A stretch of 64,000 bases of DNA from Dichotomicrobium thermohalophilum (lineage in GTDB: Bacteria > Pseudomonadota > Alphaproteobacteria > Rhizobiales > Rhodomicrobiaceae), in contig NZ_QXDF01000001.1 in NCBI RefSeq assembly GCF_003550175.1, positions 706,501 through 770,500 on the forward strand, given 5' to 3'. Shown here piece after piece: positions 1 to 64,000 of the stretch; position 1 is the first letter of the stretch; each line of letters begins with the position of its first letter. Position numbers and translations under genes: made by a program. The notes beneath the pieces were generated by a model, which saw only the letters and a program-made list of their open reading frames with translations, did no database searches and was not told the DNA's origin.

Positions 1-1269
1 GGCTGCATCATGATGCGCAAGTGTCATCTGAACACCTGCCCGGTGGGCGTGGCCACGCAGGACCCGGTTCTGCGCAAACGCTTCAAGGGGCAGCCGGAGC
101 ATGTGGTCAACTACTTCTTCTTCGTCGCAGAGGAGGTGCGCGAGCTGATGGCCCAGATGGGCTTCCGTACCTTTGACGAGATGATCGGCAAGACCGAGTT
201 CATCGACGTCGAGCGCGCCGTGGACCATTGGAAGGCCCATGGCCTCGATCTGTCGAAGCTGCTGCACATGCCGCCGGTGAAGGAGGACAGCGAACGCTAC
301 AACTCCGAGCCCCAGCCGGACCGCCTGGCCACGGTGCTGGACCGCAAGCTTATCAAGCTGGCGCAGCCGGCGATTGAGCGTAAGGAGCCGGTGAAGCTGG
401 AGCTGCCGATCCACAACACGGATCGGACGACTGGCGCGATGCTCTCCGGCGAGATCGCCAAGCGCTACGGCCACGAAGGCCTGCCGGAGGACACCATCTG
501 GATAACGTTCAACGGCACGGCGGGCCAGAGTTTCGGCGCCTGGGGCGCGGCCGGCTTAACGCTCGACCTGATCGGCGACGCCAACGACTACGTGGGCAAG
601 GGCCTGTCTGGCGGCAAGCTGATCGTTCGCCCAACGCCGCGCTCAGGCATCGTGCCGGAAGAGAGCATCATTGTCGGCAACACCGTGCTCTACGGCGCGA
701 TCACGGGGGAGTGCTATTTCCGCGGCATCGCCGGCGAGCGCTTTGCCGTGCGCAATTCGGGCGCGACAGCGGTCATTGAAGGCGTGGGCGATCATGGCTG
801 TGAATACATGACCGGCGGCGTGGTCTGCGTGATTGGGCCGACCGGGCGGAACTTCGCAGCCGGCATGTCCGGCGGTATCGCCTACGTTCTCGATGAGGAC
901 GGAGACTTCGAGCGCCGCTGTAACCTTGCCATGGTCGATCTGGAGCCGGTCCCGGCCGAGGACGAGGCCGTCAAGACCTTCAGCCACAAATACGCCCAGC
1001 TCGAAGAACGTCACGGCGTGGTGAAGGTCGGCCATCACCTTAGCGATATGGACGAGCGACGCTTGCGCACGCTGATCGAGAACCACCGGCGCTACACCGG
1101 GTCGGAGCGGGCCAAGCACATCCTGGAAAACTGGGATGCCTACCGGCCGAAGTTCGTGAAGGTCATGCCGATGGAGTATCGCCGCGCGCTGGAAGAGATG
1201 CAGCAGAGGATGGAAGAGGACACCACGGGTCTGGATGTCCTGGAAATCGGTATGCGCAGCGCGGAGTAA
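1..1269 (+). CDS. gltB: Glutamate synthase (NADPH) large subunit, 3' part
   Basis: This is the C-terminal ~422 residues of the GOGAT large subunit; the reading frame is open at base 1, so the start lies outside the window. The enzyme makes glutamate from 2-oxoglutarate and glutamine in the cytoplasm. The first codons carry the 3Fe-4S ligand cysteines (C-x5-C-x4-C within [13 protein letters not shown]). After them comes the end of the FMN synthase domain, then the glycine-rich GXGXG beta-helix domain with the repeating G-x-x-G-x-x-x-G pattern (for example [15 protein letters not shown] and [11 protein letters not shown]). gltD follows after 58 bases, as in most bacteria. The identification is secure; only the missing 5' end is unknown. 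Confidence 0.97.
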
Positions 1270-1279
1270 CACGGCGGCC

Positions 1280-1298
1280 GCGCGGGGCAGTCCCGCGC
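1280..1298 (+). promoter_or_regulatory. Intercistronic hairpin between gltB and gltD
   Basis: A perfect 7-bp stem, GCGCGGG with CCCGCGC, around a 5-base loop lies just after the gltB stop. No T-run follows, so it is more likely an mRNA stability or processing structure than a terminator. Confidence 0.4.
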
Positions 1299-1327
1299 GC
1301 TGTCGCAACGCTTTAGGGGACGAATAG

Positions 1328-2746
1328 ATGGGAAAGGTTACGGGCTTTCTGGAAATCGACCGGCGCGATCTGGGCTATGAGCCGCCGGAGGAGCGGATCA
1401 AGACGTTCCGCGAATTCATCGTGCCGCTGCCGGAAGGTGAGACGCAGCGCCAGGCCGCGCGCTGCATGGATTGCGGCATCCCGTATTGCCACACGGGCTG
1501 CCCGGTCAATAACCAGATCCCGGACTGGAACGACCTCGTTTATCACGGCGATTGGGAAGAGGCGGCGCGCAACCTGCACTCCACCAACAACTTCCCGGAG
1601 GTGACCGGCCGCGTGTGCCCCGCGCCGTGCGAGGCCGCGTGCACGCTGAACCTTGAAGACGCCCCCGTCAGCATCAAGGCGATCGAAAAATCCATTGCCG
1701 ACAAGGCATTCGATGCCGGCTGGGTGACGCCTCAACCGCCGAGCCAAAAGACCGGCAAGCGCGTGGCCGTCATCGGCTCAGGGCCGGCGGGCATGGCCGC
1801 GGCCCAGCAACTGGCGCGCACCGGCCACGAGGTCCATGTCTATGAGCGTAACGCCCATCCCGGCGGGCTGATGCGCTACGGCATCCCGGACTTCAAGATG
1901 GAAAAATACATCGTCGAGCGCCGGGTCGCGCAGATGGAGGCCGAGGGGGTGGTGTTCCACTGCAACACCGAGGTCGGCAAGGACATCGGTGCCGATCAGC
2001 TTGAGCGCGAGCACGATGCGGTACTGCTTGCCGGCGGTGCGGAGCATCCGCGCGATCTGCCCATCCCCGGTCGCGAACTGGACGGGGTTCACTTCGCGAT
2101 GGATTTCCTGACGCAGCAGAACCGGCGCGTCTCCGGTGAACCCCTTGGGGAAATTGAGCCGATCACCGCGACCGGCAAGCACGTGATCGTGATTGGCGGC
2201 GGCGACACCGGCTCGGACTGCATCGGCACGTCCTTCCGCCAGGGAGCGGCCTCCGTGACGCAGCTCGAGATCATGCCGAAGCCGCCGGAGAAGGAAGACA
2301 AGCTGCTGACCTGGCCGCACTGGCCGCTCAAGCTGCGCACTTCATCGAGCCAGGAAGAAGGCGCCCACCGCGACTGGAGCGTGATGACCGAGAAATTCAC
2401 CGGCTCGGACGGCAAGGTGGAGCAGCTTCACTGCGTGCGCGTCGACGAGAACACGCAAAAGATCCCCGGCACCGAGTTCCAGATGCGCGCGGATCTTGTG
2501 CTGCTGGCGATGGGCTTCGTGCATCCGCGCCATGATGGGCCGGTCGCGCAACTGGGCGTGGAACTCACCGAACGCGGGAACGTCATGGCCGACGATCACA
2601 AATATTTAACATCTCGCAATAAGATATTCGTTGCGGGCGACATGCGGCGCGGTCAATCTCTCGTCGTTTGGGCGATCAGGGAAGGCCGGCAGGCGGCGCG
2701 GGCTATCGACGAATTTCTTATGGGCGAGAGTCTGCTCCCGCGCTAA
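1328..2746 (+). CDS. gltD: Glutamate synthase small subunit
   Basis: This 472-residue protein feeds NADPH electrons through FAD and 4Fe-4S clusters to the GltB subunit. The N-terminus holds the cysteine clusters ([14 protein letters not shown] near residue 48, then CPAPCEAAC near 98). An FAD-binding [10 protein letters not shown] follows near residue 156, a second dinucleotide fold GGGDTGSDC near 295, and the C-terminal FAD contact [14 protein letters not shown]. The length matches the family. The ATG follows an AGGGGA-like ribosome site. It is co-directional with gltB and probably co-transcribed with it. Confidence 0.96.
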
Positions 2747-2951
2747 CCTGTCGACCATCGTTTGCGGTCCGGTCGAAGCATTCGTCCGGCTCGGTCCGGC
2801 ATCTGTCACTGCGGGCGGCGTTATGGCGACGAAAGTCTAATGACCTAATAGCCAATATCGCGCGTCTGCCAGATGATTTATTGCTGAAGAAGCCCTAAAA
2901 AGAGCTTCAGCGGCTTCCGGCCGCCAATCATCCAAAGGGAGGAAAGTGCTC

Positions 2952-4316
2952 ATGACCAAGAAGACTCTGTCACGCCGTACTGTTCTGAAGGCGGGCGCCG
3001 GTACAACGGCCTTCGCGCTGGCGGGTTCCGGGCCGTTCCATTTCATCCGCGACGCCTGGGCGCAGGACTATCGCAATGCGCCGACCGGCTCGACAGTGAC
3101 GCTCGGCTTCAACGTTCCGCAGACTGGCCCTTATGCTGACGAGGGCGCCGACGAGCTGCGCGCGCTCAAACTCGCCGCGAAGCACCTGAACGGTGAAGGT
3201 GATGGCGGGATGCTTAACACCTTCGTCTACAAGAATGGCGAGAAGACCGCGCTTGATGGCAACGGCATCAACGGCAAGAAGGTCGAGTTCGTCACGGGTG
3301 ACACGCAGACCAAGTCCGACGCCGCCCGCGCCAGCGCAAAGCGCATGATCGAGGCCGACGGCGTGGTGATGGTCACCGGCGGATCGTCCTCGGGCGTGGC
3401 CGTGGCGGTGCAGGGGCTGTGCCAGGAAATGGGCGTGATCTTCATGTCCGGCCTGACGCACTCCAACGACACAACCGGCAAGGACAAGCGCCGCAACGGC
3501 TTCCGCCACTTCTTCAACTCCTACATGTCCGGCGCCGCGCTCGGCCCGGTGCTCGCCAATGCCTACGGCACCGACCGCGTCGCCTATCACCTGACAGCGG
3601 ACTACAACTGGGGCTACACCACCGAGGAGTCGGTGAAGCAGTTCACCGAGGCTCAGGGCTGGGAAACTGCCGCGGCCGTCCGCACCCCGCTGGGCGCTGG
3701 CGACTTCTCGCAGTACATCACGCCGGTCCTCAACTCTGACGCCGACGTGCTGGTGCTGAACCACTACGGCAAGGACATGGTGAACTCGCTGACCCAGGCC
3801 GTTCAGTTCGGTCTGCTCGACAAGCAGGTCAACGGCAAGCAGTTCCAGGTCGTCGTGCCGCTCTACAGCCGTCTGATGGCTCAGGGCGCCGGCGATGCGG
3901 TTAAAGGCATCTACGGCTCGACCAACTGGCACTGGTCGCTGGACGATGAGGGCTCGAAGGCGTTCGTCAAGTCCTTCGGCCAGGAATACGGCTTCCCGCC
4001 GAGTCAGGCCGCGCACACCTGCTACGTGCAGGCGCTGCTCTACGCCGACGCCTGCCAGCGTGCTGGCACGTTCCGTCCCTGCGCTGTTGTCGAAGAGCTG
4101 GAAGACTTCGAGTTCGACGGCCTTGGCAATGGTCCGACGCTGTATCGCGGCGCCGACCACCAGTGCTTCAAGGATGTGCTGGTCGTGAAGGGTAAGGAAA
4201 ACCCGGAATCCGAGTTCGACGTCCTGGAAGTCGTCGAGGTCACGCCGGTTGAAAAGGTCACCTACGATCCGGAAATCTTCGGCGGTCAGCTCGGTCCGTG
4301 TAACGACGGTGTGTAG
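2952..4316 (+). CDS. ABC transporter substrate-binding protein, branched-chain amino acid (HAAT) type
   Basis: A periplasmic binding protein of about 454 residues. The N-terminus has a twin-arginine signal (SRRTVLKAGAG followed by a hydrophobic stretch and a cleavage site near AWAQ), suggesting export of a folded protein by Tat. The body has the type I periplasmic fold of the LivJ/Leu-Ile-Val family, beginning VTLGFNVPQTGPYADEG and containing the hinge-region MVTGGSSSGVAVAVQ. ATG 2952 is chosen over GTG 2946 because AAGGGAGGA (2935-2943) sits about 8 bases before it. Two permease and two ATPase genes follow. The ligand cannot be read from sequence; amino acids, short amides or urea-like compounds are possible. 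Its position directly after gltBD suggests nitrogen supply. Confidence 0.88.
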   Translation: MTKKTLSRRTVLKAGAGTTAFALAGSGPFHFIRDAWAQDYRNAPTGSTVTLGFNVPQTGPYADEGADELRALKLAAKHLNGEGDGGMLNTFVYKNGEKTALDGNGINGKKVEFVTGDTQTKSDAARASAKRMIEADGVVMVTGGSSSGVAVAVQGLCQEMGVIFMSGLTHSNDTTGKDKRRNGFRHFFNSYMSGAALGPVLANAYGTDRVAYHLTADYNWGYTTEESVKQFTEAQGWETAAAVRTPLGAGDFSQYITPVLNSDADVLVLNHYGKDMVNSLTQAVQFGLLDKQVNGKQFQVVVPLYSRLMAQGAGDAVKGIYGSTNWHWSLDDEGSKAFVKSFGQEYGFPPSQAAHTCYVQALLYADACQRAGTFRPCAVVEELEDFEFDGLGNGPTLYRGADHQCFKDVLVVKGKENPESEFDVLEVVEVTPVEKVTYDPEIFGGQLGPCNDGV

Positions 4317-4339
4317 TCCGCACAATCGCACAACATGCA

Positions 4340-4367
4340 GCGCCGGTCCCGCTTGCGGGGCCGGCGC
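4340..4367 (+). promoter_or_regulatory. Intercistronic hairpin after the binding-protein gene
   Basis: An arm of 13 bases starting at 4340 (GCGCCGGTCCCGC) is complementary, with one G-T wobble, to the arm ending at 4367. There is no T-run. Such GC hairpins downstream of binding-protein genes commonly protect that part of the message, so the binding protein is made in excess over the permeases. The position fits that role. Confidence 0.5.
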
Positions 4368-4412
4368 CTAGGGCCGGGTGCCTGACGGGCCTGAGCGGGG
4401 AATGAAGCAGCC

Positions 4413-5441
4413 ATGGAAGTTTTTCTCCTGCAGCTTTTGAACGGCCTCGACAAGGGCGGCGCTTATGCGATGATCGCCTTGGGGCTGACGCTTATTTTCG
4501 GAACGCTGGGCGTGGTGAACTTCGCGCATGGCGCTCTCTTCATGCTGGGGGCCTTTTGCGCGGTAACTTTCAATGCCCTCGTATCCATGCAGCAGGTGAC
4601 CCTGCACCCGACCGAGACAACGGCCTGGGGCACGCCTGTCGAGATCAAGACGCCCTATGTCGAACTCTGGTTCGGCGATTTCGGGCGGTTCCTGGTCGAG
4701 TTTTCGGTGCCGGTGTCGATCCTGCTGGCAGTCCCGGTCATGCTGCTCATCGGTCTTGCGATGGAGCGCGGACTGATCCGCCATTTCTACAAGCGCCCGC
4801 ACATTGAACAGATTCTCGTGACGTTCGGCCTCGCCATCGTCCTGCAGGAGATCGTCAAGATCTTCTACGGCGCGAACCCGATTCCGCAATCCGCGCCGCC
4901 CTCCGTTGATCAAGCCCTTGATATTGGTGGGCTTTTGGGCTTCCCGCCGGGCGAGATCGTCTATCCTTACTGGCGGCTGATCTACTTCCTGTTTTCCGCT
5001 GTGGTTATCGGCGCGGTGTTTGCGTTCCTGCGTTATACCACCTTCGGTATGGTCGTCCGCGCGGGTATGGCAGACCGCGAGACGGTGACGCTTCTGGGAA
5101 TCAACATCGACCGGCGGTTCACGATTGTCTTTGCCTTGGCGGCGATCGTCGCCGGCCTTGCGGGGTTGATGTATACGCCGATCCTGAGCCCGGATTACCA
5201 CATGGGCATGGATTTCCTTGTGATCAGCTTTGTGGTCGTCGTCGTGGGCGGCATGGGCAGCCTTCCGGGCGCCGTCGCCGCGGGCTTCCTGCTCGGCATT
5301 CTGCAGAGCTTCGCGTCGCTCAACGAGGTGAAGCAGATCTTTCCGGGCATCGACCAGATCATTCTCTACCTCGTGGCGGTCGTCGTGCTTCTCGTTCGTC
5401 CGCGCGGCCTGATGGGCCAGAAGGGCGTGATGGAGACCTAA
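4413..5441 (+). CDS. livH: Branched-chain amino acid-type ABC permease, LivH family
   Basis: A 342-residue inner-membrane permease with about eight hydrophobic segments. It opens with the family pattern QLLNGLDKGGAYAMIALGLT, followed by TLGVVNFAHGALFMLGAF. The C-terminal half has the LivH signature VVVGGMGSLPGAVAAG, the cytoplasmic loop that contacts the ATPase. An additional ~30-residue periplasmic stretch after the second helix (residues 50-80) is longer than in E. coli LivH. Only three bases separate its stop from the next permease. The pathway is secure, but the transported solute is not known, so the symbol denotes family only. Confidence 0.9.
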   Translation: MEVFLLQLLNGLDKGGAYAMIALGLTLIFGTLGVVNFAHGALFMLGAFCAVTFNALVSMQQVTLHPTETTAWGTPVEIKTPYVELWFGDFGRFLVEFSVPVSILLAVPVMLLIGLAMERGLIRHFYKRPHIEQILVTFGLAIVLQEIVKIFYGANPIPQSAPPSVDQALDIGGLLGFPPGEIVYPYWRLIYFLFSAVVIGAVFAFLRYTTFGMVVRAGMADRETVTLLGINIDRRFTIVFALAAIVAGLAGLMYTPILSPDYHMGMDFLVISFVVVVVGGMGSLPGAVAAGFLLGILQSFASLNEVKQIFPGIDQIILYLVAVVVLLVRPRGLMGQKGVMET

Positions 5442-5444
5442 GCC

Positions 5445-6614
5445 ATGAACAAAGTGTTGCTAGGCAGCGAATCAAAGCGCAGCGACTGGATCCTTCTCGT
5501 CGCCTTTTCGATCGTCGTGCTGCTGGGGCCGTACATCCTGGCTCCGTTTGGCGCGGGCTATCCGGACCTGCTGCAGCGGTTTGCAATTTTCGGCATCTTC
5601 GCCATCGGCTTCAACATCCTGCTCGGCTTGACCGGCTACCTGTCGTTCGGCCACGCGGCCTTCCTCGGCGTCGGCTCCTACACAGCGGTGTGGTCGTTCA
5701 AGTTGCTCTCGATGAATCCGATCCTGGCATTGTTCTTTGCCATGCTGCTGGCCGGCGTGTTCGCGGTCGCCATCGGATATATCTGTCTGCGCCGCGCGGG
5801 CATCTATTTCGCCATTCTCACGCTGGCTTTCGCGCAGATGAGCTACAACCTGGCCTATTCCGTTCTGACGCCCATAACCAACGGTGAGACGGGACTACAG
5901 CTCAGCCAACAGGACCCGCGCGCCATCGATGCCTTGTTCGGCCGTGATTACGGTGCCGCCCTGCCCGTGTCCGACCTGTTCGGAATCGAGATGACCGGCT
6001 ATCCCGGTTTCTACTTCTGCGGGGTGATCCTGATCATTGCCTTCTATATCTCGATCCGCATTTTCCGCTCGCCGTTCGGCATGAAGCTGCGGGCGATCAA
6101 GTCCAATCAGAACCGGCTGAACTATGTCGGCATCAACACAAAGCCCTATATGCTCGTGGCCTTCGTCATCTCGGGTATGTACGCCGGCCTTGCGGGCGGG
6201 CTGATGGCGGTGACCGACCCGCTCGCCGGGGCCGAACGCATGCAGTGGACAGCGAGCGGCGAGGTCGTGCTGATGACCATTCTCGGCGGTGCGGGCACGC
6301 TACTCGGCCCGGTTCTCGGCGCAGGCATCATCAAGTATTTCGAGAATATCTTCTCAGCGTTCAACGAGGCGCTGTTGATGGAGACCTTCTCGTTCCTGCC
6401 GGCGGGACTGCAGGAAACGCTGGTCGCCGTGTTGAGCCTCTTCGTCGGCAAGGGCTGGCACCTGACGCTCGGTATCGTGTTCATGTTGATCGTGATCTTC
6501 CTGCCGGGCGGCCTGATGGAGGGCTTCCGCCGGCTTGTGAACCTGTTTACCCGTCCGCCGGACCAGGGGAAGAGCGAGCGGGCCCCCGCCGCGCAAGCCC
6601 AGCCTGCAGAGTAG
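5445..6614 (+). CDS. livM: Branched-chain amino acid-type ABC permease, LivM family
   Basis: The second permease of the importer, 389 residues, with around nine hydrophobic helices. Family landmarks are [20 protein letters not shown] near residue 53 and [19 protein letters not shown] near residue 278, the second being the ATPase-contact loop. The last ~30 residues are hydrophilic and rich in Pro, Ala and charged residues, an unstructured tail. It lies between livH (3-base gap) and livG (12-base gap), so translation is probably coupled. Confidence 0.9.
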
Positions 6615-6626
6615 GGAGGAAGTTCC

Positions 6627-7378
6627 GTGGCTACTCTCGAAGTCAGGGACGTAAACAAGAATTTCGGCGGCGTGCAGGCCCTGCGCGATGTCAACCTGAG
6701 CGTTGATGCCGGTAGCGTCCATGCGATTATCGGCCCGAACGGCGCCGGCAAATCGACTCTGCTGAACTGCATGGTCGGGCGGTTGTTGCCGGACACTGGC
6801 AGCGTGATGTTCAACGGTCAGTCCCTGCTCGGCCTGCGGCCGCACGAGATCAATCAACTGGGCGTTGCGCGGGTTTTCCAGACGCCGGAAATCTTTCCCG
6901 ACCTGACGCTGGTCGAAAACGTGATCGTGCCGGCGCTTGCGAAGCGCGACGGTGCGTTCAATTTCCACGCGTGGGAGCGCATCGATGCCCAGAAGGACAT
7001 CATGGACGAGGCCGAAAGCGTGCTCGAAGAGGTCGGTCTGATCAAGTTCAAGGACCTCAGCGCGGCCAGCCTTTCCCGCGGCGACAAGCGGCGCCTGGAG
7101 CTGGCGATGTGCCTCGTCCAGCATCCCAAGCTGCTGCTGCTCGACGAGCCGACCGCCGGCATGTCGCGGGCAGACACCAACGCAACCATCGACCTGCTCA
7201 AACGCATCGGTGAACGCGGCATCACCAAGATCGTCATCGAGCATGACATGCACGTCGTCTTCTCGCTGGCGCAGAAGATTTCGGTGATGGCGCAGGGAAC
7301 CGTGATCGTCGAAGGCGAACCGACCGCGATCAAAGGCGATCCGAAAGTGCAGGAAGCCTATCTCGGAGGGGCCCATCT

Positions 7379-7382
<4 letters not shown>
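6627..7382 (+). CDS. livG: Branched-chain amino acid-type ABC ATPase, LivG family
   Basis: An ATP-binding subunit of 251 residues starting at a GTG that follows GGGAGGA by six bases. Walker A is GPNGAGKST, the signature motif is LSRGDKRRLE, and Walker B is LLLLDEPTAGM with the switch histidine in VIEHDMHVV. The LSRGD form of the signature is the variant typical of LivG/UrtD-class ATPases rather than the canonical LSGGQ. The stop overlaps the start of the next ATPase by four bases (ATGA). Confidence 0.92.
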
Positions 7383-8170
<788 letters not shown>

Positions 8171-8332
8171 GCGCTGATCAGGCCAGCGAGCAACGCCGGT
8201 CATCTTGTCCGGGTGCGGTAATTGCGCCCGTTCAGGCGCGTTGCCTAAAATTTCGCGCTCTCATACACTCCCGACTATGCGGCAGAGCCTATAATTCCAT
8301 CGACAAGGCGCCCGCAGGATCGGGAGACACTC

Positions 8333-9790
8333 ATGCGCAAGCCTGGCACGGCCTTCCGCGCGCTGGCACTCACCTGTCTCGCCATCGGTGCCGCGCTCAT
8401 GTTCGCGTCGTCGCTGACCAGCCGGGCACAGGACGAGACCCAGCCTTTCTCGGCCAAGCGCGGCCTGATCATCGAAATCGACGGCGCGATCGGCCCGGCC
8501 ACGACGCGGCTGATCGAGAATGGGCTTGCGGAAGCCGAGAACCGCGGCGCAACGCTCGCCGTGCTGCGCATCGACACGCCAGGCGGCCTCGTTACGAGCA
8601 CCCGAGACATTATCCGGGCGATTATCGGCGCACCCGTGCCGGTGGTCGGTTATGTTGCGCCCTCCGGCGGGCGTGCGGCCAGCGCAGGCACGTACATCAT
8701 GTACGCCACGCATATCGCTGCGATGGCGCCCGGCACGAATATCGGCGCGGCAACTCCGGTGCAGATGGGTGGCGCGCCCGGTCTGCCAGGCTCCGAGCCG
8801 CAGAATGAAGACAGCGGCGACAAGGACGGGTCGGGCGATGAGGAAGGCGGCGACGGCGAGGACCAGACCGAGAGTCCCAGCCAGCCCGACGACCCCGGCA
8901 AGGCGAAGGCTGTAAACGACGCGGTCGCCTTCATCCGCAGCCTGGCCGAACTCCGCGGCCGCAACGCGGCGTGGGCCGAGAAAGCGGTCCGCGAGGCCGC
9001 AAGCATCTCGGCGAGCGAGGCGCGCGAGAAAGGAGTCATCGAGATTGTCGCCACCAGCATGACTGACCTGATGCAGCAAGTGGACGGCCGCACCGTGGAG
9101 ATCGGCGGGCTCGAACGCCGGCTCGACACTCAAGGGATTCAGCTTGAAACCTTCGAGCCGAGCACGCTGACGAAGATCCTCGGCATCCTGGCGAACCCGA
9201 ACGTCGCCTTCATTTTCATGCTGGTCGGGATTTACGGCCTGATCTTCGAGTTCGCCAACCCCGGCACGATCGGTCCGGGCGTGATTGGCGTAATCTGTCT
9301 CGTGATCGGGCTTTATTCGCTCAACCAGTTGCCACTGGACTACGCCGGGCTGACGCTGGTCTTGCTCGGGCTCGCGTTCATGGTGGCGGAAGCCTTCACG
9401 CCATCCTTCGGGATATTGGGCATTGGCGGGCTTGCCGCCTTCATCATCGGCTCGCTGTTCCTGATCGACACGGATGTGCCCGAATATCAACTCAGCACCA
9501 GCGTGATCGTTGGCACGGCGCTGGCCAGCGGACTGCTGCTCGTGGTGGTCCTCGGCTATGCCTGGCGATCCCAAACCCGCGCGGTGACCGCGGGGCCAAA
9601 CCCCTATGTCGGCGAAACGGTCAAGGTGCTCGAATGGTCGAAGGGCGAGGGGTATGTGCGCGCGCAGGGTGATCGTTGGCACGCCCGGGGCGATATCGAC
9701 GTCCAGCCGGGCGACAAGGTCGAGGTCAAACAGATCGATGGGCTGACGCTGGTTGTCGGGCCGAGCCAGACTGCGCGCAACTCGGGCTGA
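8333..9790 (+). CDS. nfeD: NfeD family membrane-bound serine protease (long form)
   Basis: This 485-residue protein has a signal peptide or anchor (1-32), a ClpP-like serine protease domain (about 43-260), four to five membrane helices (about 285-425) and a C-terminal OB-fold NfeD domain. The likely nucleophile is Ser117 in GGRAASAGTYI, equivalent to the catalytic Ser of the archaeal STOPP/PH1510 protease. Between the nucleophile and the lysine-bearing helix there is an acidic low-complexity insert (about 150-195, rich in Glu, Asp and Gly). The slipin gene follows 46 bases later. These two families are a well-known operon pair in which the protease cleaves its stomatin partner. Confidence 0.9.
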   Translation: MRKPGTAFRALALTCLAIGAALMFASSLTSRAQDETQPFSAKRGLIIEIDGAIGPATTRLIENGLAEAENRGATLAVLRIDTPGGLVTSTRDIIRAIIGAPVPVVGYVAPSGGRAASAGTYIMYATHIAAMAPGTNIGAATPVQMGGAPGLPGSEPQNEDSGDKDGSGDEEGGDGEDQTESPSQPDDPGKAKAVNDAVAFIRSLAELRGRNAAWAEKAVREAASISASEAREKGVIEIVATSMTDLMQQVDGRTVEIGGLERRLDTQGIQLETFEPSTLTKILGILANPNVAFIFMLVGIYGLIFEFANPGTIGPGVIGVICLVIGLYSLNQLPLDYAGLTLVLLGLAFMVAEAFTPSFGILGIGGLAAFIIGSLFLIDTDVPEYQLSTSVIVGTALASGLLLVVVLGYAWRSQTRAVTAGPNPYVGETVKVLEWSKGEGYVRAQGDRWHARGDIDVQPGDKVEVKQIDGLTLVVGPSQTARNSG

Positions 9791-9836
9791 GCCTCATTTG
9801 TTGATCATTAAGTTTTGCCATTAAAGGAGCCATTCC

Positions 9837-10589
9837 ATGCAGTTCCTCCAGATCGACGCCGTTGCCATTCTGGTTCTGGCGGGCCTCATCATCTTCCTGC
9901 TCAGCTCCGCAATTCGCATTCTGCGCGAGTATGAGCGCGGCGTTGTTTTCACCCTTGGCCGCTTCTCCCGCGTTGCCGGGCCGGGCCTGGTCATCATCAT
10001 TCCGGTCATCCAGCAGATGGTGAAGGCCGACTTGCGGATCTACACCGAGGACGTCCCATCCCAGGACGTGATCTCCAAGGACAACGTCTCGGTGAAGGTC
10101 AACGCGGTTATCTATTTCCGCATCGTCGACGCGGAGAAGGCGATCATCAACGTCGAGAATTTCATGAAGGCCACGAGCCAGCTCGCGCAGACGACGCTGC
10201 GCTCGGTTCTCGGCAAGCATGAACTCGACGAGATGCTGGCCGAACGCGACAAGCTCAACGCCGACATCCAGAAGATCCTCGACGAGCAGACCGACGCCTG
10301 GGGCATCAAGGTGTCCAACGTCGAGATCAAGCACGTGGATATCGACGAGAGCATGGTCCGCGCCATCGCCCGCCAGGCCGAGGCGGAGCGCTATCGCCGC
10401 GCGCGCATCATCAACGCCGAGGCCGAGCAGCAGGCCGCGCAAAAGCTGGTCGAGGCGGCCGAGATCATGTCCAGCGAGGCGAACGCGATGCAGTTGCGCT
10501 ACTTCGAGGCGCTACAGGACATCGCCGGCAACAAGACCTCGACAATCGTGTTCCCATTGCCTATGGAGTTGCTAAAGAAAGTTACGTAA
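9837..10589 (+). CDS. Slipin (stomatin/SPFH-domain membrane protein)
   Basis: A 250-residue protein with one N-terminal membrane hairpin (about 7-25), the SPFH domain ([20 protein letters not shown] onward) and a heptad-like C-terminal helix rich in Ala and Glu (about 180-225). Slipins oligomerise in membrane microdomains. The C-terminal hydrophobic segment is the site cut by NfeD proteases in studied pairs, and here it corresponds to [11 protein letters not shown]. An AAGGAG ribosome site lies 9 bases before the ATG. Confidence 0.92.
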
Positions 10590-10608
10590 TTGGTGAAAAA
10601 CGCCCCGA

Positions 10609-11124
10609 ATGCTCGATGCCGTGGTCAAGTTGCTCACGACCCTCGCGTTGGGAGCCATTTTGGGCGCCGCGGCTGTGTGGCGCCTGCACTATGGCCCCCT
10701 TTACGTGAGCGGCCCGGCGAAGGTGATCGACGGCGACAACATCGAAATTGCGGGAATGAATATCCGGCTCGCCGGCATCGACGCACCGGAGCTGCCCGAG
10801 CGGAACGGCAAGGAATGCCGCAAGCTGCTCTCGCGCACCGAATGCATCGAGCGCAGCGCGTATGCCCTGCATTGGCGGGTGGGCGGCGAGCATGTCCGGT
10901 GCTGGATCACGGGCAGCAGCGCACTGTCCGCCGAAGGTGAATTTGATCGCCCTCTCGGCGTGTGCTTTCACGGTGAGACCGAGTTGAACGCGTGGATGCT
11001 GCAAGAGTGTCACGCCGGGCTGCCCGATGATAAGGCCCATCACATCTGTCGTTATTACCCGGTGGTCGATGAGCGGACCTGCAAGCAGCAGGACGCGCCG
11101 GTGGCCCGTCTTGAGGCGGGTTAA
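10609..11124 (+). CDS. Membrane-anchored SNase-like (thermonuclease family) protein
   Basis: A 171-residue protein with an N-terminal hydrophobic anchor (about 7-25), then a staphylococcal-nuclease-like OB fold. VIDGDN and IRLAGIDAPE supply the calcium-binding Asp residues and the catalytic Arg and Glu expected by alignment with SNase. A second Arg occurs in FDRPLGVC. Thr22 and Thr41 of SNase are replaced by Asn and Ala. The C-terminal part has six extra cysteines, which is unusual and suggests disulfides in the periplasm. It begins 20 bases after the slipin gene. Nuclease activity is inferred from the motifs only. Confidence 0.75.
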   Translation: MLDAVVKLLTTLALGAILGAAAVWRLHYGPLYVSGPAKVIDGDNIEIAGMNIRLAGIDAPELPERNGKECRKLLSRTECIERSAYALHWRVGGEHVRCWITGSSALSAEGEFDRPLGVCFHGETELNAWMLQECHAGLPDDKAHHICRYYPVVDERTCKQQDAPVARLEAG

Positions 11125-11897
11125 TCGGAGAGGCTGCGCGCGCGCTCGTCGATTGCGTCCATGCCGAGCGCGAAGGTCTCGAACCAGCGTTCTTGCTCCA
11201 GAAACTCGCGGCAGGCCTCGTTGATGCCGCCCGGCGTCTCGTGAGCGCGGGGTAGCGCCTCCAGCGCGGCCGGATCGTGCCGCAGGGCAGTCTTCGAGAG
11301 CGCGGCGAACATCGCCATCACGTAATCCCGCGCCTGCGTGCGTGGCAGGTCACGCTCCTCCAGCCAGCCAATCGCCTCCTGCGACAGGCGAAAGAAGCTC
11401 GACATCAGCCCGCTCGCCGTGCTCAGCGCCGCCATCGCCGCGTCGCTTTCCGGCTCGATCAGCACGCCCAGCGGCGCGATGAGCTGGCGGACCTGTCCGA
11501 GCCCGGGGTAGAGCATTACCGGACCCTCAAGCTGCGCGATGGGCGGCAGCGGCGTAATCCGGCAGACTTCGACGCTCGGTCCGGTCAGCTCTTGCAGGGT
11601 GGCCACTTCCAGCCCCGCAACAAAGCTCGCGACAATCTGACCTTCGCGCAGTTGCAGGCTGCGAAGGACCTCCGTGGCCTGCTGCGGCATCACGCCGAGG
11701 AACAGGATGTCGCTGTTGTCCACGACCTCCTGGTTCGACTCTGCGCGGCGCACCCAGCGATAGCGCTGGGCGAGGTCCTGCGAGATTTCGGCCGAGCGCG
11801 GCGACACGACGATCGCGTTCGCGTCGCCCCAGGCTTTCGATATGCCGTGGATAACCGCAGCCGAAATCGCGCCCGTGCCGATAAAGCCAAGTCTCAA
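11121..11897 (-). CDS. Pyrroline-5-carboxylate reductase-like NAD(P)-dependent oxidoreductase
   Basis: A protein of about 258 residues with an N-terminal Rossmann fold (RLGFIGTGAISAAVIHGI) and a ProC-like C-terminal helical domain, including MFAALSKTAL and the ETPGGINEA segment typical of P5C reductases. I choose the TTG at 11897 because AAGGAG lies six bases upstream and the Rossmann motif then begins at residue 2; a longer TTG start at 11930 would overlap the TetR stop. It is downstream of the TetR gene, apparently in one unit. ProC makes proline from P5C. Beside betaine-demethylase genes, a role on a cyclic imino acid such as a proline-betaine product is possible but unproven. Confidence 0.75.
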   Translation of the reverse strand: MRLGFIGTGAISAAVIHGISKAWGDANAIVVSPRSAEISQDLAQRYRWVRRAESNQEVVDNSDILFLGVMPQQATEVLRSLQLREGQIVASFVAGLEVATLQELTGPSVEVCRITPLPPIAQLEGPVMLYPGLGQVRQLIAPLGVLIEPESDAAMAALSTASGLMSSFFRLSQEAIGWLEERDLPRTQARDYVMAMFAALSKTALRHDPAALEALPRAHETPGGINEACREFLEQERWFETFALGMDAIDERARSLSD

Positions 11898-11926
11898 GAC
11901 TCTCTCCTTGTTGTTCTTGCGGTCGC

Positions 11927-12562
11927 TCAAGCGCCGTCCAGCCGGGCGCGGTGCCGCGCCATGAAGCGGTCGATCTCGCTTTGCGATGGCGCGCGGCCTG
12001 TATAGGTCTCGACATAGGCGGGCATGCGGCGAATACGCTCGGCCAGTTCCTCTTCCGCCTTGATCGAGATGTAACCCACTTGCGTGAGGTAGATCGTGCT
12101 TGCGCGGATGTCGGCCTGATACGGGTCGAAACCGAAGCGGGCGAACATCGCGCGGATGGCCTGGATACGCTCGCTGTCAGTCTCGCGGAAAATCTCCTTC
12201 AGCTCCGGCGAGGTCTGCGACCAATTGCGCATGGCGAATTCGAGCCGGGCGTCAAACAATTCCGGGTCGATCCAGCAATCGAACAGGTTAAGCACCGCCT
12301 CGCAGATTGTCTCGGCGAACAGGCGAGTCTGGCGGATCAGGTTCCCGGTGTTCTTGTCGCGCCAATAGGCGATTAGCGCGTTGAGCAGCGCCTCCCGATC
12401 CTCGAAATGCCAGTAGAAACTCGTTCGGGAGACGTTGAGCGATTCCGCCAGTGGCATGACACGCACCGCCTCCACTCCGCCTTCGATGAGGGCCTCATAG
12501 GCGGCGTCGAGCCAGATGTCGCGGGTACCGCGCTGGGTCTGGACCGCTACCTTGTTCATCAT
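11927..12562 (-). CDS. TetR family transcriptional regulator
   Basis: A 211-residue regulator with the TetR DNA-binding domain at the N-terminus (residues about 12-60, including LAESLNVSRTSFYWHFEDRE) and a variable ligand-binding helical domain. It is transcribed divergently from the DgcA-like demethylase. The intervening DNA holds overlapping ATGTCG/CGACAT inverted repeats, the expected target of such a regulator. The ligand is probably the betaine substrate or a product (inference). Two adjacent ATG codons (12562 and 12559) are possible starts; no strong ribosome site distinguishes them. Confidence 0.88.
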   Translation of the reverse strand: MMNKVAVQTQRGTRDIWLDAAYEALIEGGVEAVRVMPLAESLNVSRTSFYWHFEDREALLNALIAYWRDKNTGNLIRQTRLFAETICEAVLNLFDCWIDPELFDARLEFAMRNWSQTSPELKEIFRETDSERIQAIRAMFARFGFDPYQADIRASTIYLTQVGYISIKAEEELAERIRRMPAYVETYTGRAPSQSEIDRFMARHRARLDGA

Positions 12563-12600
12563 TCAGGAAATACCAGCATCGGCGGGGAGCAGCAAACGAA

Positions 12601-12637
12601 TTGACACCTATGTCGTTTTTGTCGACATTTATGTCGA
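12601..12637 (+). promoter_or_regulatory. Probable TetR operator and promoter in the divergent intergenic region
   Basis: ATGTCG (12610-12615), CGACAT (12623-12628) and ATGTCG (12631-12636) form two overlapping inverted repeats with spacers of 7 and 2 bases. TTGACA at 12601-12606 is a perfect -35 hexamer on the + strand directly in front of them, although no good -10 is seen at 17 bases. Occupancy by the TetR protein would block the demethylase promoter. This 199-base gap otherwise contains no gene. Confidence 0.6.
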
Positions 12638-12761
12638 GTCGAGGATGGAAGGTGGCGTCCTCTCTCTCCTACAGTCGATTGAGAACCGGGATTGCCGGCA
12701 GGAGTCGGGCCGTTAGCCCTGCGTCGGTGCCGGCCGCCGTGGATGCGAAGGGGGCAAACGC

Positions 12762-14792
12762 ATGACGACAGATCCGCTGCTCCAACCGTATCAACTGAAG
12801 CATCTGCGGCTGAAGAACCGCGTCATGATCACCGCGCACGAGCCGGCCTATGCCGAGGAGGGCGTGCCGAAAGAACGTTACCGCGCCTATCACGAGGAGC
12901 GGGCGCGCGCCGGCGTCGGACTGACCATGACCGCCGGCTCGGCCTCGGTGTCGCGGGACAGCCCGCCGGCTTTCAACAACATCGCCGCGTGGAAGGACGA
13001 AGTCGTCCCGTGGATGCGCGAACTGGCCGATTCCTGCCATGAGCACGGCTGCGCGGTGATGATCCAGCTCACCCATCTCGGCCGGCGCACGCACTGGAGC
13101 AACGGCGACTGGCTGCCGGTCGTCTCGCCGTCGCATGCGCGCGAGCCGGCGCATCGCGCCTTCCCGAAGAAGATCGAGGACTGGGACATCGACCGCATCA
13201 TCAGCGACTACGCCGATGCGGCCGAGCGCATGAAAGAAGCCGGCCTGGACGGCATCGAGCTGCAGGCCTACGGCCACCTGATGGACAGCTTCTGGTCGCC
13301 GCGCACCAACGACCTCGATCCGCCTTATGGCGGCGATCTCGACAACCGGATGCGCTTTTCGATGGAGGTGCTGCGCGCCGTGCGCGAGCGCGTCGGGCCG
13401 GATTTCATTGTCGGCTTCCGCTACACCGCCGACGAGGTCGCCCCGGACGGGATCAGCGCGGAAGAGGGCCTGGAGATCTCCAGGCGCCTGCGCGACACGG
13501 GCATGGTCGATTTCCTCAACGTCATCCGCGGGCATATCGACACCGACCCCGGACTCACGGACGTGATTCCGGTGCAAGGGATGCGCAGCGCGCCGCATCT
13601 GGACTTCGCCGGGGCCGTCCGCGCCGAGACGGGGATGCCCGTTTTCCATGCCGCGCGCATCCCGGACATCGCCACGGCTCGCCACGCAGTTGCCGAGGGC
13701 AAGCTTGACCTCGTCGGCATGACCCGCGCCCACATGGCCGACCCGCACATCGTGCGCAAGATCGTCGAGGGCCGCGAGGACGACATCCGCCCCTGCGTCG
13801 GCGCGACCTTCTGCCTGGACCGCATCTACATGGGCGGCGAGGCGCTGTGCATCCACAACGCCGCGACCGGGCGCGAGCTGGAGATGCCGCACGAGATCGC
13901 GCCGGCGACGAAGCAGAAGCGCGTCGTGGTCGTCGGCGCTGGCCCGGCCGGGCTGGAGGCCGCGCGCGTGGCGGCGGAGCGCGGACATTCTGTCGTTGTT
14001 TTCGAAGCCGCGCCCGATCCCGGAGGGCAGATCCGCCTGACGGCCCAGAACCAGCGCCGGCGCGAGATGATGTCGATCATAGACTGGCGGATGGCGCAAT
14101 GCACCGCGCGCGACGTCGAATTCCGGTTTAACTCATGGGCCGAGGAAGAAGACGTGCTCGGCGAGTCGCCGGATGTGGTGATTGTGGCCACGGGCGGCAT
14201 GCCTCCCGACAACGTGCTGGAAGACGGAAACGAACTGGTGGTTTCGAGCTGGGACATCATCGCCGGCGACGCCAAGCCGGGCCGCAACGTGCTGCTCTAT
14301 GACGATGCGGGCGATCATGCCGCCATGCAGGCCGCCGAGACGATCGCGAACGCTGGTGGGCATGTCGAAGTCATGACGCCCGACCGCAGCCTGGCGGCGG
14401 ACGTGATGGGCATGAACCTGGTGCCCTATATGCGCGCGCTGCAGGACAAGGACGTGACCTTCACGCTGACCTACAGGCTGCACCGCGTCGAGCGGTCCGG
14501 GAACCAGCTCCGCGCGCATATCGGCAGCGATTACATGCCGCTGCATGAGACGCGGGAGTTCGATCAGATTGTCGTCAATCACGGGACGATCCCGCTCGAC
14601 GACATCTACTTCGCGCTCAAGCCCCATTCGGCGAATAACGGCGCGGTGGATTACGAGGCGCTGGTCGCCGGCCGGCCGCAACCGGTGAATGGCGCGGACG
14701 GCTTCCAGCTCTACCGGATCGGCGACGCCGTCTCCTCGCGGAGCACCCATGCCGCGATCTATGACGCGCTCCGGCTGGTCAAGGATATCTGA
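12762..14792 (+). CDS. DgcA-like dimethylglycine / N-methylproline demethylase (FMN, Fe-S, FAD flavoprotein)
   Basis: A 676-residue protein of the trimethylamine-dehydrogenase/2,4-dienoyl-CoA-reductase superfamily. It has an FMN TIM barrel (1-340), an Fe-S segment (345-363) and an ADP/FAD Rossmann module (GAGPAGLEAARVAAERGH, near 392) running to the end. The usual C-x2-C-x2-C-x11-C cluster is here Cys345, Ala348, Cys351, Cys363, so one ligand position is alanine. Within this superfamily the closest functional group by memory is DgcA (dimethylglycine demethylase) and the demethylase of proline betaine degradation. A Rieske oxygenase and its reductase follow at once, which supports successive N-demethylation of a betaine. 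The substrate is not decided by sequence. Confidence 0.8.
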   Translation: MTTDPLLQPYQLKHLRLKNRVMITAHEPAYAEEGVPKERYRAYHEERARAGVGLTMTAGSASVSRDSPPAFNNIAAWKDEVVPWMRELADSCHEHGCAVMIQLTHLGRRTHWSNGDWLPVVSPSHAREPAHRAFPKKIEDWDIDRIISDYADAAERMKEAGLDGIELQAYGHLMDSFWSPRTNDLDPPYGGDLDNRMRFSMEVLRAVRERVGPDFIVGFRYTADEVAPDGISAEEGLEISRRLRDTGMVDFLNVIRGHIDTDPGLTDVIPVQGMRSAPHLDFAGAVRAETGMPVFHAARIPDIATARHAVAEGKLDLVGMTRAHMADPHIVRKIVEGREDDIRPCVGATFCLDRIYMGGEALCIHNAATGRELEMPHEIAPATKQKRVVVVGAGPAGLEAARVAAERGHSVVVFEAAPDPGGQIRLTAQNQRRREMMSIIDWRMAQCTARDVEFRFNSWAEEEDVLGESPDVVIVATGGMPPDNVLEDGNELVVSSWDIIAGDAKPGRNVLLYDDAGDHAAMQAAETIANAGGHVEVMTPDRSLAADVMGMNLVPYMRALQDKDVTFTLTYRLHRVERSGNQLRAHIGSDYMPLHETREFDQIVVNHGTIPLDDIYFALKPHSANNGAVDYEALVAGRPQPVNGADGFQLYRIGDAVSSRSTHAAIYDALRLVKDI

Positions 14793-14812
14793 ACGGTTCT
14801 CGTGGTGGATGA

Positions 14813-16066
<1,254 letters not shown>

Positions 16067-16070
16067 GCCG

Positions 16071-17144
16071 ATGATCCCACTGCCGCGCGAAGACACGCCC
16101 TCCTGGGACGATAGCGAGCCGTTGGAGTGCGTGATGGTGATCCCGGAGGCGCCGAACGTGCGCACCTTCGCGTTTCGCGCGCCCTCGGGCCGGTGGTTCC
16201 GCTACAAGGCCGGCCAGTTCATCACGCTGGAGCTCCCGGTGCCCGGCGGCCCGCTCTACCGCACCTACACGATCTCCACCAGCCCGTCGCGCTCCCTGTC
16301 GATCTCGGTGACAGTGAAGGCGCAGCCGAACAGCATCGGCTCGCGCTGGATGATCGACAATCTCAAGCCAGGCGACCGGATCCGCGCCTATGGGCCGGCG
16401 GGCATCTTCACGCTACCGCCCCAGCCGGACGGGAAATACCTGTTCATCGCGGCCGGCTCCGGCGTGACGCCGATGATGTCGATGACCGGTTACCTGTTCG
16501 ACCGGGGCGAGCAACCCGACGTGACGCTGATTGTCTGCGCGCGCCGCCCCTCTGAGCTGATCTTCCGTCGGCGGCTGGAGCACATGGCCGAGCGGATGCC
16601 GGGGCTGAAGCTGCATTACGTCGTCAGCGAGGAAGACCCCTACGACGTCTGGACCGGCTATCGCGGGCGCTTCAACCAGCTCATGCTCAGCATCATGGCC
16701 CCGGACTACCTGGAGCGGGAGGTCTATTGCTGCGGGCCGGAAGGTTTCATGCAGTCGGTGCGCGAGATGCTCTATTCGCTCGGCTACGACATGGAGAACT
16801 ACCGCCAGGAGAGCTTCCACGCGCCGGTGGAGAGCGAGGAAGAGGCGCCGGAGATCGAGGACATCGTCCCGCAGGAGGAGGCCAAGGCCGAGATCGTCTT
16901 TGCCGAGTCGGGTCACACGGCGACCTGTCTGGAGACCGATACCATCCTGGCGGTGGCCCGTAACTCCGGCCTTGTCATCCCGTCTGGTTGCACCTTCGGC
17001 GTTTGCGGCACCTGCAAGGTGAAGAAGCGCGCGGGCGAGGTGCATATGGTGCACAACGGCGGGATCAGCGAGGAAGACATTGAGGCGGGCTATATCCTCG
17101 CTTGCTGCTCCAACCCGATCGGGCGCGTCGAGGTCGAAGCCTAG
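16071..17144 (+). CDS. Hybrid ferredoxin reductase, GbcB/Stc4-like
   Basis: This 357-residue protein passes NAD(P)H electrons to the Rieske oxygenase. It has an N-terminal FAD domain (YRTYTISTSPS gives the RxYS/T flavin motif), an NAD domain (IAAGSGVTPMMSM, YCCGPEGFM) and a C-terminal plant-type 2Fe-2S domain (CTFGVCGTC and a final Cys in ACCS, about 305-345). The order FAD, NAD, ferredoxin is that of GbcB. It is the last gene of the module. Its TAG stop shares the CTAG at 17141-17144 with the stop of phnL on the other strand. Confidence 0.87.
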   Translation: MIPLPREDTPSWDDSEPLECVMVIPEAPNVRTFAFRAPSGRWFRYKAGQFITLELPVPGGPLYRTYTISTSPSRSLSISVTVKAQPNSIGSRWMIDNLKPGDRIRAYGPAGIFTLPPQPDGKYLFIAAGSGVTPMMSMTGYLFDRGEQPDVTLIVCARRPSELIFRRRLEHMAERMPGLKLHYVVSEEDPYDVWTGYRGRFNQLMLSIMAPDYLEREVYCCGPEGFMQSVREMLYSLGYDMENYRQESFHAPVESEEEAPEIEDIVPQEEAKAEIVFAESGHTATCLETDTILAVARNSGLVIPSGCTFGVCGTCKVKKRAGEVHMVHNGGISEEDIEAGYILACCSNPIGRVEVEA

Positions 17145-17848
17145 GCGGTCTGGGCCTGCGCGGAAAAGCGGGTGACGTCGACGACGCGGTCGGCGATGGT
17201 GTCACGGACCTGCGCATCATGGAAAATGCCGAGGATGGCCGCCCCGGCGTCGCGCCGCTCGCGGATGAGCGCCACGGCGCGGTCGCGGCTTTCGGCGTCG
17301 AGTGAGGCGGTTGGCTCGTCCAGCAGCAGGATCGGATGCTCAGCCGCCAGCCCGCGCGCCAGGTTCACGCGCTGCTGCTCGCCGCCGGAGAAGGTCGCGG
17401 GCGGCAGGCTCCACAGCCGTCCCGGCACGTTCAGCCGATCGAGCAGCCCCTCCGCACGCGTCATTGCCGCATCGGCCTCCAGCCCGGCATCCCGCGCGGC
17501 CGCGGCCACCAGCTCGCGCGCCGGCACCCTTGGAATCGCCCGCAGGAACTGGCTGACATAGCCGAGCGTGCGCCGGCGCAGCGCCAGCAGTCGGCGCGGA
17601 TCGGCCCGCGCGACGTCGACCCATTCGCTGCCGTCGCGCAGCCAGATCGCCCCGGCATCCGCGCGGTAATTGCCGTAAATCATCTTCAGGATCGACGACT
17701 TGCCCGCGCCCGACGGTCCGCCCAGCGCCACGCACTCGCCCGGCGCGACCGCGAACGCCACACCCCGCACAACCGGCAACTCCGCGCCGCCGCGCAAGTG
17801 CATCGTGAAGGTCTTCGCCACGCCCTCAAGCCGGATCGCCGCGTCCAT
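17141..17848 (-). CDS. phnL: Carbon-phosphorus lyase system ATP-binding protein PhnL
   Basis: A 235-residue ABC-type ATPase of the C-P lyase cluster with Walker A GPSGAGKSS, signature FSGGEQQRVNLARG and Walker B ILLLDEPTASLD. PhnL binds the PhnK subunit of the core complex rather than a membrane permease. In E. coli PhnL is followed by PhnM; here the operon ends with phnL and meets the betaine operon head-on. The gap to phnK is three bases. The identification rests on the motif set and on the gene order. Confidence 0.93.
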   Translation of the reverse strand: MDAAIRLEGVAKTFTMHLRGGAELPVVRGVAFAVAPGECVALGGPSGAGKSSILKMIYGNYRADAGAIWLRDGSEWVDVARADPRRLLALRRRTLGYVSQFLRAIPRVPARELVAAAARDAGLEADAAMTRAEGLLDRLNVPGRLWSLPPATFSGGEQQRVNLARGLAAEHPILLLDEPTASLDAESRDRAVALIRERRDAGAAILGIFHDAQVRDTIADRVVDVTRFSAQAQTA

Positions 17849-17851
17849 TCG

Positions 17852-18628
17852 CTACCCCTGCAACACCGAGGAGACCAGAAGCTGCGTATACGGCGCGCGC
17901 GGGTCGTCCAGCACCTGATCGGTGAGGCCCGTCTCGATCACGCGGCCCTCGCGCATGACCATGATCCGGTGGGACAAGAGCCGCGCCACGGCCAGATCAT
18001 GCGTGACGATGATCGCCGCCAGCCCGGTCTCGCTCGCCAGCCCGCGGATCAGGTCCAGCAGCCGCGCCTGCACCGAGACATCAAGCCCGCCGGTCGGCTC
18101 GTCCATGAACACCAGGCGCGGGCGCGTCACCATGTTCTTGGCGATCTGCAGGCGCTGGCGCATCCCCCCGGAAAAGGTCTCGGGCCGGTCGTCGATGCGG
18201 CCGGTGTCGATCTCCACGCGCCCGAGCCAGTCCGCCGCCGCGCCGCGAATGTTGCCATAGTGCCGCCAGCCGACCGCCATCAGCCGCTCGCCGACATTGC
18301 CGCCCGCCGAAACGCGCATCCGCAGGCCCTCGCGCGGGTCCTGATGGATGAAGCCCCAGTCGGTGCGCAGCAGCATCCGCCGATCGGCTTCGCTCAAGGC
18401 GAGAAGGTCGCGGGTCTGGCCGTCGCGGCCGCGATAGGTGATCTGCCCGCGCGTCGGCGCAAGCTGGGTCGAGAGCAGGCCGAGCAGCGTCGTCTTGCCG
18501 GAACCGGACTCGCCGACAACCGCCAGCACCTCGCCCGCATAGACCTCTAGGTCGACATTCGCGCAGCCGAGCCGCGCGCCGTAGTAGCGCGTCAGCCCCT
18601 CGGCCCGCAGCAGCGGCGTCTCATCCAT
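17852..18628 (-). CDS. phnK: Carbon-phosphorus lyase system ATP-binding protein PhnK
   Basis: A 258-residue ABC-type ATPase with Walker A GESGSGKTT, signature FSGGMRQRLQIAKN and Walker B LVFMDEPTGGLDV. In E. coli PhnK docks on the PhnGHIJ core via PhnJ. It resembles the oligopeptide-type ATPases, but its position directly after phnJ (4-base gap) and before phnL settles the call. The ATG start at 18628 fits the usual N-terminus (PLLRAEGLTRYYG). Confidence 0.93.
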   Translation of the reverse strand: MDETPLLRAEGLTRYYGARLGCANVDLEVYAGEVLAVVGESGSGKTTLLGLLSTQLAPTRGQITYRGRDGQTRDLLALSEADRRMLLRTDWGFIHQDPREGLRMRVSAGGNVGERLMAVGWRHYGNIRGAAADWLGRVEIDTGRIDDRPETFSGGMRQRLQIAKNMVTRPRLVFMDEPTGGLDVSVQARLLDLIRGLASETGLAAIIVTHDLAVARLLSHRIMVMREGRVIETGLTDQVLDDPRAPYTQLLVSSVLQG

Positions 18629-18632
18629 CGGT

Positions 18633-19466
18633 CTACTCCCCGCGCCGCGCCTCGCAATAATCGGTGTCGGAGCAGACGAACATGCGCCCGCCCTTGTCGT
18701 CCGTCACGACCTCGTCGAGATAAACGCCTTCCGCCCCGCACAGCGCGCATGGCTGATCGAAGCGGGTGCGCTCGAACGGGTGATCCTCGAAATCCAGGCT
18801 TTCCACGCGCGTGAAGGGCGGCAGCGCGTAAATCCGCTGCTCGCGGCCCGCGCCGAAAAGCTGCAGCGCCGGGCAATTGTCCATCTTCGGGTTGTCGAAT
18901 TTCGGGATGGGCGATGGGTCCATCACGTAGCGCCCGGCGATCTTCACCGGATAGGCGTAGGTGGTGGCGATGTGGCCGTGGCGCGCGATGTCCTCGTAGA
19001 GCTTGACATGCATCAGGCCGTAATCTTCCAGCGCGTGCATCTGGCGCGTCTCGCTCTCGCGCGGCTCCAGGAAACGCAGCGGCTCGGGGATCGGCACCTG
19101 ATAGACGAGGATCTGGCCAGCAGCCAGCGGCGTTTCCGGGATGCGATGGCGCGTCTGGATGATGGTCGCGTCGGCGGTGCGGGTGGTCGTTGCGACGCCG
19201 GCGGTGCGCTCGAAGAACTTGCGGATCGAGACGGCGTTCGTGGTGTCGTCCGCGCCCTGGTCGATCACCTTGAGCGTGTCGTCCGGCCCGATCACCGACG
19301 CCGTGACCTGCACGCCGCCCGTGCCCCAGCCATAGGGCATCGGCATCTCGCGGCTGGCGAACGGCACTTGGTAGCCGGGGATTGCGATCGCCTTGAGGAT
19401 CGCGCGCCGGACCATGCGCTTGGTCTGCTCGTCGAGATAGGCGAAGTTGTAGGCCGGGGCGCTCAT
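18633..19466 (-). CDS. phnJ: Alpha-D-ribose 1-methylphosphonate 5-phosphate C-P lyase PhnJ
   Basis: This 277-residue radical-SAM enzyme breaks the carbon-phosphorus bond. The four cysteines of E. coli PhnJ (241, 244, 266, 272) are present with exactly the same spacing: PCALCG, then 22 residues on FVCSDTDYC. The N-terminal glycine region GYQVPFASREMPMPYGWGTG is also intact. The ATG at 19466 is chosen because it overlaps the phnI stop (ATGA) and gives the usual start YNFAYLDEQTKRM. The enzyme acts on the product of PhnI, yielding the hydrocarbon and a cyclic phosphate. All visible active-site elements are intact. Confidence 0.97.
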   Translation of the reverse strand: MSAPAYNFAYLDEQTKRMVRRAILKAIAIPGYQVPFASREMPMPYGWGTGGVQVTASVIGPDDTLKVIDQGADDTTNAVSIRKFFERTAGVATTTRTADATIIQTRHRIPETPLAAGQILVYQVPIPEPLRFLEPRESETRQMHALEDYGLMHVKLYEDIARHGHIATTYAYPVKIAGRYVMDPSPIPKFDNPKMDNCPALQLFGAGREQRIYALPPFTRVESLDFEDHPFERTRFDQPCALCGAEGVYLDEVVTDDKGGRMFVCSDTDYCEARRGE

Positions 19467-20578
19467 TCGGCGGCCTCGCTGCTCGGCTGTTCGCCTTCCG
19501 CGCGCCGCTCTTCCCACTCCTTGCGGAGCTGGCGCACCAGCGCGAGTTCGGCCTGGAAGTCCACGTAATGCGGCAGCTTGAGATGCTCGACGAAGCCCGT
19601 CGCCTGGACATTGTCGGCGTGGCTGAGCACGAATTCGGCGTCCTGCGCCGGGGCGGTCACCGGCTCGCCCAGTTCCTCGGCGCGCAGGGCGCGGTCGACC
19701 ATCGCCATCGACATCGCCTTGCGCTCGCTGTGCCCGAAGGTCAGGCCGTAGCCGCGCGTGAATTGCGGCGGCGCTTCCGCAGAGCCGGCGAACTGGTTGA
19801 CCATCTCGCACTCCGTGAGCGTGACCTCGCCGAGCGGTACCTCGAAGCCAAGCTCTTCCGGCACGAAGGACGCTTCGACCGTGCCCATGCGGATTTCCCC
19901 GGCGAACGGGTGCGTGCGCCCATAGCCGCGCTGTGTGGAGTAGCCGAGCGCGAGCAGGAAACCTTCGTCGCCGCGTGCGAGCGCCTGCAGCCGAAGATCG
20001 CGCGGGGCGGGGAAGTCGAGCGCGCCACGCGTGACGTCGTTCACCTCCGCGCCGCTCGGCGGCTCGTTCTGCTCGATCAGCCCCTGGCGGCCGAGCAGTG
20101 AACAGACATGCGGCGCGGGCTCCGGCGGCTCCGGTGCAGGCTCCGACTTGGTCGCGGCGGCCTGGCTCTCGCCCTCCATGAGCGACGGGTCGAGCAGCCG
20201 GTGCGTGTAGTCAAAGGTTGGCCCGAGCACCTGCCCGCCGGGCAAGTCCTTGAAGGTCGCTGAAATGCGTCGCCGGATCGACATGTCGGCGGTGTCGACC
20301 GGCTCGGAATAGCCAAAGCGCGGCAGTGTGGTGCGGAACGCGCGGGCGAGAAAGATCGCCTCGATGAGATCGCCGCGCGCCTGCTTGATCGCCAGCGCGG
20401 CGAGGTCGGGGGCGTACAGCGACGCCTCGCACATGACTCGGTCGACCGACAGGCTGAGCTGCTCGCGGATTTGCGCGACCGTGATCTCCGGCACCGCAGG
20501 ATCGCCCCGCCGCGTCTTCGCCAGCAACTCGTGCGCTGCCGCGATCGCCGCTTCGCCGCCTTTGGCCGCGACATACAT
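19463..20578 (-). CDS. phnI: C-P lyase core subunit PhnI (nucleosidase / phosphonate transferase)
   Basis: A protein of 371 residues, close to the E. coli length of 354. PhnI, with PhnG, H and L, displaces adenine from ATP with the phosphonate. It begins MYVAAKGGEAAI and contains the conserved LARAFRTTLPRFGYSEP and ALGYSTQRGYGRTHPF segments. A Pro/Glu-rich stretch near residues 145-160 (PAPEPPEPAP) is a likely linker absent from E. coli. Its ATG shares a base with the phnH stop (TGATG), showing tight translational coupling. Confidence 0.95.
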   Translation of the reverse strand: MYVAAKGGEAAIAAAHELLAKTRRGDPAVPEITVAQIREQLSLSVDRVMCEASLYAPDLAALAIKQARGDLIEAIFLARAFRTTLPRFGYSEPVDTADMSIRRRISATFKDLPGGQVLGPTFDYTHRLLDPSLMEGESQAAATKSEPAPEPPEPAPHVCSLLGRQGLIEQNEPPSGAEVNDVTRGALDFPAPRDLRLQALARGDEGFLLALGYSTQRGYGRTHPFAGEIRMGTVEASFVPEELGFEVPLGEVTLTECEMVNQFAGSAEAPPQFTRGYGLTFGHSERKAMSMAMVDRALRAEELGEPVTAPAQDAEFVLSHADNVQATGFVEHLKLPHYVDFQAELALVRQLRKEWEERRAEGEQPSSEAAE

Positions 20579-21162
20579 CAGCCCGTCTCCACGATCTCCG
20601 TGCTGCGGGGCAGGGCCGCGATCTGGCCGTTGCCCGCAAAAATGATATCGACACCCTGCGGGAAGCGCGCATGGTTGTCGCGCCACTGCTTGATGAAATC
20701 CTCCGGGAGCGGGCCGGCGCTGAACCGCGTTTCGCCCTCGATACCCGGGCCGGTCAGGCGCCACTCGTGCTGGAATTCTTTGACCTGGATAATCGCCGTC
20801 GCGGAACGGTCGGGATAATCCGGCGTGCCCGGCGCGAAGGTCGAAAGCGCGGGCGCGTTATGCGTATCAGTGATGACAGCAAAGTCGGCCAGCGCCGGAT
20901 CGTCAATCAGCCGCGCGCCGGTATGAAAGCGCAGGAACTGTGCGGCCGTGACATCGACGCCTGTATCGCTCCAGACCTTCGTTTCGTAGTCGGCCAGTGT
21001 CAGCAGCACCGCGGCGGCTGCCGCATTGAGCGGGGCGGGCGGGGCGAATCCGACATCGACGTCGACAATCTGACCAGGTTGCGCCATTGCGCTCATCACG
21101 GCGCGAAACGCCTGCTGGCTCTCGTGCGCCGGATCCGTGAAGGCGCGAAAGACCATGTTCAT
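20578..21162 (-). CDS. phnH: C-P lyase core subunit PhnH
   Basis: This 194-residue subunit of the PhnGHIJ core complex starts with the typical region VFRAFTDPAHESQQAFRAVMSAMAQPG and includes LADYETKVW and GPGIEGETRF. PhnH is a catalytically silent PLP-transferase-fold protein needed for assembly. It overlaps phnG by four bases upstream and phnI by one base downstream. Confidence 0.94.
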   Translation of the reverse strand: MNMVFRAFTDPAHESQQAFRAVMSAMAQPGQIVDVDVGFAPPAPLNAAAAAVLLTLADYETKVWSDTGVDVTAAQFLRFHTGARLIDDPALADFAVITDTHNAPALSTFAPGTPDYPDRSATAIIQVKEFQHEWRLTGPGIEGETRFSAGPLPEDFIKQWRDNHARFPQGVDIIFAGNGQIAALPRSTEIVETG

Positions 21163-21617
21163 GTGTCATCCTCTCCGCGGACAAGCGTGAAGAAGTTGAC
21201 GCGCGTCTTGGCTGTTTCCGCGGCCTGGGCCTGCTGTTCGGCGATACGCCGCGTTGTCACCGGGGTTACAAGCGCGTCTTCGAGCCGGGCCCGCCATTGC
21301 GCATCCTGTCCAAGCGCATCGACGATCGCGGCGAGCCTTGCCTTTTTCTCGCAACGGCCAAGCAAATAAGCGTGACCCAGCGTCTCGGCAACCCGCACCG
21401 TTGCGCGGGTCACCGTCGCCTCGCCGAGATTGAACGGTGCGCCGTCCCCGCCGATTCGGCCCCTCAGCATGACCAGCCCCTGCTCCGGCGCGCGGATGTC
21501 TTCTGCCTCCGGCAACGGGGCAAGCGCATCGAGCGCTTGCTCCAACTCGGCCTCGCTCGCTTGGGCGCAGATGCGCATCAGGGCCTGGCGCGCGGCGGTT
21601 GCTTCCTGCTCAGGCAT
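21159..21617 (-). CDS. phnG: C-P lyase core subunit PhnG
   Basis: A small core subunit of 152 residues with the family features GLVMLRGRIGGDGAPFNLGE and TVRVAETLGHAYLLGR. The N-terminus (EQEATAARQALMRIC) matches the usual helix. It overlaps the preceding HD-domain oxygenase gene by 8 bases and phnH by four, so the whole run from the oxygenase to phnL is a single tightly coupled operon. Confidence 0.93.
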   Translation of the reverse strand: MPEQEATAARQALMRICAQASEAELEQALDALAPLPEAEDIRAPEQGLVMLRGRIGGDGAPFNLGEATVTRATVRVAETLGHAYLLGRCEKKARLAAIVDALGQDAQWRARLEDALVTPVTTRRIAEQQAQAAETAKTRVNFFTLVRGEDDT

Positions 21618-22212
21618 TGCTCCGGTCGGGGCCGTTCATGCGCACGCAGCGGATCGCATAGCTCAGGAAATAGCCCAGCGTCGCGGTCTTTCGGTTCGGG
21701 TCCTTGCCGCGATCATCCCAGCGGCGCAGGCGCACGGCGTCCTGGGCGTGGGGGTTGGCCTCGAACTCGGCGACTTCCGCGTCGCTCATCGGGCCGCCCT
21801 GCAGCATCAGCGAATGCTGGGACATCGGCGAGAGCGTGTCGTAGTAGCCCGGTTCAACGGCGCAAAGATAGCGCTTCGCGGCGACATGCAGGCGGACCGG
21901 CTCGGTGACGCTCGGGCCGAACCACTTGGACAGGAACGCATCGCCCAACTCCTCGTGGCGGCGGTCCTCGTCATGCGCCGGCGCGTCCTCGAAGTCGTCC
22001 TCGAGCAGATGCCCCACATCGTGCAGCAGCGCGGCCGTGATGAGCGCGGGCGAAGCGCCTTCGTCCTCGGCGAGTTGCGCGCATTGCAGCGCGTGCTGGA
22101 GCTGTGTGACCGGCTCGCCGCCATAGAGGTCGTTGCCGTGCTTCTCGACCATCTCGGTCAGGACGCTACCGAGCGGGGCGTCCGGCGCGGTGGCGATGCT
22201 GGCATCCGTCAT
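21610..22212 (-). CDS. PhnZ/TmpB-type HD-domain mixed-valent diiron oxygenase (organophosphonate cleavage)
   Basis: A 200-residue HD-domain protein. Every residue described as important in PhnZ has a counterpart at the right spacing: Tyr30 and Glu33 (YGGE), His40, His64-Asp65 (LLHDVGH), His86 (RRHEELG), His109 and Lys113 (LHVAAKRYL) and Asp166 (RRWDDRGK). PhnZ converts 2-amino-1-hydroxyethylphosphonate to glycine and phosphate; TmpB converts the trimethylammonio analogue to glycine betaine and phosphate. The alpha-hydroxylating partner (PhnY/TmpA) is not in the window. The gene starts 14 bases after lysR and overlaps phnG. The ATG at 22212 follows an AAGGAGG site. Which hydroxyphosphonate is cut is undecided. 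Confidence 0.85.
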   Translation of the reverse strand: MTDASIATAPDAPLGSVLTEMVEKHGNDLYGGEPVTQLQHALQCAQLAEDEGASPALITAALLHDVGHLLEDDFEDAPAHDEDRRHEELGDAFLSKWFGPSVTEPVRLHVAAKRYLCAVEPGYYDTLSPMSQHSLMLQGGPMSDAEVAEFEANPHAQDAVRLRRWDDRGKDPNRKTATLGYFLSYAIRCVRMNGPDRSNA

Positions 22213-22226
22213 GTCTGGGCCTCCTT

Positions 22227-23162
22227 CTATGTTGATGAAAGCGTCGGTTCGGCATTGTCGAGATCGGCCTGCGCACAGGCGTCGAAGAATGCGTCGATGA
22301 GGGGCAGTCCCTCGGTCTCGCTGAGGCCGACGGCATAGACTCCTCCGGCGCTGGTACAGTCGGTGATCTCCAGCGCGGCAAGCCGCGTGTCGCTGCCCAT
22401 CTCCCCGGAGAGCACGACGCCAACGCCCAGCCCCGCCGCGGCGGCTTCCTTCACGGCCTCTCGCGTGGGCATGACCAGAGGCGCGCGCAAGGTCAGCCCC
22501 GCATCCCGGCACGCCGTCTCGACCACCTGCCGAGTCAGCGATCCGTCTTCGCGCAGGATGAGCGTCTGATCTGCCAGCTCAGCCAGCGTGACCGTGCGGC
22601 GACGGGCCAACGGCGAGTCTGCGGCTACGCAGAGCAACGGGCGTTGCGGTGCGATCAGTTCCGCGCGGACGCCCTCGGGCACGTCCAGCAGCGTCATCAC
22701 GCCCACATCGATCTCGCAGGCGGCGATCATCTGCAGCAGTTCCACGGTATTACCCTGCCGCGTGCTGATCTCGACGGCCTTGTGCGCGCTCTTTAGCTGG
22801 GCCAGCACCCGCATTGCCACCGATGGCGTTGAAAAGCCCACCTTCAGGCGTCCACGGGCCAGCGCCCCAAGCTCCTGCGCCGTCGCCTCGATGTCGCGCG
22901 CCCCGGCCAGGACGGCGCGGGCCTTGTTGTAGATCTCGCGTCCCGACGCGGTCAGCCGAACGCCGTGCGCGCGGTCCAGCAGCCGCAGGCCACAGCTTGC
23001 TTCCAGCATCTGCACACGCTGCGAGACGGTTGGTTGGCTCAGGCCCAGCCAGAGGGCCGCGCGCGAAAAGCTGCCCTGTTCGACCACGGCGACGAACGCC
23101 TCCAGTTCATTCAACGACAGCTTCACGCGCACCGGCGCGGCTTTGTCTGCGGTGTCGGCCAT
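22227..23162 (-). CDS. LysR family regulator heading the phosphonate operon
   Basis: A 311-residue LysR-type regulator with an N-terminal winged helix-turn-helix (about residues 17-76, LSQPTVSQRVQMLEASCG) and a periplasmic-binding-like effector domain. It is the first gene of the - strand phn operon and is divergent from phnC, so it is placed to control both. The classical local regulator of C-P lyase operons, the GntR-type PhnF, is absent. The effector may be a phosphonate (inference). Confidence 0.87.
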   Translation of the reverse strand: MADTADKAAPVRVKLSLNELEAFVAVVEQGSFSRAALWLGLSQPTVSQRVQMLEASCGLRLLDRAHGVRLTASGREIYNKARAVLAGARDIEATAQELGALARGRLKVGFSTPSVAMRVLAQLKSAHKAVEISTRQGNTVELLQMIAACEIDVGVMTLLDVPEGVRAELIAPQRPLLCVAADSPLARRRTVTLAELADQTLILREDGSLTRQVVETACRDAGLTLRAPLVMPTREAVKEAAAAGLGVGVVLSGEMGSDTRLAALEITDCTSAGGVYAVGLSETEGLPLIDAFFDACAQADLDNAEPTLSST

Positions 23163-23279
23163 TTTCGGTCCGTTCGCTTCTCCCTGACGCCTTCATACAG
23201 ATGGCATCCAAAAATGCAATAACCCGCGCCAAAATTATTGGACAAAGCAATTCGATCGACGGCCGTTGTCGGAAGCCGT

Positions 23280-23297
23280 TTGTCATAAACCTCTAAC
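23280..23297 (+). promoter_or_regulatory. Candidate Pho box upstream of phnC
   Basis: TTGTCAT, AAAC, CTCTAAC: two 7-base direct half-sites with a 4-base spacer, matching about 14 of the 18 positions of the PhoB consensus (CTGTCAT-N4-CTGTCAC). It lies 48-65 bases before the phnC start, where PhoB normally replaces a -35 element. It would put the importer, and perhaps the divergent lysR-phn operon, under phosphate-starvation control. The 182-base intergenic region otherwise holds no gene. Confidence 0.55.
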
Positions 23298-23344
23298 ACG
23301 CCTGTGTTTGATAGGGCGCGAAAGGCAAGTGACGAGGGTCCGTC

Positions 23345-24166
23345 TTGATCGAATTTCGTAATGTTCGCAAAGAGTTCGGCCAAGTCGTCGCGGTGAAGGA
23401 CGTTTCCTTCACGATAGACCGGCCGATGATGGTGGGCGTCATCGGACGCTCCGGCGCCGGCAAATCCACGTTTCTACGGATCATCAATCATCTGACACCG
23501 GCCACCGCCGGCGAAGTTTTTATCGACGGTCGCAATGTGCTGGCGCTGCGCGGCCGCGCGCTGCGCCGCTGGCAGCGTGACTGCGCCATGATCTTCCAGC
23601 AGTTCAATCTCGTTCCGCGGCTTGACGTCATTACCAACGTGATGCTCGGCCGGCTGAACGGTCACGGCACAGTGCGCAGCCTGTTCAACATCTTCGGCCA
23701 GCAGGACATCGCCGACGGTCTGGCTGCGCTGGAACGGCTCGGGATCGCCGATCAGGCCATGAAACGCGCCGAAGCGCTATCGGGCGGGCAGCAGCAGCGC
23801 GTCGCCATCGCCCGCGCGCTCATGCAGGAGCCGATGCTCGTGCTGGCGGACGAGCCCATCGCCTCGCTTGACCCGCTGAACGCCGAGATCGTGATGAAGG
23901 CGCTGCGCGAGATCCATGAGCGCGACGGCAAGACCGTCATCTGCAACCTGCACACGCTCGATACCGCGCGCACCTATTGCGACCGCATCATCGGGATGCG
24001 CGAGGGCGAGATCGTGTTCGATGGCACGGCCGATCAGCTCACACAAGGCACGGTGCGCGAGATCTACGGCGCGGACGAAGACCTGAACGAGGCGGCGACC
24101 TCGACGAGCTTGGAGATGACCGCCACGGGGGAGACGGAAGAAAGAGCCTCGGCGGCAGCAGGATGA
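23345..24166 (+). CDS. phnC: Phosphonate ABC transporter ATP-binding protein
   Basis: A 273-residue ATPase with Walker [10 protein letters not shown], signature [15 protein letters not shown] and Walker [15 protein letters not shown]. It starts at a TTG, preceded by GAGGG at 7 bases, and the start [13 protein letters not shown] is the family N-terminus. The C-terminal ~25 residues are acidic and Ala/Thr-rich, beyond the usual end. It is the first gene of phnCDE1E2 and powers phosphonate import. Confidence 0.94.
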
Positions 24167-24224
24167 CCGTGGCCCCGCACGGGCGCGGTTATGTGCGTGA
24201 AGTTGGTGAATATCACGGGAGACG

Positions 24225-25142
24225 ATGATGAAGTTTACGAAACTGGTGCTTGCGGGCGCGGTTGCTGTGGCCGCCTTCGCCGGCGCGGCTCAGGCCCAGG
24301 ACAAGCAGATCGAGGAGTTCCGCATCGGTCTGCTGGGCGGTGAGAACGCTCAGGATCGCCTGCGCTCGAACGAGTGCCTGCGCGAGAAGGTTGAAGATCT
24401 CCTTGGCGTTCCGACCAAGCTGTTCGCCCCGGCCGACTACAACGGCGTGATCGAGGGGCTGCTGGGCGGCAACCTGGACATGGCCTGGCTGGGCGCTTCC
24501 GGATACGCGAAGGTCTACCTGGAAGACCCGGACGCGGTTGAGCCCGTGCTGGTGAAGATCAACACCGACGGCAGCTACGGCTATCATTCCTTCGGCTTTG
24601 CCCGCCGCGATTCCGGCATCGAAACGCTGGAAGACGCCAAGGGCGCGGATTTCGCGTTTGGCGACCCGAACTCCACCTCGGGCTACCTGATTCCGTCGAT
24701 CGAGATGCCGGAAGCGCTCGGCATGCCGGTTGAGGAATTCTTCGGCGATGTGTCGTTCTCCGGCGGTCACGAGCAGTCGATCATCGGCGTGTACAACGGT
24801 GACATCGACGTCAGCATTTCCTGGGCTGACGGCCTCGGCAACTGGGAAGACGGCTACAATTCCGGCGCGTTCCGCAAAGCGGTCGATGCCGGCCTGGTCG
24901 ACATGACCGAACTGGTGCAGGTGTGGAAGTCCGAGGTCATTCCGGAGGGGCCGATTGTCGTGCGGAAAGACCTGCCGAGCCGGGTGAAGCTCGATGTGGT
25001 GGCCCTCATGGCGTCGCTCGAATCGATGGACCCGGAATGCGCCTACGGCGTGATGGCCGGCGAGATCAAGGGCATGGCTCCCATTGATCACAGCGCCTAC
25101 ACCTCGATCGTCGAGGCGCGCAGGCGCACCATCGGCGAGTAA
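24225..25142 (+). CDS. phnD: Phosphonate ABC transporter substrate-binding protein
   Basis: A 305-residue periplasmic protein with a Sec signal (KLVLAGAVAVAAFAGAAQA). The PhnD family pattern is clear: FRIGLLGGENAQDRL, then ADYNGVIEGLLGGNLDMAWLG, and the phosphonate-binding loop DPNSTSGYLIPS. Two adjacent ATGs (24225 and 24228) are possible starts. It is a little shorter than E. coli PhnD (338). A GC hairpin with a short T-run follows, probably setting the ratio to the permeases. Confidence 0.93.
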   Translation: MMKFTKLVLAGAVAVAAFAGAAQAQDKQIEEFRIGLLGGENAQDRLRSNECLREKVEDLLGVPTKLFAPADYNGVIEGLLGGNLDMAWLGASGYAKVYLEDPDAVEPVLVKINTDGSYGYHSFGFARRDSGIETLEDAKGADFAFGDPNSTSGYLIPSIEMPEALGMPVEEFFGDVSFSGGHEQSIIGVYNGDIDVSISWADGLGNWEDGYNSGAFRKAVDAGLVDMTELVQVWKSEVIPEGPIVVRKDLPSRVKLDVVALMASLESMDPECAYGVMAGEIKGMAPIDHSAYTSIVEARRRTIGE

Positions 25143-25160
25143 TCCGGCTCTTTGGGACAA

Positions 25161-25200
25161 GGTTCCGGCGGCGCGCCCGCGCCCCGGAGCCGCTTTTATT
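25161..25200 (+). promoter_or_regulatory. Hairpin with T-rich tail between phnD and phnE1 (partial terminator)
   Basis: GGTTCCGG (25161-25168) pairs with CCGGAGCC (25184-25191) with one wobble, and the inner bases are also GC-rich. It is followed by CTTTTATT. This has the shape of a weak intrinsic terminator, in the place where binding-protein operons often have one. It would lower permease relative to PhnD synthesis. Confidence 0.5.
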
Positions 25201-25213
25201 GAGGATCCCGCCC

Positions 25214-26062
25214 ATGTCGGTCGCCGCGCTCGAAACCCAGATCATTGCGCTTGAACGCCAGCGCCGGCTTTATTCCGGGCTGCTGGTCCTCATCATTGTC
25301 CTGATCCTGGTCGCCGGCTATGCGGAAGCCGAAAGCCTCAACTCCGGCAGTTTCTGGCTGGGTCTTCAGAAATTTTTCGACTACCCCGGTGCTATCGTCA
25401 GCAAGGCCATCGAGGCGGGCTGGGGCTTTTTTGCCATCGTCCTCGAATTTGTGCCGGCGCTGATCGAGACGATCAATATCGCGCTGGTCTCCACGCTGAT
25501 CGGCGGGGCGCTCGCCGTGGTGCTCGCCTTCGCCAGCACCCGGATGCTGGATGTCTGGCCGCCCCTGATCCCGATCACGAGGCGCCTGATGGACATCATG
25601 CGCGCCTTCCCGGAACTGATCATCGCGCTGTTCCTCATTTACGTTCTTGGCGGCGGGCCGGTCCCGGCGATGATCGCGGTGGCGTTTCACACCGCCGGCG
25701 CGCTGGGCAAGCTGTTCTCCGAGGTTAACGAGAACATCGACCAGAAGCCGATCGAAGGGCTGCGCTCGGTCGGCGCGAACTGGGTTGAGCGGATGCGTTT
25801 TGGCGCGCTGCCGCAGGTGCTGCCGAACTATCTGAGCTATCTGCTGCTGCGCCTGGAGATCAACGTGCGCGCCTCGGCCATTCTCGGCTACGTCGGCGCG
25901 GGCGGCATCGGCGTGGAGCTGCGCCGCACCATCGGATGGGGCCGAGGCGCCGGTGATGAGACCGCGGCAATCTTCCTGCTGTTGTTCCTGACCATCATGG
26001 CGGTGGATCAGCTTTCCTCCTTCCTGCGGCTGCGGCTGACGCGCCCGATCGGAACGGATTAG
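25214..26062 (+). CDS. phnE: Phosphonate ABC transporter permease, first copy
   Basis: A 282-residue permease with about six helices. It begins with a short cytoplasmic segment, then YSGLLVLIIVLILVAGYAEAE. The ATPase-contact loop is EGLRSVGANWVERMRFGALPQVLP. ATG 25214 is preferred to TTG 25199 because GAGG lies 9 bases upstream. It is followed after 8 bases by a second PhnE, so the importer is probably a heterodimer of permeases. Confidence 0.92.
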   Translation: MSVAALETQIIALERQRRLYSGLLVLIIVLILVAGYAEAESLNSGSFWLGLQKFFDYPGAIVSKAIEAGWGFFAIVLEFVPALIETINIALVSTLIGGALAVVLAFASTRMLDVWPPLIPITRRLMDIMRAFPELIIALFLIYVLGGGPVPAMIAVAFHTAGALGKLFSEVNENIDQKPIEGLRSVGANWVERMRFGALPQVLPNYLSYLLLRLEINVRASAILGYVGAGGIGVELRRTIGWGRGAGDETAAIFLLLFLTIMAVDQLSSFLRLRLTRPIGTD

Positions 26063-26070
26063 GAGAGGCG

Positions 26071-27438
26071 ATGTCGGTCACGACGGACACGGCAGGCGCG
26101 GACGAGCAGCTGCGAAAGCGTGTCGGCAATCAGGTCAACCGGCGAAAATGGTTGATCCTCGGGACGCTCGCGGCCGTCTTCGCCTACTTCGTTTATGCTT
26201 GGGACGCGTTCGAGATTTCCGAGCTGATCGAGGAGGTGCGCCCGCGCAACGCTGTGCTGCTGGGCACGGATGCGGTCATGCACAAGGTTCATGTGCTCCG
26301 CAGCAGCCGCACCGGAGAGCTGGAGATCGCCGTTGAGGGCGAGCGGACGGCGACCTATAGCGAGCCGCCGGAATGGGTCGTGCTGGGCGATGACCGAGCC
26401 GGGATCGACCTGGGGGAAGGCTATCGCGCCGAAATCGAGGGGCCGCAGGTGTCGCTGTTCGCGCCCGGTTATGGCGAGATCACCGCCAGAGCGACCGAAG
26501 ACGGCGTCACGGCGGAACTGCCGCCCGGGCCGCTGCCGGACTGGGCGAAGGTTGCGGATTACAAGGTGGATTTGCGCCCGACGATCGACCGGCGCGTGCA
26601 GATCACGCGCTCGAAGATCGAGGTGCACCGCTATTTCTTCGGCTGGGAGAATTTCTGGTTCCCGTTCCGATCGGAGTTGAACGCCTATTCCTGGGGCGAG
26701 CTGGCGTCGCTGGCGATGAGCGGCGAACGGCTGAACCCGGAGATGCCGAACTGGCAATACATCTTCCAGACGTTCTGGGAGAACCCGGACTGGCAGCATC
26801 GGCGCGTCTTCATCGCGCTTTGGGAGACGTTGCTGATGGCCGTGCTGGGCACGCTGACCGCCGCGCTCATGGCGCTGATGCTGTCGATGCTGGCGGCGGC
26901 GAATTTTTCGCCCTCGCGGGTGCTGCGGTTCTTCGTGCGCCGCCTGTTCGATTTTCTGCGCGGGATCGACATGCTGATCTGGTCGCTGATCTTCATCCGC
27001 GCCTTCGGCCTCGGCCCGCTGACCGGCGCGCTGGCGATCGCCTTTACCGACACCGGCTCGCTCGGCAAACTGTTTTCGGAGGCGCTGGAGAATGTCGAGA
27101 AAAACCAGATCGAGGGTGTCCGCGCGACCGGCGCCAATTCGCTCCAGCGCTACCGCTTTGGTATTATCCCGCAGATCCTGCCGGTATTCCTGTCGCAGAC
27201 GATCTATTTCCTGGAATCGAACACGCGCTCGGCCACGGTGATTGGCGCGCTCGGCGCGGGTGGCATCGGCCTTTTGCTCGTGGAGACGATGAACACACAG
27301 CGCGACTGGGAGAACGTGGCCTACCTGATCGTGCTGACGATCCTGCTCGTTATCGCGATGGATTCGCTGTCGGGCTATCTGCGCCGGCGGCTGATCAAGG
27401 GCGGCGATGACCCGCGGCTGGCCCCGCGCGCGATCTGA
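26071..27438 (+). CDS. phnE: Phosphonate ABC transporter permease, second copy, with large N-terminal domain
   Basis: A 455-residue permease, about 170 residues longer than its neighbour. After one helix (KWLILGTLAAVFAYFVYA, about 27-45) comes a soluble, beta-rich region of about 200 residues (about 50-245), then the standard PhnE membrane domain from FIALWETLLMAVLGTLT. The contact loop is IEGVRATGANSLQRYRFGIIPQILP-like. The insert is predicted to be periplasmic and may contact PhnD. Last gene of the importer operon; it ends three bases from the convergent metallopeptidase stop. Confidence 0.9.
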   Translation: MSVTTDTAGADEQLRKRVGNQVNRRKWLILGTLAAVFAYFVYAWDAFEISELIEEVRPRNAVLLGTDAVMHKVHVLRSSRTGELEIAVEGERTATYSEPPEWVVLGDDRAGIDLGEGYRAEIEGPQVSLFAPGYGEITARATEDGVTAELPPGPLPDWAKVADYKVDLRPTIDRRVQITRSKIEVHRYFFGWENFWFPFRSELNAYSWGELASLAMSGERLNPEMPNWQYIFQTFWENPDWQHRRVFIALWETLLMAVLGTLTAALMALMLSMLAAANFSPSRVLRFFVRRLFDFLRGIDMLIWSLIFIRAFGLGPLTGALAIAFTDTGSLGKLFSEALENVEKNQIEGVRATGANSLQRYRFGIIPQILPVFLSQTIYFLESNTRSATVIGALGAGGIGLLLVETMNTQRDWENVAYLIVLTILLVIAMDSLSGYLRRRLIKGGDDPRLAPRAI

Positions 27439-27441
27439 TGC

Positions 27442-28128
27442 TCAGAACCGCAGCACGCGCATCCACCGAGCGATATTGATCAAGCTGACGAGAGCGCCGG
27501 CCACGTAGGTCAGCGCGGCGGCGCGGAGAATGCCGCGCGCGGCAGGCATGTCACGTTCGGGAATATACTGGCCGGCGCGCAGGACGGGCAGCGCCCGCTT
27601 GAAGCTGGCGTCAAACTCAACCGGCAGCGTTGTTACGTGGATCAGGACAGTGTAGGCGAGCAGCGCCAGCCCCGCGGCCATCTGGAAGAGCATGCCGGCC
27701 GGATGCTTGATGACGACGGCCATGATCGGCGCGGCGACCATCACGAAAGCGCCGACGCGCTCAACGACCGCGCCCGTCTTCGCAAGCCGCGTGCGCGCCA
27801 CCAGCGGCGGATAGTTGGTGGCGTCCTGCATGGCGTGGCCGACCTCGTGCGCGGCCACCGTCACCGCCGTCAGCGAGCGGCCCGCGAAATTGTTCGGGGT
27901 CAGTCGGACGACCTTGGCCTCGGGGTCGTAGTGATCCCCGATATCGGTCTCCTCGACGCGAACCTCGCGAAGGTTCATCTGATCGAGAAGATGCCGCGCG
28001 AACTGCCCGCCGGTGCCGGGGAAGTCGGGCCGGTCGCCACTATGCCGCGACATGACCGCGCGAACCCATAGCTGAGGCAGCGTGGCCAGCGCCAGCAGAA
28101 GGATCAGCGCGAGGACTGCAACGATCAC
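27442..28128 (-). CDS. Zinc metallopeptidase, YugP-like membrane protein
   Basis: A 228-residue membrane protease of the neutral zinc metallopeptidase 2 family (PF04298). It has an N-terminal helix (1-20), the zinc motif HEVGH near residue 92 within VTVAAHEVGHAMQDATNY, two central membrane helices (about 120-165) and a C-terminal helix. The substrate is unknown. It is convergent with phnE2 and seems to be a single-gene unit; 130 bases without a gene separate it from DUF1150. Confidence 0.88.
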   Translation of the reverse strand: MIVAVLALILLLALATLPQLWVRAVMSRHSGDRPDFPGTGGQFARHLLDQMNLREVRVEETDIGDHYDPEAKVVRLTPNNFAGRSLTAVTVAAHEVGHAMQDATNYPPLVARTRLAKTGAVVERVGAFVMVAAPIMAVVIKHPAGMLFQMAAGLALLAYTVLIHVTTLPVEFDASFKRALPVLRAGQYIPERDMPAARGILRAAALTYVAGALVSLINIARWMRVLRF

Positions 28129-28258
28129 CGCTGTCTGGCTCCCCCGCTGTCAGTCTTTGCGTCTACAGGGCGTTGAAAACAAAGGCCATGTCGGGCGCGA
28201 GGCGCCCAGACCGGCCGGGTTTGGCGGCGAAGCGGAGCGCGATGCTCCGCCCGCGGCA

Positions 28259-28531
28259 CTAATGTAGGCTCACGACCCGCAGTTCCTGCTCCTTGGCGTT
28301 CGCCACGGCGCCGGGATGGCTATCGGACAGCGCGATCGGCGTGCCGTCCGCTGCATGGACGGCGTAAAGGTCGACGCCTTCCGGCACGTCCTCAAGCTGC
28401 GGAAACAGCTTCTTCATCTCCTTGGCCTTGACCGCCTTGATGTAGGCGATCTCACCACCGCCGAGGACTGCGAATTCCTGGGCGCTCATGGCCCGGTCAC
28501 GCGTTTCGCTTTCCTTCAGATGGTTCGCCAT
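28259..28531 (-). CDS. DUF1150 family protein
   Basis: A 90-residue soluble protein with the DUF1150 pattern FAVLGGGEIAYIKAVKAKEM and LYAVHAADGTPIALSDSHPGAVANA. The family is found in Alphaproteobacteria, very often directly after an Hsp20 gene as here, which suggests a stress-related role. Its biochemical function is unknown. An AAGGAGG-like site precedes the ATG. Confidence 0.88.
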   Translation of the reverse strand: MANHLKESETRDRAMSAQEFAVLGGGEIAYIKAVKAKEMKKLFPQLEDVPEGVDLYAVHAADGTPIALSDSHPGAVANAKEQELRVVSLH

Positions 28532-28682
28532 AGCAATTATCCTCCTTCATAGCCGGAGCGCATGGTCCCTCTTGGCGGCGGCCTGTGCCGCCCAGGGCCC
28601 CTCGGCTATTCCCGGGTTGTCCGAGTATAGCCGGATTCCGTCGCGTTGGCGGTGCGTTTGGGCAACGCTTTGCGCGACACCG

Positions 28683-29120
28683 TCATCGCGCCTGTCCTGG
28701 CGTCTCGATCGGGATGCTTTGCGCCGTGGTTTCCACGTTCGGTCGGACCAGTTCGATCGACAGCAGCCCGTTCTGCAGGACGGCGCGCCGAACCTCGATC
28801 CCCGCTGCAAGGACGAAATGGCGGCGAAACTGCCGCGCGGCAATGCCCCTGTGCAGGAACGTCTTGTCAGACTCTTCGGTCTGCGCGCCCGCAACAGTAA
28901 GCCGGTTGCCCTGCAGCGTGATGTCGAGCTGCTCGGGCGTGAACCCGGCAACGGCGAGCGTGATGCGGATGAAGTCGTCGCCGCTTTCGCCGTCCTTTCT
29001 GTGTTCGACGTTGTAAGGCGGGTATCCTTCGCTCCCCCCTTTCGGCTGACGGCTGATGACCTGATCCAGTTCATCGAACCCCAGGTACAGCGCGCTGCCG
29101 AACACCGACATACGCGACAT
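28683..29120 (-). CDS. Small heat shock protein, Hsp20/IbpA family
   Basis: A holdase chaperone of about 145 residues with the alpha-crystallin domain: IIRITLAVAGFTPEQLDITLQ-like strands, the conserved GIAARQFRRHFVL, and a terminal hydrophobic ELVRPN strand. I use ATG 29120, giving MSRMSVFGSALYLGFDELD; AGAGGG lies seven bases upstream. A longer start at 29165 is possible but lacks a ribosome site. A sigma-32-type promoter lies about 100 bases upstream, leaving a long structured leader. The next gene in the unit is DUF1150. Confidence 0.9.
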   Translation of the reverse strand: MSRMSVFGSALYLGFDELDQVISRQPKGGSEGYPPYNVEHRKDGESGDDFIRITLAVAGFTPEQLDITLQGNRLTVAGAQTEESDKTFLHRGIAARQFRRHFVLAAGIEVRRAVLQNGLLSIELVRPNVETTAQSIPIETPGQAR

Positions 29121-29215
29121 ATGAAAGCCCTCTGAGTCGTCAGCGACCATGCGCTTCGGTCGCAAGAACGCCGCTATTTGCGCACGTTCTGCCGGTCCAT
29201 TATGGCACCGGCTTC
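29121..29215 (-). promoter_or_regulatory. Structured hsp20 leader, candidate RNA thermometer
   Basis: The predicted leader can fold into a hairpin GCCGGT/ACCGGC with an inner CCAT/ATGG pair, then a second AGAACG/CGTTCT hairpin. A weaker pairing of GAAGC with GCTTT brackets the AGAGGG ribosome site. Length and position resemble ROSE-type thermometers of alphaproteobacterial small heat shock genes. The last pairing is weak, so this is a suggestion. Confidence 0.35.
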
Positions 29216-29221
29216 ACTTCG

Positions 29222-29251
29222 AGATATGGGCGTAACAGCAAAGGTTTCAAG
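29222..29251 (-). promoter_or_regulatory. RpoH (sigma-32) type promoter for hsp20
   Basis: Reading the - strand, CTTGAAA (complement of 29245-29251) is followed after 14 bases by CCCATAT (complement of 29224-29230). This is very close to the RpoH consensus CTTGAAA-N13/14-CCCCATNT. Transcription would begin near 29215, leaving a leader of about 95 bases before the hsp20 ATG. Confidence 0.7.
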
Positions 29252-29363
29252 TTGACCGGGACCGCGGCGATTCCGGTCCGAAACGCGTTGCGAATGGCCG
29301 GCCGGACGCCTATTGTCCATGCGGGAGTGAGGGTTTTTTTCCAGCTTATTCGAGGGTCGACCT

Positions 29364-30617
29364 ATGGCTTATGGACCGGCACCGAGGCACCAGACTGTCC
29401 CCGTCAATGTCGGCGGCGTGACGGTGGGCGGCGGCGCGCCGATCGTCGTGCAATCCATGACGAACACCGACACCGCTGATGTGCAGAGTACGGTTGATCA
29501 GGTTGCCGAACTGGCGCGGGCCGGGTCCGAAGTGGTGCGCATCACGGTCGACCGGGACGAGGCGGCGGCGGCGGTGCCGCATATCCGCGACCGCCTGGCG
29601 GCGCGCGGCGTAAACGTGCCACTCGTTGGCGACTTTCACTACATCGGCCACAAGCTGCTCGCCGATCATCCAGCTTGCGCCGAGGCACTGGACAAGTACC
29701 GCATCAACCCGGGCAATGTCGGCTTCAAGGACAAGCGCGACAAGCAGTTTTCCCAGATCATCGAAATGGCGCTGCGCTACGACAAGCCGGTGCGCATCGG
29801 CGTGAACTGGGGCAGCCTTGATCAGGAGCTTCTAACCCGGCTGATGGACGAGAACGCAGAGGCCGAGGAGCCGCTGTCGGCGCAGGGCGTGCTCCACGAG
29901 GCGATGGTGCAGTCTGGTCTGCTCTCGGCCGAGCGTGCCCAGGACCTGGGAATGGGGGCGGACAAGATCGTGCTGTCCGCCAAGGTCAGCCAGGTGCAGG
30001 ACCTGGTCGCCGTCTATACGATGCTGGCCGAGCGCAGCAATTACGCGCTGCATCTGGGCCTGACCGAGGCCGGCATGGGGTCGAAAGGCATCGTGGCTTC
30101 GACAGCGGGGATCGGCGTTCTGCTTCAGCAGGGCATCGGCGACACCATCCGCGTCTCGCTGACACCCGCGCCGGGGGAGGCGCGCACGCGCGAGGTCGAG
30201 GTGGCGCAGCAGATCCTTCAGGTCATGGGCCTGCGCACCTTCGTGCCAGTGGTGGCGGCGTGTCCGGGCTGCGGGCGGACGACCAGCACGCTGTTCCAGG
30301 AGCTGGCGCGCGACATTCAGGACCATCTGAATGCGTCGATGCCGGAGTGGCGCGAGCGGTATCCGGGCGTGGAGACGCTCAACGTCGCGGTCATGGGGTG
30401 CATCGTGAACGGTCCCGGGGAGTCGAAGCATGCTGATATCGGCATCAGCCTGCCGGGCACCGGAGAAAGCCCCGCCGCGCCGGTTTTCGTCGACGGCAAG
30501 AAGGTCGCCACGCTGCGCGGGCCGAACATCGCCGACGACTTCAAGGCGATGGTTGCCGACTATATCGAGCAGCGCTTCGGCCAGGGCGGGCAGGACGAAA
30601 CGAAACGCTCCGCCTGA
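29364..30617 (+). CDS. ispG: 4-hydroxy-3-methylbut-2-enyl diphosphate synthase (flavodoxin/ferredoxin)
   Basis: A 417-residue Fe-S enzyme of the MEP isoprenoid pathway that converts MEcPP to HMBPP. It shows the TIM-barrel start [19 protein letters not shown], the [10 protein letters not shown] motif, and the three 4Fe-4S cysteines in the C-terminal domain ([11 protein letters not shown] and [11 protein letters not shown]). Length is normal for proteobacteria. GAGGG lies six bases before the ATG. It is a single gene facing the convergent TRAP operon. Confidence 0.96.
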
Positions 30618-30642
30618 GCCGGCGGTCGCGGAACGTCGCCCT

Positions 30643-32007
30643 TTACTGGAAGCTGACGCTCGGCAGCCAAGTCACGATGCCCGGGAACGAGAACACGAGC
30701 GCAAGCCCGATCAACTGAAGGATGATGAAGGGCACCACGCCCTTGTAGATGTCCGTCACCTTGATCTCCGGCGGCGCCACCCCCTTGATGTAGAACAGCG
30801 CGAAGCCCACCGGCGGCGTCAGGAACGAGGTCTGCAGGCAGACCGCGAACAGGATCGTGAACCACACAAGGTCGAAGCCCAGGCTCTGCACCACCGGCGC
30901 GACGAGCGGCAGGATGATCAGTGTGATCTCCACCCAGTCGAGGAAGAAGCCGAGCAGGAACACCACGAGCAGGATCACCATCAGGATGCCTGTAGGTTCC
31001 AGCGGCAGGCCAAGCAGGGCATCCTCGATCACACGGTCGCCCCCCAGCCCGCGCAGCACCACGGCAAACGCCGTCGCGCCGACAAAGATCGCGAAGATGA
31101 ACGCGGTTGTGCGCGTCGTCTGCTTGAGGGAATCCTTGAGCACCTTGAAGGTCAGCCGCCGGTTCATGGCGGCAAGTAGCATGGCGCCGGCCGCGCCAAC
31201 GCCCGAGGCTTCGGTCGGCGTAGCGAAACCAAAGAAAATCGAGCCGAGCACGGCGAGGATCAGCGCCGCGGTCGGCACCACCGCCTTGATCACGTTCCAG
31301 ATGACCTCTGGCGTGATCTTGGGCAGATCCTCGGGTAGCGGCGCGCTACGTGGGCTGAGGAAGGCCAGCCCAAGGACATAGGCGACATACATCGCGCCGA
31401 GCATCAGGCCCGGGAACAGCGCGCCGAGGAACAGGTCGCCCACTGAAGCATCCGGCGTCGCCAGCCGGTCGGCCATCAGCACCAGCATGATCGACGGCGG
31501 GATTAATATGCCCAAGGTTCCGGTCGCGCAGGACGTGCCGACCGCGAGCGCCTTGGAATAATTGTGCTTCATCATCACCGGCAGCGACAGCATACCGAGC
31601 AGCACCACCGACGCGCCGATGATGCCCGTGGTCGCGGCCAGCAGCACCCCGATCACGATCACCGTGACCGCGAAGCCGCCGCGCACCGCGCCGAACAGCT
31701 TGACCATGTTGGTCATCAGCCTCTCGGCCACGCCTGACTGGTCAAGCATGATTCCCATGAAGATGAACATGGGCAGGGCCACCAGCGTGATGTTGTCGAC
31801 CAGGGACCAGATGCGCTCGGCCAGCAGGCCCAGCGAGCTACCGTAGTCGAACCAGAGATCAGCGCCGAAGTAGTCAACCGCGATCAGGCCAACCGCCGTC
31901 CAGATGACGGAGGTTCCTGCCAGAACCCAGGCCACGGGAAAGCCGGTGAACAGCAGCACGCCGAAGGTGGCGAACATGCCGATGACGAAATATTCCTCCA
32001 ACCCCAC
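30643..32007 (-). CDS. dctM: TRAP transporter large permease, DctM family
   Basis: A 454-residue membrane protein with about 12 helices forming the ion-coupled channel of a tripartite ATP-independent importer. Family features are FPVAWVLAGTS, LVALPMFIFMGIMLDQSGVAERL and GTLGILIPPSIMLVLMADRLATPDASVGDLF, the last a DctM signature. The start is a GTG at 32007 with GGGAGG nine bases upstream. It is the last of three genes transcribed DctP-DctQ-DctM. Symbol denotes family; the solute is unknown. Confidence 0.92.
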   Translation of the reverse strand: MGLEEYFVIGMFATFGVLLFTGFPVAWVLAGTSVIWTAVGLIAVDYFGADLWFDYGSSLGLLAERIWSLVDNITLVALPMFIFMGIMLDQSGVAERLMTNMVKLFGAVRGGFAVTVIVIGVLLAATTGIIGASVVLLGMLSLPVMMKHNYSKALAVGTSCATGTLGILIPPSIMLVLMADRLATPDASVGDLFLGALFPGLMLGAMYVAYVLGLAFLSPRSAPLPEDLPKITPEVIWNVIKAVVPTAALILAVLGSIFFGFATPTEASGVGAAGAMLLAAMNRRLTFKVLKDSLKQTTRTTAFIFAIFVGATAFAVVLRGLGGDRVIEDALLGLPLEPTGILMVILLVVFLLGFFLDWVEITLIILPLVAPVVQSLGFDLVWFTILFAVCLQTSFLTPPVGFALFYIKGVAPPEIKVTDIYKGVVPFIILQLIGLALVFSFPGIVTWLPSVSFQ

Positions 32008-32048
32008 CGCTGGGTTCCTCCCTCAAGGCGATACTTTTCGTCGTCTCG

Positions 32049-32648
32049 TCAGCGTGTGTTGTCTTGTCGTCTTGGCCGCGGCCAGCCGAACAGCAGCGTC
32101 GTGCATTTCAGCAGCCGCGAAAGGGCCGCCAGCAGCAGCAATCCGAAGGCGAGCGGCAGGAAGAACTTGAGCGCCCAGCGCGCGGGCAGACCGGCGGGCG
32201 CCTGGGACTCCTCGCCCTGCAGGAATGAGCTCCAGAAATAGGGGATCATGCTGTCCTGAGCGATAATCAGGAACGGAATGAGCAGGAGCAGGAGTCCGAG
32301 CATCTCGACCCAGGCCTGCGTGCGCAGCGAGAAGTGCTCATGCAGCACGTCGACGCGGACGTGATCGTCGCTGACGAGCGTGTAAGACAGCCCGATCAGC
32401 CAAGCCGCGCCGGCGAGATGCCACTCGATCTCCTCGAGCATGACCGAGCCCTGACCAAAGGCGTATCGGCCGATAACGGCGTAGAGGATCACCCCGACGA
32501 CCACGACCCAGAGCCACGAGAACAGAAATCCGACGCGGTCGATCACGGTGTCGATCGCGCCGGATATCGGGTTACTCGGGAATTCCGTGTGGTGGGCCGG
32601 GACCCCACCGTGCGGCGGCGGAGTGGACGGATCCTGCTGTTCAGACAT
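32049..32648 (-). CDS. dctQ: TRAP transporter small permease, DctQ family
   Basis: A 199-residue membrane subunit with four helices (about 29-50, 70-90, 105-125 and 160-180). The motif LEEIEWHLAGAAWLIGLSYTL is typical of DctQ. A periplasmic/cytoplasmic hydrophilic N-terminus of about 25 residues rich in Pro precedes the first helix. ATG 32648 is preferred to the adjacent GTG because AAGGAGG sits five bases before it. It lies between dctP (47 bases) and dctM (41 bases). Confidence 0.88.
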   Translation of the reverse strand: MSEQQDPSTPPPHGGVPAHHTEFPSNPISGAIDTVIDRVGFLFSWLWVVVVGVILYAVIGRYAFGQGSVMLEEIEWHLAGAAWLIGLSYTLVSDDHVRVDVLHEHFSLRTQAWVEMLGLLLLLIPFLIIAQDSMIPYFWSSFLQGEESQAPAGLPARWALKFFLPLAFGLLLLAALSRLLKCTTLLFGWPRPRRQDNTR

Positions 32649-32695
32649 CACGACCTCCTTGTCCGCCGCCGCTGAGAGTCAGGCGGCGTTGCCGC

Positions 32696-33784
32696 TTATT
32701 GTTCTTCGCCCAGATCAGCCGGCAGATAGGCCCGCTTGTCCCAGACCTTGTAGGCTTCCTGGAATTCGCGCTGGGATTCGTAAACGCGCTTGAAGTCGGC
32801 GTCCTTTTCGGCCTCCTCCTGCAACACCTCGCGCGTGACCTCCTGCAGTTTCACGAGAATGTCGCGCGGGATCTGATCGGCCTGAACGCCTTTCTCCTGG
32901 AAGTTCTGCAGCACCGTGCCGTTCTTGTACTCACCTTCCGTGAGCCCCATCATCGTGGCGGCCGTGCAGGTCGTCTCGATCAGGGCTTTCTGTTGATCCG
33001 TCGCGGCATTCCACTCATCCTTGTTGATGAGCATGTACTGCGCCGTGAACGGCTGGTGCCAGCCAGGGAACAAGTTGTACTTCACGACGTCGTTGAAGCC
33101 CAGGATCTGGTCGATCGCCGGCATGGAGAACTCGGTCGCGTCGATCGTGCCGGTCTGAAGCGCCTGATAGAGCTCGCCGCCGGGCATCATGGTCACGGAC
33201 GCCCCCAGCTTCTCCAGAACCTTGCCGCCAAGGCCCGCGAAGCGGATCTTCATGCCCTTGTAGTCTTCCAGGCTGGTGATCGGCTCGGAATACCAGCCAG
33301 CCGTCTCCGGGCCGATGACGCCGCACAGGCGGGCATATACGTTGAAGCCTTTGTTGGCGTAAACTTCCTGCAGCATGTCATGGCCGCCGCCCCAATAATA
33401 CCAGGAGGCGAACGCCCATGGCTTCAGGCCGAACGGCACGGCGGCAAACAGCGGCACGGCTGGCACCTTGCCCTGGTCATAACCGATCCAGGTGTAGCCC
33501 GCAGCGACCTTGCCGTCGGACACGGCCTGCAGGATGTCGAACGGCGGAACCAGCTTGCCGGGTTCGAACACGCGGACCTGAACGTCACCGCCGCTCGCCG
33601 CGTCGAGCTGTTTGGCGACATACTGTGAGGGCGAGCCGAGCCCTGGCAGCTTGGACGCGAAGGCAATAGGCATTTTCCAGCGGATCGGGTCGGCGGCCGC
33701 ATGATCCATGGCTGCGCCGGACACAATCGCGCCGCCGAGCGCGAGCGCGCCCGCAGCATGTTTCAACCGTCTCGCAAAACTCAT
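32696..33784 (-). CDS. dctP: TRAP transporter solute-binding protein, DctP family
   Basis: A 362-residue periplasmic protein with a Sec signal (SFARRLKHAAGALALGGAIVSGAA, cut near HAAA). The DctP fold is shown by SGGDVQVRVFEPGKLVPPFD, MKIRFAGLGGKVLEKLGASVTMMP and GELYQALQTGTIDATEFSMP. The conserved Arg of the MKIRFAGL segment binds the carboxylate of the ligand in the family. ATG 33784 follows GGAGG by seven bases. The solute is likely an organic or keto acid; the subgroup resembles those annotated as mannitol/chloroaromatic-type, which I cannot confirm. Confidence 0.88.
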   Translation of the reverse strand: MSFARRLKHAAGALALGGAIVSGAAMDHAAADPIRWKMPIAFASKLPGLGSPSQYVAKQLDAASGGDVQVRVFEPGKLVPPFDILQAVSDGKVAAGYTWIGYDQGKVPAVPLFAAVPFGLKPWAFASWYYWGGGHDMLQEVYANKGFNVYARLCGVIGPETAGWYSEPITSLEDYKGMKIRFAGLGGKVLEKLGASVTMMPGGELYQALQTGTIDATEFSMPAIDQILGFNDVVKYNLFPGWHQPFTAQYMLINKDEWNAATDQQKALIETTCTAATMMGLTEGEYKNGTVLQNFQEKGVQADQIPRDILVKLQEVTREVLQEEAEKDADFKRVYESQREFQEAYKVWDKRAYLPADLGEEQ

Positions 33785-34103
33785 CAACAGTCCTCCCAAA
33801 GCGTTGCCGCGCGACATGCCGGGCGGAAGAACATCTCCTTTCCGCTGTGCAGCGTGTCACGTCCCGTAGCGTTTAACGGGCGTTAGCAGGCTATGGCACA
33901 GGCCTCGGAATCGCAAGCTATGTCTGGCCTTTGGCGAGGTTCTGCTTGGTCAAATCACAGAAGAATGCTGCAGTGCGCGGCTATGTTGCAGCGCAGCACA
34001 CGTTTAACTGGAAAGAGATGGAATTTTTCTCTTAGGGTATAGCTTTCTGTCGCTGGAACAACTCGCGACCCATGCAACATCGACAACCAGCGAGGAGGGT
34101 TGC
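33785..34103. other. Intergenic region between the TRAP operon and the small ORF
   Basis: No coding gene is seen in these 319 bases. CGTTTAAC occurs twice (near 33869 and 34001). On the + strand TGGCGAGGTTCTGC (33932-33945) has GG and GC at the spacing of a sigma-54 promoter, but the match outside those pairs is modest. An AAGAGA/TCTCTT inverted repeat lies near 34013-34033. Confidence 0.3.
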
Positions 34104-34187
34104 ATGACTATCGCCAATCAATTGCGGCTTGTCGCCATCGTGGCCGCGTTCGGCTTCGTCGCAGCGGTTCTGATTGGCATGATCTAG
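34104..34187 (+). CDS. 27-residue small membrane protein (putative)
   Basis: A short frame, too small for most gene callers, begins ATG at 34104 five bases after a strong AGGAGG (34093-34098) and ends in TAG at 34185-34187. The peptide starts MTIANQLRLVAIVAAF and continues as one hydrophobic helix (about residues 8-27), with a single Arg near the N-terminus. That is the layout of a single-span small membrane protein. A perfect 11-bp terminator stem follows 51 bases later. Translation is not proven; function is unknown. Confidence 0.55.
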   Translation: MTIANQLRLVAIVAAFGFVAAVLIGMI

Positions 34188-34238
34188 CGATGTCGGGCGC
34201 GCGCCCGATGGCAATCACCAACACTCACGCACAAAAGG

Positions 34239-34270
34239 AAACGCCGCGGTGGCCTATCCCCGCGGCGTTT
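34239..34270. terminator. Bidirectional intrinsic terminator
   Basis: A perfect 11-bp stem, AAACGCCGCGG with CCGCGGCGTTT, around a 10-base loop, with A-rich and T-rich flanks at both ends. It separates the + strand small ORF from the convergent secreted-protein gene and could stop transcription from either side. Confidence 0.75.
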
Positions 34271-34292
34271 CGACATTCTGCGCGCGGCGGCG

Positions 34293-34817
34293 CTATTTCC
34301 GCAGCGAAATCTGCGCAACCGGCACGTGCCGGCCCTTGGCGGGGTCGAACTGGGAGATCGTCACGGTGTGGCGGCCGCGGCTGGCGAAGTTGACCGAAAG
34401 CCGCCCTTCAAAATTCGGCCCCTTGAACGAGGCGCGCAGGCGCTGACCTTCCAGCCGTCCGTTGATGCGCCCGGTGTTGTTTGCGATGTTTTCCGTCCAC
34501 AAACCGCTGATGGTGTTGCCGTTGCAGCGGACATTGGCGCTCGCCTGGATGCGATAGTCGGTGCCGGCGCAGTTGATGACTTGGCGAAGGCCCTGGCCCC
34601 CCCGTGTCTTGGCGTAGCTGATGCGGCAGAGAATGCGCTCGGGCTGCCCGCCGATCGGGGTGACGGTGCCGGTGCCACGCCACTGGCCGTCCAGCCGGTC
34701 AATGAGCTGTGCGCCTTCCGAGGTACAGGCGGCCTGAGCGGCGGGCACGCCCACGAAAACCACGGAAACAGCCGCCACAAACACGCCCAGCGCGCTAGAG
34801 CGGAACCACGTCATCAT
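34293..34817 (-). CDS. Secreted protein of unknown function
   Basis: A protein of about 174 residues with a clear Sec signal peptide (WFRSSALGVFVAAVSVVFVGVPAAQA, cut before ACTSEG). The mature part has about 145 residues, four cysteines and alternating strands (LDGQWRGTGTV, RILCRISYAK, INGRLEGQRLRASFKG, GRLSVNFASRGRHTVTISQ), which suggests a small beta-barrel. I do not recognise the family. ATG 34817 is used rather than the TTG at 34835 because GGGAGG lies between them. Its first 23 bases overlap the end of the upstream exporter gene, so the two are probably co-transcribed. Confidence 0.7.
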   Translation of the reverse strand: MMTWFRSSALGVFVAAVSVVFVGVPAAQAACTSEGAQLIDRLDGQWRGTGTVTPIGGQPERILCRISYAKTRGGQGLRQVINCAGTDYRIQASANVRCNGNTISGLWTENIANNTGRINGRLEGQRLRASFKGPNFEGRLSVNFASRGRHTVTISQFDPAKGRHVPVAQISLRK

Positions 34818-37119
34818 CCTCAACACGCCTCCCAACAGGTCTCAACTTGCGCAGCGTCAAAATGATCGCCGGCAGGAACAAAAGGTCCGCTATCAGCGCG
34901 GCCACCAGCATCGTCATGGCCAGGCGGCCGAATAGCTGCGTCGGCGGCACGGCCGAGAACACGGTAACGGCCAGGCCCAGGACCAGAACGATCGTCGTGA
35001 GCACCAGAACCGGCCCGACGACGAACAGCGTCTGGCGCACCGCCTTCTCCGCCGAATTGGTGCGGCTCTCCTCCACGGCCAGCCGGTTGAGAAAATGGAT
35101 AGTGTCGTCGACCGCAAGGCCGAAAGCGACCGTGAAGGCGATTACGCTCGAGTATTCCAGTCCTCCGCCAAACGCATATAACACGGCTCCGGTTGCAACC
35201 AGAGGAAAAAGGTTTGGCGCAATGCTGATGGCCGCGATGGACATTGACCGGAAGGCCAGCCCGATCATGATGACAACCAACACGATGGCGATGAGAAGAC
35301 CGTCGTTCAGCTGGCGGATCATGTTGTCGGACTGAAGCGCGGCGACGACGGGCAGACCGGTGACCTCGAAACTCACTCGCGGGAAGGACTGGCGCAGCGT
35401 GTCCAGGTCTTCATCGAGCGCGCGGACGATCGGAAGCGTGTCGGACGCGTCGAGATTGACGATCCGCCCCGTGACCAGGGCGGCGTTCTGCTCCGGATTG
35501 ATGAAGCGGCTGGTGAGATGCTCGGGCAGCATCTCGATATAGGGCCGGAGATACTGGCGGGCGTCCTCGCCGCTGCGCACGAGCCATCGATTCAAGGTAT
35601 CCAGCGACCAGACATTGCCGACCCTTGATCCGTTTTCCATCACGCGGTGCGCCGCGGCGATGGCACCGAGCACCTCGTTGTCGAACAGCCGCTTGCCATT
35701 CTCCCAGCGCACCATGATGTGGACGGGTTGCGCCCCCGTCAGCTTCTGGTCGAGCCGCTCGGCGCCGGCCATCGCTTCCTTGTCCTGCGGGATCTGGTCG
35801 CTGAGGCGGTAGCGCGGCTCGAGCTGCAGGTGTGTGGCCAGAAGCGCGACCAGGAGGACGCTGGCCATGGCCGTGAGCTTCACGTGGTGCGGCTCGACCC
35901 GCCGTGACAGCCAGAGGCAGAAGCGGTCGACGCGGTGCATCATGCCGAGCCGGCTCACATCTGTCTGGCGGAAGCGTTCCTCGTTGCCGATCAGCAGATA
36001 GCTGAGCGACGGCACAACCGCCATAACGACGAAGAAGGCCGACAAAGTCCCCATCGCGGCCGAAACGCCGAAGGTCTGGATGACCGCAGAGTCCGCATAA
36101 GTCAGGCTGAGCATCGCCACCGCGGTGGTGATTGAGGTCAGCGCGCAGGCGGGCCCCACTGTCAGCACGGCGTGGCGGATCGCGCCGTATTTGCTGTCGC
36201 CGTTGTCCAACCGTCTTCGGACTGAAAAGATCATGTGCATCGCGTCCGAAAACGCGATCACCATGACCAGCGGCGGGATCGTGTTTATGAGACTGTCGAG
36301 GTCGATCTGTAGGTGGCCGATGATGCCTAAGGTGACGACCGAGGCGATGATCGGACACAGTGTGGCGATCAGGATCAGCGTCGCGCGCTGGAAAAACAGG
36401 ATTGCGATCAGCATTCCCAGCAGTACGCCGCCGGAATTGAACAGCAGCCGGTCGGATTCGATCGCCGAGCGCAAGTCGGCCTGCATGACCGGAACGCCCG
36501 CCATCGTGACCTGGAGACCGGTCCCGCTCAGGCTTTCGTTGGCGAGCGTCTTGATCTCGTTGACGGCCGCATTGAGCCCGTCCCCGGCGACGGCCGCTTT
36601 ATCGAGCGAGACGATGAGAATTGTCAGCGGCGCCTGATTGTCCGGGGTGGTCAGCAGCTTGCCATCGAGCAGCGGATGCGTGGTGACCTTCTCCTGTAGG
36701 GCGTCGAATGCCTCCCCCCGCGGCATGTTTGCCGGGAACATCGGCGGCGGATAGCCCTCTGCGTCAGGCGCCTGGCGCATGGAGAAGATCGACAGAACAC
36801 CGTTGACCGCCTCGACGAACTGCAGCTCGAGGTGCAGCATCCGCAGGTCTTCCAGCCGGTCCGGCGTGATCAGGTCCTGCCCCTCCACGATGACGAAAAC
36901 GTCGAATTCGCTCGTGGGGAAGCGCTCGCTCATCTGCTGGTAGAGCCGGTAGTCCTTGTTGTCGCCGCGGAAGAAGTCGCTGAGGACACCGGTGGCTTCG
37001 ATACGCCAGACGCCGAGCGCGCAGAAGGCAGTCACCAGGACGAGGGCAAGAGCGGTCACTCGCGGACGCGCCAGCGTCACGAGCCCGAAGCGTTCCAGGC
37101 CGAAGCCGTGCTGTCCCAT
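34795..37119 (-). CDS. RND superfamily (MMPL-type) exporter
   Basis: A 774-residue inner-membrane protein with a first helix at about 23-42, a large periplasmic loop, five to six clustered helices (about 225-400), a second loop and a final helix cluster (about 615-765). This is the two-fold RND layout. SSD/MMPL hallmarks are DSLINTIPPLVMVIAFSDAMH and the second-half counterpart VIAFTVAFGLAVDDTIHFLNR, which carries the proton-relay Asp pair. ATG 37119 (with GGGAG six bases upstream) is preferred to a long upstream extension lacking homology-like sequence. Lipid, hopanoid or sterol-like substrates are usual for the family; the actual one is unknown. Confidence 0.85.
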   Translation of the reverse strand: MGQHGFGLERFGLVTLARPRVTALALVLVTAFCALGVWRIEATGVLSDFFRGDNKDYRLYQQMSERFPTSEFDVFVIVEGQDLITPDRLEDLRMLHLELQFVEAVNGVLSIFSMRQAPDAEGYPPPMFPANMPRGEAFDALQEKVTTHPLLDGKLLTTPDNQAPLTILIVSLDKAAVAGDGLNAAVNEIKTLANESLSGTGLQVTMAGVPVMQADLRSAIESDRLLFNSGGVLLGMLIAILFFQRATLILIATLCPIIASVVTLGIIGHLQIDLDSLINTIPPLVMVIAFSDAMHMIFSVRRRLDNGDSKYGAIRHAVLTVGPACALTSITTAVAMLSLTYADSAVIQTFGVSAAMGTLSAFFVVMAVVPSLSYLLIGNEERFRQTDVSRLGMMHRVDRFCLWLSRRVEPHHVKLTAMASVLLVALLATHLQLEPRYRLSDQIPQDKEAMAGAERLDQKLTGAQPVHIMVRWENGKRLFDNEVLGAIAAAHRVMENGSRVGNVWSLDTLNRWLVRSGEDARQYLRPYIEMLPEHLTSRFINPEQNAALVTGRIVNLDASDTLPIVRALDEDLDTLRQSFPRVSFEVTGLPVVAALQSDNMIRQLNDGLLIAIVLVVIMIGLAFRSMSIAAISIAPNLFPLVATGAVLYAFGGGLEYSSVIAFTVAFGLAVDDTIHFLNRLAVEESRTNSAEKAVRQTLFVVGPVLVLTTIVLVLGLAVTVFSAVPPTQLFGRLAMTMLVAALIADLLFLPAIILTLRKLRPVGRRVEDDDVVPL

Positions 37120-37252
37120 GCGTGCTCCCGTCGCGCCCGCGCGCCGTCTTCTCAAGGGGCGTGCCCTTCGCACAGGATGGTCACAGAAAGGTGAAGTCCA
37201 CGTTTCCCGATCTAAAGAGCGTCGGAGGCGGCCGTGCAACCAAAAATATGCA

Positions 37253-39022
37253 TTATTCGCCGGGTTTCGGTGTGACTGTGACCGGCGCAGCGCCTTCCAT
37301 GGCCGGGGCGCCGGCTTCGGCCTCGACCGTCCGGCGATGGCCCGGCCGGCCTCCGGTGATTGCACGGTGGAGGAAGAGGACGGGTAAAAGCCCGATGAGC
37401 ACGATCATCAGCGCCGCGGGCGCGGCCTCCGAGAACATTGCCAGCGAGGCGTAGGTGTAGACGTGCGTCGACAGCGTGTCGAAGTTGAACGGACGCAGGA
37501 GCAGCGTGGCGGGCAGCTCCTTCATGCTGTCGACAAAGACGAGCAGTGCGGCAGCGCCGATCGCCGGGCGCAGCATCCCCAGATGCACGCTCATCAGCAT
37601 CCGGGCGGGTTTCGCGCCGAGCGCGCGGGCCGCGGCGTCGATATTCGGCGAAATGGTGTGGAAGCCTGACTCCACCGCCCCGAGGGCCACTGCCAGGAAG
37701 CGTACGGTGTGCGCCAAGACCAGCGCCGCCAGACTTCCGGTCAGGATCAACCCCGTCGAGATGCCGAAGCTATCCCGCATGAAGGCGTCAACACTGTTAT
37801 CGAACGCAGCCAGCGGGATCAGCAGACCGATGGCGATCACCGTGCCCGGCATCGCATAGCCAACTCCGGCCAGCCGCGCGGCGACCGTCAGGCTCCGGTT
37901 TGGCGCCAGGCGCATTCCGAACATGATGAGCACCACCAGCGTCACGCTCAGGGCCGCGGCACCGACGGCCAGCATCAGGCTGTGTTGCGCTGCGTCCCAG
38001 AACGCGGGTGTCATCGTCTGGTCGAGATGGATGAGGGTATCTTGCACCAGCGCCACCATCGGCAGGCCGAAACCGAACAGCACGGGCAGGGCGCAGGCCA
38101 CCGTTGCCGCCAAGCCTTTCCAGCCGCTCAAGCGCGCCTCGGGCAGGGCGCGATATTTGCCAGTGGTGTGATGGAAATAGCGCTGCCGCCGCGCCGCGCG
38201 CTCCGCCCAGAGCAGGAACATCACGATCAGGATCATAACCAGCGAGATCTGCGCCGCGGCGCCCAGGTTGGAGCGCTCCAGCCATGTCGCGTAGATCGTG
38301 GCCGTCAGCGTCTGTACGCCGAGATACTGCACGGCGCCGATGTCGTTGAGGCACTCCATAAGCGCGAGCGCCACGCCGATCACGACCGCCGGCCGCGCCA
38401 TCGGCAGGCCGACCTGCCAGAAGGTGCCGACGCCGGAGCGGCCGAGCGTGCGCGCCACCTCGAGCACGCAGACCGACTGCTGCAGGAAGGTCGCCCGCGC
38501 GGTCAGGTAGACATAGGGGTAAAGGACCATCGCGATCACGAAGATCGCGCCTTCCATTGAGCGCATCTCGGGGAACCAGTAGTCCCGCACGCTCTGGACG
38601 TCGAGCAGCCAGCGCACCGCGCCCTGCAGCGGGCCGGCATAGTCCATTAACTCGACATAGGTGTAGGCCGCCACGTAAGTCGGGATCGCCAGCGGCAGGA
38701 CCAGCAGCCAGTCGAGGAGGTTCCGTCCGGGAAAGCGGTACATCGTGACGAGCCACGCTGTCAGCGTGCCCATCGTGGCGGTGAGGAGGCCGACGCCCAG
38801 CATCAGCAGGCCCGTCTGGCGCAGCGCCGAGGGCAGGACATTCGTGAAGAGGTGGTGCCAGACGTCGCCGGTGGGTGTCAGAGCGATGACCAGGATCGAC
38901 AGGATCGGCAAAACGACGATGAGGGCAGCGACGAGAGCCGCGCCCTGCCATGCGCCGACGCCGGAGAACAAGCGCCCGTCCCGAATGTTCGATACCCGCG
39001 TTGGGTAGCTATTCACCGCCAT
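37253..39022 (-). CDS. fbpB: Ferric iron ABC transporter permease, FbpB/AfuB/SfuB family
   Basis: A permease of about 589 residues containing two fused six-helix halves, as usual in iron(III) importers. The two ATPase-contact loops are ARTLGRSGVGTFWQVGLPMARP (around residue 195) and ARALGAKPARMLMSVHLGMLRP (around 500). The start is uncertain: ATG 39022 gives AVNSYPTRV at the N-terminus but has only a weak ribosome site, and longer starts to 39130 exist. It follows fbpA after 113 bases. No FbpC ATPase gene follows; the next gene is an unrelated exporter. Confidence 0.87.
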   Translation of the reverse strand: MAVNSYPTRVSNIRDGRLFSGVGAWQGAALVAALIVVLPILSILVIALTPTGDVWHHLFTNVLPSALRQTGLLMLGVGLLTATMGTLTAWLVTMYRFPGRNLLDWLLVLPLAIPTYVAAYTYVELMDYAGPLQGAVRWLLDVQSVRDYWFPEMRSMEGAIFVIAMVLYPYVYLTARATFLQQSVCVLEVARTLGRSGVGTFWQVGLPMARPAVVIGVALALMECLNDIGAVQYLGVQTLTATIYATWLERSNLGAAAQISLVMILIVMFLLWAERAARRQRYFHHTTGKYRALPEARLSGWKGLAATVACALPVLFGFGLPMVALVQDTLIHLDQTMTPAFWDAAQHSLMLAVGAAALSVTLVVLIMFGMRLAPNRSLTVAARLAGVGYAMPGTVIAIGLLIPLAAFDNSVDAFMRDSFGISTGLILTGSLAALVLAHTVRFLAVALGAVESGFHTISPNIDAAARALGAKPARMLMSVHLGMLRPAIGAAALLVFVDSMKELPATLLLRPFNFDTLSTHVYTYASLAMFSEAAPAALMIVLIGLLPVLFLHRAITGGRPGHRRTVEAEAGAPAMEGAAPVTVTPKPGE

Positions 39023-39067
39023 CAAATCGTCCCAGTGCCCGCTTTTTCGAGTGCGGGTCGAAACCGC

Positions 39068-39095
39068 GCGAAGGGCGCCGCGTTGCGCCCCTCGC
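39068..39095 (-). promoter_or_regulatory. Intercistronic hairpin between fbpA and fbpB
   Basis: An 11-base arm GCGAAGGGCGC pairs with GCGCCCCTCGC with one mismatch, around a 6-base loop, shortly after the fbpA stop. There is no T-run. It probably protects the fbpA message or damps permease synthesis. Confidence 0.45.
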
Positions 39096-39135
39096 CGTGT
39101 CGTCATTAACGCCGGATCGGCCGGCGTCACGCCGT

Positions 39136-40188
39136 TCAGGAGCTCGGCCCCTCGTTGAAGCCGACCTCGTCGACCAGCTCGCTGGCGCGTTTGCGCAACT
39201 CGGCGATTTCGGTGAGCGTCAGGTCGTCCGGGTTCAGTTCGCCCCAGGAGGCCACAAGGTCCGACACTTCAACGCCCGGCTTCACCGGGTACTCATAGTT
39301 GAGCTGCGCGTAGAGCTGCTGCGCCTTCTCGCTGGACAGGAACTCCATCAGCTTCTTGGCGTTTTCCGGGTTCGGCGCGTGCTTGGCCATCACCATTCCG
39401 GAGACGTTGACGTGCGAGCCGCGGCCGTCGGCGTTCGGGAACAGGATCTTGACCGACTTGGCCCACTCCTTCTGTTCCGGCTCTTTCTCGTTGGTCAGCA
39501 TCTTGCCCATATAATAGGTGTTGCCGATGCCGATGTCGCACTCGCCCGCATAGATCGCCTTGACCTGCGCGCGGTCATTACCGCTCGGCTTGCGCGCGAG
39601 GTTCTCCTTCAGCCCGGCCAGCCATTCCTTCGCGGCGTCCTCGCCGTGATGCGCGATGATCGAGGCGAACAGCGCAACGTTATATGGGTGCTGGCCGTCG
39701 CGGATGCAGATGCGGCCGCGCCACTTCGGATCGGCCAGCTCCTCGTAGGTGATGCTGTCCTGATCCACGCGCTCCTTGGAGGCATAGACCACCCGCGAGC
39801 GCAACGTGAGGCCGAACCATTCGTCGTTCTTGCCGCGGTACTTGGCCGGGATGTTCTTCTCCAGAACCGCGGACTGCACGGGCTGGCTCACGTCCTTGTC
39901 GACTGCGCCGCGCAAACGGCCGATGTCCACCGTCAGCAGCACGTCGGCCGGGCTGTTCGCGCCTTCCGCGACCATGCGCTCGACCAGGCCCTTGCCGGCG
40001 AAGATCACATTCGTCTCGATACCGGTTTCCTTGGTGAAGGCGTCGAGCAGCGGCTCGATCAGGAAGGGCTGCCGATAGGAGTAGACGTTCACTTCGCCCT
40101 GCGCTTTCGCGGAGAACGAGAAGGGTACCGCCATCATTACGGCGGCGAGCGCCCCAACGAGAGCGCGTCCGGCAAATCCGTATGCCAT
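39136..40188 (-). CDS. fbpA: Ferric iron ABC transporter substrate-binding protein
   Basis: A 350-residue periplasmic protein of the FbpA/SfuA/IdiA family with a signal peptide (AYGFAGRALVGALAAVMMAVP, cut near AKAQ). It begins EVNVYSYRQPFLIEPLLDAF and carries the double tyrosine that binds ferric iron, in IGNTYYMGKML. GSHVNVSGMVMAKHAPN is also a family segment. ATG 40188 follows GGAGGAAG by about six bases, so a much longer open frame to 40713 is rejected. It is the first gene of the unit and has its own promoter region with an inverted repeat. Confidence 0.93.
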   Translation of the reverse strand: MAYGFAGRALVGALAAVMMAVPFSFSAKAQGEVNVYSYRQPFLIEPLLDAFTKETGIETNVIFAGKGLVERMVAEGANSPADVLLTVDIGRLRGAVDKDVSQPVQSAVLEKNIPAKYRGKNDEWFGLTLRSRVVYASKERVDQDSITYEELADPKWRGRICIRDGQHPYNVALFASIIAHHGEDAAKEWLAGLKENLARKPSGNDRAQVKAIYAGECDIGIGNTYYMGKMLTNEKEPEQKEWAKSVKILFPNADGRGSHVNVSGMVMAKHAPNPENAKKLMEFLSSEKAQQLYAQLNYEYPVKPGVEVSDLVASWGELNPDDLTLTEIAELRKRASELVDEVGFNEGPSS

Positions 40189-40501
40189 TTTTCTTCCTCC
40201 AATAGCTCGGGGTTCAAGGCCCCGGAACTGGATTGTGGTCTTTTCACTTTCGGGAGCTTTCCCCCCTGCCGCGCGGCATGAGGGGCAGCCCCTGAGGCTG
40301 AGGTAAGTGCGCTCTCGCCCATGTGTCAACGCAAAAATGCTGGAAAAACAATAACTTAGAAATCGACTAATTCTAATTCCAAACTCTCCGGTCAGGAATT
40401 CCGACAGGCGTTCGCAAAAGATCTCTGTGGTCAAATGCTTGAGCGCGTCGCCGGGCCACGCCGAATCACATAGCGTTTGCTTAATCTGTTGGGAGGCAGG
40501 C
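40189..40501. other. Divergent intergenic region upstream of fbpA
   Basis: No gene is seen in these 313 bases, between fbpA (-) and the YdjM-like gene (+). The middle, around 40330-40385, is clearly AT-richer than the flanks and contains the TTAGAA/TTCTAA inverted repeat listed separately. The promoters of both genes must lie here. Confidence 0.5.
40356..40376. promoter_or_regulatory. Candidate iron-responsive operator
   Basis: TTAGAA (40356-40361) and TTCTAA (40371-40376) form an inverted repeat with a 9-base spacer that itself ends in CTAA, so TTAG/CTAA is a second, nested repeat. TTAGAA-N-TTCTAA arms resemble Irr/ICE motifs of alphaproteobacteria, but the spacer is longer than the known site. 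Confidence 0.35.
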
Positions 40502-41263
40502 GTGGCGAATTTCTCGACACACATCGGCGTCGGCGCTGTCGCGAGTGGTCTGGCCGCTTCGGTGACGCTTGCTGCCGGGGCCGTCCCGCCGGGCGAACTC
40601 GCCACGCTTACGGCTGCCGGGATCATCGGCAGCGTTCTGCCGGACATCGATCTGCAGAAGTCCCACCCCTCGCGGATGCTGTTCGGCGCGCTGGGTATCC
40701 TCTTCGCCTTCATCGCGCTGTTTCAGTATTACGAAGCCTATTCCATCGCGGAACTCTGGGCGATCTGGCTGGGCGTCTATGCGCTGATACGGCTCGGCCT
40801 CTGGCGCTTTTTCCATCGCCACGCGGAACACCGCGGCATCTTCCATTCCGTGCTCGCCGGGTTGCTGTTCATGGCGCTCACCGCGATCATCCTCACGCAT
40901 CTGCTCGGGCGTGATCCCGCCATCGGTTGGCTCGGCGGGGTGTTCGTCTTCCTCGGCTACATGGTGCATCTGACGCTGGACGAGATTTATTCCGTTGACT
41001 TCGAGGGCGCCTACATCAAGCGGTCTTTCGGCAGCGCGCTGAAAGTATGGGAATATGACTCGCCGCGTGCGTCGCTGCTGATGACCGGGGCGTTTCTTGC
41101 TGCCGTCACGTTTGCGCCGACTGTCACGCCGTTCGTGGAGACGATGGCGTCGCTGCAACTCGACCAGTTCTTCCAGCAGAGGATGTGGCCCGAAGGCGAG
41201 TGGTTCGCACCGCCCTCAGCCAACGCGACGGAGACGGCAAGCGAAATTCGCGCCGCGCCGTAA
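40502..41263 (+). CDS. Membrane-bound metal-dependent hydrolase-like protein, YdjM family
   Basis: A 253-residue membrane protein with about five helices. The family features are the N-terminal FSTHIGVGAVASGLAAS, the acidic motif GSVLPDIDLQKSHPSR, and HRGIFHSVLAGLLF followed by YMVHLTLDEIYSVDF, which together give the metal-binding His and Asp residues. The GTG start at 40502 follows GGGAGG (40491-40496) by five bases. YdjM-type proteins are LexA-controlled in E. coli, but no SOS box was seen here. The substrate is unknown. Confidence 0.8.
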   Translation: MANFSTHIGVGAVASGLAASVTLAAGAVPPGELATLTAAGIIGSVLPDIDLQKSHPSRMLFGALGILFAFIALFQYYEAYSIAELWAIWLGVYALIRLGLWRFFHRHAEHRGIFHSVLAGLLFMALTAIILTHLLGRDPAIGWLGGVFVFLGYMVHLTLDEIYSVDFEGAYIKRSFGSALKVWEYDSPRASLLMTGAFLAAVTFAPTVTPFVETMASLQLDQFFQQRMWPEGEWFAPPSANATETASEIRAAP

Positions 41264-42157
41264 TCAGCCAGCGTCGGATAGCTGCGTTCCAAGTTCGCCG
41301 GCCAAGTCCTGAATGAACTGCCAGGCGACACGGCCCGAACGGCCGCCGCGCGTCATCGCCCATTCCTTGGCACGGGCTTCCAGCGCCTCCGGCTCGATTG
41401 GCAGTCGGTAATAGGCGGCATAGCCGCGCACCATCTCGAGGAAGTCGTCCTGCGAGCAGTGGTGAAAGCCTATCCAAAGGCCGAAACGGTCCGACAGTGA
41501 TACCTTCTCCTCCACCGCCTCGCCCGGATTGATCGCTGTGGCGCGTTCGTTTTCCACCATATCGCGCGGCAGCAGATGACGGCGGTTCGATGTGGCATAG
41601 AAGATGACGTTGTCGGGCCGCCCTTCGATACCGCCTTCGAGCACGGCCTTCAGCGACTTGTAGGAGGTGTCTCCATCATCGAAAGAGAGATCGTCGCAGA
41701 ACACGACGAAACGATTGTTGTCGCGGCGCATGGCGGACAGGCACTGGGGCAGCGTGCCGATGTCCTCGCGGTGGATTTCCACCAGCTTCAGGGCCGGCCC
41801 ATCCGCGGCAACCATTTCGCTCGCCCGCGCATGAACCGCTTTCACCAGCGAACTCTTGCCCATGCCGCGCGCCCCCCAAAGCAGCGCGTTGTTGGCGGGC
41901 AGGCCGCGCGCGAAGCGCACCGTGTTGTCGAGCAGCCGGTCGCGCATGGGCGCGATGGCGCGGAGCAGCTCCAGCGGCACGCGGTTGACCTTCGGCACCG
42001 GCTGGAACTCGCCCGGCGACGGATGCCAGATGAACGCTTCGGCCCCGCTGAAATCCGCCGGCGCGGGGCGGGGTGGCGCCATGCGCTCGAGCGCGTCGGC
42101 GATGCGCTTGATCAGCGAGAATTGTTGAAACCGGTCCTGTTGATCCTGCGCGGTCAT
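41264..42157 (-). CDS. AAA ATPase, DUF815 family
   Basis: A 297-residue P-loop ATPase with Walker A GARGMGKSS, Walker B VVFCDDLSFD, sensor-1 YATSNRRHLLP and an arginine finger region SLSDRFGLWIGFHHC. The family is widespread and has no assigned function; it is a usual neighbour of yajC-secDF in Alphaproteobacteria. ATG 42157 gives the typical start and is preferred to a 21-residue extension. Its stop directly abuts the convergent YdjM-like gene. Confidence 0.86.
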   Translation of the reverse strand: MTAQDQQDRFQQFSLIKRIADALERMAPPRPAPADFSGAEAFIWHPSPGEFQPVPKVNRVPLELLRAIAPMRDRLLDNTVRFARGLPANNALLWGARGMGKSSLVKAVHARASEMVAADGPALKLVEIHREDIGTLPQCLSAMRRDNNRFVVFCDDLSFDDGDTSYKSLKAVLEGGIEGRPDNVIFYATSNRRHLLPRDMVENERATAINPGEAVEEKVSLSDRFGLWIGFHHCSQDDFLEMVRGYAAYYRLPIEPEALEARAKEWAMTRGGRSGRVAWQFIQDLAGELGTQLSDAG

Positions 42158-42483
42158 GTTCGGGTCCCCTGTGTGTTGCGCGTGTGGTAAGCGCCGCCCC
42201 CGCCTTTGTCCAGTCGCCATGACACGATGAATTTTGCCATGAGCCTCCGCGCGCAGGGTCGCAAAGTGTGACGGCCGTGATTATTTCGCCATCAAGGCGC
42301 GGGCGCTGTCCGCAATCGGTTGCAATGCATGCATGTGCGGCTATAGTCGCGGCCAAATGCGGGAGCAGCGCGGTTTCGCCTGTCATTTGCGCGCGTCGGT
42401 GCGCCTCGCATCGGCCGCGCGGTTGAATTGATCAAGTCACCTGCGAAGCGTCTAGCCCCAGCTCCAAGTCAAAGGACCGTAGC
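42158..42483. other. Divergent intergenic region between DUF815 and yajC
   Basis: These 326 bases contain no recognisable gene. They include the candidate yajC promoter at 42320-42347. Short purine-poor frames in this region overlap each other and have no ribosome sites, so I regard them as non-coding. Confidence 0.5.
42320..42347 (+). promoter_or_regulatory. Candidate housekeeping promoter for yajC-secD-secF
   Basis: TTGCAA (42320-42325) and TATAGT (42342-42347) are separated by 16 bases. They resemble sigma-70 -35 and -10 elements, leaving a leader of about 130 bases before the yajC ATG at 42484. Confidence 0.4.
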
Positions 42484-43104
42484 ATGTTCATCACGCCCGC
42501 CCTGGCCCAAACCACCACGGCGCCTGGAGGATCGAACATTCTCCTCCAGTTGATGCCGTTCATCCTGATCTTCGCGATCATGTATTTCCTCATCATCCGG
42601 CCGCAGCAGAAGCGCCTGAAAGCGCATCGCGAGATGGTCGCCAATGTGAAGCGCGGCGACACCGTCGTGACCGCTGGCGGGCTGGTCGGCAAGGTCGCGA
42701 GCGTGGTGGATGACGATGAAATCAGGGTCGACATCGCCGATGGGGTGCGCGTCAGCGTGGTCCGCAACACGCTCTCCGAGGTCCGACCGAAGGGTGAAGT
42801 GCGCGGCGCAGCGAAGGCATCCAAGGAAGCTGAGAAGAAGACCGAAGAGATCGCCGACCAGAGCGAAGATGCCGAGGCGCAGGAGGAAACCCCAGCCACG
42901 GCAAAATCGGCGAACGGCGCGACGAAGAAGCCGGCGCAGCGCAAATCCCGCTCGGCAAGCGCCAGTGGCAGCGCGCGCAAGAGCGCCGGCGGGAAGTCCA
43001 GCACCCCGAAGTCTGGCTCGTCCCGCACCCGGCGCAGCCGCGCCAAGAGCGGTAACGGTGCCTCGGCGGATCAGTCGAAGGAGACCGGCGGCGACAACGC
43101 CTAG
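42484..43104 (+). CDS. yajC: Preprotein translocase subunit YajC with long C-terminal tail
   Basis: YajC is a single-span partner of SecDF. Residues 1-110 are the normal protein: a membrane helix (LLQLMPFILIFAIMYFLIIR) and the cytoplasmic domain ending near VRNTLSEVRPKG. Residues 111-206 form an unusual tail: an acidic, Glu-rich half, then a Lys/Arg/Ser/Ala-rich half resembling histone H1-like sequence. Typical YajC is about 110 residues, so the tail nearly doubles it. secD follows after 53 bases. Confidence 0.93.
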   Translation: MFITPALAQTTTAPGGSNILLQLMPFILIFAIMYFLIIRPQQKRLKAHREMVANVKRGDTVVTAGGLVGKVASVVDDDEIRVDIADGVRVSVVRNTLSEVRPKGEVRGAAKASKEAEKKTEEIADQSEDAEAQEETPATAKSANGATKKPAQRKSRSASASGSARKSAGGKSSTPKSGSSRTRRSRAKSGNGASADQSKETGGDNA

Positions 43105-43157
43105 AGGGAATGTTCGGGCGGGCGCGGGCGCCGCGCTCGCCGTAATCTGGTGGCCTC

Positions 43158-44768
43158 ATGCTTTATTTTTCGCGCTGGAAAATCGTCTTCGTGCTGGCGG
43201 TCGTGCTGGCTGGCATTGCCTATGCGCTGCCGAACGCGCTGCCCAAGAACACGCTCTCCGGATTGCCAGACTGGATGCCCACGAAACAGGTGCATCTCGG
43301 CCTTGACCTTCAGGGCGGTTCGCATCTGCTGCTGGAGGTCGACACCAACGAGTTGCGCACCGACTGGCTGGAGGCCATCCGCGACGACGTACGCATCGCC
43401 CTGCGCGAGCAGCGCATCGGCTACCGAAACCTGCGGGTGACTGATGAGCACGTGGCCGTCACCATTCGCGACTCCGCGCGAGTCGATGAAGCCTTCCAGG
43501 CCGTCTCCGATCTGGCGCAACCGATTGATGGCAACCTGCTCACCGGCGTCGGCGGTGGCACGGATATCCAGGTTCAGCGCGAGGGCGACCAACTGTTTGT
43601 CGACCTGACCGAGGAAGCCTTTGCCCAGCGGTTGCGCTCCGCCGTTGGTTCAACAATCGAAACGATCCGGCGGCGTATCGACGCCCTGGGCACCACCGAG
43701 CCGAATATCCAGCGCCAGGGCGTCGAACGGGTGCTCGTTCAGGTGCCCGGCCTGCAGGATCCAGAGCGGCTCAAGGATCTGCTCGGCCAGACCGCGAAGC
43801 TGACCTTCCAGCTCGTCGACCAGTCGATGTCGCCGGAAGAGGCCGAAGCCAACCGGCCGCCGCCCGGCTCGGCCGTCTATCCGGGCGCTGACAGCTCGAC
43901 GCGAGACCAGTACTTGCTGAAGAAGCGTGCGATCATCAGCGGCGAGGACCTTGTCGACGCGCAGCCGAGCTTCGACCAGCGGACGAACGAACCGATCGTG
44001 ACCTTCCGCTTCAACGCCTCGGGCGCGCGGCGCTTCGGGGATGTGACTTCGGAGAATGTCGGCCGTCCCTTCGCCATCGTTCTGGACGGCGAAGTGATCT
44101 CCGCGCCGGTCATTCAGGAGCCTATCCTGGGGGGCACGGGGCAGATTTCCGGCGACTTCTCTGTGGAGGAAGCTAACAACCTGGCGATCCTGCTACGCTC
44201 GGGCGCGCTTCCGGCTTCGCTGACGATTCTCGAGGAGCGCACCGTTGGCCCGAGCCTCGGCGCCGACTCCATCGCCGCGGGCGAAATCGCAGGCGTCGTC
44301 GGGCTGATCGGCGTGGTGATCTTCATGCTCGCCGCTTACGGCCTCTTCGGCGTGTTCGCCAATATCGCGCTGTTGGCCAATATCGGCATGATCCTTGGTA
44401 TCCTGAGCGCGTTGCAAGCGACGCTGACGCTGCCGGGCATTGCCGGCATCGTGCTCACCGTCGGCATGGCGGTGGACGCCAACGTCCTGATCTTTGAGCG
44501 CATCCGGGAAGAGCTGCGCGCAGGCAAGACGCCCATTGCGGCAATCGATATCGGCTTTTCTCGCGCCGTCGGAACGATTCTCGACGCCAACATCACGACA
44601 TTCATCGCGGCCCTGATCCTGTTCTGGCTCGGGTCCGGGCCGGTGCGCGGTTTCGCCGTGACGCTGTCCATCGGCATTTTCACATCGGTGTTCATGGCGC
44701 TCATGTTCACACGCATGCTGATCGTGCTGTGGCTGCAGCGTACGCGCCCGCGCACGGTTCCGATCTAG
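43158..44768 (+). CDS. secD: Protein translocase subunit SecD
   Basis: A 536-residue inner-membrane protein that uses the proton gradient to help pull secreted proteins across the membrane. It has an N-terminal helix (IVFVLAVVLAGIAYALPNALP), the P1 periplasmic head starting at GLDLQGGSHLLLEVD, and five C-terminal helices. SecD-specific motifs are GRPFAIVLDGEVISAPVI and MAVDANVLIFERIREEL. Length is normal. It is followed after 15 bases by secF. Confidence 0.97.
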   Translation: MLYFSRWKIVFVLAVVLAGIAYALPNALPKNTLSGLPDWMPTKQVHLGLDLQGGSHLLLEVDTNELRTDWLEAIRDDVRIALREQRIGYRNLRVTDEHVAVTIRDSARVDEAFQAVSDLAQPIDGNLLTGVGGGTDIQVQREGDQLFVDLTEEAFAQRLRSAVGSTIETIRRRIDALGTTEPNIQRQGVERVLVQVPGLQDPERLKDLLGQTAKLTFQLVDQSMSPEEAEANRPPPGSAVYPGADSSTRDQYLLKKRAIISGEDLVDAQPSFDQRTNEPIVTFRFNASGARRFGDVTSENVGRPFAIVLDGEVISAPVIQEPILGGTGQISGDFSVEEANNLAILLRSGALPASLTILEERTVGPSLGADSIAAGEIAGVVGLIGVVIFMLAAYGLFGVFANIALLANIGMILGILSALQATLTLPGIAGIVLTVGMAVDANVLIFERIREELRAGKTPIAAIDIGFSRAVGTILDANITTFIAALILFWLGSGPVRGFAVTLSIGIFTSVFMALMFTRMLIVLWLQRTRPRTVPI

Positions 44769-44783
44769 GAGGTTCAATCGGCC

Positions 44784-45764
44784 ATGCCTTTCAAGCCGAT
44801 CAAGCTGGTCCCCGCTGACACACACGTGCCGTTTATGGCCTATCATCGCATCGCGATGGTAGCGTCGGCGGTTCTGATGCTGCTTTCCGTGGTGTTGTTC
44901 TTCGGCGTGGGCCTGAACTACGGCATCGACTTTCGCGGCGGCACGCTCATCGAGATCAAGACGACCGACGGCCCGGCGGACATTGGCGAGCTACGCGACA
45001 AGCTGGGCGGTCTGGGCCTCGGCGATGTGCAGATCCAGACCTTCGGCGCGCCGGACGACGTGTTGATCCGCGTGCAGGAGCAGCCCGGGGGTGAGTCGGC
45101 GCAGCAGGCCGTGGTCGACAAGGTGAAGGGTGCGCTCGGGGATAATGTGCAGTACAGACGTGTCGAAGTGGTCGGTCCGACCGTCTCGCAGGAATTGATC
45201 GAATCCGGCACCCTGGCCGTCATCCTCGCGATCTTCGGTGTGTTGGTCTATATCTGGCTGCGCTTCGAGTGGCAGTTCTCTGTCGGCGCGGTGATTGCGC
45301 TCGTGCATGACGTCGTGTTGACGATCGGCATGTTCTCCGCGCTACAGATCGAGTTCGGCCTCCCGATCATCGCGGCGATCCTCACCATCGTCGGCTACTC
45401 GCTGAACGACACGGTCGTCGTCTATGACCGCGTGCGCGAGAACCTGCGCAAATACAAGAAGATGCCGCTCTCAGACCTCTTGAACCAGTCGATCAACGAG
45501 ACGCTGTCACGCACGGTTGTCACCTCGGTGACGACGCTGATCGCACTGCTGTCGCTTTACATCCTCGGCGGCGAGGTGATTCGCGGCTTCGTCTTCGCAA
45601 TGATCTGGGGGGTGATTGTCGGCACTTATTCGTCGATCTTCGTGGGGGCGCCGTTGCTTCTTATGCTGGGCGTCAAGCGCGACTGGAGCGGGCTGGGCGG
45701 CGCGAAAGTCAAGGAGCCCGGCAAGGCCACAGCAAGCCAGGAAGCCCGCGAGACGGCGTCGTAA
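44784..45764 (+). CDS. secF: Protein translocase subunit SecF
   Basis: A 326-residue partner of SecD with six helices. It starts with the first helix followed by YGIDFRGGTLIEIKT, then VGPTVSQELIESGTLAVILA, and the hallmark YSLNDTVVVYDRVRENLRK in helix 4. The C-terminal 35 residues are a charged cytoplasmic tail. AGGAGG-like sequence precedes the ATG. It is the third gene of the yajC-secD-secF unit; the Mth938-like gene follows after 74 bases. Confidence 0.97.
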   Translation: MPFKPIKLVPADTHVPFMAYHRIAMVASAVLMLLSVVLFFGVGLNYGIDFRGGTLIEIKTTDGPADIGELRDKLGGLGLGDVQIQTFGAPDDVLIRVQEQPGGESAQQAVVDKVKGALGDNVQYRRVEVVGPTVSQELIESGTLAVILAIFGVLVYIWLRFEWQFSVGAVIALVHDVVLTIGMFSALQIEFGLPIIAAILTIVGYSLNDTVVVYDRVRENLRKYKKMPLSDLLNQSINETLSRTVVTSVTTLIALLSLYILGGEVIRGFVFAMIWGVIVGTYSSIFVGAPLLLMLGVKRDWSGLGGAKVKEPGKATASQEARETAS

Positions 45765-45838
45765 AGCCGCCCGCGCGTTCGCGACCCTGACGCGCCGGGG
45801 CTTTGAAAGGCCGGCCGCGTCTACCCACCTGATGGTTC

Positions 45839-46246
45839 ATGCACAGGATCTGCGATACAACGCCGGTTTACGCCTACAGCGAGAGTGGCTTCGCGTTCTG
45901 GGGCGGGGAAGTCCGCTACGAGGGGCCGACCCTGATCCTTCCCGAAGGCGTGTTCTCCTGGCCCGTGAGCCATGCGGCAGATGCCTTGACGGCGGAGGAT
46001 CTTGAGCCCGCAATGGCGGCCGCGCCGGGCATCGACTTCATCATCCTTGGCACCGGCGCGCATCAGGTGTTTCCCGCGCCAGAACTGCATGCGGCCTGCG
46101 CCGAGGCCGGTCTCGGGCTTGAGGTTATGGCGACGGGCCCGGCTTGCCGAACGCTGTCACTTCTGCTCTCCGAGGATCGCCAGTTTGCTGCCGCGCTCAT
46201 GCCTGCGGGCCGGGGCGCCGAAGCGGCCGCGCCCAAGCCGGAATGA
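45839..46246 (+). CDS. Mth938-like (DUF498) domain protein
   Basis: A 135-residue protein. It has the Mth938 fold pattern GFAFWGGEVRYEGPTLILPEGV, then PGIDFIILGTGAH and GLGLEVMATGPACRTLSLLLSEDR. The human relative AAMDC and NDUFAF3 belong to this family; the bacterial function is not known. It overlaps the following squalene/phytoene synthase gene by four bases (ATGA), a pairing also seen with NDUFAF3/NDUFAF6 homologues, which hints at a respiratory complex I assembly role (inference). Confidence 0.85.
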   Translation: MHRICDTTPVYAYSESGFAFWGGEVRYEGPTLILPEGVFSWPVSHAADALTAEDLEPAMAAAPGIDFIILGTGAHQVFPAPELHAACAEAGLGLEVMATGPACRTLSLLLSEDRQFAAALMPAGRGAEAAAPKPE

Positions 46247-47136
46247 CCGCGCACGACGCCGAACCGACCGAACCCGCCCCTGCGATGGATGACGCGCAGC
46301 GCGCAGCGATCGTCGCGGATACGGTTCGCCGCCTCGACCGCGATCGCTACCGTGCCGCCCTGTTCGCGCCCAGCCCACAACGGGAGCACCTGCTCAGCCT
46401 CTTTGCGTTCAACATCGAGCTGGCGCGCGTCCGCGAGGAGGTCAGCGAGGCGATGCTGGGCGAAATCCGGCTCGAATGGTGGCGCGAGGCCCTGGAGCGC
46501 GCGCAGGCCGGGGAGACGGTCGGGCATCCTGTCGCCGATGCGCTGGCCCTGGCGCGTCGGCGCTGTGTATTGCCCGACGACTTGCTCACGGACATGATCG
46601 ACGCGCGCCAGAGTGATCTGGCCGCCACGCCGATGCCGGACCAGACGCACCTGGAGGATTATCTTGCCCGGACGGCCGGCACAGTGTTCCAACTCGCCGG
46701 CTACATTCTCGGCCAGCGCGACGAGCGCACCGCGCATCTGGCGCGACACGCCGGCATCGCCTTCGGGTTGACGGGGATCATGCGGGCGCTGCCCGTGCAC
46801 CGCGCGCAGGGGCTGCTCATGCTGCCGCGCGCCGAGCTTGGGGCAGCGGGCGTGCAGACGGGCGATGTGCGACAGGGCAAGGTGAGTGACGCGCTGGTAG
46901 ATGAGCTGGGCCGCTTGCGCAAAGCGGCCGAGGCACATCGCGCCGTGGCTGCGGAGGAGTTCGTCGCTTTGCCAGCCCAGGCGCGGCCAGCGTTCCTGCC
47001 GCTGGCGCTCGTGCGGGGGCAGTTGCGCGCTCTGGCCAAGCCGGGGCGCGATCCGCTGCGCGAGGTGCCGAAGCCCCAGCCCTTCACCGGGTTGCTGCGG
47101 ATGTGGCTTGCGAACGCGACTGGACGTATCCCCTAG
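46243..47136 (+). CDS. Squalene/phytoene synthase family protein (NDUFAF6-like)
   Basis: A 297-residue all-helical protein of the trans-isoprenyl synthase fold: RDRYRAALFAPSPQREHLLSLFAFN, then GEIRLEWWREALE, YLARTAGTVFQLA and GIAFGLTGIMRALP. The Asp-rich motifs needed for catalysis by true squalene synthases are weak or missing: the first is reduced to EIRLEWW. This points to the catalytically silent NDUFAF6-like branch. ATG 46243 overlaps the Mth938-like stop. Confidence 0.82.
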   Translation: MTAHDAEPTEPAPAMDDAQRAAIVADTVRRLDRDRYRAALFAPSPQREHLLSLFAFNIELARVREEVSEAMLGEIRLEWWREALERAQAGETVGHPVADALALARRRCVLPDDLLTDMIDARQSDLAATPMPDQTHLEDYLARTAGTVFQLAGYILGQRDERTAHLARHAGIAFGLTGIMRALPVHRAQGLLMLPRAELGAAGVQTGDVRQGKVSDALVDELGRLRKAAEAHRAVAAEEFVALPAQARPAFLPLALVRGQLRALAKPGRDPLREVPKPQPFTGLLRMWLANATGRIP

Positions 47137-47163
47137 GCATTTTTCCGCTATGCGGCGGACGCA

Positions 47164-47251
47164 AGGTCATTGCGAGGCCTAACCGGCCGAAGCAATCCAA
47201 CGGCATGGCGCACCGTCCGGGGCTGGGTTGCGTCGCTGCGCTCGCAATGAC
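47164..47251. repeat. REP-like palindromic intergenic repeat
   Basis: The 88-base element has perfect 12-bp inverted ends, GGTCATTGCGAG (47164-47175) and CTCGCAATGACC (47240-47251), with inner GAAGCAATCC and GGGTTGCGTC segments. It sits between the convergent genes and looks like the widespread family of GTCATTGCGAG-ended repeats of many proteobacteria. It may act as an mRNA 3' end structure. Confidence 0.75.
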
Positions 47252-47280
47252 CGGCAAGATGCGCGCCGAGACTAGCGGCC

Positions 47281-48705
47281 CTACTCGGCCGCGGCACGCG
47301 CCGGACCAAGCCACGCGTCGATCGCTTGAAGCGCGCGCTCAGACATCGCCTTCTTTCGCGTGAGCGATTTCGCCTTGCCCTTCAGCCGTCTCCCGTCTTC
47401 GCCCGTGCGCGGCACCTCGACCGGCGGGAACAGGCCGAAATTCACGTTCATCGGCTGGAAGCTGCGCGCCCCGCCGCCATCGTCCGGCGCGGCGATGTGC
47501 CCGCCCGTGATATGCGCGAGCAGCGCACCCATCGCCGTCACGGCCGGCGGTGGCGTGATCGTCTTGCCCAGCCGCTCGGCCGCAGCAAAGCGGCCGGTGA
47601 GTAGTCCGATCGCGGCAGATTCAACGTAACCTTCCACGCCGGTGATCTGCCCGGCAAAACGCAAACGCGGACAGGCGCGGAGCCGCAGTGTCTCGTCCAG
47701 CAGCTTGGGGCTGTTCAGGAAAGTATTGCGATGTAGCCCGCCGAGCCGTGCGAATCGCGCGTTCTCCAATCCCGGGATCATGCGTAGCACGCCGGTCTGT
47801 TCGCCATAGCGCATCTTGGTCTGGAAGCCGACCATGTTCCACAGGGTACCGAGCGCGTTGTCTTGGCGAAGCTGCACCACCGCATAAGGCTTGGTGTCCG
47901 GATCGCGCGGATTGGTCAGCCCCGTCGGCTTCATCGGCCCGTGGCGCAGCGTCTCGCGCCCGCGCGCGGCCATCTCCTCGATCGGCAGGCAGCCGTCAAA
48001 GTAGGGCGTGTCCTTTTCCCAGTCCTTGAAACCGACCGTCTCGGCATCGAGCAGCGCATCGATGAAGGCGTCATACTGCGCCTTGTCCATCGGGCAGTTG
48101 ATGTAGTCCGCGCCGGTGCCGCTGGGGCCGGGCTTGTCATAGCGCGACTGGAACCAGCAAACGTCGAAGTCGATACTGTCGCGGAACACGATCGGCGCGA
48201 TGGCGTCGAAGAAGGCCAGCTCACTCTCGCCTGTCAGGGCCTGAATGGCCTCGCTCAGGGCCGGGGAGGTCAGCGGTCCCGTTGCTATGATGACGCTATC
48301 CCAGTCCTCCGGTGGCATGCCGGCGATTTCGCCGCGCTCCACCGTGATCAGCGGGTGCTCGTGAATGTGGCGCGTGACATCGGCCGAAAAACCCTCGCGG
48401 TCCACGGCAAGCGCGCCGCCGGCGGGGAGCTGGTGCCGGTCGCCTGCGGCCATGATGAGCGAGCCGGCGCGGCGCATCTCTTCGTGCAGCAGGCCGACCG
48501 CGTTGGTCTCCGCGTCGTCCGAGCGGAAGGAGTTGGAGCACACCAGCTCGGCCAGCCCGTCGGTCTTGTGCGCGTCCGTCTCGCGCGTCGGACGCATCTC
48601 GTGCAGGATCACGGGCACACCGGCGTTCGCGGCCTGCCAGGCGGCTTCCGAGCCTGCGAGGCCGCCACCGATGACGTGAATCGGTTGGAGCTTTTCCGTT
48701 GTCAT
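47281..48705 (-). CDS. trmFO: Methylenetetrahydrofolate--tRNA-(uracil-5-)-methyltransferase TrmFO
   Basis: A 474-residue flavoprotein that makes ribothymidine at position 54 of tRNA using methylene-THF. It starts with the FAD-binding [17 protein letters not shown], followed by HEMRP and [15 protein letters not shown], whose cysteine is the catalytic one. [19 protein letters not shown] and VNFGLFPP are further family segments. ATG 48705 matches the normal start. It is the usual alphaproteobacterial neighbour of secDF. Confidence 0.96.
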
Positions 48706-48892
48706 GTCCCGGATCGTAGTTATGGCCTGCCGGTGAGGCAAGGTGCGCGAGTGTGGCACCGCAGCGACAACCCGGGCAAAACGCGGCGCGTTCACGGGCC
48801 TGTCAATTCCCGGCTCATTGGCGTGATGCTATATCTCCCGATAATCTTTGATCGTGCCACTGGTCTGCACGCTTCACCCTAACGGATCAGAG

Positions 48893-49537
48893 ATGCGAAA
48901 GTTGCTGTTTGCCGCCACGGCAGTCGTGGTCCTTTCCGGTTGCACTTATGAGCGGACGGGCTCGCCTTCGCTGCATTATAACGAATTCAAGACGGTCCCC
49001 CCGCGCGGCAACACGGTGACGGTGTGCCATGCCTATGGGTGCCAGGAGCAGACCAAGTTTCGATTCACGAGCGCGGATATCGCCAAGATCCGCAACATCA
49101 TCCGCACCACGAAGAAGGCGGACACGCCCCATGAGGAGCGCCGCGGCGTTGCATACGCGATCGCCTGGATAGAAAAGCGCGTCGGCAAGGCAATCGGCAC
49201 CGACAAGGACCGCGCGGGAATGGAGTTCGCCGGATCCGGCGACCCGACACAGCAGGATTGCGTGGACGAGGCAACGAACACCACCAGCTACCTGATGGTG
49301 ATGCAGCACAACAACCTGTTGAAGCATCACCGTGTGGCCCGCCCGTTCTCAAAGGGAAACATCCTCATGGGCGTGAAATACTGGCCGCACTGGACTGCGG
49401 TGCTGGTCGAAAACGAGACCGGCCAGCGTTACGCCGTCGACAGCTGGATCTATGATAACGGCGTGAATCCGGCGGTCGTGAAGGCCGAGGAATGGTACCT
49501 CGAAGATCTCGATAACCTGCCGGATTCGACGACCTGA
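48893..49537 (+). CDS. Transglutaminase-like lipoprotein (putative)
   Basis: A 214-residue lipoprotein with a type II signal (LLFAATAVVVLSGC, lipobox LSGC). The mature part carries a Cys-His-Asp order resembling a transglutaminase-like papain fold: DCVDEATNTTSYL, then HWTAVLVENETG and YAVDSW. ATG 48893 is the start that puts the signal at the N-terminus. No neighbour is functionally linked. It could be a peptidase or a structural envelope protein; catalytic activity is inferred only from residue order. Confidence 0.7.
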   Translation: MRKLLFAATAVVVLSGCTYERTGSPSLHYNEFKTVPPRGNTVTVCHAYGCQEQTKFRFTSADIAKIRNIIRTTKKADTPHEERRGVAYAIAWIEKRVGKAIGTDKDRAGMEFAGSGDPTQQDCVDEATNTTSYLMVMQHNNLLKHHRVARPFSKGNILMGVKYWPHWTAVLVENETGQRYAVDSWIYDNGVNPAVVKAEEWYLEDLDNLPDSTT

Positions 49538-49545
49538 CTCATGGA

Positions 49546-49962
49546 TCAGCTGGCCGCGGCCATGCGGTCAGCGATCCGTGCCTCGGTTGCTCTGATCAGC
49601 TCGTCCTTGAGCGCTTGCAACTTTGTCTTGTCGCTATAGAAGGTCTCACGGTCGACAGGCATGTGCTGCGCTTCCGCAAGCGCCCGCAAATCCTGCTTCC
49701 GCTTTATCGGGTTGAGCCTGCGCTTCACGCCCGCCATCCCTTCGGTTTGCATCACTGCCACAAGGCTGAATGCATTGGGATCGAAGCCGGCTTTTGCCTT
49801 TCGCGCGCGCGCTGGCTTTTGAATTTCGGCAATCGCGCCGCGCGGGAGCGCATTCACAAGCTTTTCCGCGAACTCTGGCCTTTGACGGGCCTCCTCGAGA
49901 ACGACCTCGAAAATTTTCGCCAGGATCTGGTCAGCGGGGACTGGATTCTCGGATTTAGTCAT
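49546..49962 (-). CDS. Unknown protein partnered with a ParA-like ATPase
   Basis: A 138-residue soluble protein I do not recognise. It has an acidic N-terminal helix (DQILAKIFEVVLEEARQRPEF), a basic middle (KPARARKAKAGFDPN; GVKRRLNPIKRKQDLR) and an amphipathic C-terminal helix. Its ATG overlaps the stop of the ParA-like gene (ATGA), so the two proteins are made together. A small basic partner is typical of ParA-type systems, where it stimulates the ATPase or links it to cargo, but no helix-turn-helix is obvious here. Confidence 0.7.
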   Translation of the reverse strand: MTKSENPVPADQILAKIFEVVLEEARQRPEFAEKLVNALPRGAIAEIQKPARARKAKAGFDPNAFSLVAVMQTEGMAGVKRRLNPIKRKQDLRALAEAQHMPVDRETFYSDKTKLQALKDELIRATEARIADRMAAAS

Positions 49963-50861
49963 GCACTGGTCTCCTCGCCCGAGCTGCGGCGTCTTTCAAC
50001 GAGGGGCAGCAGCTCACTGTAAAGCGTTTCGACATGCGGCAGCGCCGATTTGTATTTCTGGCGGATTGTCCGGCGGTTGGCTTCCCAGTCAAAAGCATTG
50101 GCAATCGCCGCAGTCTGCGGAATGCGCGTTTCCATTATCGGATGGAACGCGGCCATTTCGTCGACCAAGCGGTCGTGGATTGACGTTTCGCGATACATGT
50201 TCGCAAGGGTGACATAGCGGCGCTGATCCATCGGGATGTCCTTTAGCTGCCGCGGCGGGTAGCACTCCTCGATCATCCGGCCGATTCGGTCAACTGCAAA
50301 CAAGGATACATAATCGGGGCGAAAGGGTACGAGGACGATGTCGGCGACCGCGATGGATGCCCGGGTGGAGAATGAAATGCCGGGCGGGCAGTCCAGAATG
50401 ACGAGATCGTAGCCGTCTCCGGCATGGCGCAAAAGCGTCCTGAAACGGGTAGTCACCGCTTCTTCGACCTGATGAAAGGGCGTTCCCTGGGAGGCAAGCC
50501 GCACCATGATTTCATGCTCGCGGTCTTCAATTTCCAGCGAGCCCGGCATGAGCGTCAAGGGAGGGACGCCGCCATCTTGTGCGCGGAGATCAGAGGCCTC
50601 AGGGAGGATGTACGAAGCAGGCTCCACAGGTTTGAGCGGAAAGAAATCGTATATGTAGTCGGCCAGGGTCGCATTTCTTTTGCGCGCCTTCACCCAATTC
50701 TCTCCGCCGATAAGGATAAGCGAGGCGTTCGCCTGCGCATCCACGTCAATGAGCAGCACACGCATTTCGCCCCAGACGGAGAACGCGTGCGCGACCATTG
50801 TAGCGACGGTCGACTTTCCGACACCGCCCTTCCGGTTTGCGACGGCGAGTATCGTCCCCAT
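49959..50861 (-). CDS. ParA/MinD-like ATPase, orphan
   Basis: A 300-residue ATPase with the deviant Walker A motif near the N-terminus (AVANRKGGVGKSTVA), switch I DVDAQANAS, and Walker B YDLVILDCPPGISFS. There is no N-terminal HTH, unlike plasmid type Ia ParA, and no canonical parB follows. The start at 50861 has GGGAGGG four bases upstream. Base use looks less GC-rich than its neighbours. It is upstream of the 138-residue gene. It is probably a positioning or partition ATPase for an unknown cargo. Confidence 0.82.
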   Translation of the reverse strand: MGTILAVANRKGGVGKSTVATMVAHAFSVWGEMRVLLIDVDAQANASLILIGGENWVKARKRNATLADYIYDFFPLKPVEPASYILPEASDLRAQDGGVPPLTLMPGSLEIEDREHEIMVRLASQGTPFHQVEEAVTTRFRTLLRHAGDGYDLVILDCPPGISFSTRASIAVADIVLVPFRPDYVSLFAVDRIGRMIEECYPPRQLKDIPMDQRRYVTLANMYRETSIHDRLVDEMAAFHPIMETRIPQTAAIANAFDWEANRRTIRQKYKSALPHVETLYSELLPLVERRRSSGEETSA

Positions 50862-50876
50862 GACACCCTCCCTTCG

Positions 50877-50926
50877 CTGCAAGAACCTGCAGAAAAATAG
50901 AAGAAGTGTGCATTTGTGTAAAATGC
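50877..50926. promoter_or_regulatory. Paired inverted repeats upstream of the ParA-like gene
   Basis: CTGCA (50877-50881) pairs with TGCAG (50888-50892), and GCATTT (50910-50915) pairs with AAATGC (50921-50926). The surrounding DNA is AT-rich compared with the rest of the window. These may be operator sites for autoregulation or part of the promoter. Confidence 0.4.
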
Positions 50927-51005
50927 GCGAAGAATTGTCTGGATTTTGGTGGTATTGGCAAGTCGCTGGGCTGAGGGTGCGCGCTACTGGGCAGGAGCTC
51001 TGGTC

Positions 51006-53237
51006 TTAACCCTCGATCTTCGAGAAGTCAGCGATCTGGCCTGCGGCGGCGCGGATTTGCGCGAGCAGCTTCAGCCGGTTCTCGCGCTGGCGCGGATCGT
51101 CGGCATTGACGGTGACATGGTCGAAGAAAGCATCGACCGGCGCGCGCAGCTTGGCGATCTCACCCATGGCCTTTTCGAAATCCTCGGCCTGGAGCGCCTT
51201 GGCGAGCGTGCGGTTCACGCCCTTGATGGCGTCGTGCAGCGCGCGCTCCTCATCCAGCGCGAACAGCTTGGGCTGTGGCTTGCCATCGTAGCTGCGCCCG
51301 TCCTTTTTCTCCTCGATGCGGAGGATGTTCGCCGCGCGCTTGACGCCGGCCAGCAGGTTCGCGCCGTCCTCCGTCTCCAGGAAGCGGCCGAGCGCCTCCA
51401 CGCGCGCCACGATGATCAGCAGGTCGTCCTGGCCGGCCAGGCCGAAAACCGCGTCGATCAGGTCGTGGCGCACGCCCTGCTCGCGCAGATGCACCTTGAG
51501 CCGGTCGGCGAAGAAGCCGAGCAAGTCCAGCGCGACGGCAAGCGCCGCCTGCTTGGTCTTTTCCGCGAAGGCCTCGGCGTGTTCGAAGGTGTCGAGCCGG
51601 TCGGCGATCAGGTCGGCATAGCCCTGCGGGGCCAACCCATGCGTTTCCAGATCAAAGGCTTCCGCAACGTAGCGTTCGTGCTGCTCCTGGCTGACATGCA
51701 ACCAGACATTGGCGATCGGCATCGCGAAATAGGACAGCAGGTTGAGCCGCAGACGGTTCTCGAGGATGATCCGCACGACCCCTAGCGCGGCGCGGCGCAG
51801 GGCGAACGGGTCCTTGCTACCCGTGGGCTTTTCGCCGATCGCCCAGAACCCTGCGAGCATGTCGAGCTTGTCCGCGAGCGCCACGGCGATCGATTCTCGC
51901 GCGGAGGGCACCTCGTCGGACGGGCCGACCGGCTTGTAATGCATGGCGATAGCATCGGCCACGGCTTCGTCCTCGCCGCTTTCCAGCGCGATGTAGCGGC
52001 CGATGACACCCTGCACCTCGGGGAACTCGCCGACTGTCTCGCTGACCAAATCGGCCTTGGCGAGCCGCGCGGCGCGCTCCGCCCTGTCCGCGTCCGCGCC
52101 AACCACCGGCGCGATCGCGCGCGCCAGCCGGGCGATCCGGTCCACACGCTCGCCAACCGTGCCCAGCTTGTCATGAAAGGTGATCTGGTCGAGCTTGGGC
52201 GCCATCGCTTCCAGCCCGCGCGCTCGGTCATTGTCCCAGAAGAACTTGGCGTCCGACAGCCGCGCGCGGATCACACGCTCATTGCCCTCGATGATCGCCC
52301 TGCCGCCGTCATCTGCCTCGATGTTGGCGACGACAATGAAGCGGTTTGCCAGCGTTCCGTCGCTCCGGCGGAGCGAAAAGCATTTCTGGTGTTCTTTAAG
52401 GGAGGTCATGAGGACTTCCGGCGGGATGTCCAGGAAGTCCGCGTCGAAGGTGCCGGACAGCACCACGGGCCATTCGACAAGCCCTGCGTTCTCGTCGATC
52501 AGCCCGTGGTCTTCGACTAACTCAAGGTCCTGCTCGGAAGCCAGGCGCCTTGCTTCTTCTCGTATAAGTTGCGCCCTCTTCGGTCTTGCAACTATGACGT
52601 TAACCTTCTCCAGCGCGGTTGCATAGTCCTGCGCGCGCGCGATCGATATAGACTTTGGTCTAATAAGGTTGTCCGGCTCGGCCGCCATGAAGCGGTGGCC
52701 TTGGGTGACGTCGCCGCTGCGGATGCCGTCGACCTCCAGATCGACGACCGCGCCGTCCAGCGTGCAGACGATCCCATGAAGCGGGCGCACCCAGCGCAGG
52801 GCTCCGGTGCCCCAGCGCATGGATTTCGGCCAGGGGAACTTTCGCACCACCTGCGGGACGATCCGCGCGAGAGCGTCAGCGGCCGTCTCGCCTGCCCGCT
52901 CGATTACGGCGACGTAGTATTCACCACGCTTGTCGGCGCGGGTCTCGCACTGGTCGAGGGCTTCAAGCCCCGCCGCGCGCAGGAAGCCGTCTATGGCCTT
53001 TTCCGGCGCGCCGACGCGCGGCCCCTTGCGCTCCTCCCGACGGGGCGGCGACCGCTCGGCCAGCCCTTCGATGGTCAGCGCCAGTCGGCGTGGGGTGGAA
53101 AACGTCTCGGTGGCGCCAAAGGTGAAATCAGCCTCCGCAAGAGCGTCGCAGACCAGCTTTTGCAGATCGGCTTCCGCGCGGGCCTGCATCCGCGCGGGGA
53201 TTTCTTCGGAAAACAGTTCGAGCAGCAAATCAGGCAT
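51006..53237 (-). CDS. glyS: Glycyl-tRNA synthetase beta subunit
   Basis: A 743-residue subunit of the alpha2beta2 glycyl-tRNA synthetase; it binds tRNA and contributes to glycylation. It starts [22 protein letters not shown], has the HD-type domain in the middle ([40 protein letters not shown]) and a C-terminal anticodon-binding-like region. It is somewhat longer than E. coli GlyS (689). glyQ and a small DUF6446-type gene lie upstream on the same strand. Confidence 0.96.
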
Positions 53238-53266
53238 GGCTTATTCCGTGCTGCGAGCTGGGCGCG

Positions 53267-53698
53267 TCATTCTTCCAAGTCGGGTTTGAGCTGGCGCCAC
53301 ATATAGGCCCGGCCGTCCGGAAAGCGCGCCACGATCCGATTGGTCACGCCGAACTCGTCGCGCGCCGCAAGATAGGCTTTCGCCTCGCCGGCCTTGAGCG
53401 CGCCAGAAAGGGCCTCGGCGTCGAAGCAGTCGAACCAGTCGGGCGCGACCAGCGGCGCGGCGTCTTCGGCCACCGGCGCATCCGGCGCTTCGGCCAGGTT
53501 GAAACACGCTCGCAGCTTCAGCGGCGAAGTGGGCGCGTCGATCCCGCGCCAGTCGCTGACCGGGTAACTCTGCCCGGCGATTTCGACGCTGTCGGCTTTG
53601 ATCTCTTCGTAATAGGCGCGCGTCTGGAAGTACCAAAGGGCCGCGCCGAACACGACCGTGAACAGGAGAAAGCCGACAATCAGGACGCGCCCCTTCAT
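53267..53698 (-). CDS. DUF6446-type small membrane protein
   Basis: A 143-residue protein with an N-terminal membrane anchor ([20 protein letters not shown]) and a mature domain holding conserved-looking Cys and Trp residues ([25 protein letters not shown]). A gene of this type between glyQ and glyS is common in Alphaproteobacteria. Its ATG overlaps the glyQ stop. The function is unknown. The longer open frame to 53911 is a shadow of glyQ. Confidence 0.78.
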
Positions 53699-54639
53699 GC
53701 GCCGCCACCCTCGGTCTTCAGCCACGCGGCGCAGCACTTCTTCGCCAGTTCGCGCACGCGCAGGATATAGCTCTGCCGCTCGGTCACGGAGATCACGCCG
53801 CGCGCATCCAGCAGGTTGAAGATGTGGCTGGCCTTGATGCACTGGTCGTAAGCGGGCAGCGCCATCAGGTGCCGTTCGCCCGCCTCGCCCGCATCGAGCA
53901 GCGCCTGGCATTGGCCTTCCGCGTCGCGGAAGTGCTGGAACAGCTTGTCAGTGTCGGCATGTTCGAAGTTGTAGCGGGAATATTCCTGCTCCGGCTGCAG
54001 GAAGATGTCGCCGTAGCGCACGCGCTCATCGCCCGTGCGCCCATTGACGTTCAGGTCGAAGACATTGTCGACGCCTTGCACATACATCGCCAACCGCTCC
54101 AGTCCGTAGGTCAGCTCACCCGTCACAGGATTGCAGTCGAACCCGCCGACTTGCTGGAAATAGGTGAACTGGCTCACCTCCATGCCGTCGCACCAGACCT
54201 CCCAGCCGAGGCCCCAGGCGCCGAGCGTCGGGCTTTCCCAGTCATCCTCGACAAAGCGGATGTCGTGGCGCTGCGGGTCGATGCCGATGGCGAGCAGGCT
54301 GCCGAGATAGAGCTCCTGAAAGTCCGGTGGCGACGGCTTCCAGGCCACCTGAAACTGGTAATAGTGCTGCAGCCGATTGGGGTTCTCCCCGTACCGGCCG
54401 TCGCCCGGTCGGCGCGAGGGTTGGACATAGGCCGCTTTCCACGGGCGCGGCCCGAGCGAGCGCAGCGTCGTCGCCGGGTGGAAGGTGCCCGCGCCAACCT
54501 CCATGTCGTAGGGCTGCAGGATCACGCAGCCATGCGCGCCCCAGTAGTGCTGCAGCGTCAGGATCAGGTCCTGGAAGGACTCCTTCGGCCGCAGATGGGA
54601 CGCAGCAGGTGCGGCGGTGTGTCCGGTGCGTTGTTCCAT
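53695..54639 (-). CDS. glyQ: Glycyl-tRNA synthetase alpha subunit
   Basis: A 314-residue class II catalytic subunit that activates glycine. Recognisable are [40 protein letters not shown] and [20 protein letters not shown], followed by [20 protein letters not shown]. Length matches E. coli (303). It is the first gene of glyQ-DUF6446-glyS on the - strand; a gap of 137 bases precedes it. Confidence 0.97.
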
Positions 54640-54776
54640 GGGTGATGTCTGGTGGTCTGGCGCGTCGTCCGCGCGGTCGTTTCGCGGCGCAACCTACGCC
54701 CGCACGCGGGATCGGTCAACGCGGCGTGGGAGCGGCCGGCCAATGGTCAAGAGGGTTTTTGCGCGGCGTGGCCCGA

Positions 54777-55670
54777 TCACAGCCCGTAACGCGCCCACAG
54801 CGCCCGCTCCTCCAGAGCGGAGACCAGCTCGTCCGCCCAGCCATGCGTGAGCCCGCGCGAAAGATCGGGCATCTCGGCACGACTGACGCCAACGCCGCGC
54901 GCGCGGCGGAAGAACAGGCTGCGCTCCGGCGAGATCAGCCGCAGGCGCACATCCTCGCCATAAACTTCGCGCATGCGCGAGCGCACATCGCTCAAGCCGT
55001 CGATCAAGCCCAGTTCCTGCGCCTGTCGGCCGGTCCAGAACTCGCCTGTGAAAAGGTCGTCGCCCGCCTGCTCGATCTTCGAGCCGCGACGCTGCTTGAC
55101 GAGGTCGATGAAGTCCTGATGGACGATCTTCTGGATGCGCTTGAGCCGTTCGACATCTTCCGGGTCCTCCGGCTGGAACGGGTCGAGCGTCATCTTCTTC
55201 TCGCCCGCGGTGTAAACCCGTCGCTCGACGCCGAGCCGCTGGATCGCCTCATGCAGGCCGAAGCCGGCCGACAGAACGCCGATCGAGCCGACGATGGACG
55301 ATGCGTCGGCGAAAATCTCGTCGCCCGCCAACGCGAGGATATAGCCGCCGGAGGCCGCCACATCCTCGGCGAACACATAGACCTTCTTGGCCTCCTCTTG
55401 CGCCATCGCGCGGATGCGCTGATAGATCAGGCGCGACTGAACCGGCGAGCCACCCGGCGAATTCACGATGACTGCGACGGCGGGGCTGTCCTTGAAGGAA
55501 AACGCGCGCTCGATCACGCCGGCGACGACGCTCAGCGACAGGCCTTGGCGCAGCGGCGTAGCCATGCCGATGGTGCCGGTCAGGCGGATCACCGGGATGA
55601 GCGTGCCCGCAGCGGTCCAAGCCTCGGGGAGCACGGCCCGCAGCGGGCCGAGAACGTTGATGCGCGCCAT
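54777..55670 (-). CDS. sppA: S49 family signal peptide peptidase
   Basis: A 297-residue serine protease of the SppA/SohB family. The core has AVIVNSPGGSPVQSRLIYQRI, the nucleophile Ser in DVAASGGYILALAGDEIFA, and GSIGVLSAGFGL. The catalytic Lys is likely in KQRRGSKIEQ. There is no obvious signal peptide; the N-terminus has a short hydrophobic stretch. It is the short, single-domain type. It probably degrades signal peptides or membrane proteins. Short SohB-like proteins are the main alternative assignment. Confidence 0.88.
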   Translation of the reverse strand: MARINVLGPLRAVLPEAWTAAGTLIPVIRLTGTIGMATPLRQGLSLSVVAGVIERAFSFKDSPAVAVIVNSPGGSPVQSRLIYQRIRAMAQEEAKKVYVFAEDVAASGGYILALAGDEIFADASSIVGSIGVLSAGFGLHEAIQRLGVERRVYTAGEKKMTLDPFQPEDPEDVERLKRIQKIVHQDFIDLVKQRRGSKIEQAGDDLFTGEFWTGRQAQELGLIDGLSDVRSRMREVYGEDVRLRLISPERSLFFRRARGVGVSRAEMPDLSRGLTHGWADELVSALEERALWARYGL

Positions 55671-55705
55671 TTTCTGTCCTTGTTCGCCGGTTGGTCATGC
55701 GCGCG

Positions 55706-55721
55706 GCGGGGCGCCCCGCCG
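55706..55721. promoter_or_regulatory. 16-bp perfect palindrome between the methyltransferase and S49 peptidase genes
   Basis: GGCGGGGCGCCCCGCC is a perfect palindrome, flanked by partly complementary GGTCATGCGC and GACCGTGCGC, so a longer hairpin is possible. It lies downstream of the methyltransferase stop and upstream of the peptidase gene start. It may be a terminator or a binding site. Confidence 0.4.
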
Positions 55722-55757
55722 ACCGTGCGCCTAACATAATCAGCATGAACGTGAAGT

Positions 55758-56543
55758 CTACTGCTCAGCGGCCTCGTCTAGGGGAAGGGCGGCACCGTAG
55801 CGCAAGAGAGCTTCGGCCGTGTCGGTATAACGTCCGTCGGGGCGGTGCAGCGTCAGGCCTGGCAGCATTTGCAGCGCGGCGCGGCTGCCTTTCGTCGCGC
55901 TGATAATGATGCGCGTGGCGGGCGCGTCGGCTCGGGGGAACAGCGGGAAAAGGCGGACGCCGCCGAAGCGGCCTTCCAGCGCGGCCAGCACGGCCGGCAG
56001 CGCATCGGCGCGGTGGATCATCCAGAGACGTCCCCGCGGCCTGGCACAGGTCGCGAGGAATCGCACCCATGCATCCAGTCCGCCTCGTGTCATGACATGG
56101 GCGCGGCGCTTGTCAGCATTGCCCGGCGCCCGCGCGCTTTTGGCCGGCAAATAGGGCGGGTTGGCGACGACATGCTCGTAACCTTCGCGGCGTATGCCTT
56201 TCGCTTCCAGCGCAGGGAATGGGCCGGTCACGTCGCCGTTGATGATCTCCACACGATCGGAAAGACCGTTACTGGCCGCGTTCCGTCTTGCGAGTTCGCT
56301 CAGAGCGGCGTCGATCTCCACGCCGGTGACGTGCAGCCGCGGCAGCCGCCACGCCAGGCACAGCGCCACCGCGCCGACACCGCAGCCCGCCTCCAGCGCC
56401 CGCACCGGGCCGTCCGCCGCCACGCTCGCCGCCAGCATGACCGCATCCGTTCCCGCCCGCGCGCCCTTGAGCGGCTGGAGCAGATGCAGCGCGCCGCCGA
56501 GAAACGCGTCATCCGTTAAAGATTCGATGTGGTCATCGCTCAT
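55758..56543 (-). CDS. tRNA1(Val) (adenine37-N6)-methyltransferase-like SAM enzyme
   Basis: A 261-residue methyltransferase of the TrmN6/YfiC family. The SAM-binding motif is VRALEAGCGVGAVALCLA, the acidic residue is in GVEIDAALSE and the catalytic NPPY occurs in HVVANPPYLP. ATG 56543 is used; it overlaps the stop of the DUF2007 gene by 11 bases. The substrate (tRNA or another nucleic acid) is inferred from the NPPY motif. Confidence 0.83.
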   Translation of the reverse strand: MSDDHIESLTDDAFLGGALHLLQPLKGARAGTDAVMLAASVAADGPVRALEAGCGVGAVALCLAWRLPRLHVTGVEIDAALSELARRNAASNGLSDRVEIINGDVTGPFPALEAKGIRREGYEHVVANPPYLPAKSARAPGNADKRRAHVMTRGGLDAWVRFLATCARPRGRLWMIHRADALPAVLAALEGRFGGVRLFPLFPRADAPATRIIISATKGSRAALQMLPGLTLHRPDGRYTDTAEALLRYGAALPLDEAAEQ

Positions 56544-56763
56544 ACGGGTGGGCGCTGATGTCAATGCCGGCCTCCGTCATGAGGTCGACCGCCCGGCGCC
56601 AGTCCTCATCCTCGACCATCACGCGCCGCGGCAGAATACCGATCGAGCCTTCCATCACGCTCATGTGACCATCCAGGACTGCGTGGTCGATATTGGCTTC
56701 GGTGAGCAATGATTCGACGAACGAGATCAGCACAGCGTCGTTGGTTTGCAGGAGGATCTTCAT
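56533..56763 (-). CDS. DUF2007 family protein
   Basis: A 76-residue protein with the DUF2007 pattern: an N-terminal strand (KILLQTNDAVLISFVESLL), NIDHAVLDGHMS and EDEDWRRAVDLMTEAGI. The family is described as putative signal-transducing; no function has been proven. It starts the two-gene unit with the methyltransferase and is divergent from the polyprenyl synthase. Confidence 0.85.
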   Translation of the reverse strand: MKILLQTNDAVLISFVESLLTEANIDHAVLDGHMSVMEGSIGILPRRVMVEDEDWRRAVDLMTEAGIDISAHPYER

Positions 56764-56849
56764 AAGCGGCGTTCGGGTTTCTGGCCGCGTTTGTACGGCC
56801 GTTATAGCATCTTAACCTGGGCTTGCGACGATATAGCCGGACGCGCGCC

Positions 56850-56878
56850 TTGACCCGGGCAACGCGGCGACATTTATA
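56850..56878 (+). promoter_or_regulatory. Housekeeping promoter of the polyprenyl diphosphate synthase gene
   Basis: TTGACC (56850-56855) and TTTATA (56873-56878) with a 17-base spacer match the sigma-70 pattern. The transcript would start near 56885, about 33 bases before the GTG start at 56918. Confidence 0.6.
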
Positions 56879-56917
56879 GTGAGGGCGCTTCGCAGCGCAC
56901 CAAGGAGGACCGCCGAC

Positions 56918-57934
56918 GTGGGCCCTATCGCTCCGCTCCAAAAGACGCTCACGGCCAGCCGTGACATTGACGCCCTCCATAATCTTGTCGATCAGGATAT
57001 GGCGCGCGTCAACCAGATCATTCTGGACAAGGCCCACTCGGACGTGGAGCTGATCCCGAAGCTTGCCCAGCATCTGATCGACTCCGGCGGCAAGCGGCTG
57101 CGTCCGATGCTGACCATTGCCGCGGCCAAGCTCTGCGAGTATCAGGGCGCGGGGCATGTGACGCTCGCCGCGAGTGTCGAGTTCATGCACACCGCTACGC
57201 TGCTCCACGACGACGTCGTGGACGAAAGCGAGATGCGCCGAGGCAAGACCGCCGCGCGCCTGCTGTGGGGCAACGAGGCCAGCGTGCTCGTGGGTGACTA
57301 TCTACTCGGCCAGGCCTTCAAGATGATGGTCGAGGTCGGCTCGCTCGGCGCACTCCGCGTGCTGTCAAACGCTGCTTCGGTGATCGCCGAGGGCGAGGTG
57401 ATGCAGCTCGCTGCGGCCAAGAATCTCGCCACCACGGAAGAGACCTATCACGCCGTCATCAATGCCAAGACGGCGGCGCTGTTCGCCGCGGCTGCAGAAG
57501 TTGGTGCCGTAATCGCCGAGCGCCCGGAGACGGAGGCGCTGGCGCTGCACGAGTTCGGGCGGCATCTGGGCCTGGCGTTTCAACTGATGGACGACGTGCT
57601 GGACTATTCGGGCGAACGCGCGCGGCTGGGCAAGAATGTCGGGGACGACTTCTCCGAAGGCAAGGTGACGCTCCCGGTGATCCTCGCCCATGCGGACGGC
57701 ACGCCGGAGGAACAGGCTTTCTGGCAGCGCACGATCGCCGAGGGCGACATTCAGGACGGTGATCTGGAAACCGCAATGACCCTGATCGCCCGTCACAATG
57801 CCCTGGACCGCACGATGGAGCGGGCGCTCTCGCACGGGGAGCGCGCGACTCGCGCGCTGGACGTATTCCCTGACGGGCCGATCAAGTCCGCGCTGCTTGA
57901 CGCCGTCGGCTTCTCGATTTCCCGCGCCAACTGA
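56918..57934 (+). CDS. ispB: Polyprenyl (octaprenyl/decaprenyl) diphosphate synthase
   Basis: A 338-residue all-helical enzyme that makes the isoprenoid chain of ubiquinone. The first aspartate-rich motif is LLHDDVVDESEMRRG and the second is QLMDDVLDYSG. GGKRLRPMLTIAAAKL and GDYLLGQAFKMMVE are family segments. The GTG start at 56918 follows AAGGAGG by nine bases. Chain length cannot be told from sequence alone; decaprenyl is usual in Alphaproteobacteria. Confidence 0.94.
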   Translation: MGPIAPLQKTLTASRDIDALHNLVDQDMARVNQIILDKAHSDVELIPKLAQHLIDSGGKRLRPMLTIAAAKLCEYQGAGHVTLAASVEFMHTATLLHDDVVDESEMRRGKTAARLLWGNEASVLVGDYLLGQAFKMMVEVGSLGALRVLSNAASVIAEGEVMQLAAAKNLATTEETYHAVINAKTAALFAAAAEVGAVIAERPETEALALHEFGRHLGLAFQLMDDVLDYSGERARLGKNVGDDFSEGKVTLPVILAHADGTPEEQAFWQRTIAEGDIQDGDLETAMTLIARHNALDRTMERALSHGERATRALDVFPDGPIKSALLDAVGFSISRAN

Positions 57935-57937
57935 GCC

Positions 57938-59374
57938 TTACGACGTTCCCGCCAGATGCTGCTCAGGGTCCACCGGGCGCGCGTTCTTGCGTAGCTCGAA
58001 GTGAAGCTGCGGCTTCGTCACCGCCCCGGTGACGCCGGCGCGGGCGATCATCTGGCCGCGCTCGACGGTGTCACAGCGCTTCACCATGATCTGGTCGTTA
58101 TGCGCATAGGCTGACACCCAGCCGTCGGCATGGCGCACCAGCACCAGCTTGCCCAATCCCGTGAGTTCATCGCCGGCATAGACCACGACACCGTTCTCGG
58201 CGGCCTTCACTGGCGTGCCACGCGGCACCGAGATGTTGATGCCGTCGTTGCGCTCGCCGTTCGACTGCTCGCCGAAGCGCGAGATGATCAGGCCGTTCGC
58301 CGGGCGGCGGAAGTTGGCGCCGCTGCGCGCGGGCGGATTTTTCATCAGCGCGCTGCACTCAGCGGCGGATGTCTTTTGCTCGCTGGCGACCTGGCGCTCC
58401 GTGGTCGGTTCGGCGCGCGCGACGCGCTCGGGCTGCTGATCGTTGGAACGCGCAACGCGGCTGGGCTGCCGGCGCTCCGGACGCTGTTCAGGTGCTGGCG
58501 GCGGTGTGACGCGCGCGGCGCGCTGCGGACGGGCGCTGCTGATGCGTTCACGGCGCGGCGCGGGTTGACGCTCGACGCGCGCGGCGCGACGGCGATCGCG
58601 GCTACGGCGCTCCTCGTTGCCCCGATCGGCGCGATAGCGGCGACGATCCTCGCGGCTTTCGAGCCCGAGCAGCAGCGGGTCGGCGTACAGCGCCTCATCG
58701 TCGTAGCGCCGCTCCCGGCGTACCGCATAGCGGCGCTCGCGCGGAGCCTCCCGCGTTTCAGGACGGCGAGGGGCGCGACGGGCCGTGCGACGACGATCGG
58801 GCTCGCGTTCACGGAGTTCGTAGTTTTCGTCAGGGATGTAGAGCGTATCGCCAACGCGGATCAGGCCCGGATCGGTCAGTCCGTTGACCTCCGCCAACTC
58901 GTCGACGCCGACGTCATAGCTGCGGGCGATGCTGTAGAGCGTGTCGCCGTCACGCACGGTATGCGTGGTCCGGCGCGGCGGACGTGGGTCGCGCGCGTAG
59001 GCGGGCTCCGCCCTGCGACGTCGTTCGTATTCGCGCAGCGGCTCGCGATCGTCAGGCAAGCTGCGCGTAACCGGGTCGCCATTCCACTGGGCGCGACGGC
59101 TGCGCAGGTCGCTGCGATCGGCGCCCCGCCAGGATGCAAACCCCTCCTCCGCATACCGCTCTTCATTGTAATGGAGCTGGGCAGTTCGCGATTCTCGGGT
59201 TTCGTAGTCGAAGCGCTGGACCTCCTGACTACAGCCCGCAACGGCTAGCGCGATGATCGCCGCGCAAGTCAGCCGCTTCGCCGGCCGGAAGGGCCGGATG
59301 CGCGCGTCCTTGGACCGAAACCCGGGTTCGCAAACCGCTACGCGAGGACCTGAACTCACCCCAAATCTACTCAT
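57938..59374 (-). CDS. nlpD: NlpD-like LysM/M23 lipoprotein
   Basis: A 478-residue lipoprotein. It has a lipobox (ALAVAGC) after a long leader, a LysM domain near 136-180 (HTVRDGDTLYSIARSYDVGV, GDTLYIP), an Arg/Glu-rich low-complexity linker (about 190-340) and a C-terminal LytM domain. The catalytic H-x3-D of LytM enzymes is replaced by NDGIN, while the second His (HFELRKN) is kept. This degeneracy is typical of NlpD, which activates cell-division amidases rather than cutting peptidoglycan itself. It follows pcm, as in most proteobacteria. Confidence 0.87.
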   Translation of the reverse strand: MSRFGVSSGPRVAVCEPGFRSKDARIRPFRPAKRLTCAAIIALAVAGCSQEVQRFDYETRESRTAQLHYNEERYAEEGFASWRGADRSDLRSRRAQWNGDPVTRSLPDDREPLREYERRRRAEPAYARDPRPPRRTTHTVRDGDTLYSIARSYDVGVDELAEVNGLTDPGLIRVGDTLYIPDENYELREREPDRRRTARRAPRRPETREAPRERRYAVRRERRYDDEALYADPLLLGLESREDRRRYRADRGNEERRSRDRRRAARVERQPAPRRERISSARPQRAARVTPPPAPEQRPERRQPSRVARSNDQQPERVARAEPTTERQVASEQKTSAAECSALMKNPPARSGANFRRPANGLIISRFGEQSNGERNDGINISVPRGTPVKAAENGVVVYAGDELTGLGKLVLVRHADGWVSAYAHNDQIMVKRCDTVERGQMIARAGVTGAVTKPQLHFELRKNARPVDPEQHLAGTS

Positions 59375-59418
59375 CGCCGCCTACTCCTATGCGCTGGGAG
59401 CAGTAAAATGGCGATTGG

Positions 59419-59433
59419 TTAAAACGCGTTTAA
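59419..59433. promoter_or_regulatory. CtrA-type box upstream of nlpD
   Basis: TTAA, seven bases, TTAA (59419-59422 and 59430-59433) is a perfect match to the CtrA consensus TTAA-N7-TTAA. It lies 45-60 bases before the nlpD start, in a place suitable for control of an nlpD promoter. Confidence 0.5.
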
Positions 59434-59465
59434 AAAGGCGCGTTCTTTTGAAACAGAATTCGCTT

Positions 59466-60104
59466 TCAAGTTGAAGAAGGGCTGGCCCGCAACAGCGGGA
59501 CAAACTGGACCGGCAGCAGGCGCGTGTGGCGCGCTTTGCCCCCCTCCTTGAAGACCTCGGTGAGGAACTGGCCGTCCTCGCTTTCCAGCGGAATGATCAT
59601 GCGTCCGCCCTCGGCAAGCTGGGCAAAAAGGGGTGCGGGCACCTCAGGCGCAGCGGCCGTGACGATGATCCGCTCGCACTCGCCGCCGTCTGGCCAGCCC
59701 TGCCAGCCGTCGCCCAGAAGTGCCGTAATGTTGGTCAGGCCCAGCGCCTTGAACCGTGCCTCGGCCGCGCGCAAGAGCGGCTCGTGGTATTCCAGCGTGA
59801 ATACTTCGCGGAAAACGTGCGCGAGGATGGCGGTCTGGTAGCCGGAGCCGGTCCCGATCTCCAGGACGGCGCGCGACGAGTCGGGACCGAGCTTCTCGGT
59901 CATGTAGGCGACGATGAAAGGCTGGGAGATGGTCTGGCCGCAGGCGATCGGCAGAGCCGTGTCGCCGTAAGCGTTATCGGCGAAGTCGGCCGAGACGAAC
60001 ATCTCGCGCGGGACGCGCTCGAAGGCGTTCAGCACACGCACGTCCGTTATCCCACGCCGGCGAAGATGCAGCACCAACTCCATACGGGTGAGGGCGTCGG
60101 TCAT
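59466..60104 (-). CDS. pcm: Protein-L-isoaspartate O-methyltransferase
   Basis: A 212-residue SAM enzyme that repairs isoaspartyl residues. It has PREMFVSADFADNAYGDTALPI, QTISQPFIVAYMTEKL and the SAM motif VLEIGTGSGYQTAILA. It lies between surE and nlpD, the conserved order in proteobacteria. The length is normal. Confidence 0.95.
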   Translation of the reverse strand: MTDALTRMELVLHLRRRGITDVRVLNAFERVPREMFVSADFADNAYGDTALPIACGQTISQPFIVAYMTEKLGPDSSRAVLEIGTGSGYQTAILAHVFREVFTLEYHEPLLRAAEARFKALGLTNITALLGDGWQGWPDGGECERIIVTAAAPEVPAPLFAQLAEGGRMIIPLESEDGQFLTEVFKEGGKARHTRLLPVQFVPLLRASPSST

Positions 60105-60134
60105 GGCCCTGTCTCCTCTGACGCGGCGAACGCA

Positions 60135-60911
60135 TCAGACTTCTTCGCCGCTGCGAAACGCCTCGCGCAGGCGCTCCTTGGTCGGCTGATCCGTCATGTT
60201 GACGTTGAGGGGCGTGACGGAGATGTGCCCAAGCTGGAGCGCGCGCAGATCGGTGCCGCTGCCCGGCGGCGACAGGCGCTCCTTGAAGCCGAGCCAGTAA
60301 TACGGGTTGCCGCGCGTATCAAGCCGGTCCTCAATCTGGAGGAAGTCCGCGTCCCGCTTGCCCTGTTCGGTGATAACAACCTCGCCGGCATCTTCCGGGT
60401 CCCGGTCGGGGAAGTTCACATTCATCAGGACGCCCCTGGGCCAGTCGATTTCCAGGAGCCGGCGGATCAGGTCCGGGCCAAGCTTCATGGGCGTCTCCCA
60501 GCGTGCGGTCCCCGGCTCGCTGAACTTGATTGACAGGCTCAGTGCAATCGACGGGATGCCGAGCAGCGTACCCTCGATCGCCCCGGCAATGGTGCCACTG
60601 TAGGTTACGTCGTCGGCCATGTTCTGGCCCGCGTTGACCCCGGAGAGAACAAGGTCGGGACGGTGATCGCTCAGCAGGAACCGGACCCCCATGATGACGC
60701 AGTCTGTCGGCGTGCCTTTGACCGCATAGGTTCGCTCCTGCAACTTGCGCAGGCGCATCGGCTCGTGAAGCGTCAGGGAGTGGGACGCCCCGCTCTGGTC
60801 GGTTTCGGGCGCGACCACCCAGATATCATCGCTCAGCTCGCCCGCGATGGCTTGAAGCACATCAAGACCCGGCGCTTCCACGCCGTCATCGTTCGTCAGC
60901 AAAATTCGCAT
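60135..60911 (-). CDS. surE: 5'/3'-nucleotidase SurE
   Basis: A 258-residue metal-dependent phosphatase of stationary-phase survival. The start RILLTNDDGVEAPG gives the metal-binding Asp8 and Asp9; the Ser and Asn ligands are in TDQSGASHSLTL and LSGVNAGQNMADD. It follows serS after 24 bases and precedes pcm. Confidence 0.96.
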   Translation of the reverse strand: MRILLTNDDGVEAPGLDVLQAIAGELSDDIWVVAPETDQSGASHSLTLHEPMRLRKLQERTYAVKGTPTDCVIMGVRFLLSDHRPDLVLSGVNAGQNMADDVTYSGTIAGAIEGTLLGIPSIALSLSIKFSEPGTARWETPMKLGPDLIRRLLEIDWPRGVLMNVNFPDRDPEDAGEVVITEQGKRDADFLQIEDRLDTRGNPYYWLGFKERLSPPGSGTDLRALQLGHISVTPLNVNMTDQPTKERLREAFRSGEEV

Positions 60912-60935
60912 TTGTTCTCCGGGGCAGTCGCGGCG

Positions 60936-62213
60936 TCACGCCGTTTCGATCCGATCCAGCCCGTTCATATAGGGTTGCAACGCCTCCGGCACACGCACGC
61001 TGCCATCCGATTCCTGACAATTTTCCAGAATCGCGACCATCGTGCGTCCGACCGCCAGCCCTGAGCCATTCAGCGTGTGGACAAACCGCAAGTCCTTCTC
61101 GCCGGCCCGGTAGCGCGCGTTCATGCGCCGCGCCTGAAACTCGCCGCAGACCGAGCAGGAAGAAATCTCACGGTAGCGCGCCTGCCCCGGCAGCCACACC
61201 TCGATGTCGTAAGTCTTGCGCGCGGCAAAGCCCATGTCGCCCGTGCACAGGGTCATGATGCGGTAGGGCAGGCCGAGACGCTTGAGGATTTCCTCCGCGC
61301 AGGATGTCATGCGCTCCAACTCGTCGAGCGACTGGTCCGGCGTGGTGATCGAGACCAGTTCCACCTTGGAAAACTGGTGCTGGCGGATCAGGCCGCGCGT
61401 GTCCTTGCCAGCCGCGCCGGCTTCGGCGCGGAAGCACGGCGTCCATGCGGTGAAGCGCATCGGCAGCTCGTCCTCGCCGACGGTGCTCTCGCGCACGAGA
61501 TTGGTCAGCGAGACTTCAGCCGTAGGGATTAGCCAATAGCCGTCCTCCGTGTGGAAAAGGTCCTCGGCGAACTTCGGAAGCTGACCCGTGCCGAACATCG
61601 CGTCATCGCGCACGAGAAAGGGCGGGATTACCTCGTTGTAGCCGAACTCGGCGGTGTGGATGTCGAGCATGAAAGCGGCAAGCGCCCGCTCCATCCGCGC
61701 CAGATCCCGCCGCAGCACGGCGAAGCGCGAGCCGGAGAGCTTCGCCGCGGTCTCGAAGTCCATCTGCCCGAGCCCCTCGCCGATGTCGAAATGCTCCTTC
61801 GGCGTGAAGTCGAACCCCGGCTTTTCGCCCCATTCGCGCACGAGCACGTTGTCGGTCTCGTCCTCGCCGACCGGGACGTCGTCGAGCGGCAGGTTGGGGA
61901 TCGCGGCGAGTGCTTCGTTGAGCCTGGCTTCAGCCTGGCGCAATTCTTCCTCGCCCTCCTGCAGCCTGGTTTTCAGGCTGGCGACCTCGTCCATCAACGC
62001 CGTGGCGCGTGCCTCGTCGCCACTGGCCTTTGCCTTGCCGATTTCCTTGGAGGCGGCGTTGCGCCGGGTCTGCGCTTCCTGCAGCCGGGTGACGATGCCC
62101 CGGCGCGCGTCATCGAGCGCGATGATCTCGGCGGAATGGGGTTCCAGACCGCGCTTGGCGAGCCCCGCATCGAACGCTTCGGGGTTCTCCCGTATCCATT
62201 TCGGATCGAACAC
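60936..62213 (-). CDS. serS: Seryl-tRNA synthetase
   Basis: A 425-residue class II synthetase with an N-terminal coiled-coil arm (about 30-105), motif 2 ([21 protein letters not shown]) and motif 3 (MNGLDRIE end with [14 protein letters not shown]). The start is a GTG at 62213, with GAGGGG upstream at eight bases, giving [18 protein letters not shown], which is the normal N-terminus; a longer frame to 62411 is rejected. It precedes surE. Confidence 0.96.
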
Positions 62214-62361
62214 GTCTCTTGCCCCCTCGATTTTGTGTGGGACCGGTGGCGGCCCGTCGCGCGCGAGAAGCGCCGGGCCGGCGAATTTGGCCACAGCTAT
62301 AAGCCGCGTGAGGCCGCGCGTCCAGCGGGGTTCAGGATTTCGGTTTGGTCGCGATCCGGGA

Positions 62362-63159
62362 TCAGTCGACGTCCGCGTCGGGCGCGGCCTCGGCGCGCTT
62401 GCGCTCGGCATAGGCGACCGAGATGATCGAAAGCTCGTAGAGGAGGATCGTCGGCAGCGCGAGACCGATCTGGCTGATCGGGTCAGGTGGCGTCAGGAAA
62501 GCCGCGGCCGCGAAAACGCCCACGATGGCGTATTTGCGCTTGCGGCGAAGGCCGTCTGCGTTGACCAGCCCCGCCCGGCCCATCAGCGTGAGGAGCACCG
62601 GAAGCTGGAAGCAGAAGCCGAAGGCGAGGATCAGCGTCATGATCAGCGAAAGATATTCGCTGACCCGCGCGGTGAGCTGAATTTTCACCTGCGCATCGCC
62701 GGTCTGCTGCATCGACAGGAAGAACTGCATCGCCAGCGGCATGACGACGAAGTAGACCAGCGCAGCGCCGACGAGGAACAGAGCCGGTGTTGCGATCAGA
62801 AAGGGCAGGAAGGCCTTGCGCTCATGCCGGTAAAGGCCGGGCGCGACGAACATGTAGAGCTGCACGGCGATGATCGGGAAGGCGAGAAAGATCGCCCCGA
62901 ACAACGCCACCTTGAGCTGCGTGAAGAAGAACTCCTGCGGTGCGGTGTAGATCATGTCGATCGGCACGTCCCGACCGACCGCCCATTGATACGGCACCAG
63001 CAGCAGGTTGTAGATTTCCGTGGCGAACGTGAAACACAGGACGAAGCCGACCAGGATCGCGACGACCGCCCACATCAGCCGCTGGCGCAGCTCGATCAAA
63101 TGCTCGATGAGCGGCGCCTTGCTGGCATCGATGTCGTTGATGTCGTCCCGCTGGGCCAC
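62362..63159 (-). CDS. tatC: Sec-independent protein translocase TatC
   Basis: A 265-residue six-helix membrane protein that receives twin-arginine signal peptides. Family hallmarks are [41 protein letters not shown] and [18 protein letters not shown]. The C-terminus is hydrophilic. It follows tatB after 18 bases. The Tat pathway is used by at least one gene here, the ABC binding protein at 2952. Confidence 0.96.
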
Positions 63160-63177
63160 CGGCCTGTCTCCGAAAGG

Positions 63178-63708
63178 TTAGCTCACCGCATCCTTGGCTT
63201 CGGCGGCGCCATTGGCGTTGCGATTGCCGACGGGTTTCGGGTCGCCGCGCGGCTGCTCTTGCGCCGGCTGCGGCTCGGCGGGACCGGGCTCGGAAGCGGA
63301 TTGGTCCGTCTGCGCGGGCTGCTCGGTCTTGGCCGCGCTCTCCGGCTCCGCCAGAAGGTCACCTTCCGATGGCTGGCTGGTGCTGGTGTCGCCTGAAGAC
63401 GCGGTCTGCCCGCCACTCGCGGTACCGGCGCTTCGTGTCGGGTTGTCGCTGAAGGTGCTCTCGATCTCGTTGCGGATCTGGTTGGCCGGATTGAGATCGC
63501 TCATCTTCTTCATGTCGTTACGGACTTCGTCCATGCCCGCTTCGCGCATCGATTCATTGAACTGACGACGGAACTCGTCGGCCTGTCGGCGCATCTTGCC
63601 GACCGCCTGCCCCAGCGAATAGAGCATGCGCGGGAGGTCCTTGGGCCCCACGATCAGGATCGCGATGACCGCCAAGACCAGAAGTTCCGTCCAACCGATG
63701 TCAAACAT
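63178..63708 (-). CDS. tatB: Sec-independent protein translocase TatB
   Basis: A 176-residue protein with the TatB N-terminus MFDIGWTELLVLAVIAILIV GPKDLPRM, an amphipathic helix (LYSLGQAVGKMRRQADEF) and a long Glu/Pro/Ser/Gln-rich cytoplasmic tail (from about residue 85). It lies between tatA and tatC. Confidence 0.94.
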   Translation of the reverse strand: MFDIGWTELLVLAVIAILIVGPKDLPRMLYSLGQAVGKMRRQADEFRRQFNESMREAGMDEVRNDMKKMSDLNPANQIRNEIESTFSDNPTRSAGTASGGQTASSGDTSTSQPSEGDLLAEPESAAKTEQPAQTDQSASEPGPAEPQPAQEQPRGDPKPVGNRNANGAAEAKDAVS

Positions 63709-63818
63709 GAAGAGCGATACCCGCTAAAAGACCGATCCGCGCGCCGAACGGCTGTCGCCGCCGGAGCGCCAACGCGTGTTGTGCACCCGTGCCGCGGGGG
63801 CCGGTGCCGGCGTCAGCC

Positions 63819-64000
63819 CTAGCTGCTGGTGTTGGCCTCTTCACGCGTGTGCCGCTTCGTCTCGGCGTCGCTTCCGGCGTCGTGCTCGATGGACTTGTGA
63901 GCCGTTTCGGACTTCTCTTCGTCTTCCGAGATCCCCTTCTTGAAGCTCTTGATGCCCTTCGCGACATCGCCCATCAGCTCAGAGATCTTGCCCCGACCAA
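63819..64000 (-). CDS. tatA: Sec-independent protein translocase TatA, 3' part
   Basis: The last 60 codons of tatA; the start lies beyond the right edge. The readable part begins [20 protein letters not shown], the conserved end of the TatA amphipathic helix, and continues into an acidic tail ending TREEANTSS. TatA multimers form the transport pore. It is the first gene of tatA-tatB-tatC on the - strand, with a 110-base gap to tatB. Confidence 0.9.

Follow-up and report, generated by a model that had tools for sequence, protein, structure and literature searches.

A predicted PhnZ-family HD-domain oxygenase encoded in a C-P lyase operon of Dichotomicrobium thermohalophilum, a possible accessory for ready-made hydroxyphosphonates

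The window, meaning here the whole analysed stretch of 64,000 nucleotides, contains on its minus strand the gene order LysR-HD-phnG-phnH-phnI-phnJ-phnK-phnL, with phnC-phnD-phnE1-phnE2 running divergently on the plus strand (Table 1). The HD gene, called Phn-HD below, starts with the ATG at 22212, which is preceded by AGAAGGAGG; the gene has a ribosome-binding site and an intact frame, and the plus-strand frame over the same positions is an unrelated reading. The LysR gene lies upstream and ends 14 bp before the Phn-HD start, and the 3' end of Phn-HD overlaps the start of phnG by 8 bp. With the exception of the LysR gene, all the operon and transporter genes passed NCBIfam or Pfam cut-offs. 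An earlier interpretation made from the letters alone (the sequence-only reading) had located the gene at the right coordinates, without giving a strand; the 8-base overlap with phnG that it reported was measured again here, and its statement that the gene is embedded in a C-P lyase operon agrees with the family-model matches of phnG to phnL.

Table 1. Genes of the C-P lyase locus in the window, with the family-model scores on which their assignment is based.
Feature	Coordinates	Strand	Family model and score
LysR-type regulator	22227..23162	-	best model TIGR03339 (aminoethylphosphonate-associated LysR), 206.6 bits, below cut-off 341.1
Phn-HD, predicted PhnZ-family HD-domain oxygenase gene (P0002), 200 aa	21610..22212	-	TIGR03276, 235.7 bits, cut-off 214.6
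phnG	21159..21617	-	TIGR03293, 156.5 bits, cut-off 89
phnH	20578..21162	-	TIGR03292, 183.5 bits, cut-off 91.5
phnI	19463..20578	-	PF05861, 541.6 bits
phnJ (C-P lyase radical subunit)	18633..19466	-	PF06007, 497.2 bits; found also in genome scan
phnK	17852..18628	-	TIGR02323, 373 bits, cut-off 302.85
phnL	17141..17848	-	TIGR02324, 306.2 bits, cut-off 256.3
phnC, divergent transporter ATPase gene	23345..24166	+	TIGR02315, 311.9 bits, cut-off 266.1
phnD, phosphonate-binding protein	24225..25142	+	TIGR03431, 302.6 bits, cut-off 261.1
phnE1, permease	25199..26062	+	TIGR01097, 233.4 bits, cut-off 216.7
phnE2, permease	26071..27438	+	TIGR01097, 258.8 bits, cut-off 216.7

No phnM was seen in the window. 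It was detected on contig C2 (C2:148690; 480.5 bits, cut-off 390.55), adjoined by phnN (181.3 bits, cut-off 156), and a DUF1045 gene lies beside this pair (PF06299, 153.6 bits; TIGR03223, 200.8 bits, below the cut-off of 248.95). With phnGHIJKL together in the window and phnM and phnN elsewhere in the genome, the C-P lyase gene set is near complete and divided between two genome places. The search of the window's genome for a PhnW-type AEP pathway gave a best score of 92.1 bits, below the cut-off of 400.8, which none of the 14 control genomes passed either. Glycine betaine monooxygenase-like (GbcA/GbcB-like) genes run towards phnL and overlap it by 4 bp.

Phn-HD passes the model TIGR03276, named 'phosphonate degradation HD-domain oxygenase' (Table 1), and remained below the cut-off of 300 for both the TmpB model NF049941 (191.3 bits) and the Gimesia PhnZ model NF052439 (176.8 bits). 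Its closest solved relatives in a phmmer search were TmpB (6npa, E 8e-40) and PhnZ (4mlm, E 5e-29). The residues Tyr30, Glu33, His40, His64-Asp65, His86, His109, Lys113 and Asp166, which the sequence-only reading had listed, are all present at these numbers, and the protein has both the H...HD...H...H...D ligand set and the YxxE loop, as described in PMC8177086. The alignment comprised 76 rows: the window protein, TmpB, PhnZ and 73 loci, which remained of 75 once the partial HD matches L077 and L078 had been dropped; a fragment with an internal stop (G013:C60) was excluded from alignments, trees and counts. H40, H64, D65, H86, H109, D166, R163 and Q138-G139-G140 were invariant in all 76 rows, Y30 was conserved in 74, E33 in 73 and K113 in 75, and one C-P lyase-linked row (L092) had Ser in place of Glu33.

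An AlphaFold2 model of Phn-HD built from 38 sequences (mean pLDDT 90, pTM 0.86) matched TmpB with a Z-score of 26.4 over 177 residues (VIA-align; rmsd 1.7, 40% identity) and the PhnZ structures 4MLM, 4MLN, 4N71 and 4N6W with Z-scores of 24.2-25.2, the identities in these superpositions being 33-35%. The next family was MIOX (Z 10.8 in VIA-align; Foldseek E 2.8), which makes it a distant relative. In this fold comparison the modelled protein grouped with the oxygenases, well above the hydrolases, and not with non-phosphonate HD hydrolases, a placement that the sequence-only reading had named as one that would refute it. Family model, residues and predicted fold assign Phn-HD to the PhnZ superfamily, as a putative HD-domain oxygenase of the TIGR03276 (Phn-HD) group. 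The PhnZ/TmpB type proposed from the sequence was upheld to the extent that it meant a phosphonate HD oxygenase; a TmpB-type identity was not supported by the tree, the NCBIfam scores or the alignment columns described next.

In the tree of the 76 rows, TmpB and all of the TmpA-linked rows except L058 formed a 27-row clade (100/99), which L058 joined as sister (95/87). The window protein fell outside this clade, in a separate clade of 16 rows (100/98) consisting of seven C-P lyase-linked rows (the window included), one phnE-linked row and eight others. None of these eight, which include the close relatives L047-L051, adjoins C-P lyase genes, although only 0.3-3.4 kb of contig is present on one side in L047-L049. 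Two genes of the TmpB clade (L038 and L111) had no adjacent TmpA match. The position of PhnZ was ambiguous, its long branch meeting the long branch of L075, a gene located beside a PhnY*-like gene and scoring 229.4 bits on the Gimesia PhnZ model; the TmpA-linked L041 scored 290.4 bits on the TmpB model, itself just below the cut-off.

Columns adjacent to the first metal ligand separate the groups. Every one of the 20 C-P lyase-linked rows has Ala at position 41, where all 26 rows representing TmpA-linked loci (n = 25) and TmpB have Met. Position 44 was occupied by Cys (n = 17) or Ala (n = 3) in the C-P lyase-linked rows, against Gly in 25/26 TmpA-linked or TmpB rows, and position 37 by Gln in 18/20, against Met or Val in 25/26. 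The window protein carries Gln37, Ala41 and Cys44, and PhnZ carries Gln37, Ser41 and Cys44, so that Phn-HD is closer to PhnZ than to TmpB at positions 37 and 44. Judging from the alignment, residues 37, 41 and 44 would be candidates for setting specificity, and it may be that the three columns mark clades without determining specificity.

The distribution of Phn-HD and PhnJ was surveyed in 249 genomes of the order Rhizobiales, all at least 90% complete and including the window's own. Phn-HD was found in 41 genomes and PhnJ in 135. According to the tree and to TmpA adjacency, 20 of the Phn-HD genomes carry a non-TmpB copy and 21 a TmpB-clade copy only, with two genomes carrying both kinds. Thirteen of the 20 non-TmpB copies lay within 10 kb of phnJ, in contrast to none of the 23 TmpB-clade copies. 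At the genome level, phnJ was present in 19/20 non-TmpB genomes, compared with 116/229 of the others (Fisher p = 7e-5) and with 11/21 TmpB-only genomes (p = 0.004), related genomes not being independent in either test. Among the seven non-TmpB genomes without phnJ within 10 kb, phnJ is absent from one (G020), lies at a distance of 1.2 Mb in another (G239) and is on a different contig in five, the HD gene being at or near a contig end in three of these five. Since 116 of the 135 phnJ genomes of the order lack a non-TmpB copy, the C-P lyase pathway does not need Phn-HD. Within the family, Phn-HD was detected in one of the eight genomes searched, the window's own, and its relatives occur on 28 plasmid records.

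The usual place of the HD gene in C-P lyase operons is phnM-HD-phnN: it was immediately 3' of phnM in 12 loci, of which 11 belong to the 13 phnJ-linked genomes, and phnN followed in 11 of the 12; some of these loci are near-copies within a single genus. In Burkholderiales, HD came after phnC-D-E in seven loci (L062-L064 and L068-L071; no phnG-L seen in L070), as it does on an annotated Variovorax plasmid, and on a Nostoc plasmid it was found between a PhnM-type gene and phnJ. A GNAT acetyltransferase and a FosA-like gene are further members of the Nostoc operon. The linkage of HD to phn genes takes several arrangements in two phyla, and this variety of placements relative to one operon looks like what is expected from repeated recruitment.

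Among the loci examined, HD before phnG was seen only in the window's genome. In L118, whose core operon is the most similar within the family (PhnJ 89% identical), phnG faces phnC and the interval between them gave no match to LysR or HD, indicating that the LysR-HD pair was gained in the window's genome or lost in the L118 lineage. A conserved LysR-HD pair was considered and discarded, as among the loci compared the window's LysR query matched only L112 (29%) and L094 (28%) at E<=1e-12; at 1e-6, L044 and L046 also matched. The pairing of an oxidative and a radical route had been regarded as unusual in the sequence-only reading, which overstated the case: the pairing recurs in several arrangements and is annotated in public records, and substrate-specific genes inside C-P lyase operons are mentioned in PMC9381506. 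The window's gene exemplifies a recurrent accessory; what is odd about it is the position before phnG and behind a LysR gene.

No TmpA/PhnY-type gene was seen in the part of the window's genes scanned against family libraries. The search of the whole genome, which covered the PhyH and TauD families, found no TauD (PF02668) gene and no TmpA, either by protein query or by the TmpA model; as controls, the TmpA model matched two known TmpA genomes (G050 and G229), and a true TmpA scores 153 bits on PF02668. One PhyH-family gene was found, on contig C2 (109.2 bits), with TRAP transporter genes on one side and a PEP_mutase-family gene (Pfam, 260.9 bits) on the other. It belonged to no NCBIfam family at E<=1e-15 and gave a weak match of 48.8 bits to the methylphosphonate-hydroxylase model, which represents the methylphosphonate enzyme. 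Phosphonate enzymes and ordinary carbon-carbon lyases both belong to the PEP_mutase superfamily. The absence of PhnY/TmpA from the window, already remarked from the sequence, extends to the genome as far as tested: the proposed search for an Fe/2OG hydroxylase returned no TmpA, no PhnY* partner in the operon, and this one doubtful PhyH candidate on another contig.

The same pattern was observed elsewhere. None of the 20 C-P lyase-bearing loci, each covered over up to 20 kb, contained a TmpA or PhnY* reference match. The TmpA model passed its cut-off in two of the 20 non-TmpB genomes (G042 and G045), both of which have a separate TmpB-clade copy; matches below the cut-off, with 314 and 273 bits in G123 and about 50 bits in G233, G067 and G098, may be butyrobetaine-type enzymes. 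The methylphosphonate-hydroxylase model gave 49-58 bits in four of these 20 genomes, the window's included, and 249 and 276 bits, below its cut-off of 500, for the PhnY*-like genes that adjoin HD in L072 and L075. Because no TmpA/PhnY* partner was found, the branch seems to live on ready-made hydroxyphosphonates, or on a hydroxylase that escaped these searches.

Our main reading, to which we assign a probability of roughly 0.6, is that Phn-HD would be an accessory mixed-valent diiron oxygenase of the C-P lyase operon, cleaving ready-made (R)-1-hydroxyphosphonates beside the radical route. It keeps to the suggestion of the sequence-only reading that the HD protein may handle hydroxyphosphonates or serve in detoxification. 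A mixture of phosphonates would be imported by PhnCDE; the alpha-hydroxylated ones, most likely (R)-1-hydroxy-2-aminoethylphosphonate (R-HAEP) or a close analogue, would go to Phn-HD, and those without an alpha-hydroxyl to PhnGHIJKLM. The substrate would bind the diiron (Fe2+/Fe3+) site, the YxxE loop would open and O2 would be activated, after which the C-P bond would be cut to yield phosphate and a carboxylate (glycine from R-HAEP). No alpha-hydroxylase would be required, as the hydroxyphosphonate would arrive ready-made. In PhnZ and TmpB, according to PMC8177086, the YxxE loop swings when the substrate binds, which frees Fe2 for O2, and C-P cleavage needs no external reductant. The substrate is probably R-HAEP-like, and hydroxymethylphosphonate could equally well be used; in PMC11203657, in silico ligand prediction favoured HAEP for the Achromobacter PhnHD, which is without PhnY*.

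An accessory role is plausible because precedents exist in PhnO and PbfA. For C-P lyase, 1-aminoalkylphosphonates become usable only once PhnO has acetylated them (PMC3463581), and PbfA handles R-HAEP, which is not processed by PhnW-PhnX (PMC8154272); the latter source also records phnZ homologues in 24 of 75 phnWAY clusters, none of them together with PbfA. On a broader view, which we advance tentatively, C-P lyase operons might repeatedly have recruited a hydroxylase-free PhnZ branch as a fixed accessory (phnM-HD-phnN, phnCDE-HD and LysR-HD-phnG), one regulon splitting phosphonates between the radical and the O2 routes according to the alpha-hydroxyl. The recruited branch may have its own substrate, unlike those of PhnZ, TmpB and Gimesia PhnZ.

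A split two-step route, in which an unlinked Fe/2OG hydroxylase such as the C2 PhyH protein makes the hydroxyphosphonate in the cell and Phn-HD finishes the reaction, was judged unlikely. The PhyH gene could act in trans and shows the weak methylphosphonate-hydroxylase match, and its PEP_mutase-family neighbour makes this route slightly likelier and the main reading slightly less so. However, the gene sits with TRAP transporter genes far from the phn genes and outside any NCBIfam family at the threshold used, the PhnY*-like genes of L072 and L075 score much higher, so weak a match to this methylphosphonate-enzyme model appeared in just four of the 20 non-TmpB genomes, and the genome has no TauD/TmpA gene. 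An identity with TmpB, by which Phn-HD would convert (R)-1-hydroxy-2-trimethylaminoethylphosphonate into glycine betaine for degradation through the neighbouring GbcA/GbcB-like genes, was suggested by TmpB being the closest solved protein, by the convergence of those genes on phnL, and by GbcA- or DgcA-like matches near two TmpB-clade genes (L108 and L111). This idea was dropped as highly improbable on the position outside the TmpB clade, a TmpB-model score far from the cut-off that even L041 narrowly misses, the residues at columns 37, 41 and 44, and the missing TmpA.

The position between phnM and phnN in 11 loci would suit a phosphoesterase of the C-P lyase pathway replacing PhnP, as would the PhnP search of the window's genome, in which the best match (35.7 bits) stayed below the cut-off of 272.25. 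This was not kept as the main reading and is very unlikely, since most phnJ genomes of the order (116/135) do without a non-TmpB copy and a DUF1045 gene lies beside phnM-N in the same genome and in 16 of the 20 C-P lyase loci; the loop and substrate residues of phosphonate oxygenases are moreover kept, and the predicted fold stands with the oxygenases. DUF1045 has been proposed as an alternative phosphoesterase. Quite improbable, too, is the reading that Phn-HD is unconnected with C-P lyase, as a relic or as a neutral passenger of horizontal transfer: the single occurrence among the eight family genomes, the relatives outside phn clusters and those on plasmids would agree with it, whereas the intact frame, the ribosome-binding site, the full set of catalytic residues and a linkage to phn genes that takes several arrangements and spans two phyla argue against it.

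At present, C-P lyase operons are taken to indicate methane formation from methylphosphonate, and AEP degradation is gauged by counting phnZ. Were many of the phnZ-like genes hydroxylase-free C-P lyase accessories, both metagenome readings would have to be corrected: a phnZ count would then not stand for an AEP pathway of its own, and hydroxyphosphonates could be converted by some C-P lyase bacteria into phosphate and carboxylates without alkane release. A branch with its own substrate would, if true, suggest that the environment holds a pool of 1-hydroxyphosphonates that has gone unrecognised. A table in PMC3840354 lists phnZ in 9% of cells and phnY in 0 with glucose, nitrogen and methylphosphonate, and phnZ already in 4% without methylphosphonate, which is at least compatible with hydroxylase-free phnZ accessories. 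The family is already named in NCBIfam and in public records, its association with C-P lyase is partly published and auto-annotated, and the splitting of phnZ into subclades with different substrates is reported in PMC8316502. In the open-licence literature searched, no description was found of the fixed phnM-HD-phnN place or of a hydroxylase-free branch in C-P lyase operons.

Several known systems can be set beside Phn-HD as accessory oxygenase. The Achromobacter PhnHD (TIGR03276; PMC11203657) has in common with it the family model, the residues, a phosphonate context, a LysR gene nearby and no PhnY*, but adjoins a phosphonatase (phnX/HpnW) cluster, whereas the window's gene is inside a C-P lyase operon. 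PhnZ of the uncultured bacterium HF130_AEPn_1 has the same fold, metal ligands and YxxE loop and the equivalents of Gln37 and Cys44, but works with the hydroxylase PhnY*, none of which was found beside the window's gene. TmpB of Leisingera caerulea (6NPA) likewise has this fold, these ligands and this loop, but belongs to a separate clade, and its Met41/Gly44 and its TmpA partner are absent in the window's genome. Gimesia maris PhnZ, a hydroxymethylphosphonate dioxygenase, is of the same superfamily, but the window protein is below its model cut-off and, unlike it, is encoded without a methylphosphonate hydroxylase alongside. PbfA (an R-HAEP ammonia-lyase) and PhnO (an aminoalkylphosphonate acetyltransferase), although unrelated to Phn-HD in protein and chemistry, follow the same logic, that of an accessory for substituted substrates.

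The phnL gene of the window and a plus-strand cluster of glycine betaine-type genes converge, their ends overlapping by 4 bp. One member of the cluster, an OYE/FadH-family flavoprotein gene that we take to be DgcA-like, scored 486.5 bits to its best model (cut-off 793), and the GbcA-like and GbcB-like genes reached 513 bits (cut-off 670) and 350 bits (cut-off 500), respectively.

Coordinates of gene features in the window and on contig C2 of the same genome
Feature	Location	Strand	Basis
OYE/FadH-family flavoprotein, GbcA-like and GbcB-like genes	window 12762-17144	+	profile scores
phnM-phnN and convergent DUF1045 gene	L082:9703-12388, contig C2		
PhyH-family protein	L002:1432-2328		

The phnM-phnN genes of this genome (locus L082) are separate from phnGHIJKL, and a ProV-type betaine transporter ATPase gene is located about 8 kb upstream of phnM-phnN/DUF1045. 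At locus L002, the PhyH-family gene has TRAP transporter genes on one side and a PEP_mutase-family gene on the other; its protein matched no NCBIfam family at E<=1e-15.

The closest relatives of the PhnZ-family HD-domain oxygenase gene (Phn-HD) in the named genome collection were those of loci L047-L051 (63-68% identity), for which no phn genes were found in the flanking stretch examined; in L050 and L051 it adjoins putative fatty-acid synthesis genes, a resemblance judged by eye. A phosphocholine-specific phospholipase C gene, assigned by TIGR03396 in L059 and by homology in L066 and L067, adjoins Phn-HD in these three Sphingomonas and Hoeflea loci. In the Bacteroidota loci L053-L056, Phn-HD is placed between two genes. 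One, identified in L055 by TIGR03364, codes for an HpnW-type FAD oxidoreductase; the other, identified in L053, codes for a phosphonatase-like hydrolase. A C-P lyase operon is also present on the Nostoc plasmid pNsp_b, which is classified as conjugative; besides a GNAT acetyltransferase gene and a FosA-like gene, this operon contains Phn-HD among the phn genes. A second HD copy in genome G013 (C60:43742-44268) is split, has an internal TGA stop and is apparently broken.

Two TmpB-clade genes (loci L108 and L111) lie 3-5 kb from matches to the DgcA-like or GbcA-like genes of the window, the pattern expected if the TmpB product is glycine betaine.
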